Shown: in pieces, positions 1-60,905 of the stretch
Numbering within the stretch: the stretch's first letter is position 1
Layout of the letters: each line of letters opens with the position of its first letter
NCBI GenBank assembly: GCA_002281535.1
Contig: NCGD01000021.1
Coordinates: 1 to 60,905, forward strand
Direction of reading: 5' to 3'
Origin: Sphingomonas sp. 28-63-12
Lineage (GTDB): Bacteria > Pseudomonadota > Alphaproteobacteria > Sphingomonadales > Sphingomonadaceae
DNA: 60,905 nucleotides
Translations under genes and position numbers: made by a program
Notes under the pieces: model-generated
Databases searched by the model: none
The model's input: the letters and a program-made list of their open reading frames with translations, nothing else
What the model was told of the DNA's origin: nothing

Positions 1-62
1 TTTGTATATAGTTATATTTTAATTGCCTGATATTTTTATAAACCTCCGTATTTTATAGATAT

Positions 63-90
63 TTGATATAAGTGATACAGGTGGTATTAG
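63..90 (+). promoter_or_regulatory. Candidate sigma-70 promoter for the RiPP precursor (distal)
   Basis: TTGATA at 63-68 matches the -35 consensus at five of six bases and is followed 16 bases later by TATTAG at 85-90, four of six for the -10. It lies in a strikingly AT-rich stretch (about 1-140) upstream of the precursor gene. It would give a leader of roughly 135 nt. A second, weaker pair lies nearer the gene. Prediction by eye only. Confidence 0.35.
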
Positions 91-153
91 AGAAATTGCA
101 CAAAATGACTAGGTGGTGGTCTTAAAGTCAATAAAATTTCAGGTTGTTAGCGA

Positions 154-182
154 TTGCATTTGGCGTTATCTGGGCGTATACA
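154..182 (+). promoter_or_regulatory. Candidate promoter for the RiPP precursor (proximal)
   Basis: TTGCAT at 154-159 and TATACA at 177-182 are separated by exactly 17 bases, giving a predicted start near 189 and a leader of about 40 nt before the ATG at 232. A short inverted repeat, TACAT (179-183) and ATGTA (193-197), overlaps the -10 and start region and could be an operator half-site pair. The match to consensus is only moderate. Confidence 0.3.
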
Positions 183-217
183 TAAGTGACTCATGTAAGG
201 GAGCTTGCCGACACTCT

Positions 218-224
218 GGAGGAG
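218..224 (+). promoter_or_regulatory. Strong ribosome binding site of the precursor gene
   Basis: GGAGGAG at 218-224 sits 7 bases before the ATG at 232. It decides the start: the upstream in-frame TTG at 205 has no such site. It is one of the strongest Shine-Dalgarno sequences in the window, as expected for a gene made in excess over its modifying enzymes. Confidence 0.8.
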
Positions 225-231
225 AAATGCC

Positions 232-726
232 ATGTCCAAGGATGTTACGGTTTCGCGTCGCCAAACTTTGCTCACTCTTGGCTTTGGGGCGGTAGGCGTT
301 GCCAGTGTGCTCAATGGTTCAGCCGCTGTGGGACAAGTGAGTGCGGCAAATCTGCCGATTCAGAAATTTGCGACGGCCAACCCGTCGATCCTCCAGCGGC
401 GGCTGACCGATCAGCGCGCGGTCGCTGCCTTGCAACTGACCAGACGCCTCCCGGCGGCAACGCCGATTGGCAAGATGCTAACACCTTCTGCGGCGGAAGG
501 GCTGACGCCCGGCGCGCGCACGCTGACGAAGGCGGATTTGTCGGCAATGCAGCTTGGCCGTGTGTCGGCGACTGCCGCCAAGCTGACAGTCAAGGATATC
601 GAGAGCGTGCAAAAGGCGTTTGGCCAAATTGGCGGCCTGGCGGCGTCGATTGATGTGTCATGCTGTTGCTGCACGCCGTGTTGCTGTGCCGCTGCGGTTG
701 AGCCCGTGCTCGCGCTTGCTGCCTAA
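232..726 (+). CDS. TOMM/azole RiPP precursor peptide with Tat-like N-terminus
   Basis: Predicted 164-residue precursor. The C-terminal core at residues 143-152 reads SCCCCTPCCC, followed by a 12-residue Ala/Val-rich tail. Ser143, Cys144-147, Thr148 and Cys150-152 are candidates for conversion to thiazoles and (methyl)oxazoles by the YcaO and SagB proteins encoded downstream, much as in streptolysin S-type cores. A GG at 134-135 is a possible leader cleavage site. The leader is very long. Its first 38 residues look like a twin-arginine signal: SRRQTLL at 8-14, a weakly hydrophobic stretch to about 33, and VSA at 36-38 before a possible cleavage point. Two similar segments, LTKADL (98-103) and LTVKDI (118-123), may be leader recognition helices. 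An internal start at Met82 would give a more usual leader but has no visible ribosome site. What is seen: the Cys-rich core and RR motif. Function is inferred from context. Confidence 0.85.
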   Translation: MSKDVTVSRRQTLLTLGFGAVGVASVLNGSAAVGQVSAANLPIQKFATANPSILQRRLTDQRAVAALQLTRRLPAATPIGKMLTPSAAEGLTPGARTLTKADLSAMQLGRVSATAAKLTVKDIESVQKAFGQIGGLAASIDVSCCCCTPCCCAAAVEPVLALAA

Positions 727-740
727 ACGATCAGGGGCGG

Positions 741-757
741 ATTGCCCGGTGGGCGAT
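741..757 (+). terminator. Hairpin after the precursor gene, possible attenuator
   Basis: ATTGCCC (741-747) and GGGCGAT (751-757) form a 7-bp stem, including one G-T pair, around a GGT loop, 14 bases after the precursor stop codon. Only a short, interrupted T run follows, so it is at best a leaky terminator or an RNA-stabilising 3' end. A similar partial terminator after the precursor gene is known in the streptolysin S operon and allows more precursor than enzyme. Confidence 0.4.
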
Positions 758-774
758 CGGCCTTTGATTCCCTG

Positions 775-805
775 CTCCCGCAAGGGAGGCCCCCAGCAAG
801 GGAGG
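775..805 (+). promoter_or_regulatory. Tandem Shine-Dalgarno repeat with GCAA-loop hairpin before the radical SAM gene
   Basis: GCAAGGGAGGC occurs twice (780-790 and 796-806, but with C/G at the first base), 16 bases apart, the second copy being the ribosome site for the GTG at 810. CTCCC at 775-779 pairs with GGGAG at 784-788 around a GCAA tetraloop, or alternatively with GGGAG at 800-804, which would mask the real ribosome site. This could tune translation of the modification operon relative to the precursor. Inference from pairing only. Confidence 0.35.
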
Positions 806-809
806 CAAT

Positions 810-2231
810 GTGGGCGCGCGCGTTCTTCTCATCTGGCCAAATTCGCTCAACGAAGTGCTGGGCTGGGGTGACCTTGGCGCGATCGCCGAGCCACTGGCGC
901 TCGAATATCTCGGTGCTGCCTTGCGTGCCGCCGGTCACGAAGCGATCGTCTTGGATCTGCGCCTGCGCCAGGGCAAGCTGGTCGAAACGCTTGCTTCCTT
1001 CCGTCCCGACCTCGTTGGGGTCACTGCCTTTTCCATGCACGTCCGCCGCGCCCTCGAGATTTGTGACGAGGTAAAGCGGTTTGACCCGGCCATCCTGACA
1101 ATCGTCGGCGGCCACCACGCGACGTTTCTGCCCGATGATTTTTTTGCAGCAGCCGTGGATATAGTCGTTTCGGGCGACGGCACCGAAGCCATTGTCGCGG
1201 CAGCTGACGAGTCGGTTGGCGGGCCGATTGCGCGCGGCGATGGAATTTATCGATGCGACGCCAGGGGTGCATTCGCGGCCACGGGCGGGCCGACTCGCCT
1301 GCTGACCCGCGACGAGCTCGATCTACTCGCACCGCCTGACCGACAGCTGACCGCCGGCGACCGCGAAGGCTACTTCATCGACTGGATGCGCCCTATCGCG
1401 CTGCTGCGGACGTCGGTCGGTTGTCCGTATCGATGCAGCTTTTGTTCGGTGTGGCGCGTGTTCGAGGGCCATTATCATTTGCGCAGCATCGACAAGGTCG
1501 TCGATGAATTGAGAATGATCGAGGAGGAAAATATATTCCTGATCGATGACGAGGCGTTTATTAATGGGAAGCGGATGCTGACGCTGGCGGGGGCGATTGC
1601 GGAGGCGGGCGTCAGGAAGCGTTATTTCACCTATTGCCGGATCGATACGCTTCTGCGCAACCGCGATGCGGTGGCGGCCTGGGCCAAGATCGGGCTCGAC
1701 CGGCTGTTCATCGGTATCGACGCGATCAGCTGGAAGGACCTCGACGAATATAACAAGAAATGCTCGATCGATGACATCGAGCGCGGACTGGCGGCGGCCC
1801 GCGAACTGGGCGTCGGCGTGTTCGCGCAGTTTGTCGTCAACACCGATTACGGCCCCGATGACTTCAAGGCGCTGAGCCGCTTCATCGAACGCAGCGGTAT
1901 CGACTATCCGAGCTTCACCGTGCTGACCCCGCTGCCGGGGACCGACATGCTCGCCAGTTTCGACCAGGTCATCGAAAAACAGGAAAATGGCCGGCCCAAT
2001 TGGGCGCTGTTCGATTGCCAGAATGCGGTTACCGCCACGCGCCTGCCCAAGGCGGAATTCCGGGCGCGCTACCGCGATCTCTACCGCGTCTTCAAGGGAT
2101 CCTACACCCAATATCGCGAGCATGTCGTCGCGGTGCGCGAGGATGTGACCCGCGAATCGGCGCTGGGCCGACCGGTTTCCAATGCCATCACGATCGGGGA
2201 GAGCGCGATGAACCGGACGTCGGTGCTATGA
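810..2231 (+). CDS. B12-binding radical SAM enzyme (RiPP tailoring)
   Basis: A 473-residue protein with an N-terminal cobalamin-binding Rossmann-type domain (about 1-150; VGGHHATFLP at 99-108 and VVSGDGTE at 119-126 are typical of the B12-binding radical SAM class) and a radical SAM core with CxxxCxxC at Cys205, Cys209 and Cys212 (GCPYRCSFC), which should bind the [4Fe-4S] cluster that cleaves S-adenosylmethionine. Members of this class often methylate unactivated carbons, but other chemistry is known. It starts at GTG 810 behind AGGGAGG; the nearby ATG at 808 is out of frame. It shares ATGA with the next gene, so it is the first of the translationally coupled modification genes. The likely substrate is the precursor at 232-726. 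The exact reaction is not shown by the sequence. Confidence 0.85.
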   Translation: MGARVLLIWPNSLNEVLGWGDLGAIAEPLALEYLGAALRAAGHEAIVLDLRLRQGKLVETLASFRPDLVGVTAFSMHVRRALEICDEVKRFDPAILTIVGGHHATFLPDDFFAAAVDIVVSGDGTEAIVAAADESVGGPIARGDGIYRCDARGAFAATGGPTRLLTRDELDLLAPPDRQLTAGDREGYFIDWMRPIALLRTSVGCPYRCSFCSVWRVFEGHYHLRSIDKVVDELRMIEEENIFLIDDEAFINGKRMLTLAGAIAEAGVRKRYFTYCRIDTLLRNRDAVAAWAKIGLDRLFIGIDAISWKDLDEYNKKCSIDDIERGLAAARELGVGVFAQFVVNTDYGPDDFKALSRFIERSGIDYPSFTVLTPLPGTDMLASFDQVIEKQENGRPNWALFDCQNAVTATRLPKAEFRARYRDLYRVFKGSYTQYREHVVAVREDVTRESALGRPVSNAITIGESAMNRTSVL

Positions 2232-3289
2232 GGATCGATCTGGCGCCCGCCGCGGCAGAACCGCTGGTGCTGCTCGACGTGCAGGCCGCACCGTTTGACA
2301 CTGGCTATGTGTTGAAGCGCGGGATCACCCGAGTATTTCTGGAGGCGGCCGGGCTCGAAGCGGTGCTCGCGGTGCTCGCCGACCTAGCGCGGCGCGAGGG
2401 CGGGGCGACCGCGGCCGAGCTGATCGCGGCGGTCGACGAGGGTGATCGCCCGATCATGGAAAGTCTGATCGAGGCACTTAAATCGCGGCGGCTGCTGGTG
2501 TCGGTCGCCGATGGGGCAGATAACAGCGCCGAAGCCGATGATCGCCATGAGAGCGTGTTCTACTGGAATTACGGCACATCACCGGCGGCGGTGCGCGGCA
2601 CGCTGGCGAGCCGGCGACTTTCGGTCATGGGCGTCAATCATATTGGCACCGCGCTGGCGGCGGCGCTGGGTGGCATGGGGTTCGGCACCGTCGAGCTGGT
2701 CGACCACCCGATGCTGCGCAATATCGCGCTGGCCATGGCCGAGGGAAAGGTCGCGCCGATCGACTATGCCGCCTGGGCCGAGGCAGAAGAGATGCCCGAC
2801 TGCCTGATCCTGACCGCCGATTTCGGCGGCCCCGATCTGGCGCGCGAATGGAACGACTTTTGCGTCGCCAATGATCTGAACTTTTACCCGGTGCTGCTCT
2901 GCGATCAGATCGGGATGATCGGGCCGATGGTGCTGCCGGGCCGAAGCGCCTGTTATGAATGCGTCGGGCTGCGCGACCGATCGGCATCGAGCGAGATCAG
3001 CCTGCAGCGGGCGACGGATAACAGCGCTTATTTCGCGCAGCATGCCACTGGCTTTTTGGCGCCGATGGCGCACGCTGCCGCCAATCTGGCCGCGACCGAG
3101 CTGCTCAAATTCTATTCGCAGGCGTTGCCCGGCGGCAATATCGGGCGGCTGATCGAGCTGGATCTGCTCACCCCGTCGCTGGTGACGCGGCGGGTGCTGA
3201 AAGTGCCGCGCTGCCCGGTCTGCGCGACGGCACGCAGCGCACCATCGCCCGCCGCCGAGAGTAATGTCTTCATGCCGGGCAACGATTAA
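2228..3289 (+). CDS. E1/ThiF-like TOMM cyclodehydratase partner (leader-binding)
   Basis: A 353-residue protein of the E1-ubiquitin-activating-like family that partners YcaO enzymes in azoline formation (SagC / cyclodehydratase C-protein type). Residues about 20-95 look like a winged-helix RiPP recognition element that would bind the leader. A Rossmann-like segment (SVMGVNHIGTALA at 132-144) follows. Cys242/Cys245 (CYEC) and Cys329/Cys332 (CPVC) form the structural zinc tetrathiolate typical of this family. The adenylation site of classical E1 enzymes looks degenerate, as expected for these scaffold proteins. It overlaps the radical SAM gene by ATGA and its TAA shares one base with the ATG of the YcaO gene, so these are made together. 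Confidence 0.85.
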   Translation: MRIDLAPAAAEPLVLLDVQAAPFDTGYVLKRGITRVFLEAAGLEAVLAVLADLARREGGATAAELIAAVDEGDRPIMESLIEALKSRRLLVSVADGADNSAEADDRHESVFYWNYGTSPAAVRGTLASRRLSVMGVNHIGTALAAALGGMGFGTVELVDHPMLRNIALAMAEGKVAPIDYAAWAEAEEMPDCLILTADFGGPDLAREWNDFCVANDLNFYPVLLCDQIGMIGPMVLPGRSACYECVGLRDRSASSEISLQRATDNSAYFAQHATGFLAPMAHAAANLAATELLKFYSQALPGGNIGRLIELDLLTPSLVTRRVLKVPRCPVCATARSAPSPAAESNVFMPGND

Positions 3290-4626
3290 TGGCGAGCGTC
3301 GCGCTCCGCTCGCTCGCGCCCTTGGGGCCACTGGGCGCGCATCTGGGCGTGCTGTGCGATCCGCGGATGGGCATCGTCAACGATGTCGCCGAGATTCCGA
3401 TCGAGCCGGGATCGCCGCGCTTTTTCCATTTTGCAGCGCGCGCCTGCAACACTCAGGCCTTTGTTGCACAACGCAATTTCTACCAGACCGGCGGCGCAGC
3501 AGTGACTCGCGAGATTGCGCTCGCCAAGGCAGTGGGCGAGGCGGTCGAGCGTTATTGTGGCGCCATCTATGATCGCGAGACATTGCCGCTGGCGAGCGCG
3601 GCGGCGGCATCCTTTGCGTGCGTCGATCCCGGACAATTCGCTTTGTACAGCGCCGCGCAATATGCCGAGCCGGGCTTTCCCTGGGTGCCGTTCACGCGCG
3701 AGACAATGATCCGTTGGACCCCGGCAACCGACCTGCTGTCCGGGGACATTGTCCATGTGCCGGCGGCGTTTGTCTGGATTCCCTATAGTTTTGTCCGCGG
3801 CAGCAGTGATGCGCCGATTGGCCAGCCAATCTCGACCGGACTGGCATGCCATGGTAGCCGCCCGCGGGCGATCCTGGGCGGTCTCTATGAAGTGGTCGAA
3901 CGCGATTGCTTCACGATCGCCTGGCAAGCCGGGATCGCGCCGCCGCGCATCCGGGCCGAGACGATCCCGGACGCTGCCTATGACATGGTCCGCCGCTTCG
4001 AGGAGACGGGCGACCGTGTCATCCTGCTCGATATCACCACCGACAACGGCATCCCCTGCATCCTAAGTGTGCTGCTGTCCGATGCACCCGAAAGGCCGGC
4101 GCGCGTTTTTGCCGCGTCCGCCGATCTCGATCCGGCGCGCGCCCTTGCCAAGGCGGTCGAGGAACTGGCGCATACCCGTCGCTATGCGCAGCAGATCAGG
4201 CGCCATTTGCCGCCCGTCTCCGACCAGAATGACTGGGAGGATATCGTTACCCAGATGGATCATCTGAACTTCGCCGCCGATCCGGCCAATAGCGCGGTGA
4301 TCGACAGCCTGCTGGGCTCAAACGAACGGCGCAGTTTTGCCGACTATGCCTCGCTTGCCACCAATCCCGACGATGATGTCATCACCGCCGCCAGCCGGAT
4401 CGAAGACACCGGCCACCGGGCCTATGCCGCTGATCTGACCAGCGCCGATATGGCGATGCTGGGCCTGCATGTCTGGCGGGTGATTGTGCCTGGCTATCAC
4501 CCGCTGTTCATGGGCTATCGCATCCGCGCCCTGGGGGGCACGCGGCTGTTCACGGTGCCGCAGCGGCTTGGCCATCCGGGGGTTGCACCCGGGCAGGATC
4601 GCGGCGTGCCGCATCCCTATCCATGA
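3289..4626 (+). CDS. YcaO cyclodehydratase (azoline-forming)
   Basis: A 445-residue YcaO protein. These enzymes use ATP to phosphorylate the amide backbone and cyclise Cys, Ser or Thr side chains into thiazolines or oxazolines. ATP/Mg-binding signatures are visible: GEAVERY at 83-89 (ExxER), STGLA at 182-186 and EVVERD at 201-206. The C-terminus is PHPYP (441-445), the PxPxP ending that marks azoline-forming YcaO proteins and that reaches into the active site. It works with the leader-binding E1-like protein encoded just upstream and overlaps the SagB-type gene by ATGA. Likely substrate residues are in the precursor core SCCCCTPCCC. Domain assignment is secure; the number of rings is unknown. 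Confidence 0.93.
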   Translation: MASVALRSLAPLGPLGAHLGVLCDPRMGIVNDVAEIPIEPGSPRFFHFAARACNTQAFVAQRNFYQTGGAAVTREIALAKAVGEAVERYCGAIYDRETLPLASAAAASFACVDPGQFALYSAAQYAEPGFPWVPFTRETMIRWTPATDLLSGDIVHVPAAFVWIPYSFVRGSSDAPIGQPISTGLACHGSRPRAILGGLYEVVERDCFTIAWQAGIAPPRIRAETIPDAAYDMVRRFEETGDRVILLDITTDNGIPCILSVLLSDAPERPARVFAASADLDPARALAKAVEELAHTRRYAQQIRRHLPPVSDQNDWEDIVTQMDHLNFAADPANSAVIDSLLGSNERRSFADYASLATNPDDDVITAASRIEDTGHRAYAADLTSADMAMLGLHVWRVIVPGYHPLFMGYRIRALGGTRLFTVPQRLGHPGVAPGQDRGVPHPYP

Positions 4627-5498
4627 ACCGTCCGATCCGTCCCTTGTTCGGCGCTGCCCCGCGCCCCGAATTGGGCCCGGTGCTGGATAGCGAATCGATC
4701 GCCTATCGCGCGCTGGTGCCGCCCAGCGACGATGAGTGTTGTTGGGAGACCTATCACGACAATTCGAAGACCGAGCGGCATGATCGCCCGCCGCCCAATG
4801 ACCTTGTCCGGGCGCGGATGGCGGCGCTGGCACCAGCGCTCGCCTATGAAGGCTATCCTACGATCGCCCTGCCACCGCCGCCCGATTTGACGATGCCGAT
4901 CGGCGCCGCAATCCGTGCGCGCGTCACCGGGCGGGACATGGCAAGCTGCGCACTCGACCTCGATCAGGTCTCGGCGCTGCTGTTCAATGCCTATGGCGAG
5001 ACGCGCGACAATGCCGAGACGACGTTTCCGCGCCCGTTCCGCACCGTGCCGTCGGGCGGCGCGCTCTATCCGCTTGACCTTTATCTGCATAGCGCGCGCA
5101 TCGCCGGTGCGCCGCCGGGGCTTTATTATTACGATCCCACGCGCCACCAGCTGCGGTTGGTGCGGCGCGGCGACCAGACTCACAAGCTCAGCGGCTTTTT
5201 CGTCCAACCAGAATTGCCGCTCAATTCGGCAGCCCAGTTGTTCATCACGGCCTTTTTCGAGCGATCGACCTTTAAATATCGTGATCGCGGCTATCGCTTT
5301 GCGTTGCTTGAAGCGGGCCATGTCGCGCAGAATTTCAATCTCGCCGGCACGGCACTGGGGCTCGCCGTGACTTGTGTCGGCGGCTATTTCGATCGCGATG
5401 TCGATGATTTTCTGCAGATAGACGGCATCACCCGCAGCACCATCTATGCGCAGGTTGTTGGCGGTCGTGGCATAGGCGCCGATACGACGCATTGGTGA
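4623..5498 (+). CDS. SagB-type FMN-dependent azoline dehydrogenase
   Basis: A 291-residue nitroreductase-fold protein of the SagB/ThcOx group, which oxidises azolines to aromatic azoles with FMN. Family marks are TVPSGGALYPLDLY at 141-154 (FMN contact), a Lys-Tyr pair at 218-219 (KYRDRGYR; SagB-type enzymes use a Lys/Tyr motif in catalysis) and the helix LLEAGHVAQNFNLAGTALGL at 228-247. Its presence predicts aromatic thiazole or oxazole rings in the product. It overlaps the YcaO gene by ATGA and the next gene by GTGA. Confidence 0.9.
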   Translation: MNRPIRPLFGAAPRPELGPVLDSESIAYRALVPPSDDECCWETYHDNSKTERHDRPPPNDLVRARMAALAPALAYEGYPTIALPPPPDLTMPIGAAIRARVTGRDMASCALDLDQVSALLFNAYGETRDNAETTFPRPFRTVPSGGALYPLDLYLHSARIAGAPPGLYYYDPTRHQLRLVRRGDQTHKLSGFFVQPELPLNSAAQLFITAFFERSTFKYRDRGYRFALLEAGHVAQNFNLAGTALGLAVTCVGGYFDRDVDDFLQIDGITRSTIYAQVVGGRGIGADTTHW

Positions 5499-7483
5499 CG
5501 GGGATGACCATTCGATCCCCGCCCATGCGACCGGGCCCGATATTCCGCGTGGATCTGGCCATGGGGGCGTGGTCACCGGGCCATGCCGCCGGCGAGCTTG
5601 CCGCCCAATTGGGCATCGCCTTGCCCGAGCCGGCGCATGTCGACGCCGCCGAAATCAGCCGCAATGTCGATCGCGAAGCGCGGGGCGACGGTACCTTGCT
5701 GACCGCCTATCATCAGGCGCTGTCGATTGCCGACGCGCTGCCCGATGACCCGCGCATTGTGGTTGTGCGACCGCTTCATGCACTTCCGATCCGGTCCGAC
5801 AACCGTGCGCTGCTGCGCTATCTGCTGCGGCTCGGCATCGCCGTGCGATTCGCGGGCGGTCGATCGCCATCGCCGCCAGCTGCGCTGCCGCCGTTGCTGC
5901 AACTCTATCCCGGGCTGGTGCCGGCGCCGGTTGTTGCGGCCTTGGGGATCGCGCCGGACCATCCCGCGCTGCAATCGGCGGGGCCGGCGCATTATACGAT
6001 CGCGCCGGGTGCGCGGACAATCGATCCGCGCTGCGTGCCGGCGCTGATCGACCAGCTCGCTGCCTATGAACATGGCGATCCCCGGTTGTTTGCCTATTGC
6101 CAGTGCCTGGGTACCGCGCTGTTCGTCGATGCGCCGGCACTGGCGGGCTATGCGCAGGCCGCCGTCCAAGCCTCGGCCGATCTCGCGCTGGCACTGGCCA
6201 AGCGCGCGCGTGCCTGCGCCCGGACCCCGATCGACGCAGCGGCGACCGAGCTGCAGCTGCAGGGCATCCGAATTTTCCTGCACCAGTTTGCCGAGGCTGC
6301 CGCCGCACCCGAGCCGTCGCCGCGCTTGCCCGCGGCCTTGCGCGGTGAACTGTCGGTGATGCGCGGCTGGGGCAAGGTGATGATCGGGGATGTCGACGCT
6401 GCCGAACGCTGTTTTGCCGAGACTGGGCCAGCGCGTGACGCGGCAACGGCGCTCTATCACCGCAACATCTTCGCGTTCGCCCGGTTTCGCCATGGTGACC
6501 TGGATGGTGCGCGGGCGATCGAGCGGGAGATCGAAGGTGCACTGGCAAGCGACTCTGATCCCGATCCGCAGCTCCACTTCGTCAACGCGATCAACCTGGC
6601 CCGGCTCAGCCGCGCGGCTGGTGATGACCAAGGCTATTGCGATTATCTGCGGCGCGCTTTTGCGACCACCGACAATGTGCGCAGCGCGAGCGAGATCGTC
6701 CAGCTCAACCTGCTCCGGGCGCAAACGCTCGATCGCGGCGATCCCGATCAGGCGCGGCGGTGCCGGTTGCGGGCGGCGCTGGCCTGGCTCGCATCCGAGC
6801 CGGCCGAGGCGATCAGCGTGCGGGCGATCCGGGTCGCCATCGATCCTGGCGCTGCCCATCCCCGGACCCTCGACAGGCAGATCGCCGAGATGCTGTTGAC
6901 GGCGCTGGCAGCGGCCTGGCCAGCGGTAACGCCGCTGGTGCTGGACACCGCGCCGCATGTTGCGCTGAGCGACGCTGCCGACGGGCTTGTCGTCGAGCAA
7001 ATCGGCGCAGCGGAGGGGGTTTGCCTGCTCTGGTCACCGATGCGGCAGCGCCGCCTGCCGCGCGCACCGGCAACCGACGGGCTGGCGGCGCTGGCCTTTG
7101 CGATCATCGCTGCCGAAGTCGATCTGCCGGCATCCCCATCGGCCGGGACCTGGATCATCGATACAGTGACGGGGGCGGATGTCCGCGCCAGCCGGGTCGA
7201 TTCGGCGGCGGCGGCGTGGCGATACGGGCTGGAGCAAGGCACGGCCGCGCCGATTGTCGTGCGAGCCGGCCCCGCCGTCCGCCGGATCGAGACACGCGGC
7301 GGTGGTGATGTTGTCCATTTCAAGCGCCATTTGCCGCCGCGCCGCTTGAGCGAGGCCGAGAGGGGGGTGGTGTCAGCCGTGGCGAGGTGCGGTACGATTG
7401 CCGTCGATCGGATCGAGCGGCCCGATATTGTGCGGGCGCTGGTGGCGGCGCGGGTGCTGGGGCTCGGCAGCGATGTTGCATAA
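5495..7483 (+). CDS. Large cluster protein of unknown function (helical-repeat-like)
   Basis: A 662-residue protein that I do not recognise. The start is uncertain: GTG 5495 overlaps the SagB stop as GTGA, matching the style of the operon; ATG 5504 and TTG 5492 are alternatives. The first 140 residues contain an alternating region (RIVVVRPLHALP, ALLRYLLRLGIAVRF) that resembles a small alpha/beta domain. Residues about 180-460 are Ala/Leu/Arg-rich helices that resemble TPR-like repeats (for example DVDAAERCF, DLDGARAIEREIEGAL). The last 60 residues (LSEAERGVVSAVARCG onwards, then DIVRALVAARVLGL) could be a winged-helix module. No membrane segment or catalytic motif is evident. Its place inside the overlapping operon argues that it belongs to the pathway, perhaps as a scaffold or recognition protein. 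Confidence 0.7.
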   Translation: MTGMTIRSPPMRPGPIFRVDLAMGAWSPGHAAGELAAQLGIALPEPAHVDAAEISRNVDREARGDGTLLTAYHQALSIADALPDDPRIVVVRPLHALPIRSDNRALLRYLLRLGIAVRFAGGRSPSPPAALPPLLQLYPGLVPAPVVAALGIAPDHPALQSAGPAHYTIAPGARTIDPRCVPALIDQLAAYEHGDPRLFAYCQCLGTALFVDAPALAGYAQAAVQASADLALALAKRARACARTPIDAAATELQLQGIRIFLHQFAEAAAAPEPSPRLPAALRGELSVMRGWGKVMIGDVDAAERCFAETGPARDAATALYHRNIFAFARFRHGDLDGARAIEREIEGALASDSDPDPQLHFVNAINLARLSRAAGDDQGYCDYLRRAFATTDNVRSASEIVQLNLLRAQTLDRGDPDQARRCRLRAALAWLASEPAEAISVRAIRVAIDPGAAHPRTLDRQIAEMLLTALAAAWPAVTPLVLDTAPHVALSDAADGLVVEQIGAAEGVCLLWSPMRQRRLPRAPATDGLAALAFAIIAAEVDLPASPSAGTWIIDTVTGADVRASRVDSAAAAWRYGLEQGTAAPIVVRAGPAVRRIETRGGGDVVHFKRHLPPRRLSEAERGVVSAVARCGTIAVDRIERPDIVRALVAARVLGLGSDVA

Positions 7484-8363
7484 GGGCTGGTACCAGATTG
7501 CTTTTGCGCGCGATCTCAGCGCGGGGCTGAACGGCGCGGCGATTGGCACGCGGCCGCTCGCCCTGGTGCGCGATGGGGACCGTATTCGCGCCTTTGAGGC
7601 GGTGTGCCCGCATCGTGGTGCCAATCTTTGCCGGGGGGGCACGCTGATCGGCGAGGCGATCCGCTGCCCCTTTCACGGGCTGAGCATCGGCCTTGGATCG
7701 GCGCGCGCCGGCCTGGGTGTTGCCGAATATCCGTGCCTGTCGATCGGCGGGTTGGTGTTCGTGCGCGCGGCGAGCGGTGCAGCGGGCGATCTGCCGGCAC
7801 GGCTGGCGGCGCTGGATGCCACCGCTTTCTTCGTGCCGGGCTTTGAGCTGGTGATTGGTGCCCCGGCCGAGCTGGTGATCGAAAATGCCTTTGACGGGCT
7901 CCATTTCAGGATCGTCCATGCGATCGGCAACCAACCCGATCTGCGAATCGTGGCGGCAGGGGGTAGCTTTGCAGTCGAAGGCGAATTTCTGTTGCCGCCA
8001 TCGCCCTGGCAGCAGGGTGCCGCGGGCCAATCGCATGTCGCCATTCCCTATCGCGCGACCGCTTATAGCCCGACCCTGGTGATCGCCGAGATGGGCGGAG
8101 CAAACCCCTATATGATGATCACGGCGACGGTGCCGGCCGGGCCTCGCCAGTGCGTCGTTCGGCTGTCGCTGGTGTTGCCGCCGGGCGACAATGGCGCGCC
8201 GCCCGATGCGGCAGCGTGTCGCTATCTGCTCGATGGCGCGCGCCGGGGGCTGATGGAGGACAAGCCGATCTGGGAAGCGATGGTCGACGATCCGCCCTTC
8301 GCACCGGTGGCAGGCGATGCCGGCGTGACGGGCTTTCGCGCCTTTTGCGCGGGGATGCGTTGA
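7473..8363 (+). CDS. Rieske non-heme iron oxygenase-like tailoring enzyme
   Basis: A 296-residue single-subunit Rieske oxygenase. The [2Fe-2S] ligands are Cys45/His47 (CPHRG) and Cys65/His68 (CPFHG). The mononuclear iron motif is Asp141, His144 and His149 (FDGLHFRIVHA), with a likely bridging and third carboxylate ligand near MEDKPIWEA towards the C-terminus. The layout resembles the KshA/Neverland branch of monooxygenases. It starts at ATG 7473 and overlaps the upstream gene by 11 bases; the longer reading frame upstream is not needed. It would hydroxylate, desaturate or oxidatively rearrange the peptide product. It needs electrons from a reductase that is not encoded in the operon; the FMN reductase at 9181-9771 is of the wrong type for direct transfer but is close by. 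Rieske enzymes are rare partners of YcaO enzymes. Confidence 0.85.
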   Translation: MLHKGWYQIAFARDLSAGLNGAAIGTRPLALVRDGDRIRAFEAVCPHRGANLCRGGTLIGEAIRCPFHGLSIGLGSARAGLGVAEYPCLSIGGLVFVRAASGAAGDLPARLAALDATAFFVPGFELVIGAPAELVIENAFDGLHFRIVHAIGNQPDLRIVAAGGSFAVEGEFLLPPSPWQQGAAGQSHVAIPYRATAYSPTLVIAEMGGANPYMMITATVPAGPRQCVVRLSLVLPPGDNGAPPDAAACRYLLDGARRGLMEDKPIWEAMVDDPPFAPVAGDAGVTGFRAFCAGMR

Positions 8364-9187
8364 GCTTGCCCGATACGGTCTTCGACATCGCCACGCGCGA
8401 CGGGCCGATCAAGCTCCACCGCCCCGCTGCCGGCGCGGGACCGCGCTTGCTCTGGGTGCATGGCTATACGCTCGATTCGCGGCTCTGGGCGCCCTTGTGG
8501 CGTGCATTGCCGGGCTGGGACCATATCGGCATCGATCTGCCCGGCCATGGCGGCAGCCGGGCGATCACGCCGGCCGATACGATCGCGCATTTTGCGGCGG
8601 CGGTGATCGAGGTCGCCGATCGGCTCGAGGTCGACGATCTGATCGGGTTGTCGTTCGGGGGCACGGTGTGTCTCGAGGCGGCAGGGCAGGCGCCGTCGCG
8701 GTTCCGGCGGCTGATCCTGAGCGCGCCGGCGCTGCCCGGCGGGCCCGAGGATCAGGACGCGGCCGACTGCAATCAGGAATTGCGCCGCCTGGCGCGCGAC
8801 CGCGGCATCGGGCCGTGGCTTGCCGAACGCTGGCTGCAGGTGCCGCCGGCGATCTTTGCCGGGGCGAAGCGCGATTCTGGGCTGTTCGCGCAGATCGCCG
8901 CAACCGTCGGCGCGCATCGCTGGGACGAGCTGTTCTGCCCGGGCTTTGCCCCGCGCGAAACCGGGCTGGACAAGCGGCTGACGCACGTCACCGCGCTGGT
9001 GCTGCTGATCCTGGGCGATGACGATATCGCCAGCTTTGCGCGGACTGCCGAATTGCTCCGGCGGCGGCTGCCGCACGCGACGATCGCCTTTGTCGCCGAT
9101 GCGGGGCATCTGGCGCCGCTCGAACGCCCGGCGGCGGTGGCGCGGCTGGTTGCCGATCACCTCGCCGCCGGCGAGCGGGGTCAATAA
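8360..9187 (+). CDS. Alpha/beta hydrolase of the RiPP cluster
   Basis: A 275-residue alpha/beta hydrolase. Seen are the oxyanion-hole region LLWVHGYTLDSRLW (30-43), DLPGHGGS (59-66), the nucleophile elbow GLSFGG with Ser98, an acid in LGDDDI and the C-terminal catalytic His in DAGHLAPLE. The start is taken as TTG 8360, which shares TTGA with the Rieske stop, in line with the other overlaps; TTG 8366 is an alternative. It could be an esterase, thioesterase-like enzyme or peptidase acting on the modified peptide, or confer self-protection. It is the last gene of the co-directional operon and its end overlaps the convergent FMN reductase gene by 7 bases. Confidence 0.85.
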   Translation: MSLPDTVFDIATRDGPIKLHRPAAGAGPRLLWVHGYTLDSRLWAPLWRALPGWDHIGIDLPGHGGSRAITPADTIAHFAAAVIEVADRLEVDDLIGLSFGGTVCLEAAGQAPSRFRRLILSAPALPGGPEDQDAADCNQELRRLARDRGIGPWLAERWLQVPPAIFAGAKRDSGLFAQIAATVGAHRWDELFCPGFAPRETGLDKRLTHVTALVLLILGDDDIASFARTAELLRRRLPHATIAFVADAGHLAPLERPAAVARLVADHLAAGERGQ

Positions 9188-9771
9188 GGCGGCGTCTGTC
9201 GCGCGCGCTGGGCGATCGCGGCGTCGGTCCACCAGGCGAGATCATCGGCAAAGCGCGGAAAGGCATGCGCCAGCGCAGTGCCGCCGTCGCCGATCGGCTT
9301 GGCCTCGGCATCGAGCGCCTGGCCGACCTGGCCGACGACCAAGGTGCTCGAGATGACCACCATCCCCATTTCCGAGAGCGTCCCGTGCCACGGCACGCTG
9401 CCGCGCGCGCCGCCCAGCCGGCCGGCCGAATAGCTGGCAATCGCCGCTGGTCGCCAGAACCATTCCTCCAGGAAATGATCGGTGAGGTTCTTCAGCCCCG
9501 GCTGCATGCCCCAATTATATTCGCCGGTCACGAACACAAAGGCGTCGGCGGCGCGGATCTGCGCGGCGAGATCGGCCATCGCGGCGGGTGCGGTGCCGGC
9601 GGGATATTCCTTGTACATCCGGTCGAGCATCGGCAGCCCGATCGCCTGGGCATCGACCAGGGTGGCCTCGGCGCCGCGCCCGTTAAGGCCGTTGACGATG
9701 AAATCGGCGAGGCGAATGCCCATCCGGTCAATGCGGTACGACCCATAGAGGACGAGGATTTTGTGCGGCAC
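9181..9771 (-). CDS. NADPH-dependent FMN reductase family protein
   Basis: A 196-residue flavodoxin-fold reductase. LVLYGSYRIDRMG at the N-terminus is the FMN phosphate loop and TGEYNWGMQPGLKN the flavin-contact loop typical of the NADPH-dependent FMN/quinone reductase family. It faces the biosynthetic operon, ending inside the hydrolase gene, so it is transcribed separately from the divergent region it shares with rmuC. It may be an ordinary chromosomal stress reductase at the cluster border, or it may supply reduced flavin. The sequence does not decide between these. Confidence 0.85.
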   Translation of the reverse strand: MPHKILVLYGSYRIDRMGIRLADFIVNGLNGRGAEATLVDAQAIGLPMLDRMYKEYPAGTAPAAMADLAAQIRAADAFVFVTGEYNWGMQPGLKNLTDHFLEEWFWRPAAIASYSAGRLGGARGSVPWHGTLSEMGMVVISSTLVVGQVGQALDAEAKPIGDGGTALAHAFPRFADDLAWWTDAAIAQRARQTPPY

Positions 9772-9938
9772 GGCCGGTCCCTTTCTTGCACGGAGTTTCA
9801 GGCCGCCAAGCTATATCGGTACGGCGGCGTCAGCGGCCATCAAATTTTGGCATGGGTTTCGGCTGCGGACACCACCTGCTTGCCGCTGGCAGACCCAGCC
9901 GCTAGGTTCGTGCTTCGTTCCCATGGAAGGCCAAACAT
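9772..9938. promoter_or_regulatory. Divergent intergenic region, FMN reductase / rmuC
   Basis: This 167-base stretch separates two divergent genes and should hold both promoters. GGAAGG at 9925-9930 is the ribosome site of rmuC. I see no convincing -35/-10 pair or operator. Confidence 0.35.
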
Positions 9939-11336
9939 TTGGACCCGCTTGTCATCATCTTCATTCTGGCGTCGCTGGTCATCGGCCTTGGCCTTGGCTG
10001 GCTATTGGGCGGGCGCAGCACCGCCCAGGCGCGGGCCGAGCGCGACGCGCAGGCCGAGGCTTTTCGCCGCGCGATCACCGATCTCGCCGGTGCCGAAGAG
10101 CGCGCCAAGGGCGTGGCCAGCCTGGCTGCCACGCTCGAGCAGGTCCGGGACGAGCGCGATATCGCGCGTACCGATCTGGCGACGCTCAAGGCGCAGGCGG
10201 GTGCTTTTGAGCTGCGGTTGGCCGAACTGCGCGAGGCCAAAGATGTAATGGCTGCGCAATTTGCCGATGTTTCCAACCGGCTGCTGAGTGAGGCGCAGGA
10301 AAATTTCCTGAAGCGCGCCGATGAGCGCTTCAAGCAATCCGAGGAAACGGCGGGGCAGAATTTGCGCTCGATGCTCCAGCCGGTCAGCGATCGGCTGAGT
10401 CTTTATGAGGAAACCGTCAAAAAGGTCGAGACTGACCGGACCAGTGCCTTCGATCAGCTCAAGGGCCAATTGGAGGGCCTGCGGATCGGGCAGGAGAAGG
10501 TCTCAAGCGAGGCGGCCAAACTGGTCAATTCGCTCCGCAATGCCCCCAAATCGCGCGGCCGCTGGGGGGAGCAACAGCTGAAGAATGTCCTGGAGACCTG
10601 TGGCCTGTCCGAACATACCGATTTCCAGACAGAGGTCAGCGTCGCCGACGGCGATGACGCCGGCGGGCGGCTGCGCCCCGATGCGATCGTCCGCGTGCCG
10701 GGCGGCCGGGCGCTGGTGATCGACGCCAAGGTCTCGCTCAATGCCTATCAGGACGCGTTCGGTGCGGTTGACGAGGAGGAGCGGCACAAGGGGCTGGCGC
10801 TCCACGCCGCGTCGATGCGCGCGCATGTCAACGGGCTCGGCAACAAGGCCTATTGGAGCCAGTTCGCTGATGCCCCCGATTACGTGATCATGTTCGTGCC
10901 CGGCGAACATTTCCTGTCAGCGGCGCTGGAGCATGATCCGACGCTATGGGATTTTGCCTTTGAAAAGCGCGTGCTGCTGGCGACGCCGACCAATTTGATC
11001 GCGATTGCGCGCACGGTGGATGCGGTGTGGCGGCAGGAGAAAATGGCCAAGCAGGCGCAGGAAATCGGCATGCTCGGCAAGGAGCTGTACGAACGCCTCG
11101 CCAAGGCGGCGGGCGATCTGCGCAAGGTTGGCGGCGGGCTGACCAGTGCTGTCAATAATTACAACACCTTTGTCAGCAGCTTCGAAAGCCGCGCGCTGGT
11201 CACCGCGCGGAAGTTCCGCGACCTCAGCATCGACACCGGCCCGCGCGAGATCGAGGAAGTGCCGCCGGTGGAGGCACTGGCACGATATGGCGATGGGATG
11301 CCGCTGATCGAGGGTTTGGGGGAGGCGGTGGAGTAG
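9939..11336 (+). CDS. rmuC: DNA recombination protein RmuC
   Basis: A 465-residue RmuC protein. It has one N-terminal membrane segment (about 4-24, ending in GWLLGG), a long Ala/Glu/Arg-rich coiled coil to about residue 130 and the RmuC nuclease-like domain after that (KSRGRWGEQQLKNVLETCGL is characteristic, as is VIDAKVSLNAY). RmuC limits recombination at inverted repeats and has recently been tied to DNA-protein crosslink handling. It starts at TTG 9939, 8 bases after GGAAGG. It appears to be a monocistronic housekeeping gene that marks the edge of the biosynthetic island. Confidence 0.92.
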   Translation: MDPLVIIFILASLVIGLGLGWLLGGRSTAQARAERDAQAEAFRRAITDLAGAEERAKGVASLAATLEQVRDERDIARTDLATLKAQAGAFELRLAELREAKDVMAAQFADVSNRLLSEAQENFLKRADERFKQSEETAGQNLRSMLQPVSDRLSLYEETVKKVETDRTSAFDQLKGQLEGLRIGQEKVSSEAAKLVNSLRNAPKSRGRWGEQQLKNVLETCGLSEHTDFQTEVSVADGDDAGGRLRPDAIVRVPGGRALVIDAKVSLNAYQDAFGAVDEEERHKGLALHAASMRAHVNGLGNKAYWSQFADAPDYVIMFVPGEHFLSAALEHDPTLWDFAFEKRVLLATPTNLIAIARTVDAVWRQEKMAKQAQEIGMLGKELYERLAKAAGDLRKVGGGLTSAVNNYNTFVSSFESRALVTARKFRDLSIDTGPREIEEVPPVEALARYGDGMPLIEGLGEAVE

Positions 11337-11646
11337 GGGGGCTTAAGGGTAGTATTTGCAGTGATGGAATGCGCTCAGACTTGGTTTGATGGTCAAAACT
11401 GGAGCGGCGCGACGACGCGCTTGGCCCTCTACGGTCCTGCCGCTGATCGATGTTCAAGACATATCCACGTTCGACTGTATTTTGCGTAATAGCGGGCAGT
11501 TATATGAGGTCCGGAAGCGACCGCCATATCACGATCGCGCCGGTATTTTCGCGGTTCACAGTAGTCGCCTCGGATATTTTTGCAGATAACTTCGCGGCGA
11601 AGCTCGGAATTTGGCTTCTTTCAAAACGGTACCATCAAGAAAAATA
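11337..11646. other. 310-base gap, no gene recognised
   Basis: This lies between rmuC and the 3' end of the acyltransferase gene. Base composition shifts from GC-rich to AT-rich across it. Two short overlapping frames of under 70 codons on the plus strand have no recognisable features and no good ribosome sites. I see no clear terminator. It may be debris at the border of an acquired segment. Confidence 0.5.
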
Positions 11647-12693
11647 TCAATGATTACCACTCCCATAATGAGTACGTAAAAATTTACGCACTGGTTTGTC
11701 ATAATAAATCACAATTAAGTAAGATAGAATTATTGTTATAATAACTATAATTGACAGAGCCAGAGGATTTCCTGAAATTTTTAAAAACCTGTGGGCTGCA
11801 CCGTTTAATCCCATTATTATAGACGTGTGAGCAAGATATAGGGGATATGAAATTGTTCCACTCAGCGTTGCAATTGATGGAACTAAAGGTTTGCTCCCTG
11901 CAGCAAAAAGTAATAATAAAGGGAATAGCACGATTATAATTATTGGATCATAGGCGATGGACCACGCCGAGCCATATGGCAGGGCAACAAAGGTGGCAAT
12001 TAATATGGGCGCTACCAAATAGCGACGTCCTCCATCGGCCAAAAATCCGGCAGAATGAATTCTATAAATTAAAACACCTGCAAAAAAGCCAAACATAACT
12101 CTGGCGATGCCCCATAAAAAGTTATCAGGCGACCATCCAACATTGAGACCATCATAATTTATCGTAGCGATAATTATGCCGCATACAGATAATATCAAAA
12201 TAAATATCAATCGCTTGTTTGATAAATACGGCGAAATAAATGCAAAAATAAGATTAACCAATATCTCCCAAAAAAGCGACCATGATGGGGGGTTGACTAT
12301 AAAGATATTACTATTTGGAATATCAAGATCCCAAAGAGATGGAGCAGGAAATATTCCTGCCACAATATCGAGAATAAGCCAATTTGCCCCGGTTCTACTA
12401 AGTGCGAAACTATTCAATGCGAGTTCTGCGCCGCCCACTATGCTGAAAAGAATCAACAACGGGTGGAGTCTAATAATTCGATCACGCGCAAAAAGTTTAA
12501 AATAGCCGGGTAATGTTAAATAATACCCATACGCGTGTGCAATCACGAACCCGCTTAACATGAAGAAAAAATCAACGGCTAAATAGGCATGGCCAAAAAT
12601 TGGTATATGAGCGTGGAATAACATTACCGAAATTGCAGCTATCCCTCGTAAACCATCAAGCTCCACATAGTGTTTTTCACCACGGTTCGGCAT
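11647..12693 (-). CDS. Acyltransferase family 3 (OafA/NodX-like) membrane protein
   Basis: A 348-residue integral membrane acyltransferase. The N-terminal GLRGIAAISVMLFHAHIP carries the family His, and ARDRIIRLHPLLIL is the conserved Arg/His loop after the next helices; about ten hydrophobic segments follow. These enzymes O-acylate sugars of lipopolysaccharide, exopolysaccharide or glycolipids. It is visibly AT-rich, with many Ile, Asn and Tyr codons and A/T-ending wobble bases, unlike all its neighbours, which suggests recent acquisition. The flanks (11.34-11.65 and 12.69-12.78 kb) are AT-rich too. No mobile-element gene is nearby. The sugar acceptor cannot be told. Confidence 0.88.
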   Translation of the reverse strand: MPNRGEKHYVELDGLRGIAAISVMLFHAHIPIFGHAYLAVDFFFMLSGFVIAHAYGYYLTLPGYFKLFARDRIIRLHPLLILFSIVGGAELALNSFALSRTGANWLILDIVAGIFPAPSLWDLDIPNSNIFIVNPPSWSLFWEILVNLIFAFISPYLSNKRLIFILILSVCGIIIATINYDGLNVGWSPDNFLWGIARVMFGFFAGVLIYRIHSAGFLADGGRRYLVAPILIATFVALPYGSAWSIAYDPIIIIVLFPLLLLFAAGSKPLVPSIATLSGTISYPLYLAHTSIIMGLNGAAHRFLKISGNPLALSIIVIITIILSYLIVIYYDKPVRKFLRTHYGSGNH

Positions 12694-12887
12694 GATTGCG
12701 TCCTATTCTGTAAAATATTTGATAAATAAAATTGTAAATTTATAAATCTGAAATTTACTGATTTATGATTGTCCGAAATGGCGCGAGGTACGTTTGCGAT
12801 TCATTTACTCACACGCGCGCCAGGATCAACAGGTGCGCCCTTTCCCCAGCATCTTCTACGCCATGACCGGCCAAGCCACCGCGGCCT

Positions 12888-13601
12888 TCAGGCTAATAGG
12901 CTGAATGAATTTCCGAAATTGTGGAGCAAGATCGGGAGAAGCACGCTTTGTGTCCGCAGCCTTAGCCAGACGGCAATCAGCGCTGGCAGCGCGGTCAGCG
13001 CCATGGTCATTGGGTCGAACGAGAAATGGCCATCCGCAAACCCGAACGCATGCGCCATGCCGAACAACAGGCATGAAAGCAGCGCTCCCCAACTCCAGTC
13101 GACACCCAGGAAACGCTGTCTGCCGGTAAATGCCCGGTCCAGCGCAAACAGCAGGATGCCGCGATAAAAGGGCTCCTCTTCAAATCCCGGCATTGTCAGC
13201 TGAAAGGCGGCATCCTCGATCGTCGATTTGCCGCCGGGAAAGACCAGCGCGATAGCGATGAAGAAGCCGCAATAAAGCGCTGCAACCGGCAGGGCTCCGC
13301 GCAGACTGCCCTGTTGCTGATCAAGACTGAGACCGGATCGGCGCCAGCCAAATGCGGGCAGTGCTGCAACAGCGAGGGTCGCGCCCAGCGCGAGGAGCTT
13401 GCCCTCCCAATTCCAGCTTCCCCCGATCAGGTTGGGCATCAGCCCATAGAGGCGAGTGAGGAGAGCGTCATTGATTGCCACGAGTACCGATGCGATGACC
13501 AGCCAGCGGGCAGCGAAGTGTTGGCGATCAGCCAACCCGATCGCCAATCCGAGCAACAGCAGGAGCGCCAGCGTTGCTCCCAATCCGATTATTCCGTTCA
13601 C
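12888..13601 (-). CDS. CPBP family intramembrane glutamic protease
   Basis: A 237-residue multi-spanning protein of the CPBP/Rce1 (Abi) family. Motif 1 is FEEEPFYRGILL (EExxxR), motif 2 is FGMAHAFGF and motif 3 is LLHNFGNS, together forming the membrane glutamic-protease site. The start is taken as GTG 13601, preceded by GAAGG at 7 bases; a much longer frame upstream would overlap the AraC gene and lacks family sequence. The AraC-type gene ends 58 bases upstream in the same direction, so they may form an operon. Some family members mature or give immunity to peptide bacteriocins; a link to the RiPP locus 4 kb away is only speculative. Confidence 0.85.
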   Translation of the reverse strand: MNGIIGLGATLALLLLLGLAIGLADRQHFAARWLVIASVLVAINDALLTRLYGLMPNLIGGSWNWEGKLLALGATLAVAALPAFGWRRSGLSLDQQQGSLRGALPVAALYCGFFIAIALVFPGGKSTIEDAAFQLTMPGFEEEPFYRGILLFALDRAFTGRQRFLGVDWSWGALLSCLLFGMAHAFGFADGHFSFDPMTMALTALPALIAVWLRLRTQSVLLPILLHNFGNSFSLLA

Positions 13602-13659
13602 ATCGATGCCTTCATTCTGTCGAGCCGAAGACGTATCGCGGTAATGCCGCTGCGCCACC

Positions 13660-14790
13660 TCAGAACCCGGCTTTTCGCTCCTCAAAACCCGGCAATGGCG
13701 GCAATTGTGCTGGACGATCGCCTTTCGGGTCGGCTTGCAACGCGGCGGCCCGGTATTGTGTTGGACTACATCCTTCGATCGCTCGGAAGACGCGATTGAA
13801 ACTCGCCAGCGAGGCGAAGCCGCTATCAAGCGCAATGGCGATGAGCTTATCATCGGCGCGGCGCGGATCGCGCAATAATCGGCGCGATTCTGCCAGACGG
13901 TGATGGTTCAGGAAGCTCCGAAAATGATCAAAGCCCAGCCCATGGTTGATCAACAGGCGGACCGCCCGTTCCGGGGCGCCCATGCGCGCGACAAAGGTTG
14001 CGAATGTCAGATCGGGGTCCAGAAAGAGACGTTGGGTGCCGATCAATTCGCTCAGGCGGCGGTGAAGATCATCATCCTGTTGGTTGGCGGCCAGTGGTGC
14101 TGCGCTTCCCGCTGCATGTTCGGCAAGGTCGCGAAAGCTCGGCAATTCGGGACGAACGGTCAGTAGCTTGTCCGCCAGCCATACGGCAAAGCCAAGAATC
14201 ATGACGTTCTGGGTAATCGCAAATGCCGGCGGCCGCCAAGCGACGCCGAACGCCGCATCGGCGGCAAGATCAACGAACAACATGCCGCCCAGCAAGACGG
14301 CGACCATGACACGCGAATCGTGTCGCTGCTGGATCAGGTCGCCAGCGCGTTCGGCAATCAAGCGCCAGACCAAATGGCCGACAATTGCGAAGCCCATCGC
14401 CATGAGCAGCCGTGACAATCCGCGATCAGCGATCGTCGGACCGAACAGGCCGCGGTCCGCCGAGGCGATCGTCGCCCAAGCCAGACCACCCGCCAGGACA
14501 CCGCCTATCACCCTGAAGCGGCTATCAAAGCAGGAAAGGGAGAACCACCAGAGGAAGATAACGGTATAGCCGCTCACCAGATGGGCGACGCTACCCAGCA
14601 GGCCGACGGGGCGCAGCAAGGCACCGGCGCTGTTGCCGATCACGAAGCCCGACAGGCAGATCGCCAGCGGCAAGAACAGGAGGGCGGCAAATGTGATCGA
14701 CCGTGAGCGATGCACCAGAAGCCAAGCAAGCAGCAGAATCGTCGTCATCGCCGCAACCCTGACCGCTGCATCGAGTTGATCGAATGCCAT
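13660..14790 (-). CDS. Membrane-anchored AraC-family transcriptional regulator
   Basis: A 376-residue protein with six or seven hydrophobic segments in the first 215 residues (for example TTILLLAWLLV, ITFAALLFLPLAICLSGFVI) and a C-terminal AraC/XylS double helix-turn-helix (about 255-350; DHFRSFLNHHRLAESRRLL and GFASLASFNRVFRAIEGCSP are typical of the two motifs). It probably senses a signal at the membrane. It lies just upstream of the CPBP protease gene in the same orientation, so that gene is a candidate target or co-transcribed partner. Starts at ATG 14790; the ligand is unknown. Confidence 0.88.
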   Translation of the reverse strand: MAFDQLDAAVRVAAMTTILLLAWLLVHRSRSITFAALLFLPLAICLSGFVIGNSAGALLRPVGLLGSVAHLVSGYTVIFLWWFSLSCFDSRFRVIGGVLAGGLAWATIASADRGLFGPTIADRGLSRLLMAMGFAIVGHLVWRLIAERAGDLIQQRHDSRVMVAVLLGGMLFVDLAADAAFGVAWRPPAFAITQNVMILGFAVWLADKLLTVRPELPSFRDLAEHAAGSAAPLAANQQDDDLHRRLSELIGTQRLFLDPDLTFATFVARMGAPERAVRLLINHGLGFDHFRSFLNHHRLAESRRLLRDPRRADDKLIAIALDSGFASLASFNRVFRAIEGCSPTQYRAAALQADPKGDRPAQLPPLPGFEERKAGF

Positions 14791-14880
14791 CAGGCCTCGC
14801 TATCCAAAAAATAACGAGCCGAAGCAACATGACCATGGGCGCTCGTCAAGTAGGTCGTACCGAGCATTGCTCGCCGGCCA

Positions 14881-15681
14881 CTAGCCGCGCCTATGCCCCA
14901 GCACCTCATACGCCATCACCGCCGTTGCCACCGCGGCATTCAGGCTGTCGGCCTTGCCGAGCATCGGGATCTTCACCAGCAAATCGCACGCTTCGGCATA
15001 GTCGTCGGGCATGCCCTGTGCCTCATTGCCGGTCAGCAAAAAGGTTGGCGCTGCATAATCGGCGGCGCGGTAATCCGTGTCGGTATCCAGGCTGAGGCCG
15101 ACCAGCTGGCCCGGTCCGGCGCGCAGCCAGGCGATGAAATCGGCCCAGTCGCATTGCACGATCGGCACGGTGAACAGCGCGCCCATGCTGGCGCGCACGG
15201 CCTCCACCGAAAAGGGATCGACGCACGCGCCGATCAGGATCAGCCCGCCCGCGCCGACGGCATCGCCGGTGCGCAGGATCGTGCCGAGATTGCCCGGATC
15301 GCGCAGCCGCTCGGCGACCAGCCAGATGGCGGCGCGCGTCCGGTCAAGCGAGCCGAGCGTGCGGGCAAATTCGGCAAACACGCCGACCACCGCCTGCGGA
15401 TTATCCTTGCCCGACAGCTTGGACAGGATGTCGGGCGATGTTTCGATTGCCTCGCCACCCGCCGCCTCGACATCGGCGATCAGCGCTGTGACCAGCGGAT
15501 GCGCGGCGCTGTCGCGCGCGAAGAACAGATACTGCGGCAGCCGGCCGGTCTCACGGGCCTCAGTGAGGATGCGCAGGCCTTCGGCCAGGAACAGCCCTTC
15601 TTCGCGGCGGTGACGCTTGTCACGCAGCTGGCGCACGCGCTTGATCAGCGGATTCGAATAGGCGGTGATTTCACGCGGCAT
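14881..15681 (-). CDS. SpoU/TrmH family RNA 2'-O-methyltransferase
   Basis: A 266-residue SPOUT methyltransferase. The N-terminal substrate-binding domain (SNPLIKRVRQLRDKRHRREE, GLFLAEG) precedes the knotted catalytic domain with motif 1 LRDPGNLGTILRTGDAVG, motif 2 FLLTGNEAQGM and motif 3 IPMLGKADSLNAAVATAVM. It should 2'-O-methylate a ribose in rRNA or tRNA using S-adenosylmethionine. The start is ATG 15681; a longer frame would run through the ptsH gene. The HPr gene ends 8 bases upstream, so it may be the last gene of that transcript. Confidence 0.9.
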   Translation of the reverse strand: MPREITAYSNPLIKRVRQLRDKRHRREEGLFLAEGLRILTEARETGRLPQYLFFARDSAAHPLVTALIADVEAAGGEAIETSPDILSKLSGKDNPQAVVGVFAEFARTLGSLDRTRAAIWLVAERLRDPGNLGTILRTGDAVGAGGLILIGACVDPFSVEAVRASMGALFTVPIVQCDWADFIAWLRAGPGQLVGLSLDTDTDYRAADYAAPTFLLTGNEAQGMPDDYAEACDLLVKIPMLGKADSLNAAVATAVMAYEVLGHRRG

Positions 15682-15689
15682 GAGCGGGA

Positions 15690-15962
15690 TCAATCCTCGC
15701 CGAACTTGGCCTCGACCAGATCGGCCAGCGTATCGACGGCGGCCTGCGCGCCTTCGCCTTCGGCGCTGATCGTGATGTGATCGCCCATGGCCGCGCCGAG
15801 CATCATCAGCCCCATGATCGAGGTGCCGGTGACGGGGGTGGCGTCCTTCACCACGGCGACGTCGACCGGCAAGGTGGAGGCAAGCGTCACGAATTTCGCG
15901 CTGGCCCGCGCATGCAGGCCGCGTCGGTTGGTAATGGTGACGGTGCGGAATACCTTGGTCAC
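15690..15962 (-). CDS. ptsH: Phosphocarrier protein HPr
   Basis: A 90-residue HPr. GLHARASAKFV carries the phosphorylated His near residue 16, and TSIMGLMMLGAAMG carries the regulatory Ser that HprK phosphorylates. It should carry phosphate from enzyme I to the EIIA encoded just upstream (ATGA overlap). No sugar permease is in the window, so this is a regulatory rather than transport PTS, as is usual in alphaproteobacteria. The partner kinase HprK is encoded three genes upstream. Confidence 0.95.
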   Translation of the reverse strand: MTKVFRTVTITNRRGLHARASAKFVTLASTLPVDVAVVKDATPVTGTSIMGLMMLGAAMGDHITISAEGEGAQAAVDTLADLVEAKFGED

Positions 15963-16366
15963 GCGGCGGCTGCACCCAGCACTTCGGAGGCGACCGAAAT
16001 ATATTTGCGCCCCGCTTCGCGCGCTGCTGCCACGGCTTCGGTAACCTTCATCGATTTGCGCGCGCCTTCCAGCCGGATCAGCATCGGCAGATTAATGCCG
16101 GCAATCACTTCGACCCGCCCGGTCTCCATCAGCGAAATGGCCAGGTTTGATGGCGTGCCGCCAAACAGATCGGTCAGTACAATCACGCCCTGGCCGGTAT
16201 CGACCGCCTTGATCGCATTGGCGATGTCGGCACGGCGGCCCTCCATATCGTCTTCGGGGCCGATCGAAATCGTGGCGATTCGCTCCTGCTTGCCCACGAC
16301 ATGCTCCATCGCGGTCACGAATTCTTCGGCCAGGCGGCCATGGGTCACGAGTACCAGCCCGATCAT
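15959..16366 (-). CDS. PTS EIIA component, mannose/sorbose type
   Basis: A 135-residue EIIA of the mannose family, with the phosphorylated His near the N-terminus in LVLVTHGRLAEEF, and the VLTDLFGGTPSN loop. EIIB and EIIC partners are absent, so it is likely a regulatory acceptor in the HPr/HprK circuit. In alphaproteobacteria this protein has been linked to the ChvG/ChvI system, which is encoded close by. It overlaps ptsH by four bases and follows rapZ by 37 bases. Confidence 0.92.
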   Translation of the reverse strand: MIGLVLVTHGRLAEEFVTAMEHVVGKQERIATISIGPEDDMEGRRADIANAIKAVDTGQGVIVLTDLFGGTPSNLAISLMETGRVEVIAGINLPMLIRLEGARKSMKVTEAVAAAREAGRKYISVASEVLGAAAA

Positions 16367-16403
16367 CGCCGCCCGATCACTTCAGCATCATCCCCGTCAG
16401 TCT

Positions 16404-17330
16404 TCACAAAATAGTCGGCACCGCGGGGGCGCCCTCAAGCGAGTCCTGCGACGCCGCCGCCAGATCGCGGTGCGTAACCGTGGGCGAAAATCCCGCGTCG
16501 CGCAACCGCTTCGCCATGCGATCAGCGACATGGACCGAGCGATGTCTCCCTCCGGTACACCCGAACGCAATGGTTACATAGGATTTTCCCTCGGCCCGAT
16601 AGCGCGGCAGCAGCAGCAGGATCATCGCGTCGATCGCCGCCATGGCGTCTTCATAGGCCGGATCGGCGGCGATATAGGCGCTGACATCCGCGTCCAGCCC
16701 GGTGCCGGGGCGCAGCACATCGTCCCAATGCGGATTGCGCAGGAATCGCATGTCGAGCACCAGATCGGCATCGCGCGGCAGCCCGCGCGCAAAACCGAAC
16801 GACATGACCGACAAGGTCGGCCCGCTGAGCCCGTCGCGCGCGAAGGTCGAGCGGATTTTGTGGGCGAGTTCGTTGCTCGACAGGTTGGTGGTGTCGATCA
16901 GCCGGTTCGCCCAGGAGCGCAGCGGCGCCAGTAGCTCGCGCTCGCGGGCAATGCCGTCAGCCGCCGGACGATCGAGCGCCAGCGGGTGGCGGCGGCGGGT
17001 TTCCGAATAGCGCCGCTCGAGCTCCGAACCGGCGCAGTCGAGGAACAAGGTGCCGATGTCATGACCGTGATCGGCCCGCAGCCTGTTGATCCGCTTGATG
17101 ATACGGTCTGGGTCAAAATCGCGGGTTTGCGCGCCAATGCCGAGCGCGAGCGGGCGAGCATCGTCACCGCTGCTCGGCGGCTCGGCGGTGGCCAGCAGCC
17201 GCTCGAGTAATTGCAGCGGCAGATTGTCGACCACTTCCCAGCCAAGATCCTCCAGCGTCTTGAGGGTCGTCGATTTGCCGGCGCCTGACATGCCAGTGAC
17301 AAGCAGGATATCTTTCGATTCCTGGATCAT
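16404..17330 (-). CDS. rapZ: RapZ family nucleotide-binding protein
   Basis: A 308-residue RapZ/YvcJ protein. The P-loop is GMSGAGKST at about 13-21 and the C-terminal domain keeps VTIAFGCTGGRHRSVHVADR, the signature of the family. In enterobacteria RapZ guides RNase E to the small RNA GlmZ to control amino-sugar synthesis; here the RNA target is unknown. It overlaps hprK by ATGA and lies in the same transcript as the PTS genes. Confidence 0.92.
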   Translation of the reverse strand: MIQESKDILLVTGMSGAGKSTTLKTLEDLGWEVVDNLPLQLLERLLATAEPPSSGDDARPLALGIGAQTRDFDPDRIIKRINRLRADHGHDIGTLFLDCAGSELERRYSETRRRHPLALDRPAADGIARERELLAPLRSWANRLIDTTNLSSNELAHKIRSTFARDGLSGPTLSVMSFGFARGLPRDADLVLDMRFLRNPHWDDVLRPGTGLDADVSAYIAADPAYEDAMAAIDAMILLLLPRYRAEGKSYVTIAFGCTGGRHRSVHVADRMAKRLRDAGFSPTVTHRDLAAASQDSLEGAPAVPTIL

Positions 17331-17764
17331 GATGGCGGCAGCCCCAACCGTTTGAGCGCGAGCTCGACCTTGATTGGTGCGGAGGCGTCATGACCGTCAA
17401 TGGCGACGACTGCGATGTCGATGCCGGCGATCCGCCGGGTCTGGCGCTCAGCGGGCATGCGTTCAACCGTTTCGGCGAGGTCGATCACCAGCGCGACGGG
17501 TATCTGGTCGACATAGGGCATCGTCACGATCCCAAGGCCGCGTACCTCAATCTTGCCCGCGATCGTCACCGGTGGCGCTGCCAACAGCTGCGTGCGCGAT
17601 CGCTTGAGCAATGTATAGTCGTCGCTCACCAGCTGGGCGCCACGATCAATCAGCCGCAGGGCCAGATCGGATTTGCCCGCGCCCGATCGCCCCTCGATCA
17701 GGATGGCCCGGCCGTCGATCGCGACGCAGGATACATGCAGCGTCTCGGAGGAAACGATCGTCAT
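17327..17764 (-). CDS. hprK: HPr kinase/phosphorylase, short alphaproteobacterial form
   Basis: A 145-residue protein covering only the C-terminal kinase domain of HprK. The P-loop is LIEGRSGAGKSDLALRLI, followed by LVSDDYT, and GLGIVTM gives the family signature. Lack of the N-terminal domain is normal in alphaproteobacteria. It phosphorylates the regulatory Ser of HPr. Start ATG 17764 is preceded by AGGAG. The sensor kinase gene ends 13 bases upstream, joining carbon/PTS control to the ChvG/ChvI system. Confidence 0.9.
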   Translation of the reverse strand: MTIVSSETLHVSCVAIDGRAILIEGRSGAGKSDLALRLIDRGAQLVSDDYTLLKRSRTQLLAAPPVTIAGKIEVRGLGIVTMPYVDQIPVALVIDLAETVERMPAERQTRRIAGIDIAVVAIDGHDASAPIKVELALKRLGLPPS

Positions 17765-17777
17765 CGAAGCTCCTGCG

Positions 17778-19367
17778 TCATGAAGTTTCCGCCCGTGGCA
17801 GCTTGACGACGAATCGCGCACCGCTGTGTTTGTCGCCGCGCGATTCGACGGCAATTTTGCCCTGATGCCCCTCGATGATGGTCCGCGCAATGGCCAGACC
17901 GAGCCCCGAATGCTTGCCAAAGGCTTCTGCTGCCGGGCGAATCGACTGGAAACGGCGAAAGACCTGGTCGCGCGACTCTTCGGGCACGCCGGGGCCGTCA
18001 TCCTCGACCGCGATCTCGACATCACGCCCCTGGCTGGCCATCGAGATGGCGATCACCCCGTCATCGGGCGAAAAGGAAATCGCATTGTCGATCAGGTTCT
18101 CGAACACCCGCTCCAGCCGGGCATCTTCGCCCAGCACCAGCAATGGCCGGTCGTGGCGATGATCAGCGCGCATCTGCACCCCTCGCTCGATCCCGCGCGC
18201 GGTGCGGGCGGCGAGCAGCGCGTCGATCATCGCGCCGATATCGACGGGTTCGAACTTGGCACGGCTGAGCTGGGCATCGAGCCGCGAGGCTTCGGAGATG
18301 TCGCTGATCAGCCGGTCCAGCCGGTGGACATCATCCCGGACGATCGCCAGCAGCCGCTCCTGCAGGACAGGGTCGTGGACCATGCCCAGCCCCTCGACGG
18401 CGGAGCGCAGCGAGGCGAGCGGGTTCTTCATCTCATGCGTGACATCGGCGGCGAACGCCTCTGTCGCGTCGATTCGCGCCCGCAGCGCCTGGCTCATGTC
18501 GGACAGCGCGCGCGCGAGCATGCCGATCTCGTCACCGCGCGAGGGCAGGCGAGGCACGACGACCTCACGGGCGCGACCCAGCCGCACGCGCACGGCGGCA
18601 CGCGCGAGCCGCCGCAACGGGCGGACGATGGTCCGCGCCAGAAACAGTGACAGCAGGATCGAGGCGATGGTGACGACCAGGAGGACCAGGCTCAGCCGAA
18701 AGCGTTCCAGCCGCACGGTCTGCGTGATGTCGCGCGCGTTGATCGATGTCATGACGACGGCATTGCCGGGCAGCGGGGCGGCCGCGGTGATCACGGGCGT
18801 ACGATCAGGCGCGCGCCACACCGTGGCGACCGGGCGACGGGTGCGTTGCGCCAGCGGCACATCGGGCCAGGTCTGGCCTGCGCGGCGTTCGCGATAAAGC
18901 GGCGCGCGTTCGGCGCCCACGACGGTGTCGATCAGCGCATCGAGAAAGCGCCCGGCCCGGGCACCGCTGCTTTCGGTATCCGGGTCGATCAGCGTGAAAT
19001 TGCGCAACCCCATCGCGCGGCTGTCACCGGTCAGCGCGCCGGTCGAATCGAACAGCCTGAGCCTGGTGCCCGTGCTCCGGGCCAGCACGATCGTCAGCGC
19101 GTGGCGGGCCTGGGGCTGGGCAGCGGCGAGTGCCTCGGCGATCAGCCGCGCCTCGCGCTTGGCCTGGGCGACCCGACTATCGACGATTCGGCTGCGATAG
19201 CTGTCGAGATAGAAAAAGCCGCCGGCCAGCATCGCCAGCGCGAAGATGTTGACCGCGAGGATGCGCCGGGTGAGTGACACCCGGCCCGACCAGCGCAGCG
19301 ACAGATCGCTGTCGCGATCCTCGCCGCGGCGTGCGTCATTCTTCCGAGAATCGATACCCTGCGCCAT
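17778..19367 (-). CDS. chvG: Sensor histidine kinase, ChvG type
   Basis: A 529-residue membrane histidine kinase. TM1 is in the first 60 residues ([19 protein letters not shown]), then a periplasmic domain of about 180 residues, TM2 ([20 protein letters not shown]), HAMP, dimerisation/phosphoacceptor [13 protein letters not shown], and the ATPase with N-box [10 protein letters not shown] and G-box EDDGPGVP. ChvG senses acid or cell-envelope change and signals to ChvI. The start is uncertain: ATG 19367 overlaps the ChvI gene by about 30 bases. Gene order with hprK and pckA matches other alphaproteobacteria, which supports the name. Confidence 0.88.
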
Positions 19368-20043
19368 AAAGCGTTTCAATCGCATCGAATTCCGGAGCCA
19401 CTTGCCGAAATTTGCGACGGACGCGCTTGATGTGGCTGTCGATGGTCCGGTCGTCGACATAGATGTCGTCCTGATAAGCCGCGTCCATCAGCTGGTTGCG
19501 GGTCTTCACGATTCCCGGGCGCTGCGCCAGCGTTTCGAGAATGAGAAATTCGGTCACGGTCAGCGTAACCGGCTTGCCCTCCCAGGTCACGCGGTGGCGC
19601 GCAGGGTCCATGGCAAGCCGGCCGCGCTCGAGGATTTCGGTCGGCACCGGCTCCTCGCCCGGGGCTGCCGGCTGGGCCAGTTCGGCGCGGCGAAGGATGG
19701 CGCGGATGCGCGCGATCAGCAGCCGTTGGGAAAAGGGCTTGGCGATATAGTCATCGGCGCCCATCGCCAGCCCTAGTGCCTCATCGAGCTCATCGTCCTT
19801 CGACGTCAGGAAGATGACCGGCATGACGCTCTTTTCGCGCAGCCGCCGCAGCAGTTCGAGACCGTCCATGCGCGGCATCTTGATATCGAAAATAGCCAGA
19901 TCGGGCGGATTGTCGATCAGCGCCTTCAGCGCCGTCTCCCCGTCGGAATAGACGCGCGTCAGAAACCCTTCGGCTTGCAGCGCAATGGACACGGAAGTCA
20001 GGATGTTGCGATCATCATCGACGAGCGCGATCGTAGCCGTCAT
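19336..20043 (-). CDS. chvI: Response regulator, ChvI type
   Basis: A 235-residue OmpR/PhoB-type regulator. The receiver has the acidic pair DDD at 9-11, phosphoacceptor Asp in [14 protein letters not shown] and Lys in YIAKPFS; the winged helix ends with [14 protein letters not shown] and TLYGAGYRF. Start ATG 20043. It is the first gene of the leftward chvI-chvG-hprK-rapZ-PTS set and diverges from pckA. In Agrobacterium and Sinorhizobium ChvI controls envelope and acid-response genes. Confidence 0.9.
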
Positions 20044-20148
20044 CGGCGGGGCGACCTTTTTGTTACTGGCGTTTGGCCTAGGGCAAAGCGCAGCGCGGCT
20101 CAACTCCCTGCATCCCCGGTCTGTTTGACCGTTACCGCGATGGGCGAT

Positions 20149-20181
20149 ATGCGCCGAATCAGCATACGTATGCGGGCGCAT
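20149..20181. promoter_or_regulatory. Nested palindrome upstream of pckA
   Basis: GCATACGTATGC (20162-20173) is a perfect 12-base palindrome with a central CG, 36 bases before the pckA GTG. It is nested within a second inverted repeat, ATGCGCC (20149-20155) and GGCGCAT (20175-20181). Position and symmetry suit an operator, for instance for a LacI-type repressor such as the PckR known in rhizobia, or a leader hairpin. No regulator of that type is encoded in the window. Confidence 0.4.
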
Positions 20182-20209
20182 CGCACCGCCATATCTGGGA
20201 GAGTTGATC

Positions 20210-21817
20210 GTGACCGAGCGTACCCCCCTTAAGGGCCTGACTGCTCAGGGAATCGCCACGACGGCAACGCTGCACTGGAACCTGATCACGGCGCCCCTGG
20301 TGGAAGCCGCGATTGCGCGCGGCGAGGGCCATTTGGCTGCCGAAGGCCCGCTGGTCGTCGCGACCGGCCGGCACACCGGCCGATCGGCGCAGGACAAGTT
20401 CATCGTCCGTGATGCCGAAACCGAAAACACTGTCTGGTGGGGCAAGACCAACAAGGGCATGACGCCCGAGCATTTCGCTGCGCTCAAGGCCGATTTCATT
20501 GCGGCACTGGGCGAGAAGGACACGCTGTATATCCAGGATTTGTTCGGCGGATCGCAGCCCGAGCATCGCGTCCGGGTGCGCGTGATCAACGAGCTGGCCT
20601 GGCACAATCTGTTCATCCGGACGCTGCTGGTGCGGCCTGACACGGCCGAACTGCCCGGCTTCGATCCCGAATATACCATCATCGATCTGCCCAGCTTCAA
20701 GGCCGATCCAGCGCGCCATGGCTGCCGCAGCGAGACGGTCGTCGCTGTCAACTTCACCGAAAAGCTGATCCTGATCGGTGGCACCGCCTATGCCGGCGAA
20801 ATGAAGAAGTCGGTGTTCGGCCTGCTCAACTATCTGCTGCCCGTCGATGGCATCATGCCGATGCATTGTTCGGCCAATATCGGCCCCAAGGGTGATACGG
20901 CGGTGTTCTTCGGCCTGTCCGGCACCGGCAAGACGACGCTCAGTGCCGATGCCAGCCGCACGCTGATCGGCGATGACGAGCATGGCTGGTCCGATACGGC
21001 GGTCTTCAACTTCGAAGGCGGCTGCTACGCCAAGATGATTCGCTTGTCCGCCGAGGCCGAGCCCGAGATTTTCGCGACGACCAAGCGCTTTGGCACCGTG
21101 CTCGAAAATGTCGTCATGGACCCCGACACGCGCCTGCTCGACCTCGACGATGCGACGCTGGCCGAAAATAGCCGTGGTTCCTATCCGATCGACTTCATCC
21201 CCAATGCCTCCGACCATAATATGGGGCCGGTGCCGAAGAATATCGTGATGCTGACGGCGGATGCGTATGGCGTCCTGCCGCCGATTTCGAAGCTGACGCC
21301 GGATCAGGCGATGTACCATTTCCTGTCGGGTTATACCGCGCGCGTTGCCGGCACCGAAATTGGCGTGACCGAGCCCGATGCGACCTTCTCGACCTGTTTC
21401 GGCGCGCCGTTCATGCCGCGCCACCCCAGCGTCTATGGCAATTTGCTCAAGGAGCGGATTGCCAAGGGCGGGGTCGATTGCTGGCTGGTCAATACCGGCT
21501 GGACCGGCGGCAAATATGGTGTCGGCAGCCGCATGCCGATCAAGGCGACCCGCGCACTGCTCAACGCAGCCCTCGACGGCAGTCTGAACGATGCCGAGTT
21601 CCGCACCGATCCCAATTTCGGGTTCAGCGTGCCGGTGGCGGTGGCCGGCGTCGATTCGGCGATCCTCGATCCGCGTAACACCTGGGCGGACAAGGCGGCT
21701 TATGATGCGACCGCCGCGAAGCTGGTGGACCAGTTTGTCGAGAATTTCGCGCAATTTGCCGACCATGTCGACGAGGGCGTCCGGCAATCGGCCCCCAAGG
21801 TACACCAGACCGCCTGA
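20210..21817 (+). CDS. pckA: Phosphoenolpyruvate carboxykinase (ATP)
   Basis: A 535-residue ATP-type PEPCK that converts oxaloacetate and ATP to phosphoenolpyruvate and CO2, the first committed gluconeogenic step. Seen are [14 protein letters not shown] near the N-terminus, the kinase-1a P-loop [12 protein letters not shown], and FEGGCYAKM downstream. The GTG at 20210 is preferred over TTG 20204 because GGGAGAG lies at the right distance. It diverges from chvI with a nested palindrome between. Confidence 0.95.
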
Positions 21818-21819
21818 CC

Positions 21820-21840
21820 GGCCCGCTCCTCCGGGCCTTC
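21820..21840 (+). terminator. Probable terminator after pckA
   Basis: GGCCCG (21820-21825) and CGGGCC (21832-21837) form a 6-bp GC stem around CTCCTC, followed by TTCT. It begins just after the pckA stop codon. The T run is weak, so efficiency is uncertain and the next gene may be partly co-transcribed. Confidence 0.5.
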
Positions 21841-21860
21841 TGATCCAGAAAGCCCGACCG

Positions 21861-22304
21861 ATGACCGATCCTGCCCCCCGCCTGTTCGAGACCGATGCTG
21901 CCATATGGCACGTCGGTCTTGGCCTGCTTGCCCGCACCTTGCCGCGGGCCGAATGGACGCATGAGGCGCATCTTGCAGCGACCACCTGGCTAGTCGTGGA
22001 GCGCGCCGATATCGATCTCGATGCCGAACTGCGCGGGATCATCTCAGGCTACAACGAGCGTGTTGGCGGGGTGAATGACGCGACCCAGGGCTATCACCAC
22101 ACGATCACCTGCTGCTTCCTCGCGGCGGTGCGCAATCATGTACGGGAGACGGTGGGGCAGGGGCTGACGGCAAGGGTCAACGCGCTGTTACTGTCGCCGC
22201 CTGGGCGGCGCGATTGGCCGCTGCGGCTCTATTCACGCGAGCGGCTGTTTTCGGTCGAGGCACGATTGGGCTGGGTGGCGCCGGAGTTGACGCCGGACGG
22301 CTGA
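21861..22304 (+). CDS. Conserved-looking hypothetical protein
   Basis: A 147-residue protein that I do not recognise. It has EWTHEAHLAATTWLV near residue 33 and QGYHHTITCCF near 74, so the His cluster could bind a metal. No signal peptide or membrane segment. Base use is like the neighbours. ATG 21861 follows the pckA terminator by about 20 bases and it may be co-transcribed with pckA. Function unknown. Confidence 0.7.
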   Translation: MTDPAPRLFETDAAIWHVGLGLLARTLPRAEWTHEAHLAATTWLVVERADIDLDAELRGIISGYNERVGGVNDATQGYHHTITCCFLAAVRNHVRETVGQGLTARVNALLLSPPGRRDWPLRLYSRERLFSVEARLGWVAPELTPDG

Positions 22305-22675
22305 TGCGGTTCGGCGGCCATCGCCCGATGTCACGTGCTGCAACAAGCCCGGCACCCTTGCCTGACCCGGGGTGACCAATGGCGCAAGTTGCTGCTGCCG
22401 CCGCAGTTGCAGTTGCGGACGTTCAAACTGCCGGGGCGTTTTTCCCAAAAGTCGACATTCGAGCCAACCACACCATTCCCGCTTTTCCATGTCAGGCGGA
22501 ATTTTTTGGAAAGCTCAAATCGTAGACAGATTTTAGAAATGGGGCTCAGTCACGGGCGAAAAGCCCACTACTGCTCCGCTGTGGTGGCATTGCATCCAAT
22601 AGCTATCGTTCCTGAGCGATTTTCCTCAAGGAGACCGGTAGTGTATGCAAGGAAGTAAGATCAGGAGACGACAGC
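22305..22675. other. 371-base gap, no gene recognised
   Basis: This lies between the hypothetical gene and the lipoprotein gene. A 48-codon frame starting near 22379 is Ala-rich at first and has no ribosome site. Composition becomes visibly more AT-rich towards the lipoprotein gene. No tRNA, riboswitch or terminator that I could support. AGGAG near 22663 serves the next gene. Confidence 0.5.
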
Positions 22676-23110
22676 ATGCGCGCGGTTATCGCGATATCAA
22701 TTATTCTATTGATGACTGCTTGCAATCAAGATCCAGAGAAGTTTGACGAATGCGTTGCGCGGTTCTCCGCCATCGCTCAACGAGCGCCAATTTCAGCCGC
22801 GCCCGTACAGCCTGTATATACCTTCGATCTATCTTCAATGGATGATGTCCGGCTAACTCGCTTCATAGCGATGGGTTTGCCTGAGCGAGGAACTCCAAAC
22901 TTGATGGTTTCGAACCAAGCCACGCGCGATGTTTTGGCGAAGTTCGAACAGTCATCCTTGAGACCAAATGGCTTGTTATTATCCGCACCATCTGTTCATC
23001 TTTTCCGGGTTACTGGTAGATTTCAGCCCTCTGCGAGTGCGGCGATCGAGGCGGGTTGCAAAATGATACCCCAGGCTCGACTGCGATCAGTCGCTGTGAC
23101 CGCCAACTGA
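22676..23110 (+). CDS. Small putative lipoprotein
   Basis: A 144-residue protein with a lipoprotein-type signal: MRAVIAISIILLMTAC, the Cys at 16 being the likely lipidated residue, though Met at -3 is unusual. The rest is a soluble periplasmic domain of unknown function (DVRLTRFIAMGLPERG, ASAAIEAGCKMIPQARLRSV). Codon use is more AT-rich than its neighbours, and it stands alone between two long intergenic stretches, so it may be acquired. AGGAG precedes the ATG. Confidence 0.65.
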   Translation: MRAVIAISIILLMTACNQDPEKFDECVARFSAIAQRAPISAAPVQPVYTFDLSSMDDVRLTRFIAMGLPERGTPNLMVSNQATRDVLAKFEQSSLRPNGLLLSAPSVHLFRVTGRFQPSASAAIEAGCKMIPQARLRSVAVTAN

Positions 23111-23294
23111 CATAATCGTCGTTCACGATCATCTCCTCAGTTTTCAGATATTTCGATCTTTTTCGGGGGAGGGCGGTAGCGCCACGGCAGCAATTTTTAT
23201 CGCTGTCTCTAAACCCGCCGGTCGGCAATCCACCACAAGCAGACTCTCGCTCAAACCCGAGCGCCACGGTCGATTGGCCGTCAGCTGCGTCGTA

Positions 23295-25118
23295 TTAAAC
23301 CCTGCGCGCCGCGATATGCCGGTCGATCACGCCTTCCAGCACGGTCATCGGCACATTGCCGCCCAGCACAACCGCATCGTTGAACTTGCGGAAATCAAAG
23401 CGCTCGCCCAGCGCCGCCTTGGCCTTGTCGCGGTAGCGGTTGATGGCGCTATGGCCGATCTTGTAGCCACAGGCCTGGCCCGGCCAGGTGCAATAGCGAT
23501 CGACTTCGCTGCGGACTTCTTCGGCATTGGAGCCATTTTCGGTGACGAAGAACGCGATCGCCTGTTCGCGCGTCCAGCGCTTGGCATGGATGCCGGTATC
23601 GACCACCATCCGGCAGGCGCGAAACGCCAGCGATTGCAGATAGCCAAGCCGGCCGGCGGCGAAATCGTCATAGACGCCGAGCTCGTCGGCAAGCTGCTCG
23701 GCATAGAGGCCCCAGCCTTCGCTATAGGCGCTGAACGACATCAAGGTGCGGATCAGCGGCTGTTTGAACGTATATTCGCCCTGCCAGCCATGACCGGGGA
23801 TGGCTTCGTGATAGGCCAGATCCGGCAGGCTGTAACGCGTCCAGCGCGAGGTGGTGCCCAGATTGATCCAGAACCGCCCCGGCTGCTTGCCGTCGATCGA
23901 TCCTGCGCCGCCATAGGCGCCGGGCGCGCCGGGTTCGGCAGCAGGCGACATGCGGGTCACCTCGATAAACCCGGGCACCAGCGTTTCAAAGGCCTGGGGC
24001 ATGCGCGCCCTGATGTCGCGCAGCTTGTCACGGACATAGGCCATGATCTCGGCGCGCCCCGGATCGCCTTCGGGAAACTGATAGCGCGGGTCCTTGCCCA
24101 GCGCGATCATCCGCGTGCCAACCGATCCTTGCGTATAGCCTTCGGCTTTCAGGATCACGTCCATCCGCGCGTGCAGTTGCGCGAGCTCTTCGCGACCCTT
24201 GGCGTGAACCTCGTCGGGCGTCATCGTCGTGGTCGATGCTGCCTGTAGCGCCCAGGCATAATAGGCGTCGCCCTGCGGGAGTTTCCAGGCGCCGGCGTCG
24301 CTGGTCGCGATCGGGCGCTGAGCTTCCAGCGCCGCGATCTGGCGGGCAAGCGCCGGCGCGACCCGATCGGTGGCGAGCCGGGCCGCCCGTGCGGCAAAAT
24401 CGCCCGGCATTGTCGTTGTCTTCTTTGCCAGCGCCGTTACGATGTCCCATTGCTCGACCGGCCCGCTGCGCGCGATTTCAAGCTGTTTCAGGCACTGACC
24501 CAGCGCAAAATCGGGCAGGACGACGCCGATCGCGCCGGCTTCGCGCACGCGTGCGGTTTCGCCGTCGAGCTGGTCGGCATAGGCTGCCAGCCGCGCCAGA
24601 TAGGCTTCGGCATCGGCCTTGCTCTCGACCTTGTGATCGACATCGAGCATCTGCGGGATATCGAGATAGGCGCCGACATTCTGCGCGACCGCATAAGGCG
24701 AGTTGCGCCAGCCCGAGGTGAGCGTGGCGACATCGCCATAGGCAAAGCCATAGCCGTCTACGGCGCATTGATAGGCAGCCTCAACCACCTCGACATTGGT
24801 GCGCACCGCCGGGCTGAGCGCGGCCGGGTCGATGCCCTTCAGCCGGCCGAGAATTTCCCGCGCGTGGCCGGCCATCACCTGCTTGCCGGCGCCGCTGCGA
24901 TCGCTGAGTCGGGCCTTCAGGCCTGCGCGCGCATCCTTGTCGAGGCCAAGCCCGGCGGCCGCTTCGGGATAGTCGGCGAGGATCGCTTCGGCCGTTTCGG
25001 CGAGCATGGTCGTGGCGGCAGAATCGGCGCCCGATGCGGCGATGGCGCGGATCGGCAGCAGCGTCGTGGCGGCGGCCAGGCTGGCGCCCTGTAACAGGTG
25101 GCGGCGGTTGAACGACAT
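23295..25118 (-). CDS. DUF885 family zinc peptidase, Tat-exported
   Basis: A 607-residue DUF885 protein. YHEAIPGHGWQ holds the HExxxxH-type zinc motif of the family, and a long C-terminal helical region follows (FFVTENGSNAEEVRSEVDRY). The N-terminus is a twin-arginine signal: SFNRRHLLQGASLAAATTLL, with AIAAS before the likely cleavage. Start ATG 25118 places the RR at residues 5-6, after GGAG. It is probably a periplasmic metallopeptidase of unknown specificity. It confirms by example that this genome uses Tat signals. Confidence 0.9.
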   Translation of the reverse strand: MSFNRRHLLQGASLAAATTLLPIRAIAASGADSAATTMLAETAEAILADYPEAAAGLGLDKDARAGLKARLSDRSGAGKQVMAGHAREILGRLKGIDPAALSPAVRTNVEVVEAAYQCAVDGYGFAYGDVATLTSGWRNSPYAVAQNVGAYLDIPQMLDVDHKVESKADAEAYLARLAAYADQLDGETARVREAGAIGVVLPDFALGQCLKQLEIARSGPVEQWDIVTALAKKTTTMPGDFAARAARLATDRVAPALARQIAALEAQRPIATSDAGAWKLPQGDAYYAWALQAASTTTMTPDEVHAKGREELAQLHARMDVILKAEGYTQGSVGTRMIALGKDPRYQFPEGDPGRAEIMAYVRDKLRDIRARMPQAFETLVPGFIEVTRMSPAAEPGAPGAYGGAGSIDGKQPGRFWINLGTTSRWTRYSLPDLAYHEAIPGHGWQGEYTFKQPLIRTLMSFSAYSEGWGLYAEQLADELGVYDDFAAGRLGYLQSLAFRACRMVVDTGIHAKRWTREQAIAFFVTENGSNAEEVRSEVDRYCTWPGQACGYKIGHSAINRYRDKAKAALGERFDFRKFNDAVVLGGNVPMTVLEGVIDRHIAARRV

Positions 25119-25255
25119 CGGCAGGCTCCCGGGCTGAGGTCGCAACTTATGGGCGGCGAACGCCAACCGCGCAACCGATCCGGATAGCCCGACAATGGGC
25201 GATCGGGTATGTTGGTGCGTGGTCCATTGCCGGGCCCGACTCGAAGGAATGGTAC

Positions 25256-25627
25256 ATGTCGATACTGGACGGTTTGCTTGGCCAGGTGGCCCAGAATGTG
25301 GACATCAAGAATCTGGCGGCGAAGGTCGGGCTGACCCCTGAACAAGTCGAATCAGCGGTGGCCGCGCTGGGGCAGGCGCATCCGGCGCCCGGCGATACCG
25401 TGCAGACGGCGGCATCAGCGACAGGGCTGTCGCCCGACATCCTCCAGCAGATTGTCGGCCACATCGGCGGGGAGGGCGCCCTGGCGCAGTTTTCGAGCTT
25501 GCTCGGCGGGGCGGGCGGCGCCGGCGTCATGGGCCAGATTGGCGGCATGCTCGACCGCGATGGCGACGGCAATCCGCTCAACGACCTCGCGGGCCTCGCG
25601 AGCGGCTTTTTCGGCGGCAAGAAATAG
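25256..25627 (+). CDS. Small protein with a calcium-binding-like loop
   Basis: A 123-residue protein, Gly/Ala-rich, without a signal peptide. MLDRDGDGNPLNDL near residue 97 matches an EF-hand/dockerin-type DxDxDG loop. The N-terminal half (LTPEQVESAVAALGQAH, LSPDILQQIVGHIGG) has two similar helical units and resembles DUF937-type proteins. Function unknown. AAGGAATGGTAC precedes the ATG. Confidence 0.75.
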   Translation: MSILDGLLGQVAQNVDIKNLAAKVGLTPEQVESAVAALGQAHPAPGDTVQTAASATGLSPDILQQIVGHIGGEGALAQFSSLLGGAGGAGVMGQIGGMLDRDGDGNPLNDLAGLASGFFGGKK

Positions 25628-25671
25628 GCTGGGGCCGGGGGCGGGGGGCGCGAGACCGGCCCCGCCCCCGA

Positions 25672-26061
25672 TCAATGCGTTAGTTCAACCGGGATGGAAC
25701 CGCCATTTTCGGCGAGCTTTGTCATCACCTGCTTGTGCAGCCAGATGTTCATCTCGGCGCTGCCATCCGTCGCGCCGGGATAGTTCAGCTCTTCGGCCAA
25801 TTGCTTGCGGTTAGTCAGGCTCGAATCGAGCCCGATCAGCTTCATCAGATCGACAATCGATGTCCGCCAGTGGAGATTCTGGTCATTGTGCGATTGGATT
25901 TCATCCAGCAACGCGGCGACATCGACGTGCATCGGGGCTGGCGGGGCGGCAGGCGGGGTGGGCGTCGCGGCTGCGGTAGGCGCTGGCGCAGCGGCGGCCG
26001 GCGCGGCCTTGGCGGCTGCTTTGCCCCAGATGGCGTCCTTGATCATGCCGAAAATGCTCAT
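25672..26061 (-). CDS. DUF3597 domain protein
   Basis: A 129-residue protein starting MSIFGMIKDAIWG, a hallmark of DUF3597, followed by an Ala/Pro-rich linker (about 18-50) and the conserved helical domain (VAALLDEIQSHNDQNLHWRT, SIVDLMKLIGLDSS, ELNYPG). The family resembles LysM-associated or Gram-negative cell-envelope proteins in architecture but has no set role. It converges on the Ca-loop protein gene. Confidence 0.85.
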   Translation of the reverse strand: MSIFGMIKDAIWGKAAAKAAPAAAAPAPTAAATPTPPAAPPAPMHVDVAALLDEIQSHNDQNLHWRTSIVDLMKLIGLDSSLTNRKQLAEELNYPGATDGSAEMNIWLHKQVMTKLAENGGSIPVELTH

Positions 26062-26130
26062 CCATCCTGCTCCCGATGCGTGCAACGCTTAAGTATAGCG
26101 ACTGAACGTGACAGTCGGGCGATGGTTGCG

Positions 26131-26592
26131 TCAGGACAGGGTAATTTGCGGCTCGACGATCAATTTGCCGTTGTGAATGCCGGTCACCTGCAATCTTGCT
26201 CCTTCGGGTGCATCAGCCCCGGTCGCGGTCCAGACCCCGTCGCCCACCTTTACACGGCCTTCGCCCTCGGTAATCGGTTCGACCACGGTGACGATATCGC
26301 CAATCAGCCTCGCCGCACGATCATTGAGCAGGGGATCACTGCTGGCCACCGGAAAGTCGAAATACCAGCGCCGACCGATCAGGATCGCTATCGTGCTCCA
26401 GACCGCGAAACAGGCAAGCTGGCCGAGCGGTGGCAACACCGGCAATGCGAATACCGCAACGCCGGTGATCGCCGCAGCGATGGCCAGGAACACCAGAAAA
26501 ACACCGGGAACGAGCAATTCCGCCCCGCCGAGAAGAATAGCAATCGCCAGCCACAGCAAGCCGGCGTTGGCAGTTATCGCACCGAGCATCAC
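26131..26592 (-). CDS. NfeD family membrane protein
   Basis: A 153-residue NfeD-like protein. Two or three N-terminal hydrophobic segments (LLWLAIAILLGGAELL, GVFLVFLAIAAAITGVAVF) precede a soluble OB-fold domain (GRVKVGDGVWTATG). NfeD proteins pair with SPFH/stomatin proteins in membrane microdomains; the SPFH gene is directly upstream and overlaps by ATGA, which fits. Confidence 0.9.
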   Translation of the reverse strand: MMLGAITANAGLLWLAIAILLGGAELLVPGVFLVFLAIAAAITGVAVFALPVLPPLGQLACFAVWSTIAILIGRRWYFDFPVASSDPLLNDRAARLIGDIVTVVEPITEGEGRVKVGDGVWTATGADAPEGARLQVTGIHNGKLIVEPQITLS

Positions 26593-27584
26593 TGTTTGGC
26601 GGGGGCAAACGGCCCGCGCCGGGTCGCTGGTGGCGTTGCGGTCGGGGCGGGAGCGGCCGGCATGCCGACATGCTCGCCAAGTGCTTCCCGGGTTAACGCG
26701 CCGATGCCACCAAGCGTGCCGATCAGCTGAGTCGCTTCGACCGGAAACAGGATCGTCTTGGCGTTGGGCGAGGTGGCGAACTTGCCGATCGCTTCGACAT
26801 ATTTTTGCGCGATGAAATAGTTGATCGCTTGCGCACTGCCATTTTCGATCGCCGTCGACACGAGCTGTGTCGCCTTGGCTTCGGCCTCGGCTGCACGCTC
26901 GCGGGCTTCGGAATCGCGGAAGGCGGATTCCTTGCGACCCTCGGCCTCAAGGATGCGGGCCTGTTTCTGGCCTTCAGCCCGGAGAATTTCGGAGGCGCGC
27001 GTGCCTTCTGCTTCCAGAATATTGGCGCGCTTTTCGCGCTCTGCCTTCATCTGCCGTGCCATGGCGTTGACGATATCGACCGGCGGACGGATATCCTTGA
27101 TCTCGACGCGGGTGATCTTGACGCCCCATGGATTCGTCGCGTGATCGACCACGTTGAGCAGCCGCGCGTTGATCTCGTCGCGCTTCGACAGCAGCTCGTC
27201 CAGGTCCATCGATCCCATCACGGTGCGCAGATTGGTGGTCGCCAGCTGCATGATCGCGACGAACAGGTCGCTAACCTCATAAGCGGCCTTGGCGGCATCG
27301 AGTACCTGGAAGAACACCACCCCGTCGACGGCAACCATCGCGTTATCCTTGGTGATGATCTCCTGCTGCGGCACGTCGAGCACCTGTTCCATCATGTTGA
27401 TCCGCTGGCCAACACTGTAGAAAAAGGCCGGGTAGAAATTGAGGCCAGGCCGCGCGACGGTGGTGAAGCGGCCGAAATGCTCGATGGTATATTGATAGCC
27501 CTGGCGGACCATTTTCAGGCTCGCGAACAGGAACATGATCACCAGCACCAACAGCGCCAGCACCAGCCCGAAAAACACGTCCAT
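26589..27584 (-). CDS. SPFH/stomatin (QmcA-like) protein
   Basis: A 331-residue SPFH protein: one N-terminal membrane helix (LVLALLVLVIMFLFASL), the SPFH domain (GYQYTIEHFGRFTTVARPGLN onwards), the conserved KITRVEIKDIRPP, and a long charged coiled coil (EREKRANILEAEGTRAS, QKQARILEAEGRKESA). It scaffolds membrane microdomains, likely with the NfeD partner. Start ATG 27584 follows GGAG. It diverges from guaB. Confidence 0.92.
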   Translation of the reverse strand: MDVFFGLVLALLVLVIMFLFASLKMVRQGYQYTIEHFGRFTTVARPGLNFYPAFFYSVGQRINMMEQVLDVPQQEIITKDNAMVAVDGVVFFQVLDAAKAAYEVSDLFVAIMQLATTNLRTVMGSMDLDELLSKRDEINARLLNVVDHATNPWGVKITRVEIKDIRPPVDIVNAMARQMKAEREKRANILEAEGTRASEILRAEGQKQARILEAEGRKESAFRDSEARERAAEAEAKATQLVSTAIENGSAQAINYFIAQKYVEAIGKFATSPNAKTILFPVEATQLIGTLGGIGALTREALGEHVGMPAAPAPTATPPATRRGPFAPAKQ

Positions 27585-27704
27585 CACCACAGCTCCTGTT
27601 GCGCACCGCCAATGTTCGGCACCGGCCAATTCTAGCAGCATCGCGGGGCCTGCACAGCGTATTGCGACATTGACCGACGAAAGACTCGATCGGGCGGGAA
27701 ATGA

Positions 27705-29252
<1,548 letters not shown>

Positions 29253-29255
29253 GCC

Positions 29256-30443
29256 ATGACGCCCTCGGCCCGCCTTCAGGCGGCGATCGAGTTGCTCGAT
29301 GCCATCATCATCGCCGCACGCGAAAGCGGGGCGGCGGCCGATACGCTGATCGCGCGCTATTTTGCCGAACGTCGTTATGCCGGCAGCGGCGATCGCCGCG
29401 CCGTTCGCGAACTTGTCTATGCCGCGATCCGGCTGGCCGGGGAACGCCCGGCGCATGGCCGCGCTGCCATGCTGGCAGTGGCAAAGGCCGATCCCGCCCT
29501 GGCGGCATTGTTCGACGGATCGCCACATGCGCCGGCGCCGATCGGCGACCGGGAATTCGCGGCAGCGCCGGGCGTCGCGCCCGGCTGGCTGCTCGACAAG
29601 CTGCGCGTGTCAGGGCTTGGTCCGGAGGAATATCCGGCGCTGATCGATCGGGCTCCGCTCGATATCCGCGTCAACCGATCCCGCGCCGATATGGCGCAGG
29701 TGATTGCCGCGATCCCGGGTGCCACCCCGTCACCGCACGCGCCCGATGGCGTTCGCCTGCCGCCCGGCACCCAGATCGAGCAGCTCGATCTGTGGCGCGA
29801 CGGCGCGATCGAAGTGCAGGACGAAGGCAGTCAGATCGTCACACTGGCCGCCGGCGTAGCGCCGGGCATGACGGTTATCGATTTGTGCGCCGGGGCGGGC
29901 GGCAAGACCCTGGCGCTGGCTGCAGCGATGCACGGTGAGGGGCGATTGATCGCCGCGGATATCGATCGCAACCGCCTGTCGCGGCTTGCGCCGCGCGCCG
30001 CGCGTGCCGGTGTTTCAACGATCGACACGCGCTTGCTCGATCCCGGCCGCGAGGCCGAAAAACTTGCCGATCTGAACGCCATGGCCGATGTTGTGCTGAT
30101 CGATGCGCCCTGTTCGGGCACCGGCACCTGGCGGCGCAATCCCGAAGCGCGCTGGCGGCTGAGCCCGACGCGGATCGAGCGGCTGATGACGGCGCAGGCC
30201 GGCCTGATCGCGCTTGGCGCAACGCTGGTGAAGCCCGGCGGTGTGCTGCTCTACATCGTCTGCTCGCTGCTCGATGACGAGGGCGCCGATCCGGTCACGC
30301 GGTTCATTGCCGCCAATCCCGGCTGGCAGACGCTGCCGATCGATCTGCCCGCTGGACGCGCCCACGGCCCGGGCGTGCGGCTGACGCCTTATCATGACTC
30401 GACGGACGGCTTTTTTGTCGCAAGACTACGATCGCCATGCTAG
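29256..30443 (+). CDS. RsmB/NOP family rRNA (cytosine-5) methyltransferase
   Basis: A 395-residue RsmB-type methyltransferase. An N-terminal NusB-like helical region (about 5-75) precedes the Rossmann domain with [15 protein letters not shown] (SAM site), [15 protein letters not shown] and IVCSLLDDE, the two Cys of the m5C mechanism. It probably makes m5C in 16S rRNA, but the NOP family is broad and the target is uncertain. Confidence 0.88.
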
Positions 30444-30475
30444 CCAAAGTGAAATCTTCTTTGCTGGAGACCTCG

Positions 30476-30976
30476 ATGCGTATCTCGTCCGTCGCCGTTG
30501 CTGCCGCGCTGACCCTCGTCACCGTCTCGACGTCGCTGCACGGTCAGCGGCCCGACAACCAGATCGATGCGCGGTCAATGTCGCTGCTCGCGGCCGGCAA
30601 GGCGGCGCAGGCCGCCGGCAATCTCGACGCCGCCGCCGAAACGCTGGAAACTGCGCTGGCGGTCGATCCGCGCAACCGCGCAGCGTTCGTCGCGCTGGGT
30701 GATGTCGCCGAAACCCGGGGGCTTTCGGGCAAGGCGATCCGATTCTACCGCGAAGCCTTACTGCTTGAGCCCAATGACGTGGCAGCGCTGCAGGGGCAGG
30801 GCCAGGCCTATGTCAGCAAGGGCGCGATCGAGCGCGCGCGCCAGAATCTCGCCAAGATCCGCAAGATCTGCGTTCGCGGCTGCACTGAGGCAACGACGCT
30901 TGCCGCGCAGATTGCCAAGGGCGCGCCGGCGACGGTGCTGGCCTCGCAGCCTGCCGCAAAGGCGGCGGCGCAATAA
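30476..30976 (+). CDS. Secreted TPR-repeat protein
   Basis: A 166-residue protein with a signal-like N-terminus ([20 protein letters not shown]) and three TPR-like repeats ([59 protein letters not shown]). ATG 30476 is preferred because TGGAGA precedes it by 5 bases and it gives a clean signal; ATG 30437 overlaps the methyltransferase stop. It is probably a periplasmic protein-binding adaptor of unknown role, last in the guaB transcript. Confidence 0.75.
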
Positions 30977-31051
30977 TCGGCGATAGAACACCACGAATCC
31001 CGGTTTTCGTCAGATTAATGCTCGGTCTTAGACGTAGCTGGGTAAAGCGAT

Positions 31052-31067
31052 CGCCATCGCGATGGCG
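31052..31067. repeat. 16-base perfect palindrome
   Basis: CGCCATCGCGATGGCG at 31052-31067 is a perfect palindrome without loop, in the gap between the TPR gene and the flp pilin gene. It overlaps a GCGATCGC octamer. It might be an operator or a short terminator stem, but no T run follows. Confidence 0.4.
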
Positions 31068-31173
31068 CAAAGCCCCTCATCCAACCTTCACCAGACGGGA
31101 TTCTGTGACGCCGCGGTACCCTTGTTCTTCAGCACAATCGCGAAGCGCAGCGAACCACCAAAGTGACGGTTGC

Positions 31174-31338
31174 TCACGTCGCCTTCATGTTGGACGACAC
31201 GTTTGAAAACGTTGTCTTCAGCTTGTTGCCGAGCCCTTGCATCGCCGCAATCGCCGCCACGGCGATAAGCGCGGCGATCAGGCCATATTCGATTGCCGCC
31301 GCGGCTCGCTTGTTGCGGACGAAGGTGCGCAAATTCAT
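31174..31338 (-). CDS. Flp/Fap pilin component (54 residues)
   Basis: A 54-residue Flp-type pilin: MNLRTFVRNKRAAAAIEYGL, then a hydrophobic helix (IAALIAVAAIAAMQGLGNKL) and a short C-terminus ending NMKAT. IEYGL is the Glu-Tyr mark of Flp/Fap prepilins, cleaved before the hydrophobic helix by a CpaA-type peptidase. Start ATG 31338, TGA 31174-31176. It is short enough to be missed by length cut-offs. No tad/cpa assembly genes are in the window, so this is either an orphan pilin or served by a tad locus elsewhere. Confidence 0.88.
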   Translation of the reverse strand: MNLRTFVRNKRAAAAIEYGLIAALIAVAAIAAMQGLGNKLKTTFSNVSSNMKAT

Positions 31339-31492
31339 CGGTTCAATCCCCTGCAGTTGCTTGGAGATATCAAGGACCGGTGAAAACAGGGTTAACCGTG
31401 GGGTCGTTGCCTCAAGCTCGCCGACATGCGCACGGTTGCGGGGTGGGCAAACACGCGATGAGCGAGGCGCGGCTGAGCCGGGGAAGCGTGTT

Positions 31493-32338
31493 TCAGCTCA
31501 GTCCGAACCGCTGGGCCCGCTGCGCCGCCAGCGCGCGCGCCAGCGCCACAAATTCAGCGACACTCACCGTTTCGGCGCGGCGGGTGGCGGCGATTCCCAT
31601 CGCTTCCAGCGCCTCGACCGCGCCGGCCACGCTTTTCAGGCTCTGGCGCAGCATCTTGCGGCGCTGGCCAAAGGCGGCGGCGGTGATCTGTTCGAGCATG
31701 GCCAGCGGGACCCCATCCGGGCTCTCGAGCGGCGTCAGATGGACCACGGCGGACATCACCTTGGGCGGCGGGGTGAAGGCCGAGCGGTGGACGCCCATCG
31801 CGATCCGCGCGGTGGTCCGCCACTGGGCGAGCACCGACAGCCGGCCATAATGCTCGCTATCGACCGTCGCGACGATCCGGTCGGCGACTTCCTTCTGGAA
31901 CATCAGCGTAAGGCTCTGCCACCAGGGTGCCCAGGGCGCTGACAGCCAGCCGATCAGCAGCGCAGTGCCGATATTATAGGGCAGGTTGGCGACGATATGC
32001 GGCCGGCCGACAAACAGCGCCGGGCCATCGACCGCCATCGCGTCCTCTTCGATCACGCGAAGTTTGCCGGGATAGGCGTCGCTGAGTTCGGCGAGCGCCG
32101 GCATGCAGCGCCGATCGCGTTCGACCGCGACAACCCCGGCGCCGCCGGCCAGCAGCGCGCGGGTCAGGCCGCCCGGGCCGGGGCCGATTTCGAAAACCTC
32201 GGCCCCGTTCAGGTCGCCGGGAATGCGCGCGATCCTGGCGAGCAACTGGGCATCGAGCAGGAAATTCTGGCCGAGCGCCTTGCTCGCCTGCAGCCCGTGC
32301 CGGGCAATGATCTCGCGCAGCGGCGGAAGCGTCGTCAC
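31493..32338 (-). CDS. rsmA: 16S rRNA dimethyladenosine transferase
   Basis: A 281-residue KsgA/RsmA, which dimethylates two adjacent adenines of the 16S 3' hairpin late in small-subunit assembly. [10 protein letters not shown] at the start, [16 protein letters not shown] (SAM site) and [12 protein letters not shown] (catalytic motif) are all present. It is the last gene of the leftward lptD-surA-pdxA-rsmA operon and overlaps pdxA by four bases. Confidence 0.95.
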
Positions 32339-33327
32339 CCCAGCGCCGCGCGGCGGGCAGCCGCGCTGGCGGCCAACTGGATCGCGGCGATCGTCGCACC
32401 GGCCTCAGCCAGGTTCCTGCCGGCAATGTCGAAGGCGGTGCCGTGATCGGGCGAGGTGCGGACGATCGGCAGACCCAGCGTGATATTGACGCCATCGTCG
32501 AAATGCAGCGTCTTCAGCGGGATCAGCGCCTGATCATGATAGCAGCACAGAGCGACATCGAAGCGCGCCCGGGCGCGGGGATGGAACATCGTATCAGCCG
32601 GCAGTGGGCCGACGATATCGATCCCTTCGGCACGCAATTCCTCAATGGCGGGCCGGAGAATGTCAATTTCCTCACGGCCCATCGCGCCCTGTTCGCCGGC
32701 ATGCGGGTTGAACCCGGCAAGGGCGAGGCGGGGGTGCTCGATCCCGAAATTCTTGGTCAGGCCGCGCGCGGTGACGCGCGCCTTGGCGACGATCAGTTCG
32801 ATGCTGAGCATCTCTGCGACACTGGCCAGTGCAACATGGGTGGTGATCGGCACGACGCGCAGGCTTGGGCCGGCGAGCATCATCACCGTGTTCTCGCGCG
32901 AAATGCCGCAACGTTCGGCGACGAATTCGGTTTGCCCGGGATCGGTGAAGCCGATCTGGTACAGCTGCGCCTTGGAAACCGGGCCTGTCACCAACGCACC
33001 CGCTGCCCCCGATCGCGTCAGGCCAACCGCGAGCTCAAGCGCATGCAAGGCACAGCGGGCGCCATCGACATCGGGCTGGCCAGGCACGATATCGCCGGCG
33101 TCCTGGATCGACAGCACCGGCAGCGCAGTATCGAACAGCGCGGCGGCGTCGGCCGGATCGCTGACCCTTTCGACCGGGCCGTCCCACACCTTTTCGATCG
33201 CGCGGACATCGCCGACTGCAAAAAACGGTGCCAGACCCTGCGCATGGCGTTGTGCCCAAGCCTTTGCGACGGTCTCAGGGCCGATCCCGGCGGGATCACC
33301 CATTGAAACGGCGATTGGCGCGATCAT
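32335..33327 (-). CDS. pdxA: 4-hydroxythreonine-4-phosphate dehydrogenase
   Basis: A 330-residue PdxA, an NAD-dependent oxidase/decarboxylase of pyridoxal phosphate synthesis. Seen are [14 protein letters not shown] at the start, [12 protein letters not shown], and the metal/substrate region ending [15 protein letters not shown] 33327 gives the normal N-terminus. It lies 7 bases after surA and overlaps rsmA. Confidence 0.95.
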
Positions 33328-33334
33328 GCCCCGG

Positions 33335-34693
33335 TCAGCGATATTCGACGATCGCGTCGCGCCGCAGATCGCGCAGCTTGTGGTCGGCACGCAGATTAAC
33401 ACCACGCTGTTCCATTTGCTGGCGAACCTGCTCCATGCTCGGCAAGGCCGCCGCCTTGGGATCGTCGCGGCCACACAAAACCAGCGAGCGGACGCCATCA
33501 GTCGGCGAGCCAAAGGGCGGGGTTGCTTCGCCGATCTGCAGCTTCAGCATGATGTCCTGGAGCTGGGCCGGCAGGTCGCGTACCTTGATCGCGTCATTGT
33601 CGACCACTTCGGCGCCGAAGGCGGACGCTGCCTTGGCTACATCGCCGCAACCTCTGATGGCTTGAGTCATCTTGGCAAAGGCGGCGACTTTTTCAGAGGC
33701 TTCGGCCTGGGTGATGCCGGTTTTGAAGGCCATGCTGATCTGGCGCAGGCTGAGCACTGCGTCACGCGCGTCCGCCGAGCCAATCCGGCGGGTGTCGACA
33801 AGATAGAGAATCGAATAGCCGCCCGGCACCGGCACCGGGCCCGCAAGCTGGTTCACCTTCATCTCGACCGCTGCCTGGGCGAGCGTTTCCGGCAACTGAC
33901 CGGCGCGCACCCAGCCAAGATCGCCGCCGACCGCTGCCGTCGAGGCTTCGGAGCGTTCGCGGGCGATTTGTTCGAACGGCTTTTCGCCCTTCTGGATCGA
34001 CAGGATCAGCGCGCGCTCTTCGGACAGGATCTGCTGTTCAGTCTGCGGGGTCGCGGTCAGATAGATTTCCTTGACGTGGAATTCTTCCGCGCCCTGGTTC
34101 GCCTTGATCCGGGCGATGATGCCTTCGACCTCGGTATCGCCGACGTTGATAAAGGGTTCGACCTTGCGGCGCAGGTAGCGGCTCCACGACAGCTCGGCTT
34201 CGATCTGGCGCCGCAGCGAGCGTTCGGACGAGCCGACAGCGCGCAGATAGACGCGCAATTCGGGCACGGGCTTGTTGAAACTGCGCGCGACGCCGGCGAA
34301 GCTGCGATCAATCTCCTCCTTGGTGATCTTGATCTCGTTGGCCTTGGCCTCCTGGATCTGCAGTGTCTCGTCGATCAGGCCGCTCAACACCTGCAGCCGC
34401 AGCCGCTCCCGATCTTCCTCGGAAGGCTTGAAATTATTCGCCGCAATCAGCAGCGCAACGCGCTGATCGACGTCGGTGCCGGTGATGATGGCATCGTTGA
34501 CGATCGCGGTGGGTTTGCGGACATTGGGATCGCGTTTGCCGAATATCTGCAGATTGGCAGGAATGTTCAGGCCGGTTTCAGGGAGCTGATTGTCGGCGAC
34601 TGTCTGGGCCAGGGCAGCGCTGGCGAGGACGATACCGGTGGCGAGCAGGGCGGAACGGCCGATCAGCCGCGTCGTTGCAAACGGGTTTATCAC
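33335..34693 (-). CDS. surA: Periplasmic chaperone / peptidyl-prolyl isomerase SurA
   Basis: A 452-residue SurA. A signal peptide (LLATGIVLASAALAQ) is followed by the N-terminal chaperone domain (IVNDAIITGTDVDQR), a parvulin domain (HVKEIYLTATPQTEQQ through GGDLGWVRAGQLP) and the C-terminal helix region. It assists folding of outer membrane proteins including LptD, whose gene is 75 bases upstream in the same operon. Confidence 0.93.
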   Translation of the reverse strand: MINPFATTRLIGRSALLATGIVLASAALAQTVADNQLPETGLNIPANLQIFGKRDPNVRKPTAIVNDAIITGTDVDQRVALLIAANNFKPSEEDRERLRLQVLSGLIDETLQIQEAKANEIKITKEEIDRSFAGVARSFNKPVPELRVYLRAVGSSERSLRRQIEAELSWSRYLRRKVEPFINVGDTEVEGIIARIKANQGAEEFHVKEIYLTATPQTEQQILSEERALILSIQKGEKPFEQIARERSEASTAAVGGDLGWVRAGQLPETLAQAAVEMKVNQLAGPVPVPGGYSILYLVDTRRIGSADARDAVLSLRQISMAFKTGITQAEASEKVAAFAKMTQAIRGCGDVAKAASAFGAEVVDNDAIKVRDLPAQLQDIMLKLQIGEATPPFGSPTDGVRSLVLCGRDDPKAAALPSMEQVRQQMEQRGVNLRADHKLRDLRRDAIVEYR

Positions 34694-34768
34694 TATCTTC
34701 GAATTCCCAATAATCGATCAGAGACCGGATCGCATCGACCCTTTGGGTCTAGTCGGCTGAACCCAAGC

Positions 34769-37009
34769 TTAGCGCCCGAGGTTCTTGAATGCCAGCGTCA
34801 AGAGGAAGCTGTCGCCGCGGCGCGCGTCCCCGGTGTCCTGATAATCGCGCTTCCACGTCAAGCCAAGCCGGAGGCAATCGTCCTCATAAGCGAACCCGAT
34901 CCTGTGCCGCACCGGGGAAAAGCCATTGGCCAGCGAGGTCGGGTCCTCGCGCCGATCGGTCAGATCGATCACAGCAGACCCAAAGACCGACCAGAATCGC
35001 GCGAACTGGAGCCGCCCGCCGACCCGGGCCTCCTCGCGATCGCGCAGATCCTCGAGCGAGGGTGTGATGTTGCGGTTGAGCCGCAAATAGCCAAGCAGCA
35101 AATAGGTCCCGCGCGTGCCGATCGTCGCGTCGATCTCGTTGCGACGGAGCGCAAGGCCGTCCTTGTCGAGCCGGTAGCGCTGGGTAAGCGTGAAGAGATC
35201 CTTGTAGCGCACGACGTTGCGGCCGACGATATCGGAGACCCGGTCACTGAGCCCGGTGCCGTCAGGGAGCAGGGTCGGCCGTGTGCTTAGCCGATAACTT
35301 TGGCCGATATTGGCGTCGAAGGTAAAATCGGGGAGCGTGAACGACCAGTCGACGCCATAGGTGAATCGCGTCGAATCCTCGACGCGGTCATAGCCCGGGA
35401 AGCGATTGAGCGCGAAAAGGTTCGAATCTTCCAGATCGACTGCGCGCGAATCCTCGTTGGGAATGGCGAGGTTGCTGAGAGCAGGCGCGGTGACGACCTG
35501 TACGCGCGGGGTCAGGCGCTGCGTGCCGCCGAGAAATTCGCCGATCAGCGGCCATTTGACGTCGAGCGCCAGCGCCGCAATCGCCCGGGCGTGAAAACCG
35601 TCACTGCCGCGATAGCTGATGACGCTGGTGGCGACCGTATCGCTGGCGTTGTAGAGGTCGCCGCGCGCAAAGGCGGTGAGGGTGACTTCCTGGCCAAAGC
35701 GGGTGATCCGGCGCAGATCCCATTGCGCGCTGGCAAAGGCGCGCTGGGTGTCCTGGCCCGCCGCACGCCCGATCGCCAGGCTGTTGAGCTGGAGGTTGAG
35801 CCGCCCGCCATCGACCAAAATGTTCTCGATCCGGCGACGGTAATCGATTTCGGGCAGGGCATAGGGCTGCAACCCCTGGCGATCGCCAACGCGCAGGGTC
35901 TGGACCGCCCAGCCGGCGATCGACAGATAGCTGTTCGGATCGATCCGCTCGACCTTTATCGAGTTGCGCAGGATGTCGTCGCGTGAGATGTCATAGCGCC
36001 GCAGGAAGGTGCGATCGGTGGTTACCCGGATCGATCCGGTGATGCTCCAATAGGGATCGAGCTGGAATTTGCCGCTCGCATCGAAATAGCCGCGAAACGC
36101 GTTTTGCGCGGTGGTGGCATTGGCGATCAGCGTGTCGGTCCGGTCGCTCACCGTGCCATAGGCGGTCACACGATAGGCGCCGGTTGAGGTCAGGGCGCGG
36201 TATTCGGCCTGCAGCATCGGCAGCACAGCGCTGTAGATTCGCGGCGTTAGCGTCAGGCCGCGATTCGGCGCTATCCGGAAATAATAGGGCAGGGCGGCTT
36301 CGGCGCCGTTGACGCGGCTATATTTCAGGTCCGGCGTCAGGAAGCCGTTATCGGTGCCATCGCCAACCGGGTTGGAAAACGCCGGCAGCGGTATCGATGC
36401 AATCCCGAAGATGTTGACGCGGGCGCCCTTGTAGAAAATGCGCTTGCGCACCGGATCATAAACGACCCGGGCCGCGGTAATTTTCCACGATGGCTCCTTG
36501 GGGCAATTGTTTGAATCGACCACCGAACAAGGGGTGTAGGCGGCATCGTCGAGCGTGACGACGCCATCCTTGCGGCTGCCCCGGTCAGCGGCAAGGCGGC
36601 CGCCCTGATCGAGCACAACCAGCATGTTTTCGATCACGCCGTCCTTCAGCGAATCGGTAAGTTCGATCGTGTCGCCATAGGCGGCATCACCGCCGGGATT
36701 GGTAACGACGATGTTGCCGGTGGCGGTGACCAGCCCGGTCTTGCGATTCCACACAATGGTGTCGGCCCGCAGCCGATCGCCCTCGCGGTGCATGCGGACG
36801 TCACCGCGGGCGGTGACGATGTCGGCATTGCTGTCATATTCGATGCCATCGGCGCTGAACTGCACCTGGTTGGGTTCAGCCGCCGCGGGGACTTCAGTGG
36901 CGGGCGCCGGGTCGATCGGTCGGTCCTGCAGGTCTTGCGCAGCCGCCGGCGCCGTGATCGCCACAATCGCCGCCAGAGCGCAGGAGGCAAGAAGTAAGGA
37001 ACGCGTCAC
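34769..37009 (-). CDS. lptD: LPS-assembly protein LptD
   Basis: A 746-residue LptD that with LptE inserts lipopolysaccharide into the outer leaflet. A signal peptide (LLLASCALAAIVAITAPAAAQ) precedes the OstA-like jellyroll (IEYDSNADIVTARGDVRMHR) and a C-terminal beta-barrel ending in LTLAFKNLGR. The start is uncertain: GTG 37009 puts the signal peptide at the N-terminus, while ATG 37105 adds 32 residues. First gene of the leftward operon, diverging from pepA. Confidence 0.92.
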   Translation of the reverse strand: MTRSLLLASCALAAIVAITAPAAAQDLQDRPIDPAPATEVPAAAEPNQVQFSADGIEYDSNADIVTARGDVRMHREGDRLRADTIVWNRKTGLVTATGNIVVTNPGGDAAYGDTIELTDSLKDGVIENMLVVLDQGGRLAADRGSRKDGVVTLDDAAYTPCSVVDSNNCPKEPSWKITAARVVYDPVRKRIFYKGARVNIFGIASIPLPAFSNPVGDGTDNGFLTPDLKYSRVNGAEAALPYYFRIAPNRGLTLTPRIYSAVLPMLQAEYRALTSTGAYRVTAYGTVSDRTDTLIANATTAQNAFRGYFDASGKFQLDPYWSITGSIRVTTDRTFLRRYDISRDDILRNSIKVERIDPNSYLSIAGWAVQTLRVGDRQGLQPYALPEIDYRRRIENILVDGGRLNLQLNSLAIGRAAGQDTQRAFASAQWDLRRITRFGQEVTLTAFARGDLYNASDTVATSVISYRGSDGFHARAIAALALDVKWPLIGEFLGGTQRLTPRVQVVTAPALSNLAIPNEDSRAVDLEDSNLFALNRFPGYDRVEDSTRFTYGVDWSFTLPDFTFDANIGQSYRLSTRPTLLPDGTGLSDRVSDIVGRNVVRYKDLFTLTQRYRLDKDGLALRRNEIDATIGTRGTYLLLGYLRLNRNITPSLEDLRDREEARVGGRLQFARFWSVFGSAVIDLTDRREDPTSLANGFSPVRHRIGFAYEDDCLRLGLTWKRDYQDTGDARRGDSFLLTLAFKNLGR

Positions 37010-37159
37010 GCTGGCATCGACCCCCTGGCGGAAATGGCCGCCGCCTAGCGCGCCTATCGCATTGGACGGGCGGCGCTGCAATCTCGGTTCGTCCTTTGCC
37101 AGCATCGGATCGAGCGCTTAAGGGGGAAGACTCGCAAAGATCATCGATCAAGGATTCCA

Positions 37160-38638
37160 ATGCACATCCAGTTTGCCGCGACCCGCCCCGCCGATGCCCT
37201 GATATTGGCACTTCCTGTCGAAAAGGACGGGCTTGACCGGATTGCCTTTGGCGACATCGATGCCGCGGCCCAGCGTTTGGCGATGAGCGCTGCGCGCGCC
37301 GCCCGGTTCGAGGGTGAGGCCGGCGCGATCGCCGAGGCGTTTGTCAATCTTGGCGAGGGGATCCTGCAGGTGCTGCTGGTTGGCGTCGGGCATGGCGCTG
37401 ATGCTGATTATGAGCGCGCCGGTGGCGCGTTGACCGCGCGCTTGCTGACGTCGGGAACCCAAAGCCTGTCGGTTGATTTTTCCAGCCTGGGCGGCACCCC
37501 GTCGGCGTCAGCGGTGGCGCGCTTCGCGGCCGGCGCCGCGCAACGCAGCTGGCGGATCGATCGCTATCGCACCAAGCTTGCCGAAAAGGCCAAACCGACA
37601 CTGACCGGCATCACGCTGGTGGCCACGCCTGACGGCACCGAAGATGCCTGGCACGCGCAGGACGCCGTCACCAAGGGCCTGAACCTGACGCGCACGCTCG
37701 TGGCCGAGCCACCCAACATCATCTACCCGGTGAGCTTCGTCGAACATGTGATGGCCGATGTCGATGGCCTGGGGCTTGAGATCAGCGTGCTTGGCGAATC
37801 CGAAATGGCTGAACTCGGCATGGGCGCGCTGCTTGGCGTCAGCCAGGGATCGGTGCGCGATGCGCGGTTGCTGGTGATGAAATGGTCGGGCAAGGGCGCG
37901 GGCGATCCCGATCTTGCGCTGGTTGGCAAGGGCGTGACGTTCGACACTGGCGGTATCTCGCTCAAGCCCGGGCCGGGCATGGAAGACATGAAATGGGATA
38001 TGGGCGGCGCGGGTGCCGTTGCCGGTGCGATGAAAGCTTTGGCGCTGCGCAAGGCCAAGGCGAATGTGGTCGGCATTTGCGGCCTGGTCGAAAATATGCC
38101 CGACGGCAACGCGCAGCGCCCGGGCGACATCGTTACCTCCATGTCGGGTCAGACGATCGAGATCCTCAATACCGACGCCGAGGGCCGGCTGGTCTTGTGC
38201 GATGCGCTGACCTGGGTGCAACGTAATCATCGGCCCAAGACGATCGTCGACCTGGCGACGCTGACCGGCGCGATGATCATCGCGCTTGGCAATGAACATG
38301 GCGGCATGTTCGCCAATGACGACAGCCTGGCGGAGCAACTGCTGGCGGCCGGCAAGTCGAGCGGCGACCTGCTGTGGCGCTTCCCGCTGTCAGACGCCTA
38401 TAACAAGCTGATCGACAGCCCGATTGCGGACATGAAGAATGTTGGCCCGCGCGGTGCCGGCTCGATCACCGCAGCGCAGTTCCTCCAGCGCTTCGTCGAC
38501 AAGGGCGTCCGCTGGGCGCATCTCGACATTGCCGGCATGGTCTGGGCCGACAAGCCCGGCGCGACATTCGACAAGGGCGCGACCGGTTATGGCGTACGCT
38601 TGCTCGACCGGTTCGTGGCGGATAATTTCGAACAATAA
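37160..38638 (+). CDS. pepA: Cytosol (leucyl) aminopeptidase
   Basis: A 492-residue M17 aminopeptidase. Metal and active-site motifs are VGKGVTFDTGGISLKP and NTDAEGRLVLCDALTW, with the family's third region at DLATLTGAMIIALG. It removes N-terminal residues from peptides in the cytoplasm and in some bacteria also binds DNA. Length is normal. A REP-like hairpin lies between it and holC. Confidence 0.95.
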   Translation: MHIQFAATRPADALILALPVEKDGLDRIAFGDIDAAAQRLAMSAARAARFEGEAGAIAEAFVNLGEGILQVLLVGVGHGADADYERAGGALTARLLTSGTQSLSVDFSSLGGTPSASAVARFAAGAAQRSWRIDRYRTKLAEKAKPTLTGITLVATPDGTEDAWHAQDAVTKGLNLTRTLVAEPPNIIYPVSFVEHVMADVDGLGLEISVLGESEMAELGMGALLGVSQGSVRDARLLVMKWSGKGAGDPDLALVGKGVTFDTGGISLKPGPGMEDMKWDMGGAGAVAGAMKALALRKAKANVVGICGLVENMPDGNAQRPGDIVTSMSGQTIEILNTDAEGRLVLCDALTWVQRNHRPKTIVDLATLTGAMIIALGNEHGGMFANDDSLAEQLLAAGKSSGDLLWRFPLSDAYNKLIDSPIADMKNVGPRGAGSITAAQFLQRFVDKGVRWAHLDIAGMVWADKPGATFDKGATGYGVRLLDRFVADNFEQ

Positions 38639-38645
38639 TCTGTGC

Positions 38646-38671
38646 GTCATCCCGGCGAAAGCCGGGGTGAC
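38646..38671. repeat. REP-like hairpin after pepA
   Basis: GTCA-T-CCCGGC (38646-38656), GAAA loop (38657-38660) and GCCGGG-G-TGAC (38661-38671) form a near-perfect stem. It is one arm of the two-hairpin element also seen near 49.1 and 60.3 kb. It starts 8 bases after the pepA stop and may also act as a transcript end or stabiliser. Confidence 0.7.
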
Positions 38672-38687
38672 GATAGGATGAGGCGCC

Positions 38688-39128
38688 ATGCAGGTCGATT
38701 TCTACCATCTGACCGCGCGCCCGCTCGATCGGGTGCTGCCGAGGATCGCCGAAAAGGTCGTGGACAATGGCGGTCGGCTGGTGATCGTGGCCGGCGACGA
38801 AGCGCAGCGCGAGATGCTCGACAAGCTGTTGTGGCGCTACGCCGCCGACAGTTTCCTGCCGCATGGGCTCGCCGGTACAGCCAATGATGCAGCGCAACCC
38901 GTTCTGATCAGTGCCGAACCGGTCGCCGGTAATGGTGCGCGCAACATCGCCATAGCCGATTCCGTCTGGCGGGATGCGGCGCTCGCCTTCGACCGGGCCT
39001 TTCACTTTTTCGACGATGACGCGATTGTCGAGGCGCGTGCCGCCTGGCGGGCGCTGGCCGACAAGCCGGATGTCGAACGCCGCTATTGGAAACAGGGCGA
39101 AACCGGCGGCTGGGAGCAGGCGGCCTAG
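38688..39128 (+). CDS. holC: DNA polymerase III subunit chi
   Basis: A 146-residue HolC. FYHLTARPLDRVLPRIAEKV at the start, LDKLLWRYAADSFLPHG and the Asp/Phe-rich segment near AFHFFDDD are typical. Chi links the clamp loader to single-strand binding protein. It follows pepA in the same direction, an order common in proteobacteria. Confidence 0.92.
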   Translation: MQVDFYHLTARPLDRVLPRIAEKVVDNGGRLVIVAGDEAQREMLDKLLWRYAADSFLPHGLAGTANDAAQPVLISAEPVAGNGARNIAIADSVWRDAALAFDRAFHFFDDDAIVEARAAWRALADKPDVERRYWKQGETGGWEQAA

Positions 39129-39212
39129 CCGCGCTTGCAGGAAGCCGAGCCCCCGGCTAAAGGCCCGCTCGATCAAACCCATCCCCTCCCAAGCACAGGA
39201 ACCGCACCAGTC

Positions 39213-39635
39213 ATGGCCGCGACACGCACCTTTTCGATCATCAAGCCCGATGCCACCCGCCGCAACATCACCGGCGCCGTCACCAAGATGCTGGAGGAAG
39301 CCGGCCTGCGCGTCGTCGCTTCCAAGCGCATCCACATGAGCAAAGCGCAGGCCGAGGATTTCTACGGCGTCCACCGCGAACGGCCGTTCTTCAACGATCT
39401 CGTGTCGTTCATGATTTCCGGCCCCGTCGTCGTTCAGGTCCTTGAAGGCGAGAATGCCGTTCAGGCCAATCGCGACATCATGGGCGCAACCAACCCGGCC
39501 AATGCCGAACCCGGCACGATCCGGAAGGAACTCGCCGAGTCGATCGAGGCCAATTCGGTCCATGGGTCGGACAGCGAGGAAAATGCCGCGATCGAGATCG
39601 CGTTTTTCTTCAAGCCCGAAGAAATCGTCGGCTGA
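39213..39635 (+). CDS. ndk: Nucleoside diphosphate kinase
   Basis: A 140-residue [15 protein letters not shown] at the start and the active-site His in [11 protein letters not shown] are diagnostic. It balances nucleoside triphosphate pools by a phospho-His route. Its TGA abuts the TCA (stop complement) of the convergent gene, leaving no intergenic base. Confidence 0.96.
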
Positions 39636-40256
39636 TCACTTCCGGGGCGCGGGCGCTACCCTGGACCACAGGGCATCGACCCGCGCCTGATCGGGCTTGC
39701 CGCGTTCGCGCAGGATCAACCCGTCAAGCCGAACCAGGCGGCCAAGCAGCAGCCGGCCCTCGGTGCGCCAGGCAATGTCGTAAATCGCGCGATCGATCAT
39801 TTGCCGGTCGCCATCCCAATATTCGCTGGCGATGATGACAGGTAGGCGGCCGGTGCGCGAATCGGCGCCGCCATCGGTCATCGCGATCAGCTTGGCGGCA
39901 AACCATCGCGCCGCGATGGTGGGCGATGGCGCGCTGGACTGCACCGGCAGGCCGAACGCGGTCGGGAACGTCACGGTGATGCTCTGCACCGGGTGGCCGG
40001 GATCGGTCAGCGCCAGGTCCTCGCCGCCATGGCGCGGCGTCGCGGTCAGCAGCACGGCGGTCTTGGCCTTGGCCTCGGCGGCTTTTTCGGCCCGGCGCTC
40101 GGCCTCGTCGGTGCGATGATCGGCCCAGCTGCTCCACAGCGCGAGCGCCGAGATGATCAGCCCGGCAATCGCCACGATCTCGCCCAATGTTACCCAGCGC
40201 CGGCGAATCGCGGCGGCTTCGGCGCGTTCAGCATGCGTGTCGGGCACATCGGTCAT
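39636..40256 (-). CDS. Membrane-anchored hypothetical protein
   Basis: A 206-residue protein I cannot name. One membrane segment (about 25-42: EIVAIAGLIISALALW) is followed by a charged linker (RTDEAERRAEKAAEAKAK) and a soluble domain of about 140 residues (ARWFAAKLIAMTDGG, LPVIIASEYWDGD, YDIAWRTEGRLLLGRL). It overlaps the YjbR gene by ATGA and so is co-transcribed with it, purM and purN. Confidence 0.7.
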   Translation of the reverse strand: MTDVPDTHAERAEAAAIRRRWVTLGEIVAIAGLIISALALWSSWADHRTDEAERRAEKAAEAKAKTAVLLTATPRHGGEDLALTDPGHPVQSITVTFPTAFGLPVQSSAPSPTIAARWFAAKLIAMTDGGADSRTGRLPVIIASEYWDGDRQMIDRAIYDIAWRTEGRLLLGRLVRLDGLILRERGKPDQARVDALWSRVAPAPRK

Positions 40257-40630
40257 CGTCCGTCCCTTTCCAGCAACCGCCGTGGGGCGACCAGCGCCCA
40301 GCTCGTGGCAATCCGGTCGGCAATCCGGTCCCAATCGCTATCGGGCTGGTCAAGCCGCATGCCGATCCAGCCGCTTGGCCCCAGATAGGGCGGCACGAAA
40401 TAGAAATCCGGGTCCATCTCGACAAGCATTGCCTGTTCCTCGCGCCCGCTGGTCTTCACATGGCAGGCGGTGATCCCGTCGCCATGATGATCATGCCAGA
40501 AATAGGCGAAAAACTTGCCCTTGGCGATGAAGAAACCGGGCGAGCCATGCGATGGCCGCTCGGCCGCCTCGGGCAAGGCGAGGCAGATGGCGCGGATGCG
40601 GGCCAGCTCGACGGAAGGATCAGGGCTCAT
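40253..40630 (-). CDS. MmcQ/YjbR family protein
   Basis: A 125-residue protein of the YjbR/MmcQ double-wing fold: ICLALPEAAERPSHGSPGFF, FFAYFWHDHHGDG, and YLGPSGWIGMRLDQ are typical. These are thought to bind DNA or small ligands, with no firm role. It overlaps purN and the membrane hypothetical by four bases each, placing it inside the pur transcript. Confidence 0.85.
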   Translation of the reverse strand: MSPDPSVELARIRAICLALPEAAERPSHGSPGFFIAKGKFFAYFWHDHHGDGITACHVKTSGREEQAMLVEMDPDFYFVPPYLGPSGWIGMRLDQPDSDWDRIADRIATSWALVAPRRLLERDGR

Positions 40631-41196
40631 CGTGCCGCGAAATCTGCCAGCATCTGCGGGTAAAGGCGATGCTCGGCGGCGAGTACCCGGTCGGCCAGCG
40701 TTTCGGCGGTGTCGCCCGGCAGGATTGGCACTTGGGCCTGGCCAAGCACAGCGCCGCCATCAAGCTCCTCGGTAACGAGATGAACCGAGCATCCGGCCAC
40801 TGCATCGCCCGCCGCAATCGCGCGGGCATGGGTGTCGAGGCCCTTATAGTTGGGCAGCAGCGAGGGGTGGATGTTGATGATCTGGCCGCGCCAGCGCGCA
40901 ACGAAATCGTCCGACAACAGCCGCATATAGCCGGCCAACGCGACGATCTCGGCGCCGGATTGGCGCAGTGCCGCATCGATCAACGCCTCATAATCTCTTT
41001 TGGGCATGCCCTTGGGGCTTTGGGTAAAGACCGGCAGGCCCTGCGCCGCTGCCCAGGCGATGCCGGCCGCCGCTGGCTTGTCCGAGGCGACCAGCACAAT
41101 CTCATAAGGGCAGCCAGTGTCGCGCGCGGCCTCGACCAGCGCCATCATGTTCGATCCGCGCCCCGACACCAGGATGCCGACCCTTTTCCTAGCCAT
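40627..41196 (-). CDS. purN: Phosphoribosylglycinamide formyltransferase
   Basis: A 189-residue PurN, transferring a formyl group from 10-formyl-THF to GAR in purine synthesis. [15 protein letters not shown] (phosphate site), [13 protein letters not shown] with catalytic His and [15 protein letters not shown] are present. ATG 41196 overlaps the purM end by 8 bases. Confidence 0.95.
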
Positions 41197-42163
41197 GATG
41201 ATGGGTGGCCGACCAACTTTGCCGCGCGCCCCAGACATCGGCGGGGCCGTGCACAGTGCAGCCGCGGGCGCCGGCGTCGATCCGGCCGATCGTGAATACC
41301 GTTTCGCCCGCCGCCGTAAGGGCAGCGATCGTCTCCTCAGCCTGATCGGGCGCGACGATCGCGATCATGCCGATCCCGCAATTGAAAGTCCGGGCCATTT
41401 CCTCTGGCTCGATTGCGCCCTGCGCTTGCAGGAAGGCCATCAGCCGGGGCTGTTCCCACAGGCTGGCATCGACGACGGCATGCGTGCCCTCTGGCAGCAC
41501 GCGCGGAATATTTTCGAGCAGGCCGCCGCCGGTAATATGCGCCAGCCCTTTGATGCGCCGCAAGGCGAGCAGCGGGAGCAGGCTTTGCACGTAAATTCGC
41601 GTCGGCGCCATCAGGGCATCGATCAGCAGGATGTGCTGGTCGAACAGGGCGGGGCGATCGAGCCGCCAGCCGCGATCCGCCGCCAGTCGCCGGACCAGCG
41701 AAAAGCCGTTGGAATGGACGCCGGACGAGGTGAGCCCCAGGACGACGTCGCCGGCGGCAATATCTGCCCCGGTCAGCACCCGGTCGCGCTCGACCGCGCC
41801 GACGCAAAAACCGGCCAAATCATAATCGCCTTCGGCATACATGCCCGGCATTTCCGCCGTCTCGCCGCCGATCAGCGCGCAGCCAGCGAGCAGGCAGCCT
41901 TGCGCTATCGACGCGATCACCCGTTCCGCCACCTCTGGCATCAATTTGGCGCTGGCGTAATAATCGAGGAAGAATAGCGGCTCTGCGCCCTGGACGATCA
42001 GATCATTGGCGCACATCGCGACCAGATCAATGCCAACGCCGTCATGGCGGTCATGCTCGATCGCCAGTTTCAGCTTGGTACCGACGCCGTCATTGGCCGC
42101 GACCAGCAGCGGATCGATGAAGCCGGCGGCTTTCAGATCGAAAAATCCGCCAAATCCGCCCAT
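41189..42163 (-). CDS. purM: Phosphoribosylaminoimidazole synthetase, N-terminally short
   Basis: A 324-residue PurM (AIR synthetase). From MGGFGGFF onward it follows the family: [69 protein letters not shown] and [10 protein letters not shown]. But family members normally have about 40 residues before this point, including the conserved YxxAGVxIxxGN segment; here that segment is missing. In the reading frame upstream the sequence is unlike PurM, and the divergent gene begins 85 bases away. A short in-frame extension to ATG 42205 does not restore it. ATG 42186 (MTDTKDGQ), in another frame, looks like the original start. A small deletion with a frame change is likely, or an assembly error. Confidence 0.85.
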
Positions 42164-42248
42164 TGCCCGTCTTTCGTGTCGGTCATCTTCGCGGCCTAGC
42201 CACATCGCGCTTGGATTTCCACGCTTGCTTCGCCAAAAGGGCGCCGAC

Positions 42249-43496
42249 ATGGCGCATATTCCCTTCCGATTTTTCGCAGCCACGCTGGCGATTGGTGCAT
42301 TGCTGGCCAGCGGCGGCAGCGTTGCGCAGGGCGATGGAGACCAGAATCGCAGTGCACCGGGGAATGCGGGCAGCTTCGAAGTCGGCGGCGTCGAGGTCGA
42401 TACGGCCGGCAAGACCGCGACCGCGGCGCGGCTGGCAGGTTGGCGGCTGGCGCAGCGCAAGGGATGGCAAATGCTGTCGCGGCGCATGGGCGGCGGCGGC
42501 GGGACATTGTCTGATTCGGCGCTCGATTCGATTGTCTCTGGCATTGTGGTCGAAAACGAACAAATTGGGCCAAATCGCTATATCGCCCGGCTGGGCGTGA
42601 TGTTCGATCGCAGCCGGGCGGCGTCGATCCTGGGGGTCGCCGGCACGATTTCGCGATCGGCGCCGATGCTGGTGATACCGGTCGAATGGTCGGGCGGTGC
42701 ACCACGGGTGTTTGAACAACATACCGATTGGCAGGAAGCCTGGGCCGCGTTCCGTACGGGCAACAGCTCGATCGATTATGTTCGCCCCAGCGGCACGGGC
42801 CCCGATTCGCTGTTGCTCAATGCCGGCCAGATCAATCGGCCTAGCCGCCTGTGGTGGCGGTCAGTGCTGGCGCAATATGGCGCATCGGATGTTCTGATCC
42901 CGATCGTGCACTTGTCGCGATTGTATCCCGGCGGTCCGATCGTCGGCAGTTTTCAGGCGCGTTTCGGCCCGGACAATCGATTGCTGACCCAATTTTCGCT
43001 GCGCGTGTCGAGCGATGATGCGCTGCCCGCGCTGCTTAATGCCGGGATCAAGCGCATCGACCAGGCCTATCAGTCGGCCCTGGCGAGCGGGATGCTGCGG
43101 GTTGATCCTGGCCTGAACGCCAGGCTGCCGGGCAGTGAAGCTGTCGAAACCCCCACTGACGAGTCGCTGGCGGGCGATGCCACTACCGCCGCCGACGCAG
43201 CAGGCGCGACCACGCTGAACGTGCAGTTCGATACCCCCGGTGCGAGCGCGGTCGAATCAACCGAGCGCGCGCTGCGCGGCATTGCCGGTGTCCGCTCCGC
43301 GACGACGACCAGCCTGGCGCTGGGTGGCGTATCGGTGATGCGGATCGGCTATGACGGCGATGTCACTGCGCTCAAGGCAGCGCTGGAAGCGCGCGGCTGG
43401 ATCGTCACGGTCGGCAGCGGTGCGATCCGGATCCAGCGGCCGCGCGCGCCCCTGCCGGCGCCCGATGTCCAACCGGAAAACGCGACGCCGGGATGA
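42249..43496 (+). CDS. Secreted DUF2066-like protein with C-terminal ferredoxin-like domain
   Basis: A 415-residue protein with a signal peptide ([20 protein letters not shown]). The body resembles DUF2066 proteins ([37 protein letters not shown]), and the last 100 residues ([34 protein letters not shown]) look like a heavy-metal-associated/ferredoxin-like fold without the CxxC. It is probably periplasmic. It diverges from purM and overlaps hdaA by ATGA, an order seen in other alphaproteobacteria. Function unknown. Confidence 0.75.
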
Positions 43497-44128
43497 AGCA
43501 ACTTGCCCTGCCGCTGCCCTATCCGGCCGAGGCTGACGACGCGGCATTCGTGATCAGTAGCTCGAACAGCCGCGCAGCGCAGTCGCTCAAGCGCTGGGGC
43601 GCATGGCCGGTGATGGCAGCGCTGCTGGTTGGTCCGCGTAAATCGGGGCGCAGCCTGCTGGCGCGGATTTTCGCCGCGCATAGCGGCGGCACCATCATCG
43701 ACGATGCGGAGCGCGCAGACGAGACCGCAATTTTCCACGCCTGGAACAATGCCCAGGCCGATCGCCGCCCGTTGCTGATCGTGGCCGATTCGCCGCCGCC
43801 CGCTTGGTCGATCACGCTGCCCGATCTGCGCTCGCGACTTGCAGCCACCCCGGTCATCGCGATCGAGCCGCCCGACGAAAAGTTGATGCATGCCTTGCTT
43901 GAGCGCGATTTTGCGCGGCGCGGGCTCGATGCCCGGCCGGAATTGGTGCAATGGCTGCTGGCGCGGCTCGAACGCAGCCATGTCGCGATCGTCCGTGCCG
44001 TCGATGCGCTCGATCAGGAGGTTGGACAGACCCGCAAACGCTTGTCGATTCCGCTCGCACGGGGCACATTGGCGCCCGCCGGCCTGATCGTTGATCGCGC
44101 CACCATCACAGGGAATGACGCGCAATGA
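43493..44128 (+). CDS. hdaA: DnaA-related replication regulator HdaA
   Basis: A 211-residue Hda-type protein. QLALPLPY at 3-10 is the beta-clamp binding motif; the AAA+ region (LLVGPRKSGRSLLARIFA as a P-loop remnant, GGTIIDDAERAD) matches DnaA domain III without its DNA-binding domain. It promotes hydrolysis of DnaA-ATP when bound to the clamp, limiting re-initiation. It overlaps genes on both sides by four bases, so it is coupled to ppk1. Confidence 0.88.
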   Translation: MKQLALPLPYPAEADDAAFVISSSNSRAAQSLKRWGAWPVMAALLVGPRKSGRSLLARIFAAHSGGTIIDDAERADETAIFHAWNNAQADRRPLLIVADSPPPAWSITLPDLRSRLAATPVIAIEPPDEKLMHALLERDFARRGLDARPELVQWLLARLERSHVAIVRAVDALDQEVGQTRKRLSIPLARGTLAPAGLIVDRATITGNDAQ

Positions 44129-46299
44129 ACCGCCCCGCCCATATCGCGGAAATCGATGACGACGACCTGTTTGTCGGCAGCAGCGCGGGCGATCGCTATT
44201 TCAATCGCGAATTGTCGTGGCTCGCCTTCAACCGGCGCGTGCTGGAAGAAGCCTGCAATCCTGCCCATCCGCTGCTCGAACGGCTGCGCTTCCTGTCGAT
44301 TTCGGGATCGAATCTAGACGAATTTTTCATGGTCCGCGTGGCCGGGCTTAAGGGGCAGCAGCTTCAGGACGTTGATCGCTTGTCGGCCGACGGGCTCAAT
44401 TCAAGCCAGCAATTGACGGCAATTGTGGCTGGGGCCGACGCGCTGGTTGAAAGCCAGCGCAATGTCTGGCGCGAATTGCGCCGTCTGCTCGGCGAAACCG
44501 GCATCGCGGTGCTAGGCTCGCGCATGATCGACGATTCGTTGTCGCCGGCCGATCTCGCCTGGCTGGAAACGCATTTTCGTGAACAGATTTTTCCGATCCT
44601 GACGCCGCAGGCGCTCGATCCGGCGCATCCTTTTCCGTTCATGCCCAATAAGGGGCTGGCGGTGATGTTCGATCTTGTTCGCCTGTCGGACGAGCAACCG
44701 ATTCAGGAACTGGTGATGCTGCCGGCACCGATGCCGCGCTTCGTGCGCCTGCCGGGTGAAATGGTGCGTTACATTGCCGTCGAATCGCTGGTGAAGCGCT
44801 TCTCCTCGGTGATCTTCCCCGGCTACCGCGTTGTCGGCGCCGCCGAATTCCGGGTGCTGCGCGACAGCGATATCGAGATCGAGGAAGAGGCCGAGGATCT
44901 CGTCCGCTATTTCGCCAATGCCATCAAACGGCGGCGGCGCGGGCGGGTGATCCGGCTGGAACTCGAATCGGGTATGCCCGAGGGGTTGAGCACCGCGCTG
45001 CGCGATGAACTGGGCGGCGCGGATGCCTTTGTGACCGATGGCGCGGCGTTCCTGGGGGTCGGCGACCTTGAGGCGATCGTCGATGAAGACCGCCCCGATC
45101 TCAAATTCCCGCCCTATTCGCCGCGCTTTCCCGAACGCATTCGCGAATATAGCGGCGATTGCTTTGCCGCGATCAAGGCCAAGGACATTGTCGTCCACCA
45201 CCCCTATGAAAGCTTCGACGTGGTGCTGGCCTTTCTTCGCCAGGCGGCGAGCGATCCCGATGTCGTTGCGATCAAGCAGACGCTTTACCGCGCCGGCAAG
45301 CAGCCCGCCGTGATCAACGCGCTGATTGCCGCGGCCGAAGCAGGCAAGTCGGTCACCGCCGTGGTCGAATTGAAGGCCCGTTTCGACGAAGAGCAGAATC
45401 TCCTCTGGGCCTCTGCGCTGGAGCGCGCAGGCGTGCAGGTCGTCTATGGCTTCATGGAGTGGAAAACCCACGCCAAGGTGTCGATGGTGGTGCGGCGCGA
45501 GGGTGGGCAATATCGCACCTATTGTCACTTCGGCACCGGGAATTATCACCCGATTACCGCCAAAATATATACCGATCTCAGCTTCTTCACTGCCGATCCT
45601 CGCATTGGGCGCGATGCCGCGCAGATGTTCAACTATGTCACTGGCTATGTCGAGCCGGAGAATATGGCGCTGGTCAGCCTGTCGCCGCGCGATCTGCGGC
45701 GCCGGCTGGTCGATTGCATCGATGCCGAGATCGGCTTTGCGCGCGCGGGCAAGCCGGGATCGATCTGGGCCAAGATGAATTCGCTGGTCGATCCGGCGGT
45801 GATCGAGAAGCTTTACGAGGCCAGCAATGCCGGGGTCGAAATCGACCTGATCATCCGTGGCATTTGCTGCCTTAAGCCCGGCGTACCGGATATGTCGGAG
45901 CATATCCGCGTGAAATCGGTGGTCGGTCGTTTCCTTGAGCACAGCCGCATCTGGGCGTTCGGCAATGGCAAGGCATTGCCCAATGACGGTGCCAAATTGT
46001 TCATCTCGTCGGCCGACGCGATGCCGCGCAATTTCGATCGCCGGGTGGAATATCTGTTGCCGATCGAAAACCGGACGGTCCATGATCAAATTCTCGATCA
46101 GGTAATGGTCGCCAATCTGATCGACAATGAACAAAGCTGGGTGCTGCAGGCCGATGGCAGCTATGTCCGCGTGCTGCCCGGCAGCCGGCCGTTCAACCTG
46201 CATCGTTATTTCATGACCAACCCCTCGTTGTCGGGCAGGGGGGCTGCGTTGCAGGGCAGTGATTCAGTGCCGAAATTGTCGCTGCGGCGGCGTCACTAA
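44125..46299 (+). CDS. ppk1: Polyphosphate kinase 1
   Basis: A 724-residue PPK1, which polymerises the ATP gamma-phosphate into polyphosphate. The N-terminal region RYFNRELSWLAFNRRVLEEA, SISGSNLDEFFMVRVAGL and the phosphorylated His region (FLEHSRIWAFGNG, HFGTGNYHP) are present. Normal length. It lies between hdaA and ppx, so synthesis and breakdown of polyphosphate are encoded together. Confidence 0.96.
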   Translation: MNRPAHIAEIDDDDLFVGSSAGDRYFNRELSWLAFNRRVLEEACNPAHPLLERLRFLSISGSNLDEFFMVRVAGLKGQQLQDVDRLSADGLNSSQQLTAIVAGADALVESQRNVWRELRRLLGETGIAVLGSRMIDDSLSPADLAWLETHFREQIFPILTPQALDPAHPFPFMPNKGLAVMFDLVRLSDEQPIQELVMLPAPMPRFVRLPGEMVRYIAVESLVKRFSSVIFPGYRVVGAAEFRVLRDSDIEIEEEAEDLVRYFANAIKRRRRGRVIRLELESGMPEGLSTALRDELGGADAFVTDGAAFLGVGDLEAIVDEDRPDLKFPPYSPRFPERIREYSGDCFAAIKAKDIVVHHPYESFDVVLAFLRQAASDPDVVAIKQTLYRAGKQPAVINALIAAAEAGKSVTAVVELKARFDEEQNLLWASALERAGVQVVYGFMEWKTHAKVSMVVRREGGQYRTYCHFGTGNYHPITAKIYTDLSFFTADPRIGRDAAQMFNYVTGYVEPENMALVSLSPRDLRRRLVDCIDAEIGFARAGKPGSIWAKMNSLVDPAVIEKLYEASNAGVEIDLIIRGICCLKPGVPDMSEHIRVKSVVGRFLEHSRIWAFGNGKALPNDGAKLFISSADAMPRNFDRRVEYLLPIENRTVHDQILDQVMVANLIDNEQSWVLQADGSYVRVLPGSRPFNLHRYFMTNPSLSGRGAALQGSDSVPKLSLRRRH

Positions 46300-46362
46300 T
46301 GCCGATTCGGGCGTTATAGCCGTATGGCCACCCTGCTTTTCCGCAAGCCTAAGCTAGAGAGC

Positions 46363-47820
46363 ATGGCGGAGCCGCGTACGGCGATCATCGATATCGGTTC
46401 CAATTCGATCCGTCTGGTCGTCTATCAGGGGCCAGCGCGGCTGCCGGCGATCCTGTTCAACGAAAAGGTCATGGCCGGGCTTGGGCGCGGCTTTGCCGCC
46501 ACCGGCGCGATTGACGCGGATGCGCTGAAGGTCGCGCGGATCGCGCTTGGCCGTTTTGCCGCCGTTGCGCGGGAGATGGAGGTGGTGCAACTGCGCACCG
46601 TCGCCACCGCAGCGGTGCGCGATGCGACCAATGGCGATGTGCTGATCGCCGATGCCCGTGCGCTCGGGCTGGAGGTTGAATTGCTGTCGGGCGAGCAGGA
46701 GGCGATCGGTGCGGGACACGGCGTGCTCTCTGCCATGCCGCTGGCTGATGGTATTGTCGGCGATCTTGGCGGCGGCAGCCTGGAACTGGTGCGCGTGGCC
46801 GATGGGCAGGTTCATGAGCGCGCCTCATTCCCGCTCGGCGTCCTGCGCATCGCGGCGCTGCGCGCCAAAGGGATGCGCGCCTTTGACCGCCGCGTCGGCG
46901 CGATGATCGACGAAGCGGGCTGGGCCGGCAAGGGCGCCGGGCTGCCGCTCTATCTGGTCGGTGGATCTTGGCGTGCGCTGGCCCGGCTCGATATGCACAT
47001 CATGGGCTATCCGCTGCCCGTGATTCATCAATATGAAATGGCGCCGGCCGCCATCACCCGGATCGGACGCACCCTTAGCCATATCGCCAAGGGCAAGTTG
47101 CGGGCGATTCCGTCGCTGTCGTCGGCGCGCGTGCCGACCCTGGGCGATGCTAATGCGTTGCTCGGCGTGCTGCTGCGCCATCTCCAGTCGCGCACCACGA
47201 TCGTTTCGGCTTTCGGGTTGCGCGAGGGGCTGCTGTTCGGCGCGCTGACCCCAGAGCAACGACTGGAGGACCCGTTGATCGTTGCCGCACGTGACGAGGG
47301 TCGCCGGCTGGGCCGTTTTGCCGAACATGGCGATCTGCTTGATCGCTGGATTGCGCCACTCTTCGCGGGTGAGCCGCCGGAACTTGCCCGGCTTCGCCAT
47401 GCCGCCTGTCTGCTCGCCGATGTCGGTTGGCGCGCCAATCCCGAATTCCGTGCCGAACGCGGCGTCGAAATCGCTTTGCATGGCAATTGGGTGGCGATCG
47501 ATGCGCGCGGCCGCGCCGTGCTTGCCCAGGCGCTGTTTACCTCGCTCGGTGGCGGCACCGATCCGTCACCCCTGGTCCCCGCGCTGGCGAGCGCGGCGGA
47601 CATCAAGCGCGCGACCGCCTGGGGCCTGGCGATGCGGCTTGGGCAACGGCTGAGCGGCGGCCTTGCCGGCCCGCTCCAACGCTCACGTCTCGGTGATGAC
47701 GGCGCGGCGATTGCGCTGACGCTGGAGGCCAGTGATGCCGCGCTTTACAGCGAGGCGGTCGAGCGCCGCCACAAGGGGCTTGCCAATGCCCTGGGGCGGC
47801 AAGCGGTGATGCGCGGCTAG
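46363..47820 (+). CDS. ppx: Exopolyphosphatase (Ppx/GppA family)
   Basis: A 485-residue Ppx/GppA protein. TAIIDIGSNSIRLVVYQ and GDLGGGSLELVRV are the actin-fold phosphate loops; the C-terminal half is an HD-like helical domain. It degrades polyphosphate and may act on pppGpp. Start is ATG 46363 by family comparison; ATG 46324 would add 13 residues. It lies 63 bases after ppk1 and converges on rnd. Confidence 0.92.
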   Translation: MAEPRTAIIDIGSNSIRLVVYQGPARLPAILFNEKVMAGLGRGFAATGAIDADALKVARIALGRFAAVAREMEVVQLRTVATAAVRDATNGDVLIADARALGLEVELLSGEQEAIGAGHGVLSAMPLADGIVGDLGGGSLELVRVADGQVHERASFPLGVLRIAALRAKGMRAFDRRVGAMIDEAGWAGKGAGLPLYLVGGSWRALARLDMHIMGYPLPVIHQYEMAPAAITRIGRTLSHIAKGKLRAIPSLSSARVPTLGDANALLGVLLRHLQSRTTIVSAFGLREGLLFGALTPEQRLEDPLIVAARDEGRRLGRFAEHGDLLDRWIAPLFAGEPPELARLRHAACLLADVGWRANPEFRAERGVEIALHGNWVAIDARGRAVLAQALFTSLGGGTDPSPLVPALASAADIKRATAWGLAMRLGQRLSGGLAGPLQRSRLGDDGAAIALTLEASDAALYSEAVERRHKGLANALGRQAVMRG

Positions 47821-47824
47821 CGCC

Positions 47825-49000
47825 TCAGGCTTCATCCTCGGCGCGCGTCATTTTCAGTTTGCCGTTCTTCACCGCAAAGGCCAGCCGGCCCTCGACCAGC
47901 GCCAGCGCATCGCGGCCAAATTGTTCGAACCGCCAGCCCTCCAGGATCGCCAACCCTTCACGCTGGCCGCCAGCAAGTGCTTCGAGATCCTCGGTCCGCG
48001 CAAGCAATTTGGCGGCAACATCAATATCTCGGGCCCGGATCTTGAGCAATAATTTGAGCAGATCGGCGACCAGCGCGCCTTCTTTGCCCATGCCCGGTTT
48101 GCGGTCGTCCCGCATCGGCATTTCAGCGGCGGCCATCGGCACCGCCTGTTCAAGCGCTGCCATCAGCCGCGCACCGATATCATTATTGGCCCAGGCCGGG
48201 GACAGCCCGCGCACCCGCGCCAGATCGGCCTGCTTCTTGGGCGGCGTCCCGGCCAGATCAGCGAGCGTTTCGTCCTTGATGATTCGCCCGCGCGGCAGAT
48301 CCTTGCCCTGCGCCTCAAGCTCGCGCCATTTCGCCAGCGCCTTCAACCGTCCAAGCAGTTCCGGCTTGCGGCCGGCGACCCGGACGCGGCGCCAGGCCTG
48401 TTCGGGATCATTTTCATAATTGGCCGGATTGCCGATCCGCTCCATCTCCTGGTCAAGCCAGTCGCCGCGGCCGGTCTTGCGCAGCCGTTCGAGCATCTTC
48501 GGAAAGATCGTCGACAAATGCGTGACGTCGCCGATGGCATATTCGATCTGGCGCTTGTCGAGCGGGCGGCGGCTCCAATCGGTAAAGCGTGCCCCCTTGT
48601 CGACGCTGATCCCGAGATAACTCTCGACAAGGTTCGAATAGCCGATCTGCTCGCCCTGGCCGAGCGCCATCGCAGCGACCTGGCTGTCGAACATCGGAAA
48701 CGGCGTCTTGCCGGTCAGATTATAGACGATCTCGATGTCCTGCCCGCCGGCATGGAAGACCTTCAGAACCTCGTCATTCTCTGTCAGCAGGTCGAGCAGT
48801 GGCTTCAGGTCAATCCCTGCGGCCATCGGATCGATCGCCGCCGCTTCGTTGGCGTCGGCGATCTGAATCAGGCAGAGTTCGGGCCAATAGCTGTTCTCGC
48901 GCATGAATTCGGTATCGACCGCGATAAACGGCGATTGCGAGAGACGGTGGCAAAGATTGGCGAGCGCGGCGGAATCGTCGATCAGGTCGTGAATATGCAT
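47825..49000 (-). CDS. rnd: Ribonuclease D
   Basis: A 391-residue RNase D, a 3'-5' exonuclease for tRNA maturation. DEDD residues are in FIAVDTEFMRENSY, AGGQDIEIVYNL and QIEYAIGDVTHL; two HRDC-like domains follow (AWRRVRVAGRKPELLGRLKA onward). ATG 49000 gives the usual MHIHDLIDD start. Stop lies 4 bases from the ppx stop. Confidence 0.93.
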   Translation of the reverse strand: MHIHDLIDDSAALANLCHRLSQSPFIAVDTEFMRENSYWPELCLIQIADANEAAAIDPMAAGIDLKPLLDLLTENDEVLKVFHAGGQDIEIVYNLTGKTPFPMFDSQVAAMALGQGEQIGYSNLVESYLGISVDKGARFTDWSRRPLDKRQIEYAIGDVTHLSTIFPKMLERLRKTGRGDWLDQEMERIGNPANYENDPEQAWRRVRVAGRKPELLGRLKALAKWRELEAQGKDLPRGRIIKDETLADLAGTPPKKQADLARVRGLSPAWANNDIGARLMAALEQAVPMAAAEMPMRDDRKPGMGKEGALVADLLKLLLKIRARDIDVAAKLLARTEDLEALAGGQREGLAILEGWRFEQFGRDALALVEGRLAFAVKNGKLKMTRAEDEA

Positions 49001-49076
49001 TCTTGACGCCATAGCGAGGGTTGTCCGTCTTGACAAAGCCGGGGTTGGCGGGGAAGCGCGAGCCATCGCCAAAGCC

Positions 49077-49151
49077 GTCATGCCGACGAAAGCCGGCATC
49101 TTGCGGCAACAGGTGCGCTCTAGCCCGACAAGGCCCCAGCCTGCGCTGGGG
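49077..49151. repeat. REP-like two-hairpin element upstream of aspS
   Basis: ATGCCG (49080-49085) pairs with CGGCAT (49094-49099) around ACGAAAGC; CCCCAGC (49134-49140) pairs with GCTGGGG (49145-49151) around CTGC. The two arms match the arms of the elements at 38.65 and 60.3 kb in order and loop sequence. It lies in the rnd-aspS gap and ends 26 bases before the aspS start. Confidence 0.65.
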
Positions 49152-49177
49152 CGACACCATGTGAGAAGTTATACGCC

Positions 49178-50980
49178 ATGCACGTCTATCGCACCCATAC
49201 CTGCGCTGAACTCCGCCCCGATCAGGTCGGGCAACAGGTCCGCGTCTCGGGCTGGGTCCACAAGAAGCGCGATCATGGCGATCTCGTCTTCATCGATTTG
49301 CGCGATCATTACGGCATCACCCAGATCGTCACCGATGTCAGTGGCCCGGCATTTAGCGTGATCGAGCGGCTGAAGAACGAGAGCGTCGTGACGATCACCG
49401 GGATTGTCACTGCCCGCGCGACCGATGCGATCAATCCCAATTTGCCGACCGGCGCGATCGAAATCCGCGCGACCGACGCGGTGATCCAGAGCCATGCGCA
49501 GGAATTGCCGATGCCAGTGGCCGGCGATGCCGAATATCCGGAGGATATCCGCCTGCGCTATCGCTTCCTGGATCTGCGCCGTGATCGGTTGCACGCCAAC
49601 ATCATGCTGCGCTCGCACGTGATCTCGTCGCTGCGGCAGCGGATGATTGGCCAGGGCTTCACCGAATTTCAGACGCCGATCCTGACCGCATCGAGCCCTG
49701 AGGGCGCGCGCGACTATCTGGTGCCGAGCCGGGTGCATCCGGGCAAATTCTATGCGCTGCCCCAGGCGCCGCAGATGTTCAAACAGCTGCTGATGGTCGC
49801 CGGATTCGATCGTTATTTCCAGATCGCACCCTGCTTTCGCGACGAGGATGCCCGCGCCGATCGCAGCCCGGGTGAATTCTACCAGCTCGATTTCGAGATG
49901 AGCTTCGTCACCCAAGATGATGTATTCGCTGCGATCGAGCCGGTGTTACACGGTGTGTTCGAGGAATTTGCCGATTGGCAAGGGAAGGGCCGTTCGGTCT
50001 CCGCGCTGCCGTTCCGCCGCATTCCTTACCGCGAATCGATGCTGAAATACGGCAACGACAAGCCTGATCTGCGCAACCCGTTGCTGATCACCGATGTGTC
50101 CGACCACTTCAAGGGATCGGGCTTTGGCCGCTTTGCCTCGATGGTCGAAAGCGGCGATGTCGTCCGCGCGATTCCGGCGCCCGACACCGCCGAAAAGAGC
50201 CGCAAATTCTTCGATGAAATGAACAGCTGGGCGCAGAGCGAGGGCTTTCCGGGGCTCGGCTATGCCACCCAGAAGCAGGGCGTGTTCGGCGGCCCGATCG
50301 CCAATAATCACGGGCAGGAGGGGATGAAGGCGATCGCCGATGCGCTTGGCCTTGGTCGTGACGACGGCATTTTCTTTGCAGCCGGTTCGGCCGCGCAGGC
50401 CGCCAAGCTGGCGGGCCTGGCGCGCACCCGTGTGGCTGAACAGCTCGACCTGATCGACCAGAACCGCTTCGAATTCTGCTGGATCGTCGATTTTCCGATG
50501 TTCGAATATGACGACGACGCCAAGAAGATCGATTTCAGCCACAACCCGTTCAGCATGCCGCAGGGCGAGATGGAAGCGCTGGAGACCAAGGATCCGCTCG
50601 ATATTCTCGCCTATCAATATGATATCGTCTGCAATGGCGTGGAACTGTCGTCTGGCGCGATCCGGAACCACCGGCCCGAAATCATGTACAAGGCCTTCGA
50701 GATTGCCGGCTATAGTCAGGCCGATGTCGATCGCGATTTCGCCGGCATGATCAACGCCTTCAAATTCGGCGCCCCCCCACATGGCGGATCGGCGCCCGGC
50801 GTCGACCGCATCGTCATGCTGCTCGCCGATGAGCCCAATATCCGCGAAGTCATCACCTTCCCGATGAACCAGAAGGCGGAAGATCTGATGATGGGCGCCC
50901 CCAATGTCGCGACGGCAAAGCAGTTGCGAGAACTTAATATCCGCACCCTAGAGGTTGCAGCGGCAAAGCCTGCCGCATAG
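49178..50980 (+). CDS. aspS: Aspartyl-tRNA synthetase
   Basis: A 600-residue bacterial AspRS. The N-terminal OB anticodon domain ([20 protein letters not shown]), class II motif 1 ([10 protein letters not shown]), motif 2 ([20 protein letters not shown]) and motif 3 ([12 protein letters not shown]), with the bacterial GAD insertion between, are all visible. Normal length. The APC transporter gene follows 28 bases after the stop. Confidence 0.96.
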
Positions 50981-51008
50981 CGAGGCTACCAACAGGGTCA
51001 GGGGAATA

Positions 51009-52409
51009 ATGCTCGATCACCAGCTGGAACCGGCCGCGCCGACCGCGCTCGTTCGCAGCCTGGGGGTAGTGGGAGTCCTGTTCCTGACGCTGTCGGTGAC
51101 GAGCCCGGTGTCGTCGCTGTTCGTCATCGTGCCAGGTATGCTGCGGGTTGCAGGAACAGGTGCAATCTGGGCGATGCTGCTGGCAGGGATTGTCTGCGTG
51201 GCGACCGCCTATGTCTATGCCGAGCTGTCGTCTGCCTGGCCGGTCGCCGGTGGTGAATATGTGATGGTTGCGCGCACCCTGGGGCCGCTGGCTGGTTTTG
51301 TGATGCTGGGCGTCAATGTCTTCAACAATCTTCTCTTCCCGCCCGCGATCGGGCTGGGGCTGGCGTCAATACTGGCAGCGGTGATTCCGGGCTTGCCGGC
51401 GGTCCCACTCGCCGTGGCGGTGATAGCCGGATCGACAGTGATCGCGCTGCTGCAAATTCGCGTGAATGCCTGGGTAACCGGGGTTTTCCTGCTGATTGAA
51501 GTGCTAGCGGTGGTGGCGGTGGTCATGCTTGGTTTTGGCCAAGGCGTTCGCCCCTTCGCCGCGATGCTGGCGCAGCCGACGATGCTTGCCGATATCGGCA
51601 ACAGCCTCGTGCCGGCATCGGCGGCGTCGATCGGGCTGGCCACGTCGATCGCGATCTTTGCGCTTAACGGCTATGGTGCCGCGGTCTATTTCGGCGAGGA
51701 AATGCACGAGGCGCCGCGCAAGATTGCGCGCGCGATCTTCTGGGCGGTGGGGCTAACTCTGGCGCTCGAAGCGGTGCCGATGGCGGCCATTTTGGTCGGC
51801 GCGCCTGATCTGGTCACCCTGTTCGCGAGCGATGATCCATTCGGGCTGTTAGTGCGCCTGCGCGCCGGCGATGCCGCTGCCGACTGGATCGCGATCGGTG
51901 TGGCGGTCGCCATCGTCAACGCGATCATCGCCTGTATTCTGGCCTGTGCCCGCTTCTTTTACGGCACCGCACGCGATCGCTGCTGGGGGCGGCCGATCGA
52001 TCAGCTGCTGGTGGCAATCCACCCGCGCTTTGCCTCGCCCTGGATCAGCACGTTGATCGTCGGCGGGGCAGGGATTGCCTGCTGCTTCCTGCCACTGGAA
52101 CTGCTGCTGGTGCTGAGCGGCACCGGGCTGGTGGTGATCTATGCCGGCATCGCGCTGGCGCTGATCGCTGGGCGGCGCAGCGGCATGCTTGCCAACGCCC
52201 CTTTCAAAAGCCCTCTTTACCCGCTGATGCCGGCCCTGACACTGGTGGCGCTAGGCTATATCGTCTGGCTCAACTGGCTCGATCTGGAGGAAGGGCGGCC
52301 GGGCTTGCTGATGACCGGCGCGCAAATCCTGCTTTCGGCGGCCTATTATTGGCTGATATTGCGGCGCAGAGGAGTTTGGGACGTTCATGTCCCATCCCTG
52401 GTAAAGTGA
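51009..52409 (+). CDS. APC-superfamily amino acid permease
   Basis: A 466-residue transporter with about twelve hydrophobic segments. The first (VRSLGVVGVLFLTLSVTSPV) and YVYAELSSAWPVAGGEYVMV are typical of the APC family (amino acid/polyamine). Substrate unknown. ATG 51009 is preceded by AGGGG; it lies between aspS and ppk2. Confidence 0.88.
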   Translation: MLDHQLEPAAPTALVRSLGVVGVLFLTLSVTSPVSSLFVIVPGMLRVAGTGAIWAMLLAGIVCVATAYVYAELSSAWPVAGGEYVMVARTLGPLAGFVMLGVNVFNNLLFPPAIGLGLASILAAVIPGLPAVPLAVAVIAGSTVIALLQIRVNAWVTGVFLLIEVLAVVAVVMLGFGQGVRPFAAMLAQPTMLADIGNSLVPASAASIGLATSIAIFALNGYGAAVYFGEEMHEAPRKIARAIFWAVGLTLALEAVPMAAILVGAPDLVTLFASDDPFGLLVRLRAGDAAADWIAIGVAVAIVNAIIACILACARFFYGTARDRCWGRPIDQLLVAIHPRFASPWISTLIVGGAGIACCFLPLELLLVLSGTGLVVIYAGIALALIAGRRSGMLANAPFKSPLYPLMPALTLVALGYIVWLNWLDLEEGRPGLLMTGAQILLSAAYYWLILRRRGVWDVHVPSLVK

Positions 52410-52416
52410 GCCGACG

Positions 52417-53193
52417 ATGAGCACCAACCTGACCGATTTCGAAGCAGGCACTGGCTATGCCGGCGATTATGATGCCGATCTCGCCAAGCTGCAGGAACGA
52501 TTGGCGCATATCCAGGCCGCGCATATCTGCCACGGCAAGCGGGCCGTTATCGTCTTCGAAGGCTGGGATGCGGCCGGCAAGGGCGGGATCATCCAGCGCC
52601 TTACCGCCGAATGGGACCCGCGTTATTTCGAGGTCTGGCCCATCGCGGCCCCGACGCCTGAGGAAAAGGCGCGGCATTTCCTGTGGCGATTCTGGAAGCG
52701 GCTGCCGATGGATGGCGATATCGCGGTGTTCGATCGCAGTTGGTATGGCCGCGTGCTGGTCGAACGTGTCGAGGGTTTCGCCAGCGAGGCCGAATGGCGG
52801 CGCGGCTATGACGAGATCAACGAGTTCGAAGCGCAACAGGTCGATTCGGGAACGACGATCGTCAAGCTCTTCATCCATGTTACCCAGCAATCCCAGGACG
52901 AGCGGCTCAAGCAGCGGCTCGAACACCCATGGAAACGCTGGAAGACCGGGTTCGACGATTATCGCAATCGGGCGCGCCGCAGCGATTATCTGGATGCGAT
53001 GGCCGAGATGTTCCGCCGTACCGACAAACGCTGGGCCCCCTGGCATGTCATCGACGGCAACAACAAAAAGGCGGGGCGGATCGCCGCGCTGACGATGATT
53101 GCCGATCGGCTCGAAGCGACCGTGCCGATGGACCCGCCACCGCTCGATCCGGCGCTGGAGAAAATCGCGCGCAAGGCGCTTGGGCTCGATTGA
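52417..53193 (+). CDS. ppk2: Polyphosphate kinase 2 family protein
   Basis: A 258-residue PPK2. Walker A is EGWDAAGKGGII, Walker B/lid region is FDRSWYGRVLVER. Single-domain PPK2 proteins use polyphosphate to phosphorylate ADP or GDP (class I) or AMP (class II); the sequence alone does not decide which. With ppk1 and ppx 5-8 kb upstream, this window holds three polyphosphate enzymes. Confidence 0.93.
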   Translation: MSTNLTDFEAGTGYAGDYDADLAKLQERLAHIQAAHICHGKRAVIVFEGWDAAGKGGIIQRLTAEWDPRYFEVWPIAAPTPEEKARHFLWRFWKRLPMDGDIAVFDRSWYGRVLVERVEGFASEAEWRRGYDEINEFEAQQVDSGTTIVKLFIHVTQQSQDERLKQRLEHPWKRWKTGFDDYRNRARRSDYLDAMAEMFRRTDKRWAPWHVIDGNNKKAGRIAALTMIADRLEATVPMDPPPLDPALEKIARKALGLD

Positions 53194-53264
53194 GCGGCGC
53201 GCGCAGTTGTCTCTCGGCAGCGGCGACCGGTGGATTTGCCGGCGAAGTCGGCTAAGCAATCGGC

Positions 53265-54401
53265 ATGGCGCAACCGGTCCACATCCTGCATTTGCATTCG
53301 AGTTTCGATCTCGGCGGCAAGGAATCGCGCGCGGTCCGGCTGATGAACGCCTTTGGCGCGCGCGCACGGCACATGATCGTATCGGGTGTGCCAGGCCGGC
53401 TCGGCGCGCGCGATGCAATTGCGCCGGGTATTGCCTATGAGATCGCCCAGGATCCGCCGCCGCTGACCGGTCGGCCCTCGGTCAGCCGCTATGAGGCGAT
53501 TGCGCGCTATATGCGGCGTTTCGACCTTGTCTTGACCTATAATTGGGGCGCGATCGACGGCGTGATGGCGCGGCGCGTCTTCGCCAAAGGACTGCCGCCC
53601 CTCATCCACCACGAGGACGGGTTTAATGAGGATGAGGCCGGCGGCCTCAAGCTCGAGCGTAACGCCTATCGCCGCTTGGCGCTGGGCGCGGCCCATGCGC
53701 TGGTAGTACCGTCGCAAACGCTGGAACGGATCGCACTGGATATTTGGAAGCAGCCAAGCGGGCGGGTCCACCGGATTGTCAACGGCATTGCTGTTGATCG
53801 TTATGCCGCCAAGCCAGTCGCGGGCGCCATACCCGGCTTTCGCCGCAAGCCCGGGGAGGTCGTGATCGGCAGCCTCGCGGGCCTGCGTGCCGTCAAGGAT
53901 CTGCCGATGCTGGTTCGGGCGGTTGGGGGCGTTTCGGGGCGGATCCAGTTAGTGATCGTGGGGGAGGGACCCGAGCGTGACACCATCAAACAGGCAGCGA
54001 TGGCGATGGGAATCGGCGATCGCCTGCATCTGCCGGGCTTCCTCGCCGAGCCAAGCCGCTATGTAGGGCTGTTCGATATCTTCGCTTTATCGTCTCGTAG
54101 TGAACAATTTCCGATCTCGGTGGTTGAGGCAATGGCGGCTGGCTTGCCGGTAGTCGGGCCCCCGGTCGGCGACTTGCCGGTTATGGTCTCGATGGCCAAT
54201 CAACCGCTGATTTGTACCTATGCCGGAGAGGTTTACCTGCGCGATTCGATCCAGGCGCTGGTCAACGATCGTGAACTGCGGCGGCGTATCGGGGCGGAAA
54301 ATCGGGCCCGGGCGCGGGCCGATTATGGCGAAGAAGCGATGCTGGCGGCCTATGCTCGCCTCTATGCTGCCGCAATCGGCGACATGCGCCTGCTTGGCTG
54401 A
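53265..54401 (+). CDS. Glycosyltransferase family 4
   Basis: A 378-residue GT-B glycosyltransferase. HILHLHSSFDLGGKESRAV at the N-terminus is the acceptor-side loop; the C-terminal GT4 domain has IVGEGPERD and the EX7E motif in SEQFPISVVEAMAAGLPVVG. It transfers a sugar in lipopolysaccharide or exopolysaccharide synthesis; acceptor unknown. It stands apart from other polysaccharide genes. Confidence 0.9.
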   Translation: MAQPVHILHLHSSFDLGGKESRAVRLMNAFGARARHMIVSGVPGRLGARDAIAPGIAYEIAQDPPPLTGRPSVSRYEAIARYMRRFDLVLTYNWGAIDGVMARRVFAKGLPPLIHHEDGFNEDEAGGLKLERNAYRRLALGAAHALVVPSQTLERIALDIWKQPSGRVHRIVNGIAVDRYAAKPVAGAIPGFRRKPGEVVIGSLAGLRAVKDLPMLVRAVGGVSGRIQLVIVGEGPERDTIKQAAMAMGIGDRLHLPGFLAEPSRYVGLFDIFALSSRSEQFPISVVEAMAAGLPVVGPPVGDLPVMVSMANQPLICTYAGEVYLRDSIQALVNDRELRRRIGAENRARARADYGEEAMLAAYARLYAAAIGDMRLLG

Positions 54402-54469
54402 GTCGCTATTTGCTCGCACCCGACGATGCATTCGGTATAGCTGACTGACTAATCGATGGAGAGAATAGC

Positions 54470-55873
54470 GTGTTTAAAGGCGTAAAGCCGATCATCTATG
54501 GCGGCCATGAAGTGTGGCCGCTGGTGGAAGGCGGCAAGGGTGTTGCGGCGACCAACCATGCCAGCGCCGGGGCGTGGGCCGCGGCCGGTGGTATCGGCAC
54601 GGTGTCGGCGGTTAATGCCGATAGCTATGACGCCGAGGGCAAGATTGTGCCCCAGCGCTATCATGCGCTCACCCGGCGCGACCGGCACGAAGAACTCGTC
54701 CAATATGCGATTGACGGCGCCGTCGAACAGGTCCGTCGCGCCTTCGAGATTGCCGGCGGCAAGGGCGCAATCAACATCAATGTGCTATGGGAAATGGGCG
54801 GCGCGCAGCGCGTGCTGCACGGCGTGCTGGAACGCACGCGCGGCATGGTCGCCGGCGTTACATGCGGCGCCGGCATGCCCTATAAGCTCTCCGAAATCGC
54901 TGCCTCCTACGACGTCAGCTATTTGCCGATCATCAGTTCCGCGCGCGCCTTCCGCGCGTTGTGGAAACGGGCCTATTCCAAGGCGTCGGAATGGTTATCG
55001 GCAGTGGTCTATGAAGATCCGTGGCTCGCCGGCGGGCATAACGGCCTGTCCAATGCCGAAGACCCGCGCGTGCCGCAGGATCCTTACCCGCGCGTGAAAG
55101 CGCTGCGCGAGACGATGCGCGAAGGCGGCATTTCGGACGATGTGCCGATCGTGATGGCCGGCGGCGTCTGGTATCTGCGCGACTGGAGCAACTGGATCGA
55201 CAATCCCGAACTCGGCCAGATCGCCTTTCAGTTCGGCACCCGACCATTGCTGACCAAGGAAAGCCCGATCCCGCAGGGCTGGAAGGACAAGCTGACCCAG
55301 ATCGAGGAAGGCGACGTCCTGCTCCATCGCTTTTCGCCGACCGGCTTTTATTCAAGCGCGGTGCGCAATCCGTTCCTGCGGTCGCTCGAGGCCCGGTCGG
55401 AACGCCAGATTCCCTATTCGACCGAAATCGCCGGCGATCACCAGTTCCAGCTCGATGTCGGCGTTCGCGGCAAGAATTTCTGGGTGACCAAGGGCGATCT
55501 GTTGCGCGCGCGCGGCTGGTATGGCGCGGGGTTTACCGATGCGTTGAAGACGCCGGACAATACCCTCGTGTTCGTCACCCCCGCCGAAAAGGCAGAGATT
55601 CGCAAGGATCAGTCGGATTGCATGGGCTGCCTCAGCCAATGCGCCTTCTCTGCCTGGATGGACAGCGACACCAATTCGACCGGCCGACTCGCCGATCCGC
55701 GAAGCTTCTGCATCCAGAAGACCCTGCAGGATATCGCGCATGGCGGTGATACCGACCAGAATTTGATGTTCGCGGGCCATGGCGCGTATAATTTCAAGAA
55801 GGACCCGTTTTATTCGAACGGCTTCGTGCCGACGGTGAAGCAGCTGGTCGATCGGATCCTGACGGGCGATTGA
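54470..55873 (+). CDS. Nitronate monooxygenase-like flavoprotein with Cys cluster
   Basis: A 467-residue TIM-barrel flavoprotein of the 2-nitropropane dioxygenase / YrpB group (VAATNHASAGAWAAAGGIGT, VAGVTCGAGMPYKL, VPIVMAGGVWYLRDW). It is longer than ordinary members: after the barrel, Cys384, Cys387, Cys391 and Cys414 (CMGCLSQC, then FC) are spaced CxxCxxxCx22C, which suggests an iron-sulfur site as in some old-yellow-enzyme relatives. Start GTG 54470 after GGAGAG. Reaction unknown. Confidence 0.85.
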   Translation: MFKGVKPIIYGGHEVWPLVEGGKGVAATNHASAGAWAAAGGIGTVSAVNADSYDAEGKIVPQRYHALTRRDRHEELVQYAIDGAVEQVRRAFEIAGGKGAININVLWEMGGAQRVLHGVLERTRGMVAGVTCGAGMPYKLSEIAASYDVSYLPIISSARAFRALWKRAYSKASEWLSAVVYEDPWLAGGHNGLSNAEDPRVPQDPYPRVKALRETMREGGISDDVPIVMAGGVWYLRDWSNWIDNPELGQIAFQFGTRPLLTKESPIPQGWKDKLTQIEEGDVLLHRFSPTGFYSSAVRNPFLRSLEARSERQIPYSTEIAGDHQFQLDVGVRGKNFWVTKGDLLRARGWYGAGFTDALKTPDNTLVFVTPAEKAEIRKDQSDCMGCLSQCAFSAWMDSDTNSTGRLADPRSFCIQKTLQDIAHGGDTDQNLMFAGHGAYNFKKDPFYSNGFVPTVKQLVDRILTGD

Positions 55874-55897
55874 TCGCGCCCGGCGGGCGCTTCACCG

Positions 55898-56332
55898 TCA
55901 GCTGCCAAATTCCTTGCGCGAGCGCAGGATAATCACGACGGCGACCGACAGCAGCAGGATCGATCCGGCTTCGAACAGGATGTTTTCAGGCTTCATGTCC
56001 TTGCCCTGCAGCACGATCAGCCGCGCCAGCGCGGTGATCGCGATGAAGATCGGATAGACGAAGGGGGATGCCGATCCGCGCCCGGTGTAGAACACCCCGA
56101 TCATGCTGATTACTTCGGTATAAAGAAACATCTGCAGGATATCGGCCAGGGTGACGATCTGGGTAACGATCACCGTATTGACCTCACGTGCCACGGCACC
56201 AAGGGTTAGCACCGCGATGATGATCAGCAGCCCGTGTTCGATCAGGTGAAAGCCGGTGACAGCGAAACCGCTGATCCGCTCGTCGGCGGTCTTGCCCGTC
56301 AACTCGTCTGGCTGCATCCGATCTGCCCCCAC
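55898..56332 (-). CDS. Phosphate-starvation-inducible PsiE family protein
   Basis: A 144-residue membrane protein with four hydrophobic segments (LIEHGLLIIIAVLTLGAV, LQMFLYTEVISMIGVFY, PIFIAITALARLIVL, ILLLSVAVVIILRS), a match to the PsiE family. Its role is not established; the phosphate link fits the polyphosphate genes nearby but is only suggestive. It converges on the flavoprotein gene. Confidence 0.85.
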   Translation of the reverse strand: MGADRMQPDELTGKTADERISGFAVTGFHLIEHGLLIIIAVLTLGAVAREVNTVIVTQIVTLADILQMFLYTEVISMIGVFYTGRGSASPFVYPIFIAITALARLIVLQGKDMKPENILFEAGSILLLSVAVVIILRSRKEFGS

Positions 56333-56387
56333 ATCGCTTGCGTTTGGCGCTAAGCCTGTATCCAGCGTTTATGCGGTGCAGCGGCGA

Positions 56388-57377
56388 CTAAATCCAGCCC
56401 TCAAGCACCTGGTCCGGCGGGCGGTGGCCGTCCGCCCAGACGCGGATGTTGGTGATAACCTTGTCGCCGGTCGCCAGTCGCCCTTCGAAGGTGGCCGAGC
56501 CCATGTGGGGGAGCATCGCGACATTGGGCAGCGCAAGCAGGCGCGGGTCGATCTGCGGCTCATGCTTCCACACGTCTAGGCCCGCACCCGCGAGCCGGCC
56601 GGCCTCAAGGGCGTCGACCAGCGCGTCTTCATCGACAATCCCGCCGCGCGCGGCGTTGATCAGATAGACATGCGGCCGCATCAGGCCAATGCGGCGCGCG
56701 TCGAGCAGCCCCTCGCTATCGGCATTGCGCGGCGTGTGGATCGTCAGAATATCGATGGCGCCGAGCATCTCGTCGAGCGATTCGTGCCATGTCGCGGCGA
56801 GCTGGGCTTCGAGCACAGCGGGCAGGCGGTGGCGATTGTGATAATGGATCGACAGGCCAAAGGCGCGCGCGCGCAGCGCCACCGCCTGGCCGATCCGGCC
56901 CATGCCGATGATCCCCAGCGCCTTGCCGCCGATGCGGTGGCCGAGCATCCCGCCCGGGCTCCAGCCCTTCCACTGGCCCGATCGGACGAGCTTCTCGCCC
57001 TCGGCCAGCCGTCGGGGTACCGAAACGATCAGCGCCATCGTCATGTCGGCGGTATCTTCGGTCAGCACGCCGGGCGTATTGGTGACGATGATGCCGCGGG
57101 CGCGTGCCGCCTGGAGCGCGATATGATTCACGCCAGCACCGAAATTGGCGATCAGCCGTAGCCGGTCGCCGGCACCGGCGATCAGCTCGGCATCAATGTC
57201 GTCGGTCACCGTCGGCACCAGCACATCGCAATCGGCCATCGCAGCGGCCAGCTGGTCGCGCGTCAGCGCGACGTCGCCGCGATTATGGGTGGTGTCGAAC
57301 AATTGTTCCATGCGATCCATCACCTGATCGGACAATTCGCGAGTCACGATCACCTTGGGATGGGGCACCTTTGGCAT
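56388..57377 (-). CDS. D-isomer-specific 2-hydroxyacid dehydrogenase
   Basis: A 329-residue NAD(P)-dependent dehydrogenase of the glyoxylate/hydroxypyruvate reductase type. GIIGMGRIGQAVALRA is the Rossmann loop; the catalytic Arg is in INAARGGIVDEDAL and the His in MLPHMGSATFE. Start is uncertain: ATG 57377, 57389 or 57398. Substrate not certain. Confidence 0.92.
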   Translation of the reverse strand: MPKVPHPKVIVTRELSDQVMDRMEQLFDTTHNRGDVALTRDQLAAAMADCDVLVPTVTDDIDAELIAGAGDRLRLIANFGAGVNHIALQAARARGIIVTNTPGVLTEDTADMTMALIVSVPRRLAEGEKLVRSGQWKGWSPGGMLGHRIGGKALGIIGMGRIGQAVALRARAFGLSIHYHNRHRLPAVLEAQLAATWHESLDEMLGAIDILTIHTPRNADSEGLLDARRIGLMRPHVYLINAARGGIVDEDALVDALEAGRLAGAGLDVWKHEPQIDPRLLALPNVAMLPHMGSATFEGRLATGDKVITNIRVWADGHRPPDQVLEGWI

Positions 57378-57494
57378 GGGGCGTCTCATTTCGGGCATGG
57401 ATACCGATTGGCGGGTCTCGATAGCGCCGTCAACGGTGTTGAAGATTGGGCATTGAACACGGTAAACGGGCAATGACCAATTAAGGGGTGGTGC

Positions 57495-57986
57495 ATGCGA
57501 TTCTGGGCCTGGATTTTAGGGATCGCCGCGGCGCTGCTGGTGGCGGGACTTGCCAATGACGCTGCGCATTCGGAGAAGCGTAAGACGCCCTATTATGCGT
57601 CGATTGCTGCCGGCAAGGCGCGGATGCGGACCGGACCGGGCCGTAATTATCCCGCCAGCTGGCTGTATCAGCGTGCCGATCTGCCGATCAAAGTGGTCGA
57701 TAGTTACAAGGAATGGCGCAAGATCGAGGACCCCGACGGCACTCAGGGCTGGATGCAGGGCAATTTGCTGAGCGATACCCGCACCGGCATCGTGATGGGC
57801 ACCAATGCCGATATGCTTGAGGCACCGCGTTTCAACGCGCCGCTGCTATGGCGAGCGGCGCCGGGGGTGGTGGGGCGGATCAGCCGGTGCGCGCGCGGCT
57901 GGTGCTGGTTCGATGTCCGCGGCCGCGCCGGTTATGTCGAGGCGAATCGGCTCTGGGGGGTCGATCCGCAGGAGCAATTATCCTGA
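57495..57986 (+). CDS. Secreted bacterial SH3-domain protein
   Basis: A 163-residue protein with a signal peptide (FWAWILGIAAALLVAGLAN) and two SH3b-like units (ARMRTGPGRNYPASWLYQR with WMQGNLLS, then a second ending in GYVEANRLWG). It probably binds cell-wall peptides in the periplasm. Starts at ATG 57495 after GGGGTG, divergent from the dehydrogenase gene. Confidence 0.85.
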   Translation: MRFWAWILGIAAALLVAGLANDAAHSEKRKTPYYASIAAGKARMRTGPGRNYPASWLYQRADLPIKVVDSYKEWRKIEDPDGTQGWMQGNLLSDTRTGIVMGTNADMLEAPRFNAPLLWRAAPGVVGRISRCARGWCWFDVRGRAGYVEANRLWGVDPQEQLS

Positions 57987-58471
57987 CGGCGATCGCTGCT
58001 TGCGGGGTCAGAATCGTCGAAGACGACGCGACGGGGCCTGAAATCACGGCGCTGGTCGCGCTGCATGTTGCGGCAGCGCATTCGGTGACACCGGCCCAAC
58101 ATGCCTTTGCGCTGGGGATTGCGGCACTGCGGGCGCCTGACATCAATTTGTGGTCGTTATGGGAGGGGCCGGCGCTGCTCGGCTGCGTGGCGCTCAAATC
58201 ATTTGGCGATGGCACGGGTGAGGTGAAATCGATGCGCACCGATCCAGCGCATCTGCGGCGTGGAGTGGCCGCGCGGCTGCTCGATCACGTGATCGCGGTT
58301 GCGCGCGCGCGGGGCTGGCGGTCCCTCAATCTCGAAACCGGCACCGATCCGTCATTTGCGCCGGCATGGGCGCTTTACCGCCGGTTCGGCTTCGTCGACT
58401 GCCCGCCCTATGGCGATTATGCGGAAAGCGACCATAACCGCTACATGACGCTGGCGTTGGCGGCAGCATAA
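57983..58471 (+). CDS. GNAT family N-acetyltransferase
   Basis: About 162 residues. The acetyl-CoA motif is MRTDPAHLRRGVAARLLDHV, followed by GWRSLNLETGTDPSFAPAWA and LYRRFGFVDCPPYGDY. Substrate unknown. No ATG, GTG or TTG fits the domain start; CTG 57983 overlaps the SH3 stop as CTGA, while GTG 57902 overlaps by 85 bases. The start is therefore uncertain but the family call is sound. Confidence 0.8.
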   Translation: MTAIAACGVRIVEDDATGPEITALVALHVAAAHSVTPAQHAFALGIAALRAPDINLWSLWEGPALLGCVALKSFGDGTGEVKSMRTDPAHLRRGVAARLLDHVIAVARARGWRSLNLETGTDPSFAPAWALYRRFGFVDCPPYGDYAESDHNRYMTLALAAA

Positions 58472-58591
58472 ACCGGATAAATTCCAGCGACGCGCCTTTT
58501 CCTCGCAACCGCACCATCGTGGCCTTGCCCCCCCGGGGGCATCGTCCTAGAAGCGCCGCAATTCCTCCCTCCGGACACAAAGAGAACCGCT

Positions 58592-58966
58592 TTGGTCGAC
58601 CTGTCCCAGTACCTGCCGATCCTGCTCTTCATCGGCGTCGCGCTCGCGCTTTCCGGCGTGTTCGTGTTCGCGCCGATGGCGGTTTCGCGGCTGACGGGCG
58701 CGCACAAGCCGACGCCTGAAAAGCTGACCGAGTATGAATGCGGCTTCCCGGCTTTTGAGGACAGCCGCAGCCAGTTCGACGTGCGTTTTTACCTGGTCGC
58801 GATTCTGTTCATCATCTTCGATCTGGAAGCGGCGTTCATTTATCCTTGGGCGGTGTCGGTGTTCAAACTCGGCTGGGTGGCGTGGTTTTCGATGATGGTC
58901 TTCATCGCCGAACTGGCGCTTGGCTTGGCCTATGCGTGGAAAAAGGGAGCGCTCGATTGGGAGTAG
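58592..58966 (+). CDS. nuoA: NADH-quinone oxidoreductase subunit A
   Basis: A 124-residue NuoA with three membrane helices. [21 protein letters not shown] (the loop after TM1) is diagnostic, followed by [17 protein letters not shown]. It starts at TTG 58592 and is the first gene of the complex I operon; about 120 bases of non-coding sequence upstream should hold the promoter. Confidence 0.95.
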
Positions 58967-59496
58967 AACTCGAAAGAGCCCCCGCGCCCGGCACTTTGCC
59001 AGACGTTGGCTTCCTCAACGACATCAACAGCGAGCTGGGTGACAAGGGCTTCCTCGTCACCTCGACCGAAGACCTCTTCCAATGGGCGCGCACCGGCTCG
59101 CTGTGGTGGATGACCTTTGGTCTGGCGTGCTGCGCGGTCGAGATGATCCATGTGAACATGCCGCGTTATGATCTCGAGCGCTTCGGCGCCGCCCCGCGCG
59201 CATCGCCGCGCCAGTCGGACGTGATGATCGTGGCGGGCACGCTCTGTAACAAGATGGCCCCGGCGCTGCGCCGCGTGTACGACCAGATGAGCGAACCGAA
59301 ATACGTCATCTCGATGGGCAGCTGCGCCAATGGCGGCGGCTATTATCATTACAGCTATTCGGTCGTGCGCGGCTGCGACCGGATCGTGCCGGTAGATATC
59401 TATGTCCCCGGCTGCCCACCGACTGCAGAGGCGCTGCTGTACGGCATCATGCAGCTGCAGCGGAAAATCCGTCGCGTCGGGACGATCGAACGGTGA
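58957..59496 (+). CDS. nuoB: NADH-quinone oxidoreductase subunit B
   Basis: A 179-residue NuoB carrying cluster N2 next to the quinone site. Ligands are in [18 protein letters not shown] and [12 protein letters not shown] 58957 overlaps nuoA by 10 bases and is preceded by GGGAG at 8 bases; ATG codons further in would cut the N-terminus. Confidence 0.95.
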
Positions 59497-60272
59497 GGGC
59501 ACCCGCGCCTGCCTATGCCGCCAATGACGGCGTGATCGACACCGCAATGGCCGCGCTTGGCGATCTGATCGTCGATACACTCGACGCGCACGGCGAGGTC
59601 ACGCTGACGATCGACCGCACGCGGCTGATCGAGGCGATGATCGCGCTGCGCGATACGCCGGGGCTCGAATATCAGCAGCTGATGGAAATCGCCGGCGTCG
59701 ATTATCTCGACCGGGCCGAGCGGTTCGACGTTTGCTATCACCTGCTCAGCCTGACCCGGAACCACCGCATCCGCGTGCGCGTGACCACCGATGAGGAAAA
59801 GCCGGTGCCGTCGGTGACGGGCATCTGGCCGGTCGCGGGCTGGCTCGAGCGCGAGGTGTACGACATGTACGGCGTGCTGTTCGAGGGGAATACCGATCTG
59901 CGCCGCATCCTCACCGATTACGGCTTTCGCGGCCACCCGCAGCGCAAGGACTTCCCGCTCTCGGGCTATGTCGAGCTGCGCTATTCCGAAGAGGCGAAAC
60001 GGGTCGTGTATGAGCCGGTGAAGCTCGCGCAGGATTTCCGAGCCTTTGATTTCATGAGCCCGTGGGAAGGGGCGAATTATATCCTGCCCGGCGACGAAAA
60101 GGCTGCACCCCCGGTGCCGCCGCCTGCGCCCCCGCCGCCGACGCCCAAGACCACCGAGACGACCGCGCAGACGGGCGCAGGCAAGCCCGGCCCCGATGCC
60201 GGCCCCAAGCCCGCCGATCCCGATGTCGTGAAAAAGCCGCGCAAGCCGCGCGCCAAGAAGGTGGAGAAGTGA
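59493..60272 (+). CDS. nuoC: NADH-quinone oxidoreductase subunit C with long Pro/Lys-rich tail
   Basis: A 259-residue Nuo[21 protein letters not shown]-like sequence, [20 protein letters not shown] and [15 protein letters not shown] are typical of the 30-kDa subunit, which ends near residue 205. The last 55 residues are low complexity: a Pro run (about 206-220), then Gly/Pro/Ala, then Lys/Arg-rich [13 protein letters not shown]. Starts at GTG 59493 with GTGA overlap to nuoB. Confidence 0.93.
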
Positions 60273-60291
60273 CCAGCGCAAGTTTCCGCTT

Positions 60292-60389
60292 CCCCGGCGA
60301 AGGCCGGGGCCCAGTTGCACGCCGCTTTTTGGCGCGCGTTGCGCATGACAATATCGACCCGCTCGACTGGACCCCGGCCTGCGCCGGGG
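60292..60389. repeat. REP-like two-hairpin element between nuoC and nuoD
   Basis: First arm: CCCCGGC (60292-60298), GAAG loop, GCCGGGG (60303-60309). Second arm: CCCCGGC (60372-60378), CTGC loop, GCCGGGG (60383-60389). The arms are also inverted relative to each other. It fills most of the 144-base gap inside the nuo operon, where such genes usually abut. It matches the elements near 38.65 and 49.1 kb. Confidence 0.75.
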
Positions 60390-60416
60390 AAGCGCTCAAG
60401 GGGCAGGGAGGCGCGC

Positions 60417-60905
60417 ATGGCTGATCATATGGAAAAGCTCGCCGGGATCACCGACGCCGCCGATCCCACGACCGGCGATGTCGCGATCGAGAATTACACG
60501 ATCAATTTCGGCCCGCAGCATCCCGCCGCGCACGGCGTGCTCCGCCTCGTCATGGAGCTCGACGGCGAGATCGTCGAGCGGCTCGACCCGCATATCGGCC
60601 TGCTCCACCGCGGCACCGAAAAGCTGATCGAGCACAAGACCTATCTACAGGCTTTGCCCTATTTCGACCGCCTCGATTACTGCTCGCCTTTGTGCATGGA
60701 GCATTCCTACGTGCTCGCGATCGAGAAATTGCTCGATCTGGAAGTGCCGATCCGCGCGCAATATCTGCGCGTGTTTTTCGCCGAACTCACCCGCATTTCC
60801 AATCATATGCTCAATCTCGGCAGCCATATGATGGATGTCGGCGCGATGACGCCGAACCTGTGGCTGTTCGAAATCCGCGAGGATTGCCTCAATTTCTTCG
60901 AGCGC
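60417..60905 (+). CDS. nuoD: NADH-quinone oxidoreductase subunit D (partial)
   Basis: The first 163 residues of NuoD; the gene runs past the window edge. [53 protein letters not shown] and [20 protein letters not shown] are conserved and build the quinone cavity. ATG 60417 is preceded by CAGGGAGG. Confidence 0.95.

Follow-up and report, generated by a model that had tools for sequence, protein, structure and literature searches.

A predicted azole-peptide operon in Sphingomonas sp. 28-63-12 that adds radical SAM, Rieske, and hydrolase genes to a common enzyme set

Introduction

The nearest described precedent for the operon reported here is the pathway of nostatin A, an azole proteusin of Nostoc whose azoles are made by a cyclodehydratase and an oxidase, and in which NstA, a class B cobalamin radical SAM (rSAM) enzyme, is the proposed catalyst for alkylation of a core proline (PMC11583998). 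Features of its own set that pathway apart from our locus, namely a nitrile-hydratase-like leader, a LanM-like dehydratase, and a PoyD-like epimerase, and the words "Rieske" and "oxygenase" each occur 0 times in the nostatin A text (PMC11583998). The TOMM families surveyed by Cox et al. 2015 resemble our locus in their C, D, and B proteins and Cys-rich precursor, and "Rieske" occurs 0 times in the main text of that survey (PMC4603692). Two families from the same survey were considered and set aside: the mobilisin section covers Mobiluncus and Rhodococcus clusters, for which automatic detection missed the precursors, and likewise contains no account of the present set, and the gallolytisin section, on a Cys4-X-Cys4 core of Streptococcus gallolyticus and others, does not contain the set described here (PMC4603692, sections available). 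The mupirocin Rieske oxygenase/epoxide hydrolase cascade, as far as the available text describes it, shares the pairing of a Rieske enzyme with a hydrolase, but its product is not a ribosomal peptide.

In the open-licence PMC literature, outside which most subscription papers lie, we found no publication on a Rieske oxygenase in RiPP tailoring and none that brings together RiPPs, a Rieske oxygenase, and YcaO; the two papers found that mention Rieske alongside RiPP precursor peptides, one of them PMC7024214, do so in the available text only in citing the mupirocin work. The twin-arginine term was absent among the best 20 of 76 matches in a search for such export with RiPPs. The initial annotation of this DNA knew of no described pathway with the whole gene set in an alphaproteobacterium, and our search of the same open-licence literature likewise found none.

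Locus organization

We analyzed a 60,905-base stretch of the Sphingomonas sp. 28-63-12 assembly (contig NCGD01000021.1; the window). ORF calls, sequence, and Pfam and NCBIfam matches agreed with the initial annotation that eight genes, all on the forward strand, form a compact operon at positions 232–9187:

232..726, forward strand: precursor peptide, 164 residues, from an ORF and leader alignment, with GGAGGAG just 5' of ATG 232
810..2231, forward strand: B12-binding radical SAM protein with GCPYRCSFC, probable C-methyltransferase
2228..3289, forward strand: E1-like, leader-binding partner of YcaO (predicted C protein)
3289..4626, forward strand: predicted YcaO cyclodehydratase (D protein) ending in PHPYP
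4623..5498, forward strand: predicted SagB-family FMN azoline dehydrogenase
5492..7483, forward strand: TPR-solenoid protein, possible scaffold or peptide binder, from an AF2 model and from structure and locus comparison
7473..8363, forward strand: predicted Rieske oxygenase
8360..9187, forward strand: alpha/beta hydrolase that carries GLSFGG and GHL motifs and probably starts at TTG 8360

The genes are joined mainly by overlaps of 1 to 11 bases, as had been noted. These measure 4 bases between rSAM and E1 (2228–2231), 1 between E1 and YcaO (3289), 4 between YcaO and SagB (4623–4626), 7 between SagB and TPR if the latter starts at TTG 5492 (a start at ATG 5504 leaves a short gap), 11 between TPR and Rieske (7473–7483), and 4 between Rieske and hydrolase with TTG 8360 as the hydrolase start; the ORF-list start of the hydrolase at 8150 is mechanical. 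Between the end of the precursor gene and the start of the rSAM gene (GTG 810) lie 83 bases. An FMN_red flavoprotein gene (Pfam) on the opposite strand at 9181–9771, downstream of the operon, sets the operon end at 9187. Base 1 of the window is base 1 of the contig, leaving only 231 bases 5' of the precursor gene, and a search of the assembly for overlapping contig ends with window bases 1–230 matched the window itself alone. The GC content of the operon (56–70% in 1-kb steps) does not clearly mark it as foreign, and scans for promoters and terminators came close to chance (4 found against 2.0 expected, and 8 against 6.7).

Azole-forming enzymes and precursor

The E1-like, YcaO, and SagB proteins all exceeded curated NCBIfam cutoffs, which upholds the azole-forming set named in the initial annotation. 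The E1-like protein matched ThiF (42.7 bits) and the TOMM leader-binding model TIGR03882 (50.4 bits; cutoff 36.9), reached 58.7 of 187.65 bits against the SagC model TIGR03603, carries two CxxC pairs in its C-terminal half, and found MccB chains in the structural database. YcaO scored 227.3 bits against the Pfam model and 289.3 bits against the SagD model TIGR03604 (cutoff 219.25), with TruD and LynD as structural matches, and its predicted PxPxP end is present as PHPYP. SagB scored 139.5 bits against TIGR03605 (cutoff 78.4), retains KYxxxGYRF in 5 of 5 aligned sequences, and has McbC among its structural matches. A SagD-type D protein, a leader-binding E1-like C protein, and a SagB dehydrogenase, by which TOMM loci are recognized, are thus encoded side by side. 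The assignment of the operon to the azole-peptide pathway type, predicted from sequence, is well supported because these domain-model matches are joined by an equivalent operon in a Paracoccaceae MAG (L004, JAJUJF010000062.1).

At the head of the run stands the Cys-rich precursor that had been reported there. It consists of a Tat-like N-terminus (SRRQTLLTLGFGAVGVASVLNGSAAVG), a leader region (LTVKDIESVQKAF) that aligns with TOMM leaders from the other E1-YcaO-SagB loci compared, and a core (SIDVSCCCCTPCCCAAAVEPVLALAA) in which SCCCCTPCCC offers up to seven cysteines around one central proline; as expected of a TOMM precursor, its Cys/Ser/Thr-rich core adjoins the enzyme genes. When all six reading frames of the 60,905-base window were searched for a pattern of at least three cysteines, one to three other residues, and at least three cysteines, CCCCTPCCC was the sole match, and no publication containing the core strings was found in the open-licence PMC literature. 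At 164 residues the precursor exceeds the 150-residue limit for precursors in Cox et al. 2015 (PMC4603692, available part). It matched no Pfam or NCBIfam model above any cutoff, and it gave no match up to E 1 to nitrile-hydratase-like (NHLP) or Nif11 leader models in these databases. A thiopeptide reading was set aside for its weak precursor match (15 of 29 bits against the thiazolyl peptide model NF033399, below its cutoff) and the lack of any LanB-type dehydratase among the ten window proteins scanned with Pfam and NCBIfam.

Most of the precursors compared have two cysteine runs flanking TP, and those of L002 and both of L029 are without the central proline. Close to the C-terminus, with a few residues still to follow, the five precursors from rSAM clusters carry AVEPV, SVTHPV, SVTRPV, SVTEPV, and SLTQPF. 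A tail motif, [AS][VL].{1,2}P[VF] after the last cysteine, occurs in 5 of 5 such precursors and 0 of 19 others, a contrast whose Fisher value is not readable as a probability since the motif was defined after the sequences had been viewed and the rows share ancestry. The L003 precursor comes near the motif with SVIRPT, and the L016 precursor lies between two azole gene sets, which weakens the count. We suggest from this comparison that the C-terminal tail may be where the extra enzymes act. Another site at which the rSAM enzyme might act, by analogy, is the proline that separates the cysteine runs, because the cobalamin rSAM of nostatin A is proposed to alkylate the proline in TTPSC; a central proline is also present in most cores without an rSAM gene.

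TPR protein and tailoring enzymes

The sixth gene, which the initial annotation had called unknown, is real and lies where it was placed, but its product is a TPR-solenoid protein, judged by its model, and is common to many azole clusters. The 663-residue protein (candidate starts TTG 5492, GTG 5495, and ATG 5504) gave no Pfam or NCBIfam match at all up to E 1. Its AF2 model has a mean pLDDT of 79.3 and a pTM of 0.82, and the comparison of that model with the PDB covered mainly residues 177–531. A role as scaffold or peptide binder is possible on the strength of the model.

Pfam matches confirmed the B12 radical SAM, Rieske, and alpha/beta hydrolase genes. The rSAM protein scored 82.2 bits for the B12-binding domain and 65.8 bits for Radical_SAM, and C-methylation is the probable reaction of such an enzyme. 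The Rieske protein scored 50.0 bits against the Rieske [2Fe-2S] domain PF00355 (cutoff 20.3) and fell just under the cutoff for KshA_C (23.2 against 23.3 bits). It carries CPHRG...CPFHG, which we take to be the Rieske cluster motif, and NAFDGLHFRIVH, presumably a mononuclear-iron-like motif, in which D141, H144, and H149 are assumed to be the iron ligands. The Cys and His residues of the first motif, together with N138, D141, H144, and H149, are kept in the L004 homolog. The predicted structure of this protein (mean pLDDT 48.9) was too poor for use. Among the eight genes of the operon, none encodes a ferredoxin or reductase for this enzyme, for which we infer a role in oxidizing the product. 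The hydrolase matched Abhydrolase_1 (65.4 bits), and both its GLSFGG and GHL motifs are kept in L004. A hydrolase by itself is not unusual here, because RiPP clusters commonly include alpha/beta hydrolases (PMC10783134, available part).

Distribution of the azole half and the added genes

A YcaO scan of genome contigs yielded 16 loci in cyanobacteria, Pseudomonadota, Bacteroidota, Balneolota, and Acidobacteriota. YcaO was found at E 1e-60 in 5 of 385 genomes sampled from the class (a count that takes in the window's own genome and three members of a single genus) and in three plasmid records, one from Tistrella and two from Lactiplantibacillus at 32% identity. We compared 21 loci, the window included, for ten genes (tblastn, E 1e-5). 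E1 and YcaO occurred in all 21, SagB in 20 (L032 ends inside YcaO), and TPR in 18, being missing from L004 and from L016 and L032, both of which are short contigs. Directly 3' of TPR, 12 of 21 loci, two of them from one genus (L028 and L030), have a papain-like C70/C39-type protease, assigned by Pfam in L005 and L012 and by similarity in the remainder; L003 has one elsewhere and the window has none. Clusters of the E1-YcaO-SagB-TPR type from Janthinobacterium, Burkholderia, Pandoraea, Brenneria, Cyclobacterium, Tistrella, and others resemble the window in E1, the TPR protein, and a related leader and core (CCCxCTPxCCC-like), with YcaO identities of 43–48% (leaving out the broken YcaO of L017) and SagB identities of 40–48%; unlike the window, they have no close rSAM (about 29% in L005), no Rieske, and no hydrolase gene at our thresholds. 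The B12 rSAM genes of L005 (Burkholderia), about 29% identical, were rejected as relatives for being too distant and about 2.5 kb past the TPR gene. The azole half is thus widespread in Pseudomonadota and Bacteroidota. Together with TPR, and often a papain-like protease, it makes up a large family found in Pseudomonadota, Bacteroidota, and one cyanobacterium, for which our searches found no named product.

The new part is the addition of rSAM, Rieske, and hydrolase to an azole half that is already common. The Rieske-hydrolase pair occurs in 2 of the 21 loci, the window and L004. L004 has two precursors, rSAM, E1, YcaO, SagB, Rieske, and hydrolase in the order of the window, but has no TPR gene, and an M36 peptidase and asparagine-synthase genes follow. 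Identities between the two are 59% for rSAM, 37% for E1, 54% for YcaO, 48% for SagB, 44% for Rieske, and about 41–43% for the hydrolase. The set is therefore not unique to this strain, the same genes minus TPR being present in L004, but it is rare. An rSAM-E1-YcaO arrangement also occurs in L016 (a Solibacteraceae MAG; rSAM in two pieces, 47 and 62% identical) and L032 (G1240, a contig of 4,455 bases; rSAM 56%), both from one acidobacterial family. The precursor is 5' of rSAM in L032, and the one found in L016 lies after the first SagB; neither contig contains a Rieske or hydrolase gene, that of L032 being cut inside YcaO.

Whole-genome samples, searched with E limits from 1e-30 to 1e-100 that differed by sample, contained this type of rSAM in 1 of 397 genomes of the window's family and 1 of 398 of its phylum (in both cases the window's own), 1 of 295 from G837's family (G837 itself), 2 of 200 from G843's family (G843 itself and G1240), 1 of 2 in the genus of G1240 (G1240 itself), and 2 of a selected dozen (the genomes that carry L004 and L016). 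This rare and scattered occurrence suggests horizontal transfer. Plasmid searches returned 4 records for rSAM (best identity 37%) and 25 for Rieske (all below 60%), and scans of viral contigs with the rSAM and Rieske alignments found 0 relatives each. In a YcaO tree of 20 rows, in which L016 is represented by one open piece, the window, L004, L032, and L016, which have rSAM clusters, fell on one side of a single branch with support of 76/65 that was present in 80% of bootstrap trees, and 0 of 500 label shuffles gave a grouping as low as that observed. We read this as moderate support for the kinship of the four YcaO proteins.

Export

We applied a simple rule for Tat-like starts, an RR within the first 36 residues followed by an uncharged hydrophobic stretch, which is not a dedicated predictor. 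Two of the 22 precursors tested passed, those of the window and L029, and the start in L029 (SRRALLIGAAGLTGIAATLVAKPAVAES) is clearer than that of the window, where a threonine stands at what we take to be a hydrophobic position of the Tat consensus. Among 303 other mechanical ORFs of at least 150 residues, drawn from the window and the loci, 6 also passed, and the motifs of some of these resemble those in genuine Tat proteins. The window's genome encodes TatC, and the formate_TAT model gave the precursor 10 of 48.45 bits. Neither L004 precursor has a Tat-like start, so the Tat route is not common to both full clusters.

No ABC transporter or exporter was recognized by Pfam among the window proteins scanned (232–11333, further frames, and 13 frames at 14.8–22.3 kb), nor among the long frames scanned beside the clusters of L004 and L029, and in L003 an ABC transporter lies about 4.5 kb past the TPR gene. 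A transporter gene upstream, beyond the contig end, is possible. The neighbors recognized in the window are housekeeping or regulatory genes, among them those for RmuC, an AraC-type regulator, PEP carboxykinase, a SpoU methylase, RapZ, HPr kinase, and a two-component pair; in the plasmid collection, RmuC has its best match in Sphingomonas (64.7%).

Proposed pathway and alternatives

We propose that the operon directs the synthesis of a secreted, thiazole-rich peptide tailored by the rSAM, Rieske, and hydrolase enzymes, a reading that we consider likely from the gene content. The E1-like protein would bind the leader and pass the core to YcaO, which would convert the cysteines of SCCCCTPCCC (up to seven, and perhaps Ser/Thr too) to azolines, and SagB would oxidize these to azoles while the TPR protein might serve to hold together either the enzymes or the long precursor. 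The B12 rSAM enzyme would C-methylate an unactivated carbon, for which the C-terminal AVEPV segment is the most likely place and the proline between the runs the alternative; the Rieske enzyme, supplied by a reductase encoded elsewhere, would hydroxylate or desaturate the core; and the hydrolase would act on the oxidized product or free it. The finished precursor would be exported with its leader attached, perhaps via the Tat pathway, and trimmed outside, and the product would likely serve in competition with other bacteria. The "heavily tailored azole peptide" of the initial annotation holds up as to pathway type, through the domain models and the L004 operon, with the qualification that the azole half is widespread. 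A more specific form of the proposal, in which a polythiazole is C-methylated at the x-V-x-P-V patch, oxidized by the Rieske/hydrolase pair, and exported through Tat on its own signal with no dedicated transporter, is put forward tentatively, as a rather unlikely possibility.

Other readings take a part of the locus differently. The Rieske and hydrolase genes could be a catabolic pair for an unrelated small molecule at the 3' end of a genuine azole operon: the hydrolase resembles enol-lactonases and esterases, the Rieske protein found ferredoxin, demethylase, and steroid hydroxylase chains in the structural database, and both genes are absent from 19 of the 21 loci. However, overlaps of 11 and 4 bases (the second start-dependent) tie the pair to the azole genes, and the same two genes lie directly 3' of SagB in L004, where TPR is absent; we regard such a pair as distinctly unlikely. 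That the rSAM protein is a relative of the hopanoid C-3 methylase that methylates a lipid or cofactor rather than the peptide seems very improbable, since its best named model, HpnR, gave 235 bits, far under the cutoff of 650, and since its gene sits between the precursor and E1 genes in the window, L004, and L032.

The product, too, might be of another kind. A metal-binding peptide with thiol or azole ligands, used in metal handling and not as an antibiotic, would fit the very cysteine-rich core and an export signal of a type also used by periplasmic proteins, yet YcaO and SagB would be expected to use up the thiols, and Pfam identified no metal transporter among the neighboring proteins scanned; we hold this to be unlikely. 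We give little credence to a streptolysin-S-type cytolysin, which the combination of a cysteine-run core with SagB/C/D-like enzymes brings to mind: the streptolysin S model TIGR03602 drew only a very weak match from the Prochloron relative L002 (9.4 of 35 bits) and none up to E 1 from the window precursor, whose leader is long and of the type aligned across E1-YcaO-SagB loci.

If the tailored, secreted azole peptide that we propose is indeed the product, the Rieske step and Tat export would, within the literature searched, be firsts for this peptide class. The comparison of loci singles out the C-terminal x-V-x-P-V patch and the central proline as candidate targets, and it offers a possible export route for an azole peptide whose visible surroundings hold no transporter gene. 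The operon would add Rieske chemistry to the tailoring of ribosomal peptides and would provide a defined set of genes with which to study it.

Genes downstream of the operon

Beyond the operon, on its opposite strand, the window encodes an Rce1-like CAAX-type membrane protease (window 12888-13853, - strand). SagE of streptolysin S clusters is associated with proteases of this type. Because the window gene lies 3.7 kb past the end of the operon and is transcribed in the opposite direction, its presence here is probably coincidental. Also near the operon is a low-GC patch containing an Acyl_transf_3 gene (window 11647-12693, - strand); GC content is 51% and 43% in 1-kb steps over window 11001-13000, against 64% in the preceding and 60% in the following flank, and the patch with its gene is likely acquired DNA.

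Gene content of related loci

Two consecutive azole gene sets lie on a single Solibacteraceae contig (L016:3169-11746), the first having both its B12 radical SAM and YcaO genes frame-broken. In Burkholderia sp. SRS-46, the azole cluster is followed by several B12 radical SAM genes (L005:16891-21312), with only ~29% identity to the window's enzyme. The azole locus of genome G648 encodes two neighbouring cysteine-run precursors (CCCCC and CCCCCC; L029:398-1079, - strand). The longer of the two has a clear Tat-like N-terminus (RR within the first 36 residues, followed by an uncharged hydrophobic stretch). Two paired transposase genes are found within a few kb of these precursors. Directly after the hydrolase in the Paracoccaceae MAG locus are genes (L004:8465-12864) for an M36 fungalysin-type peptidase with a P-domain, possibly a leader protease, and an asparagine-synthase-like protein, which may be a further tailoring enzyme of that cluster.
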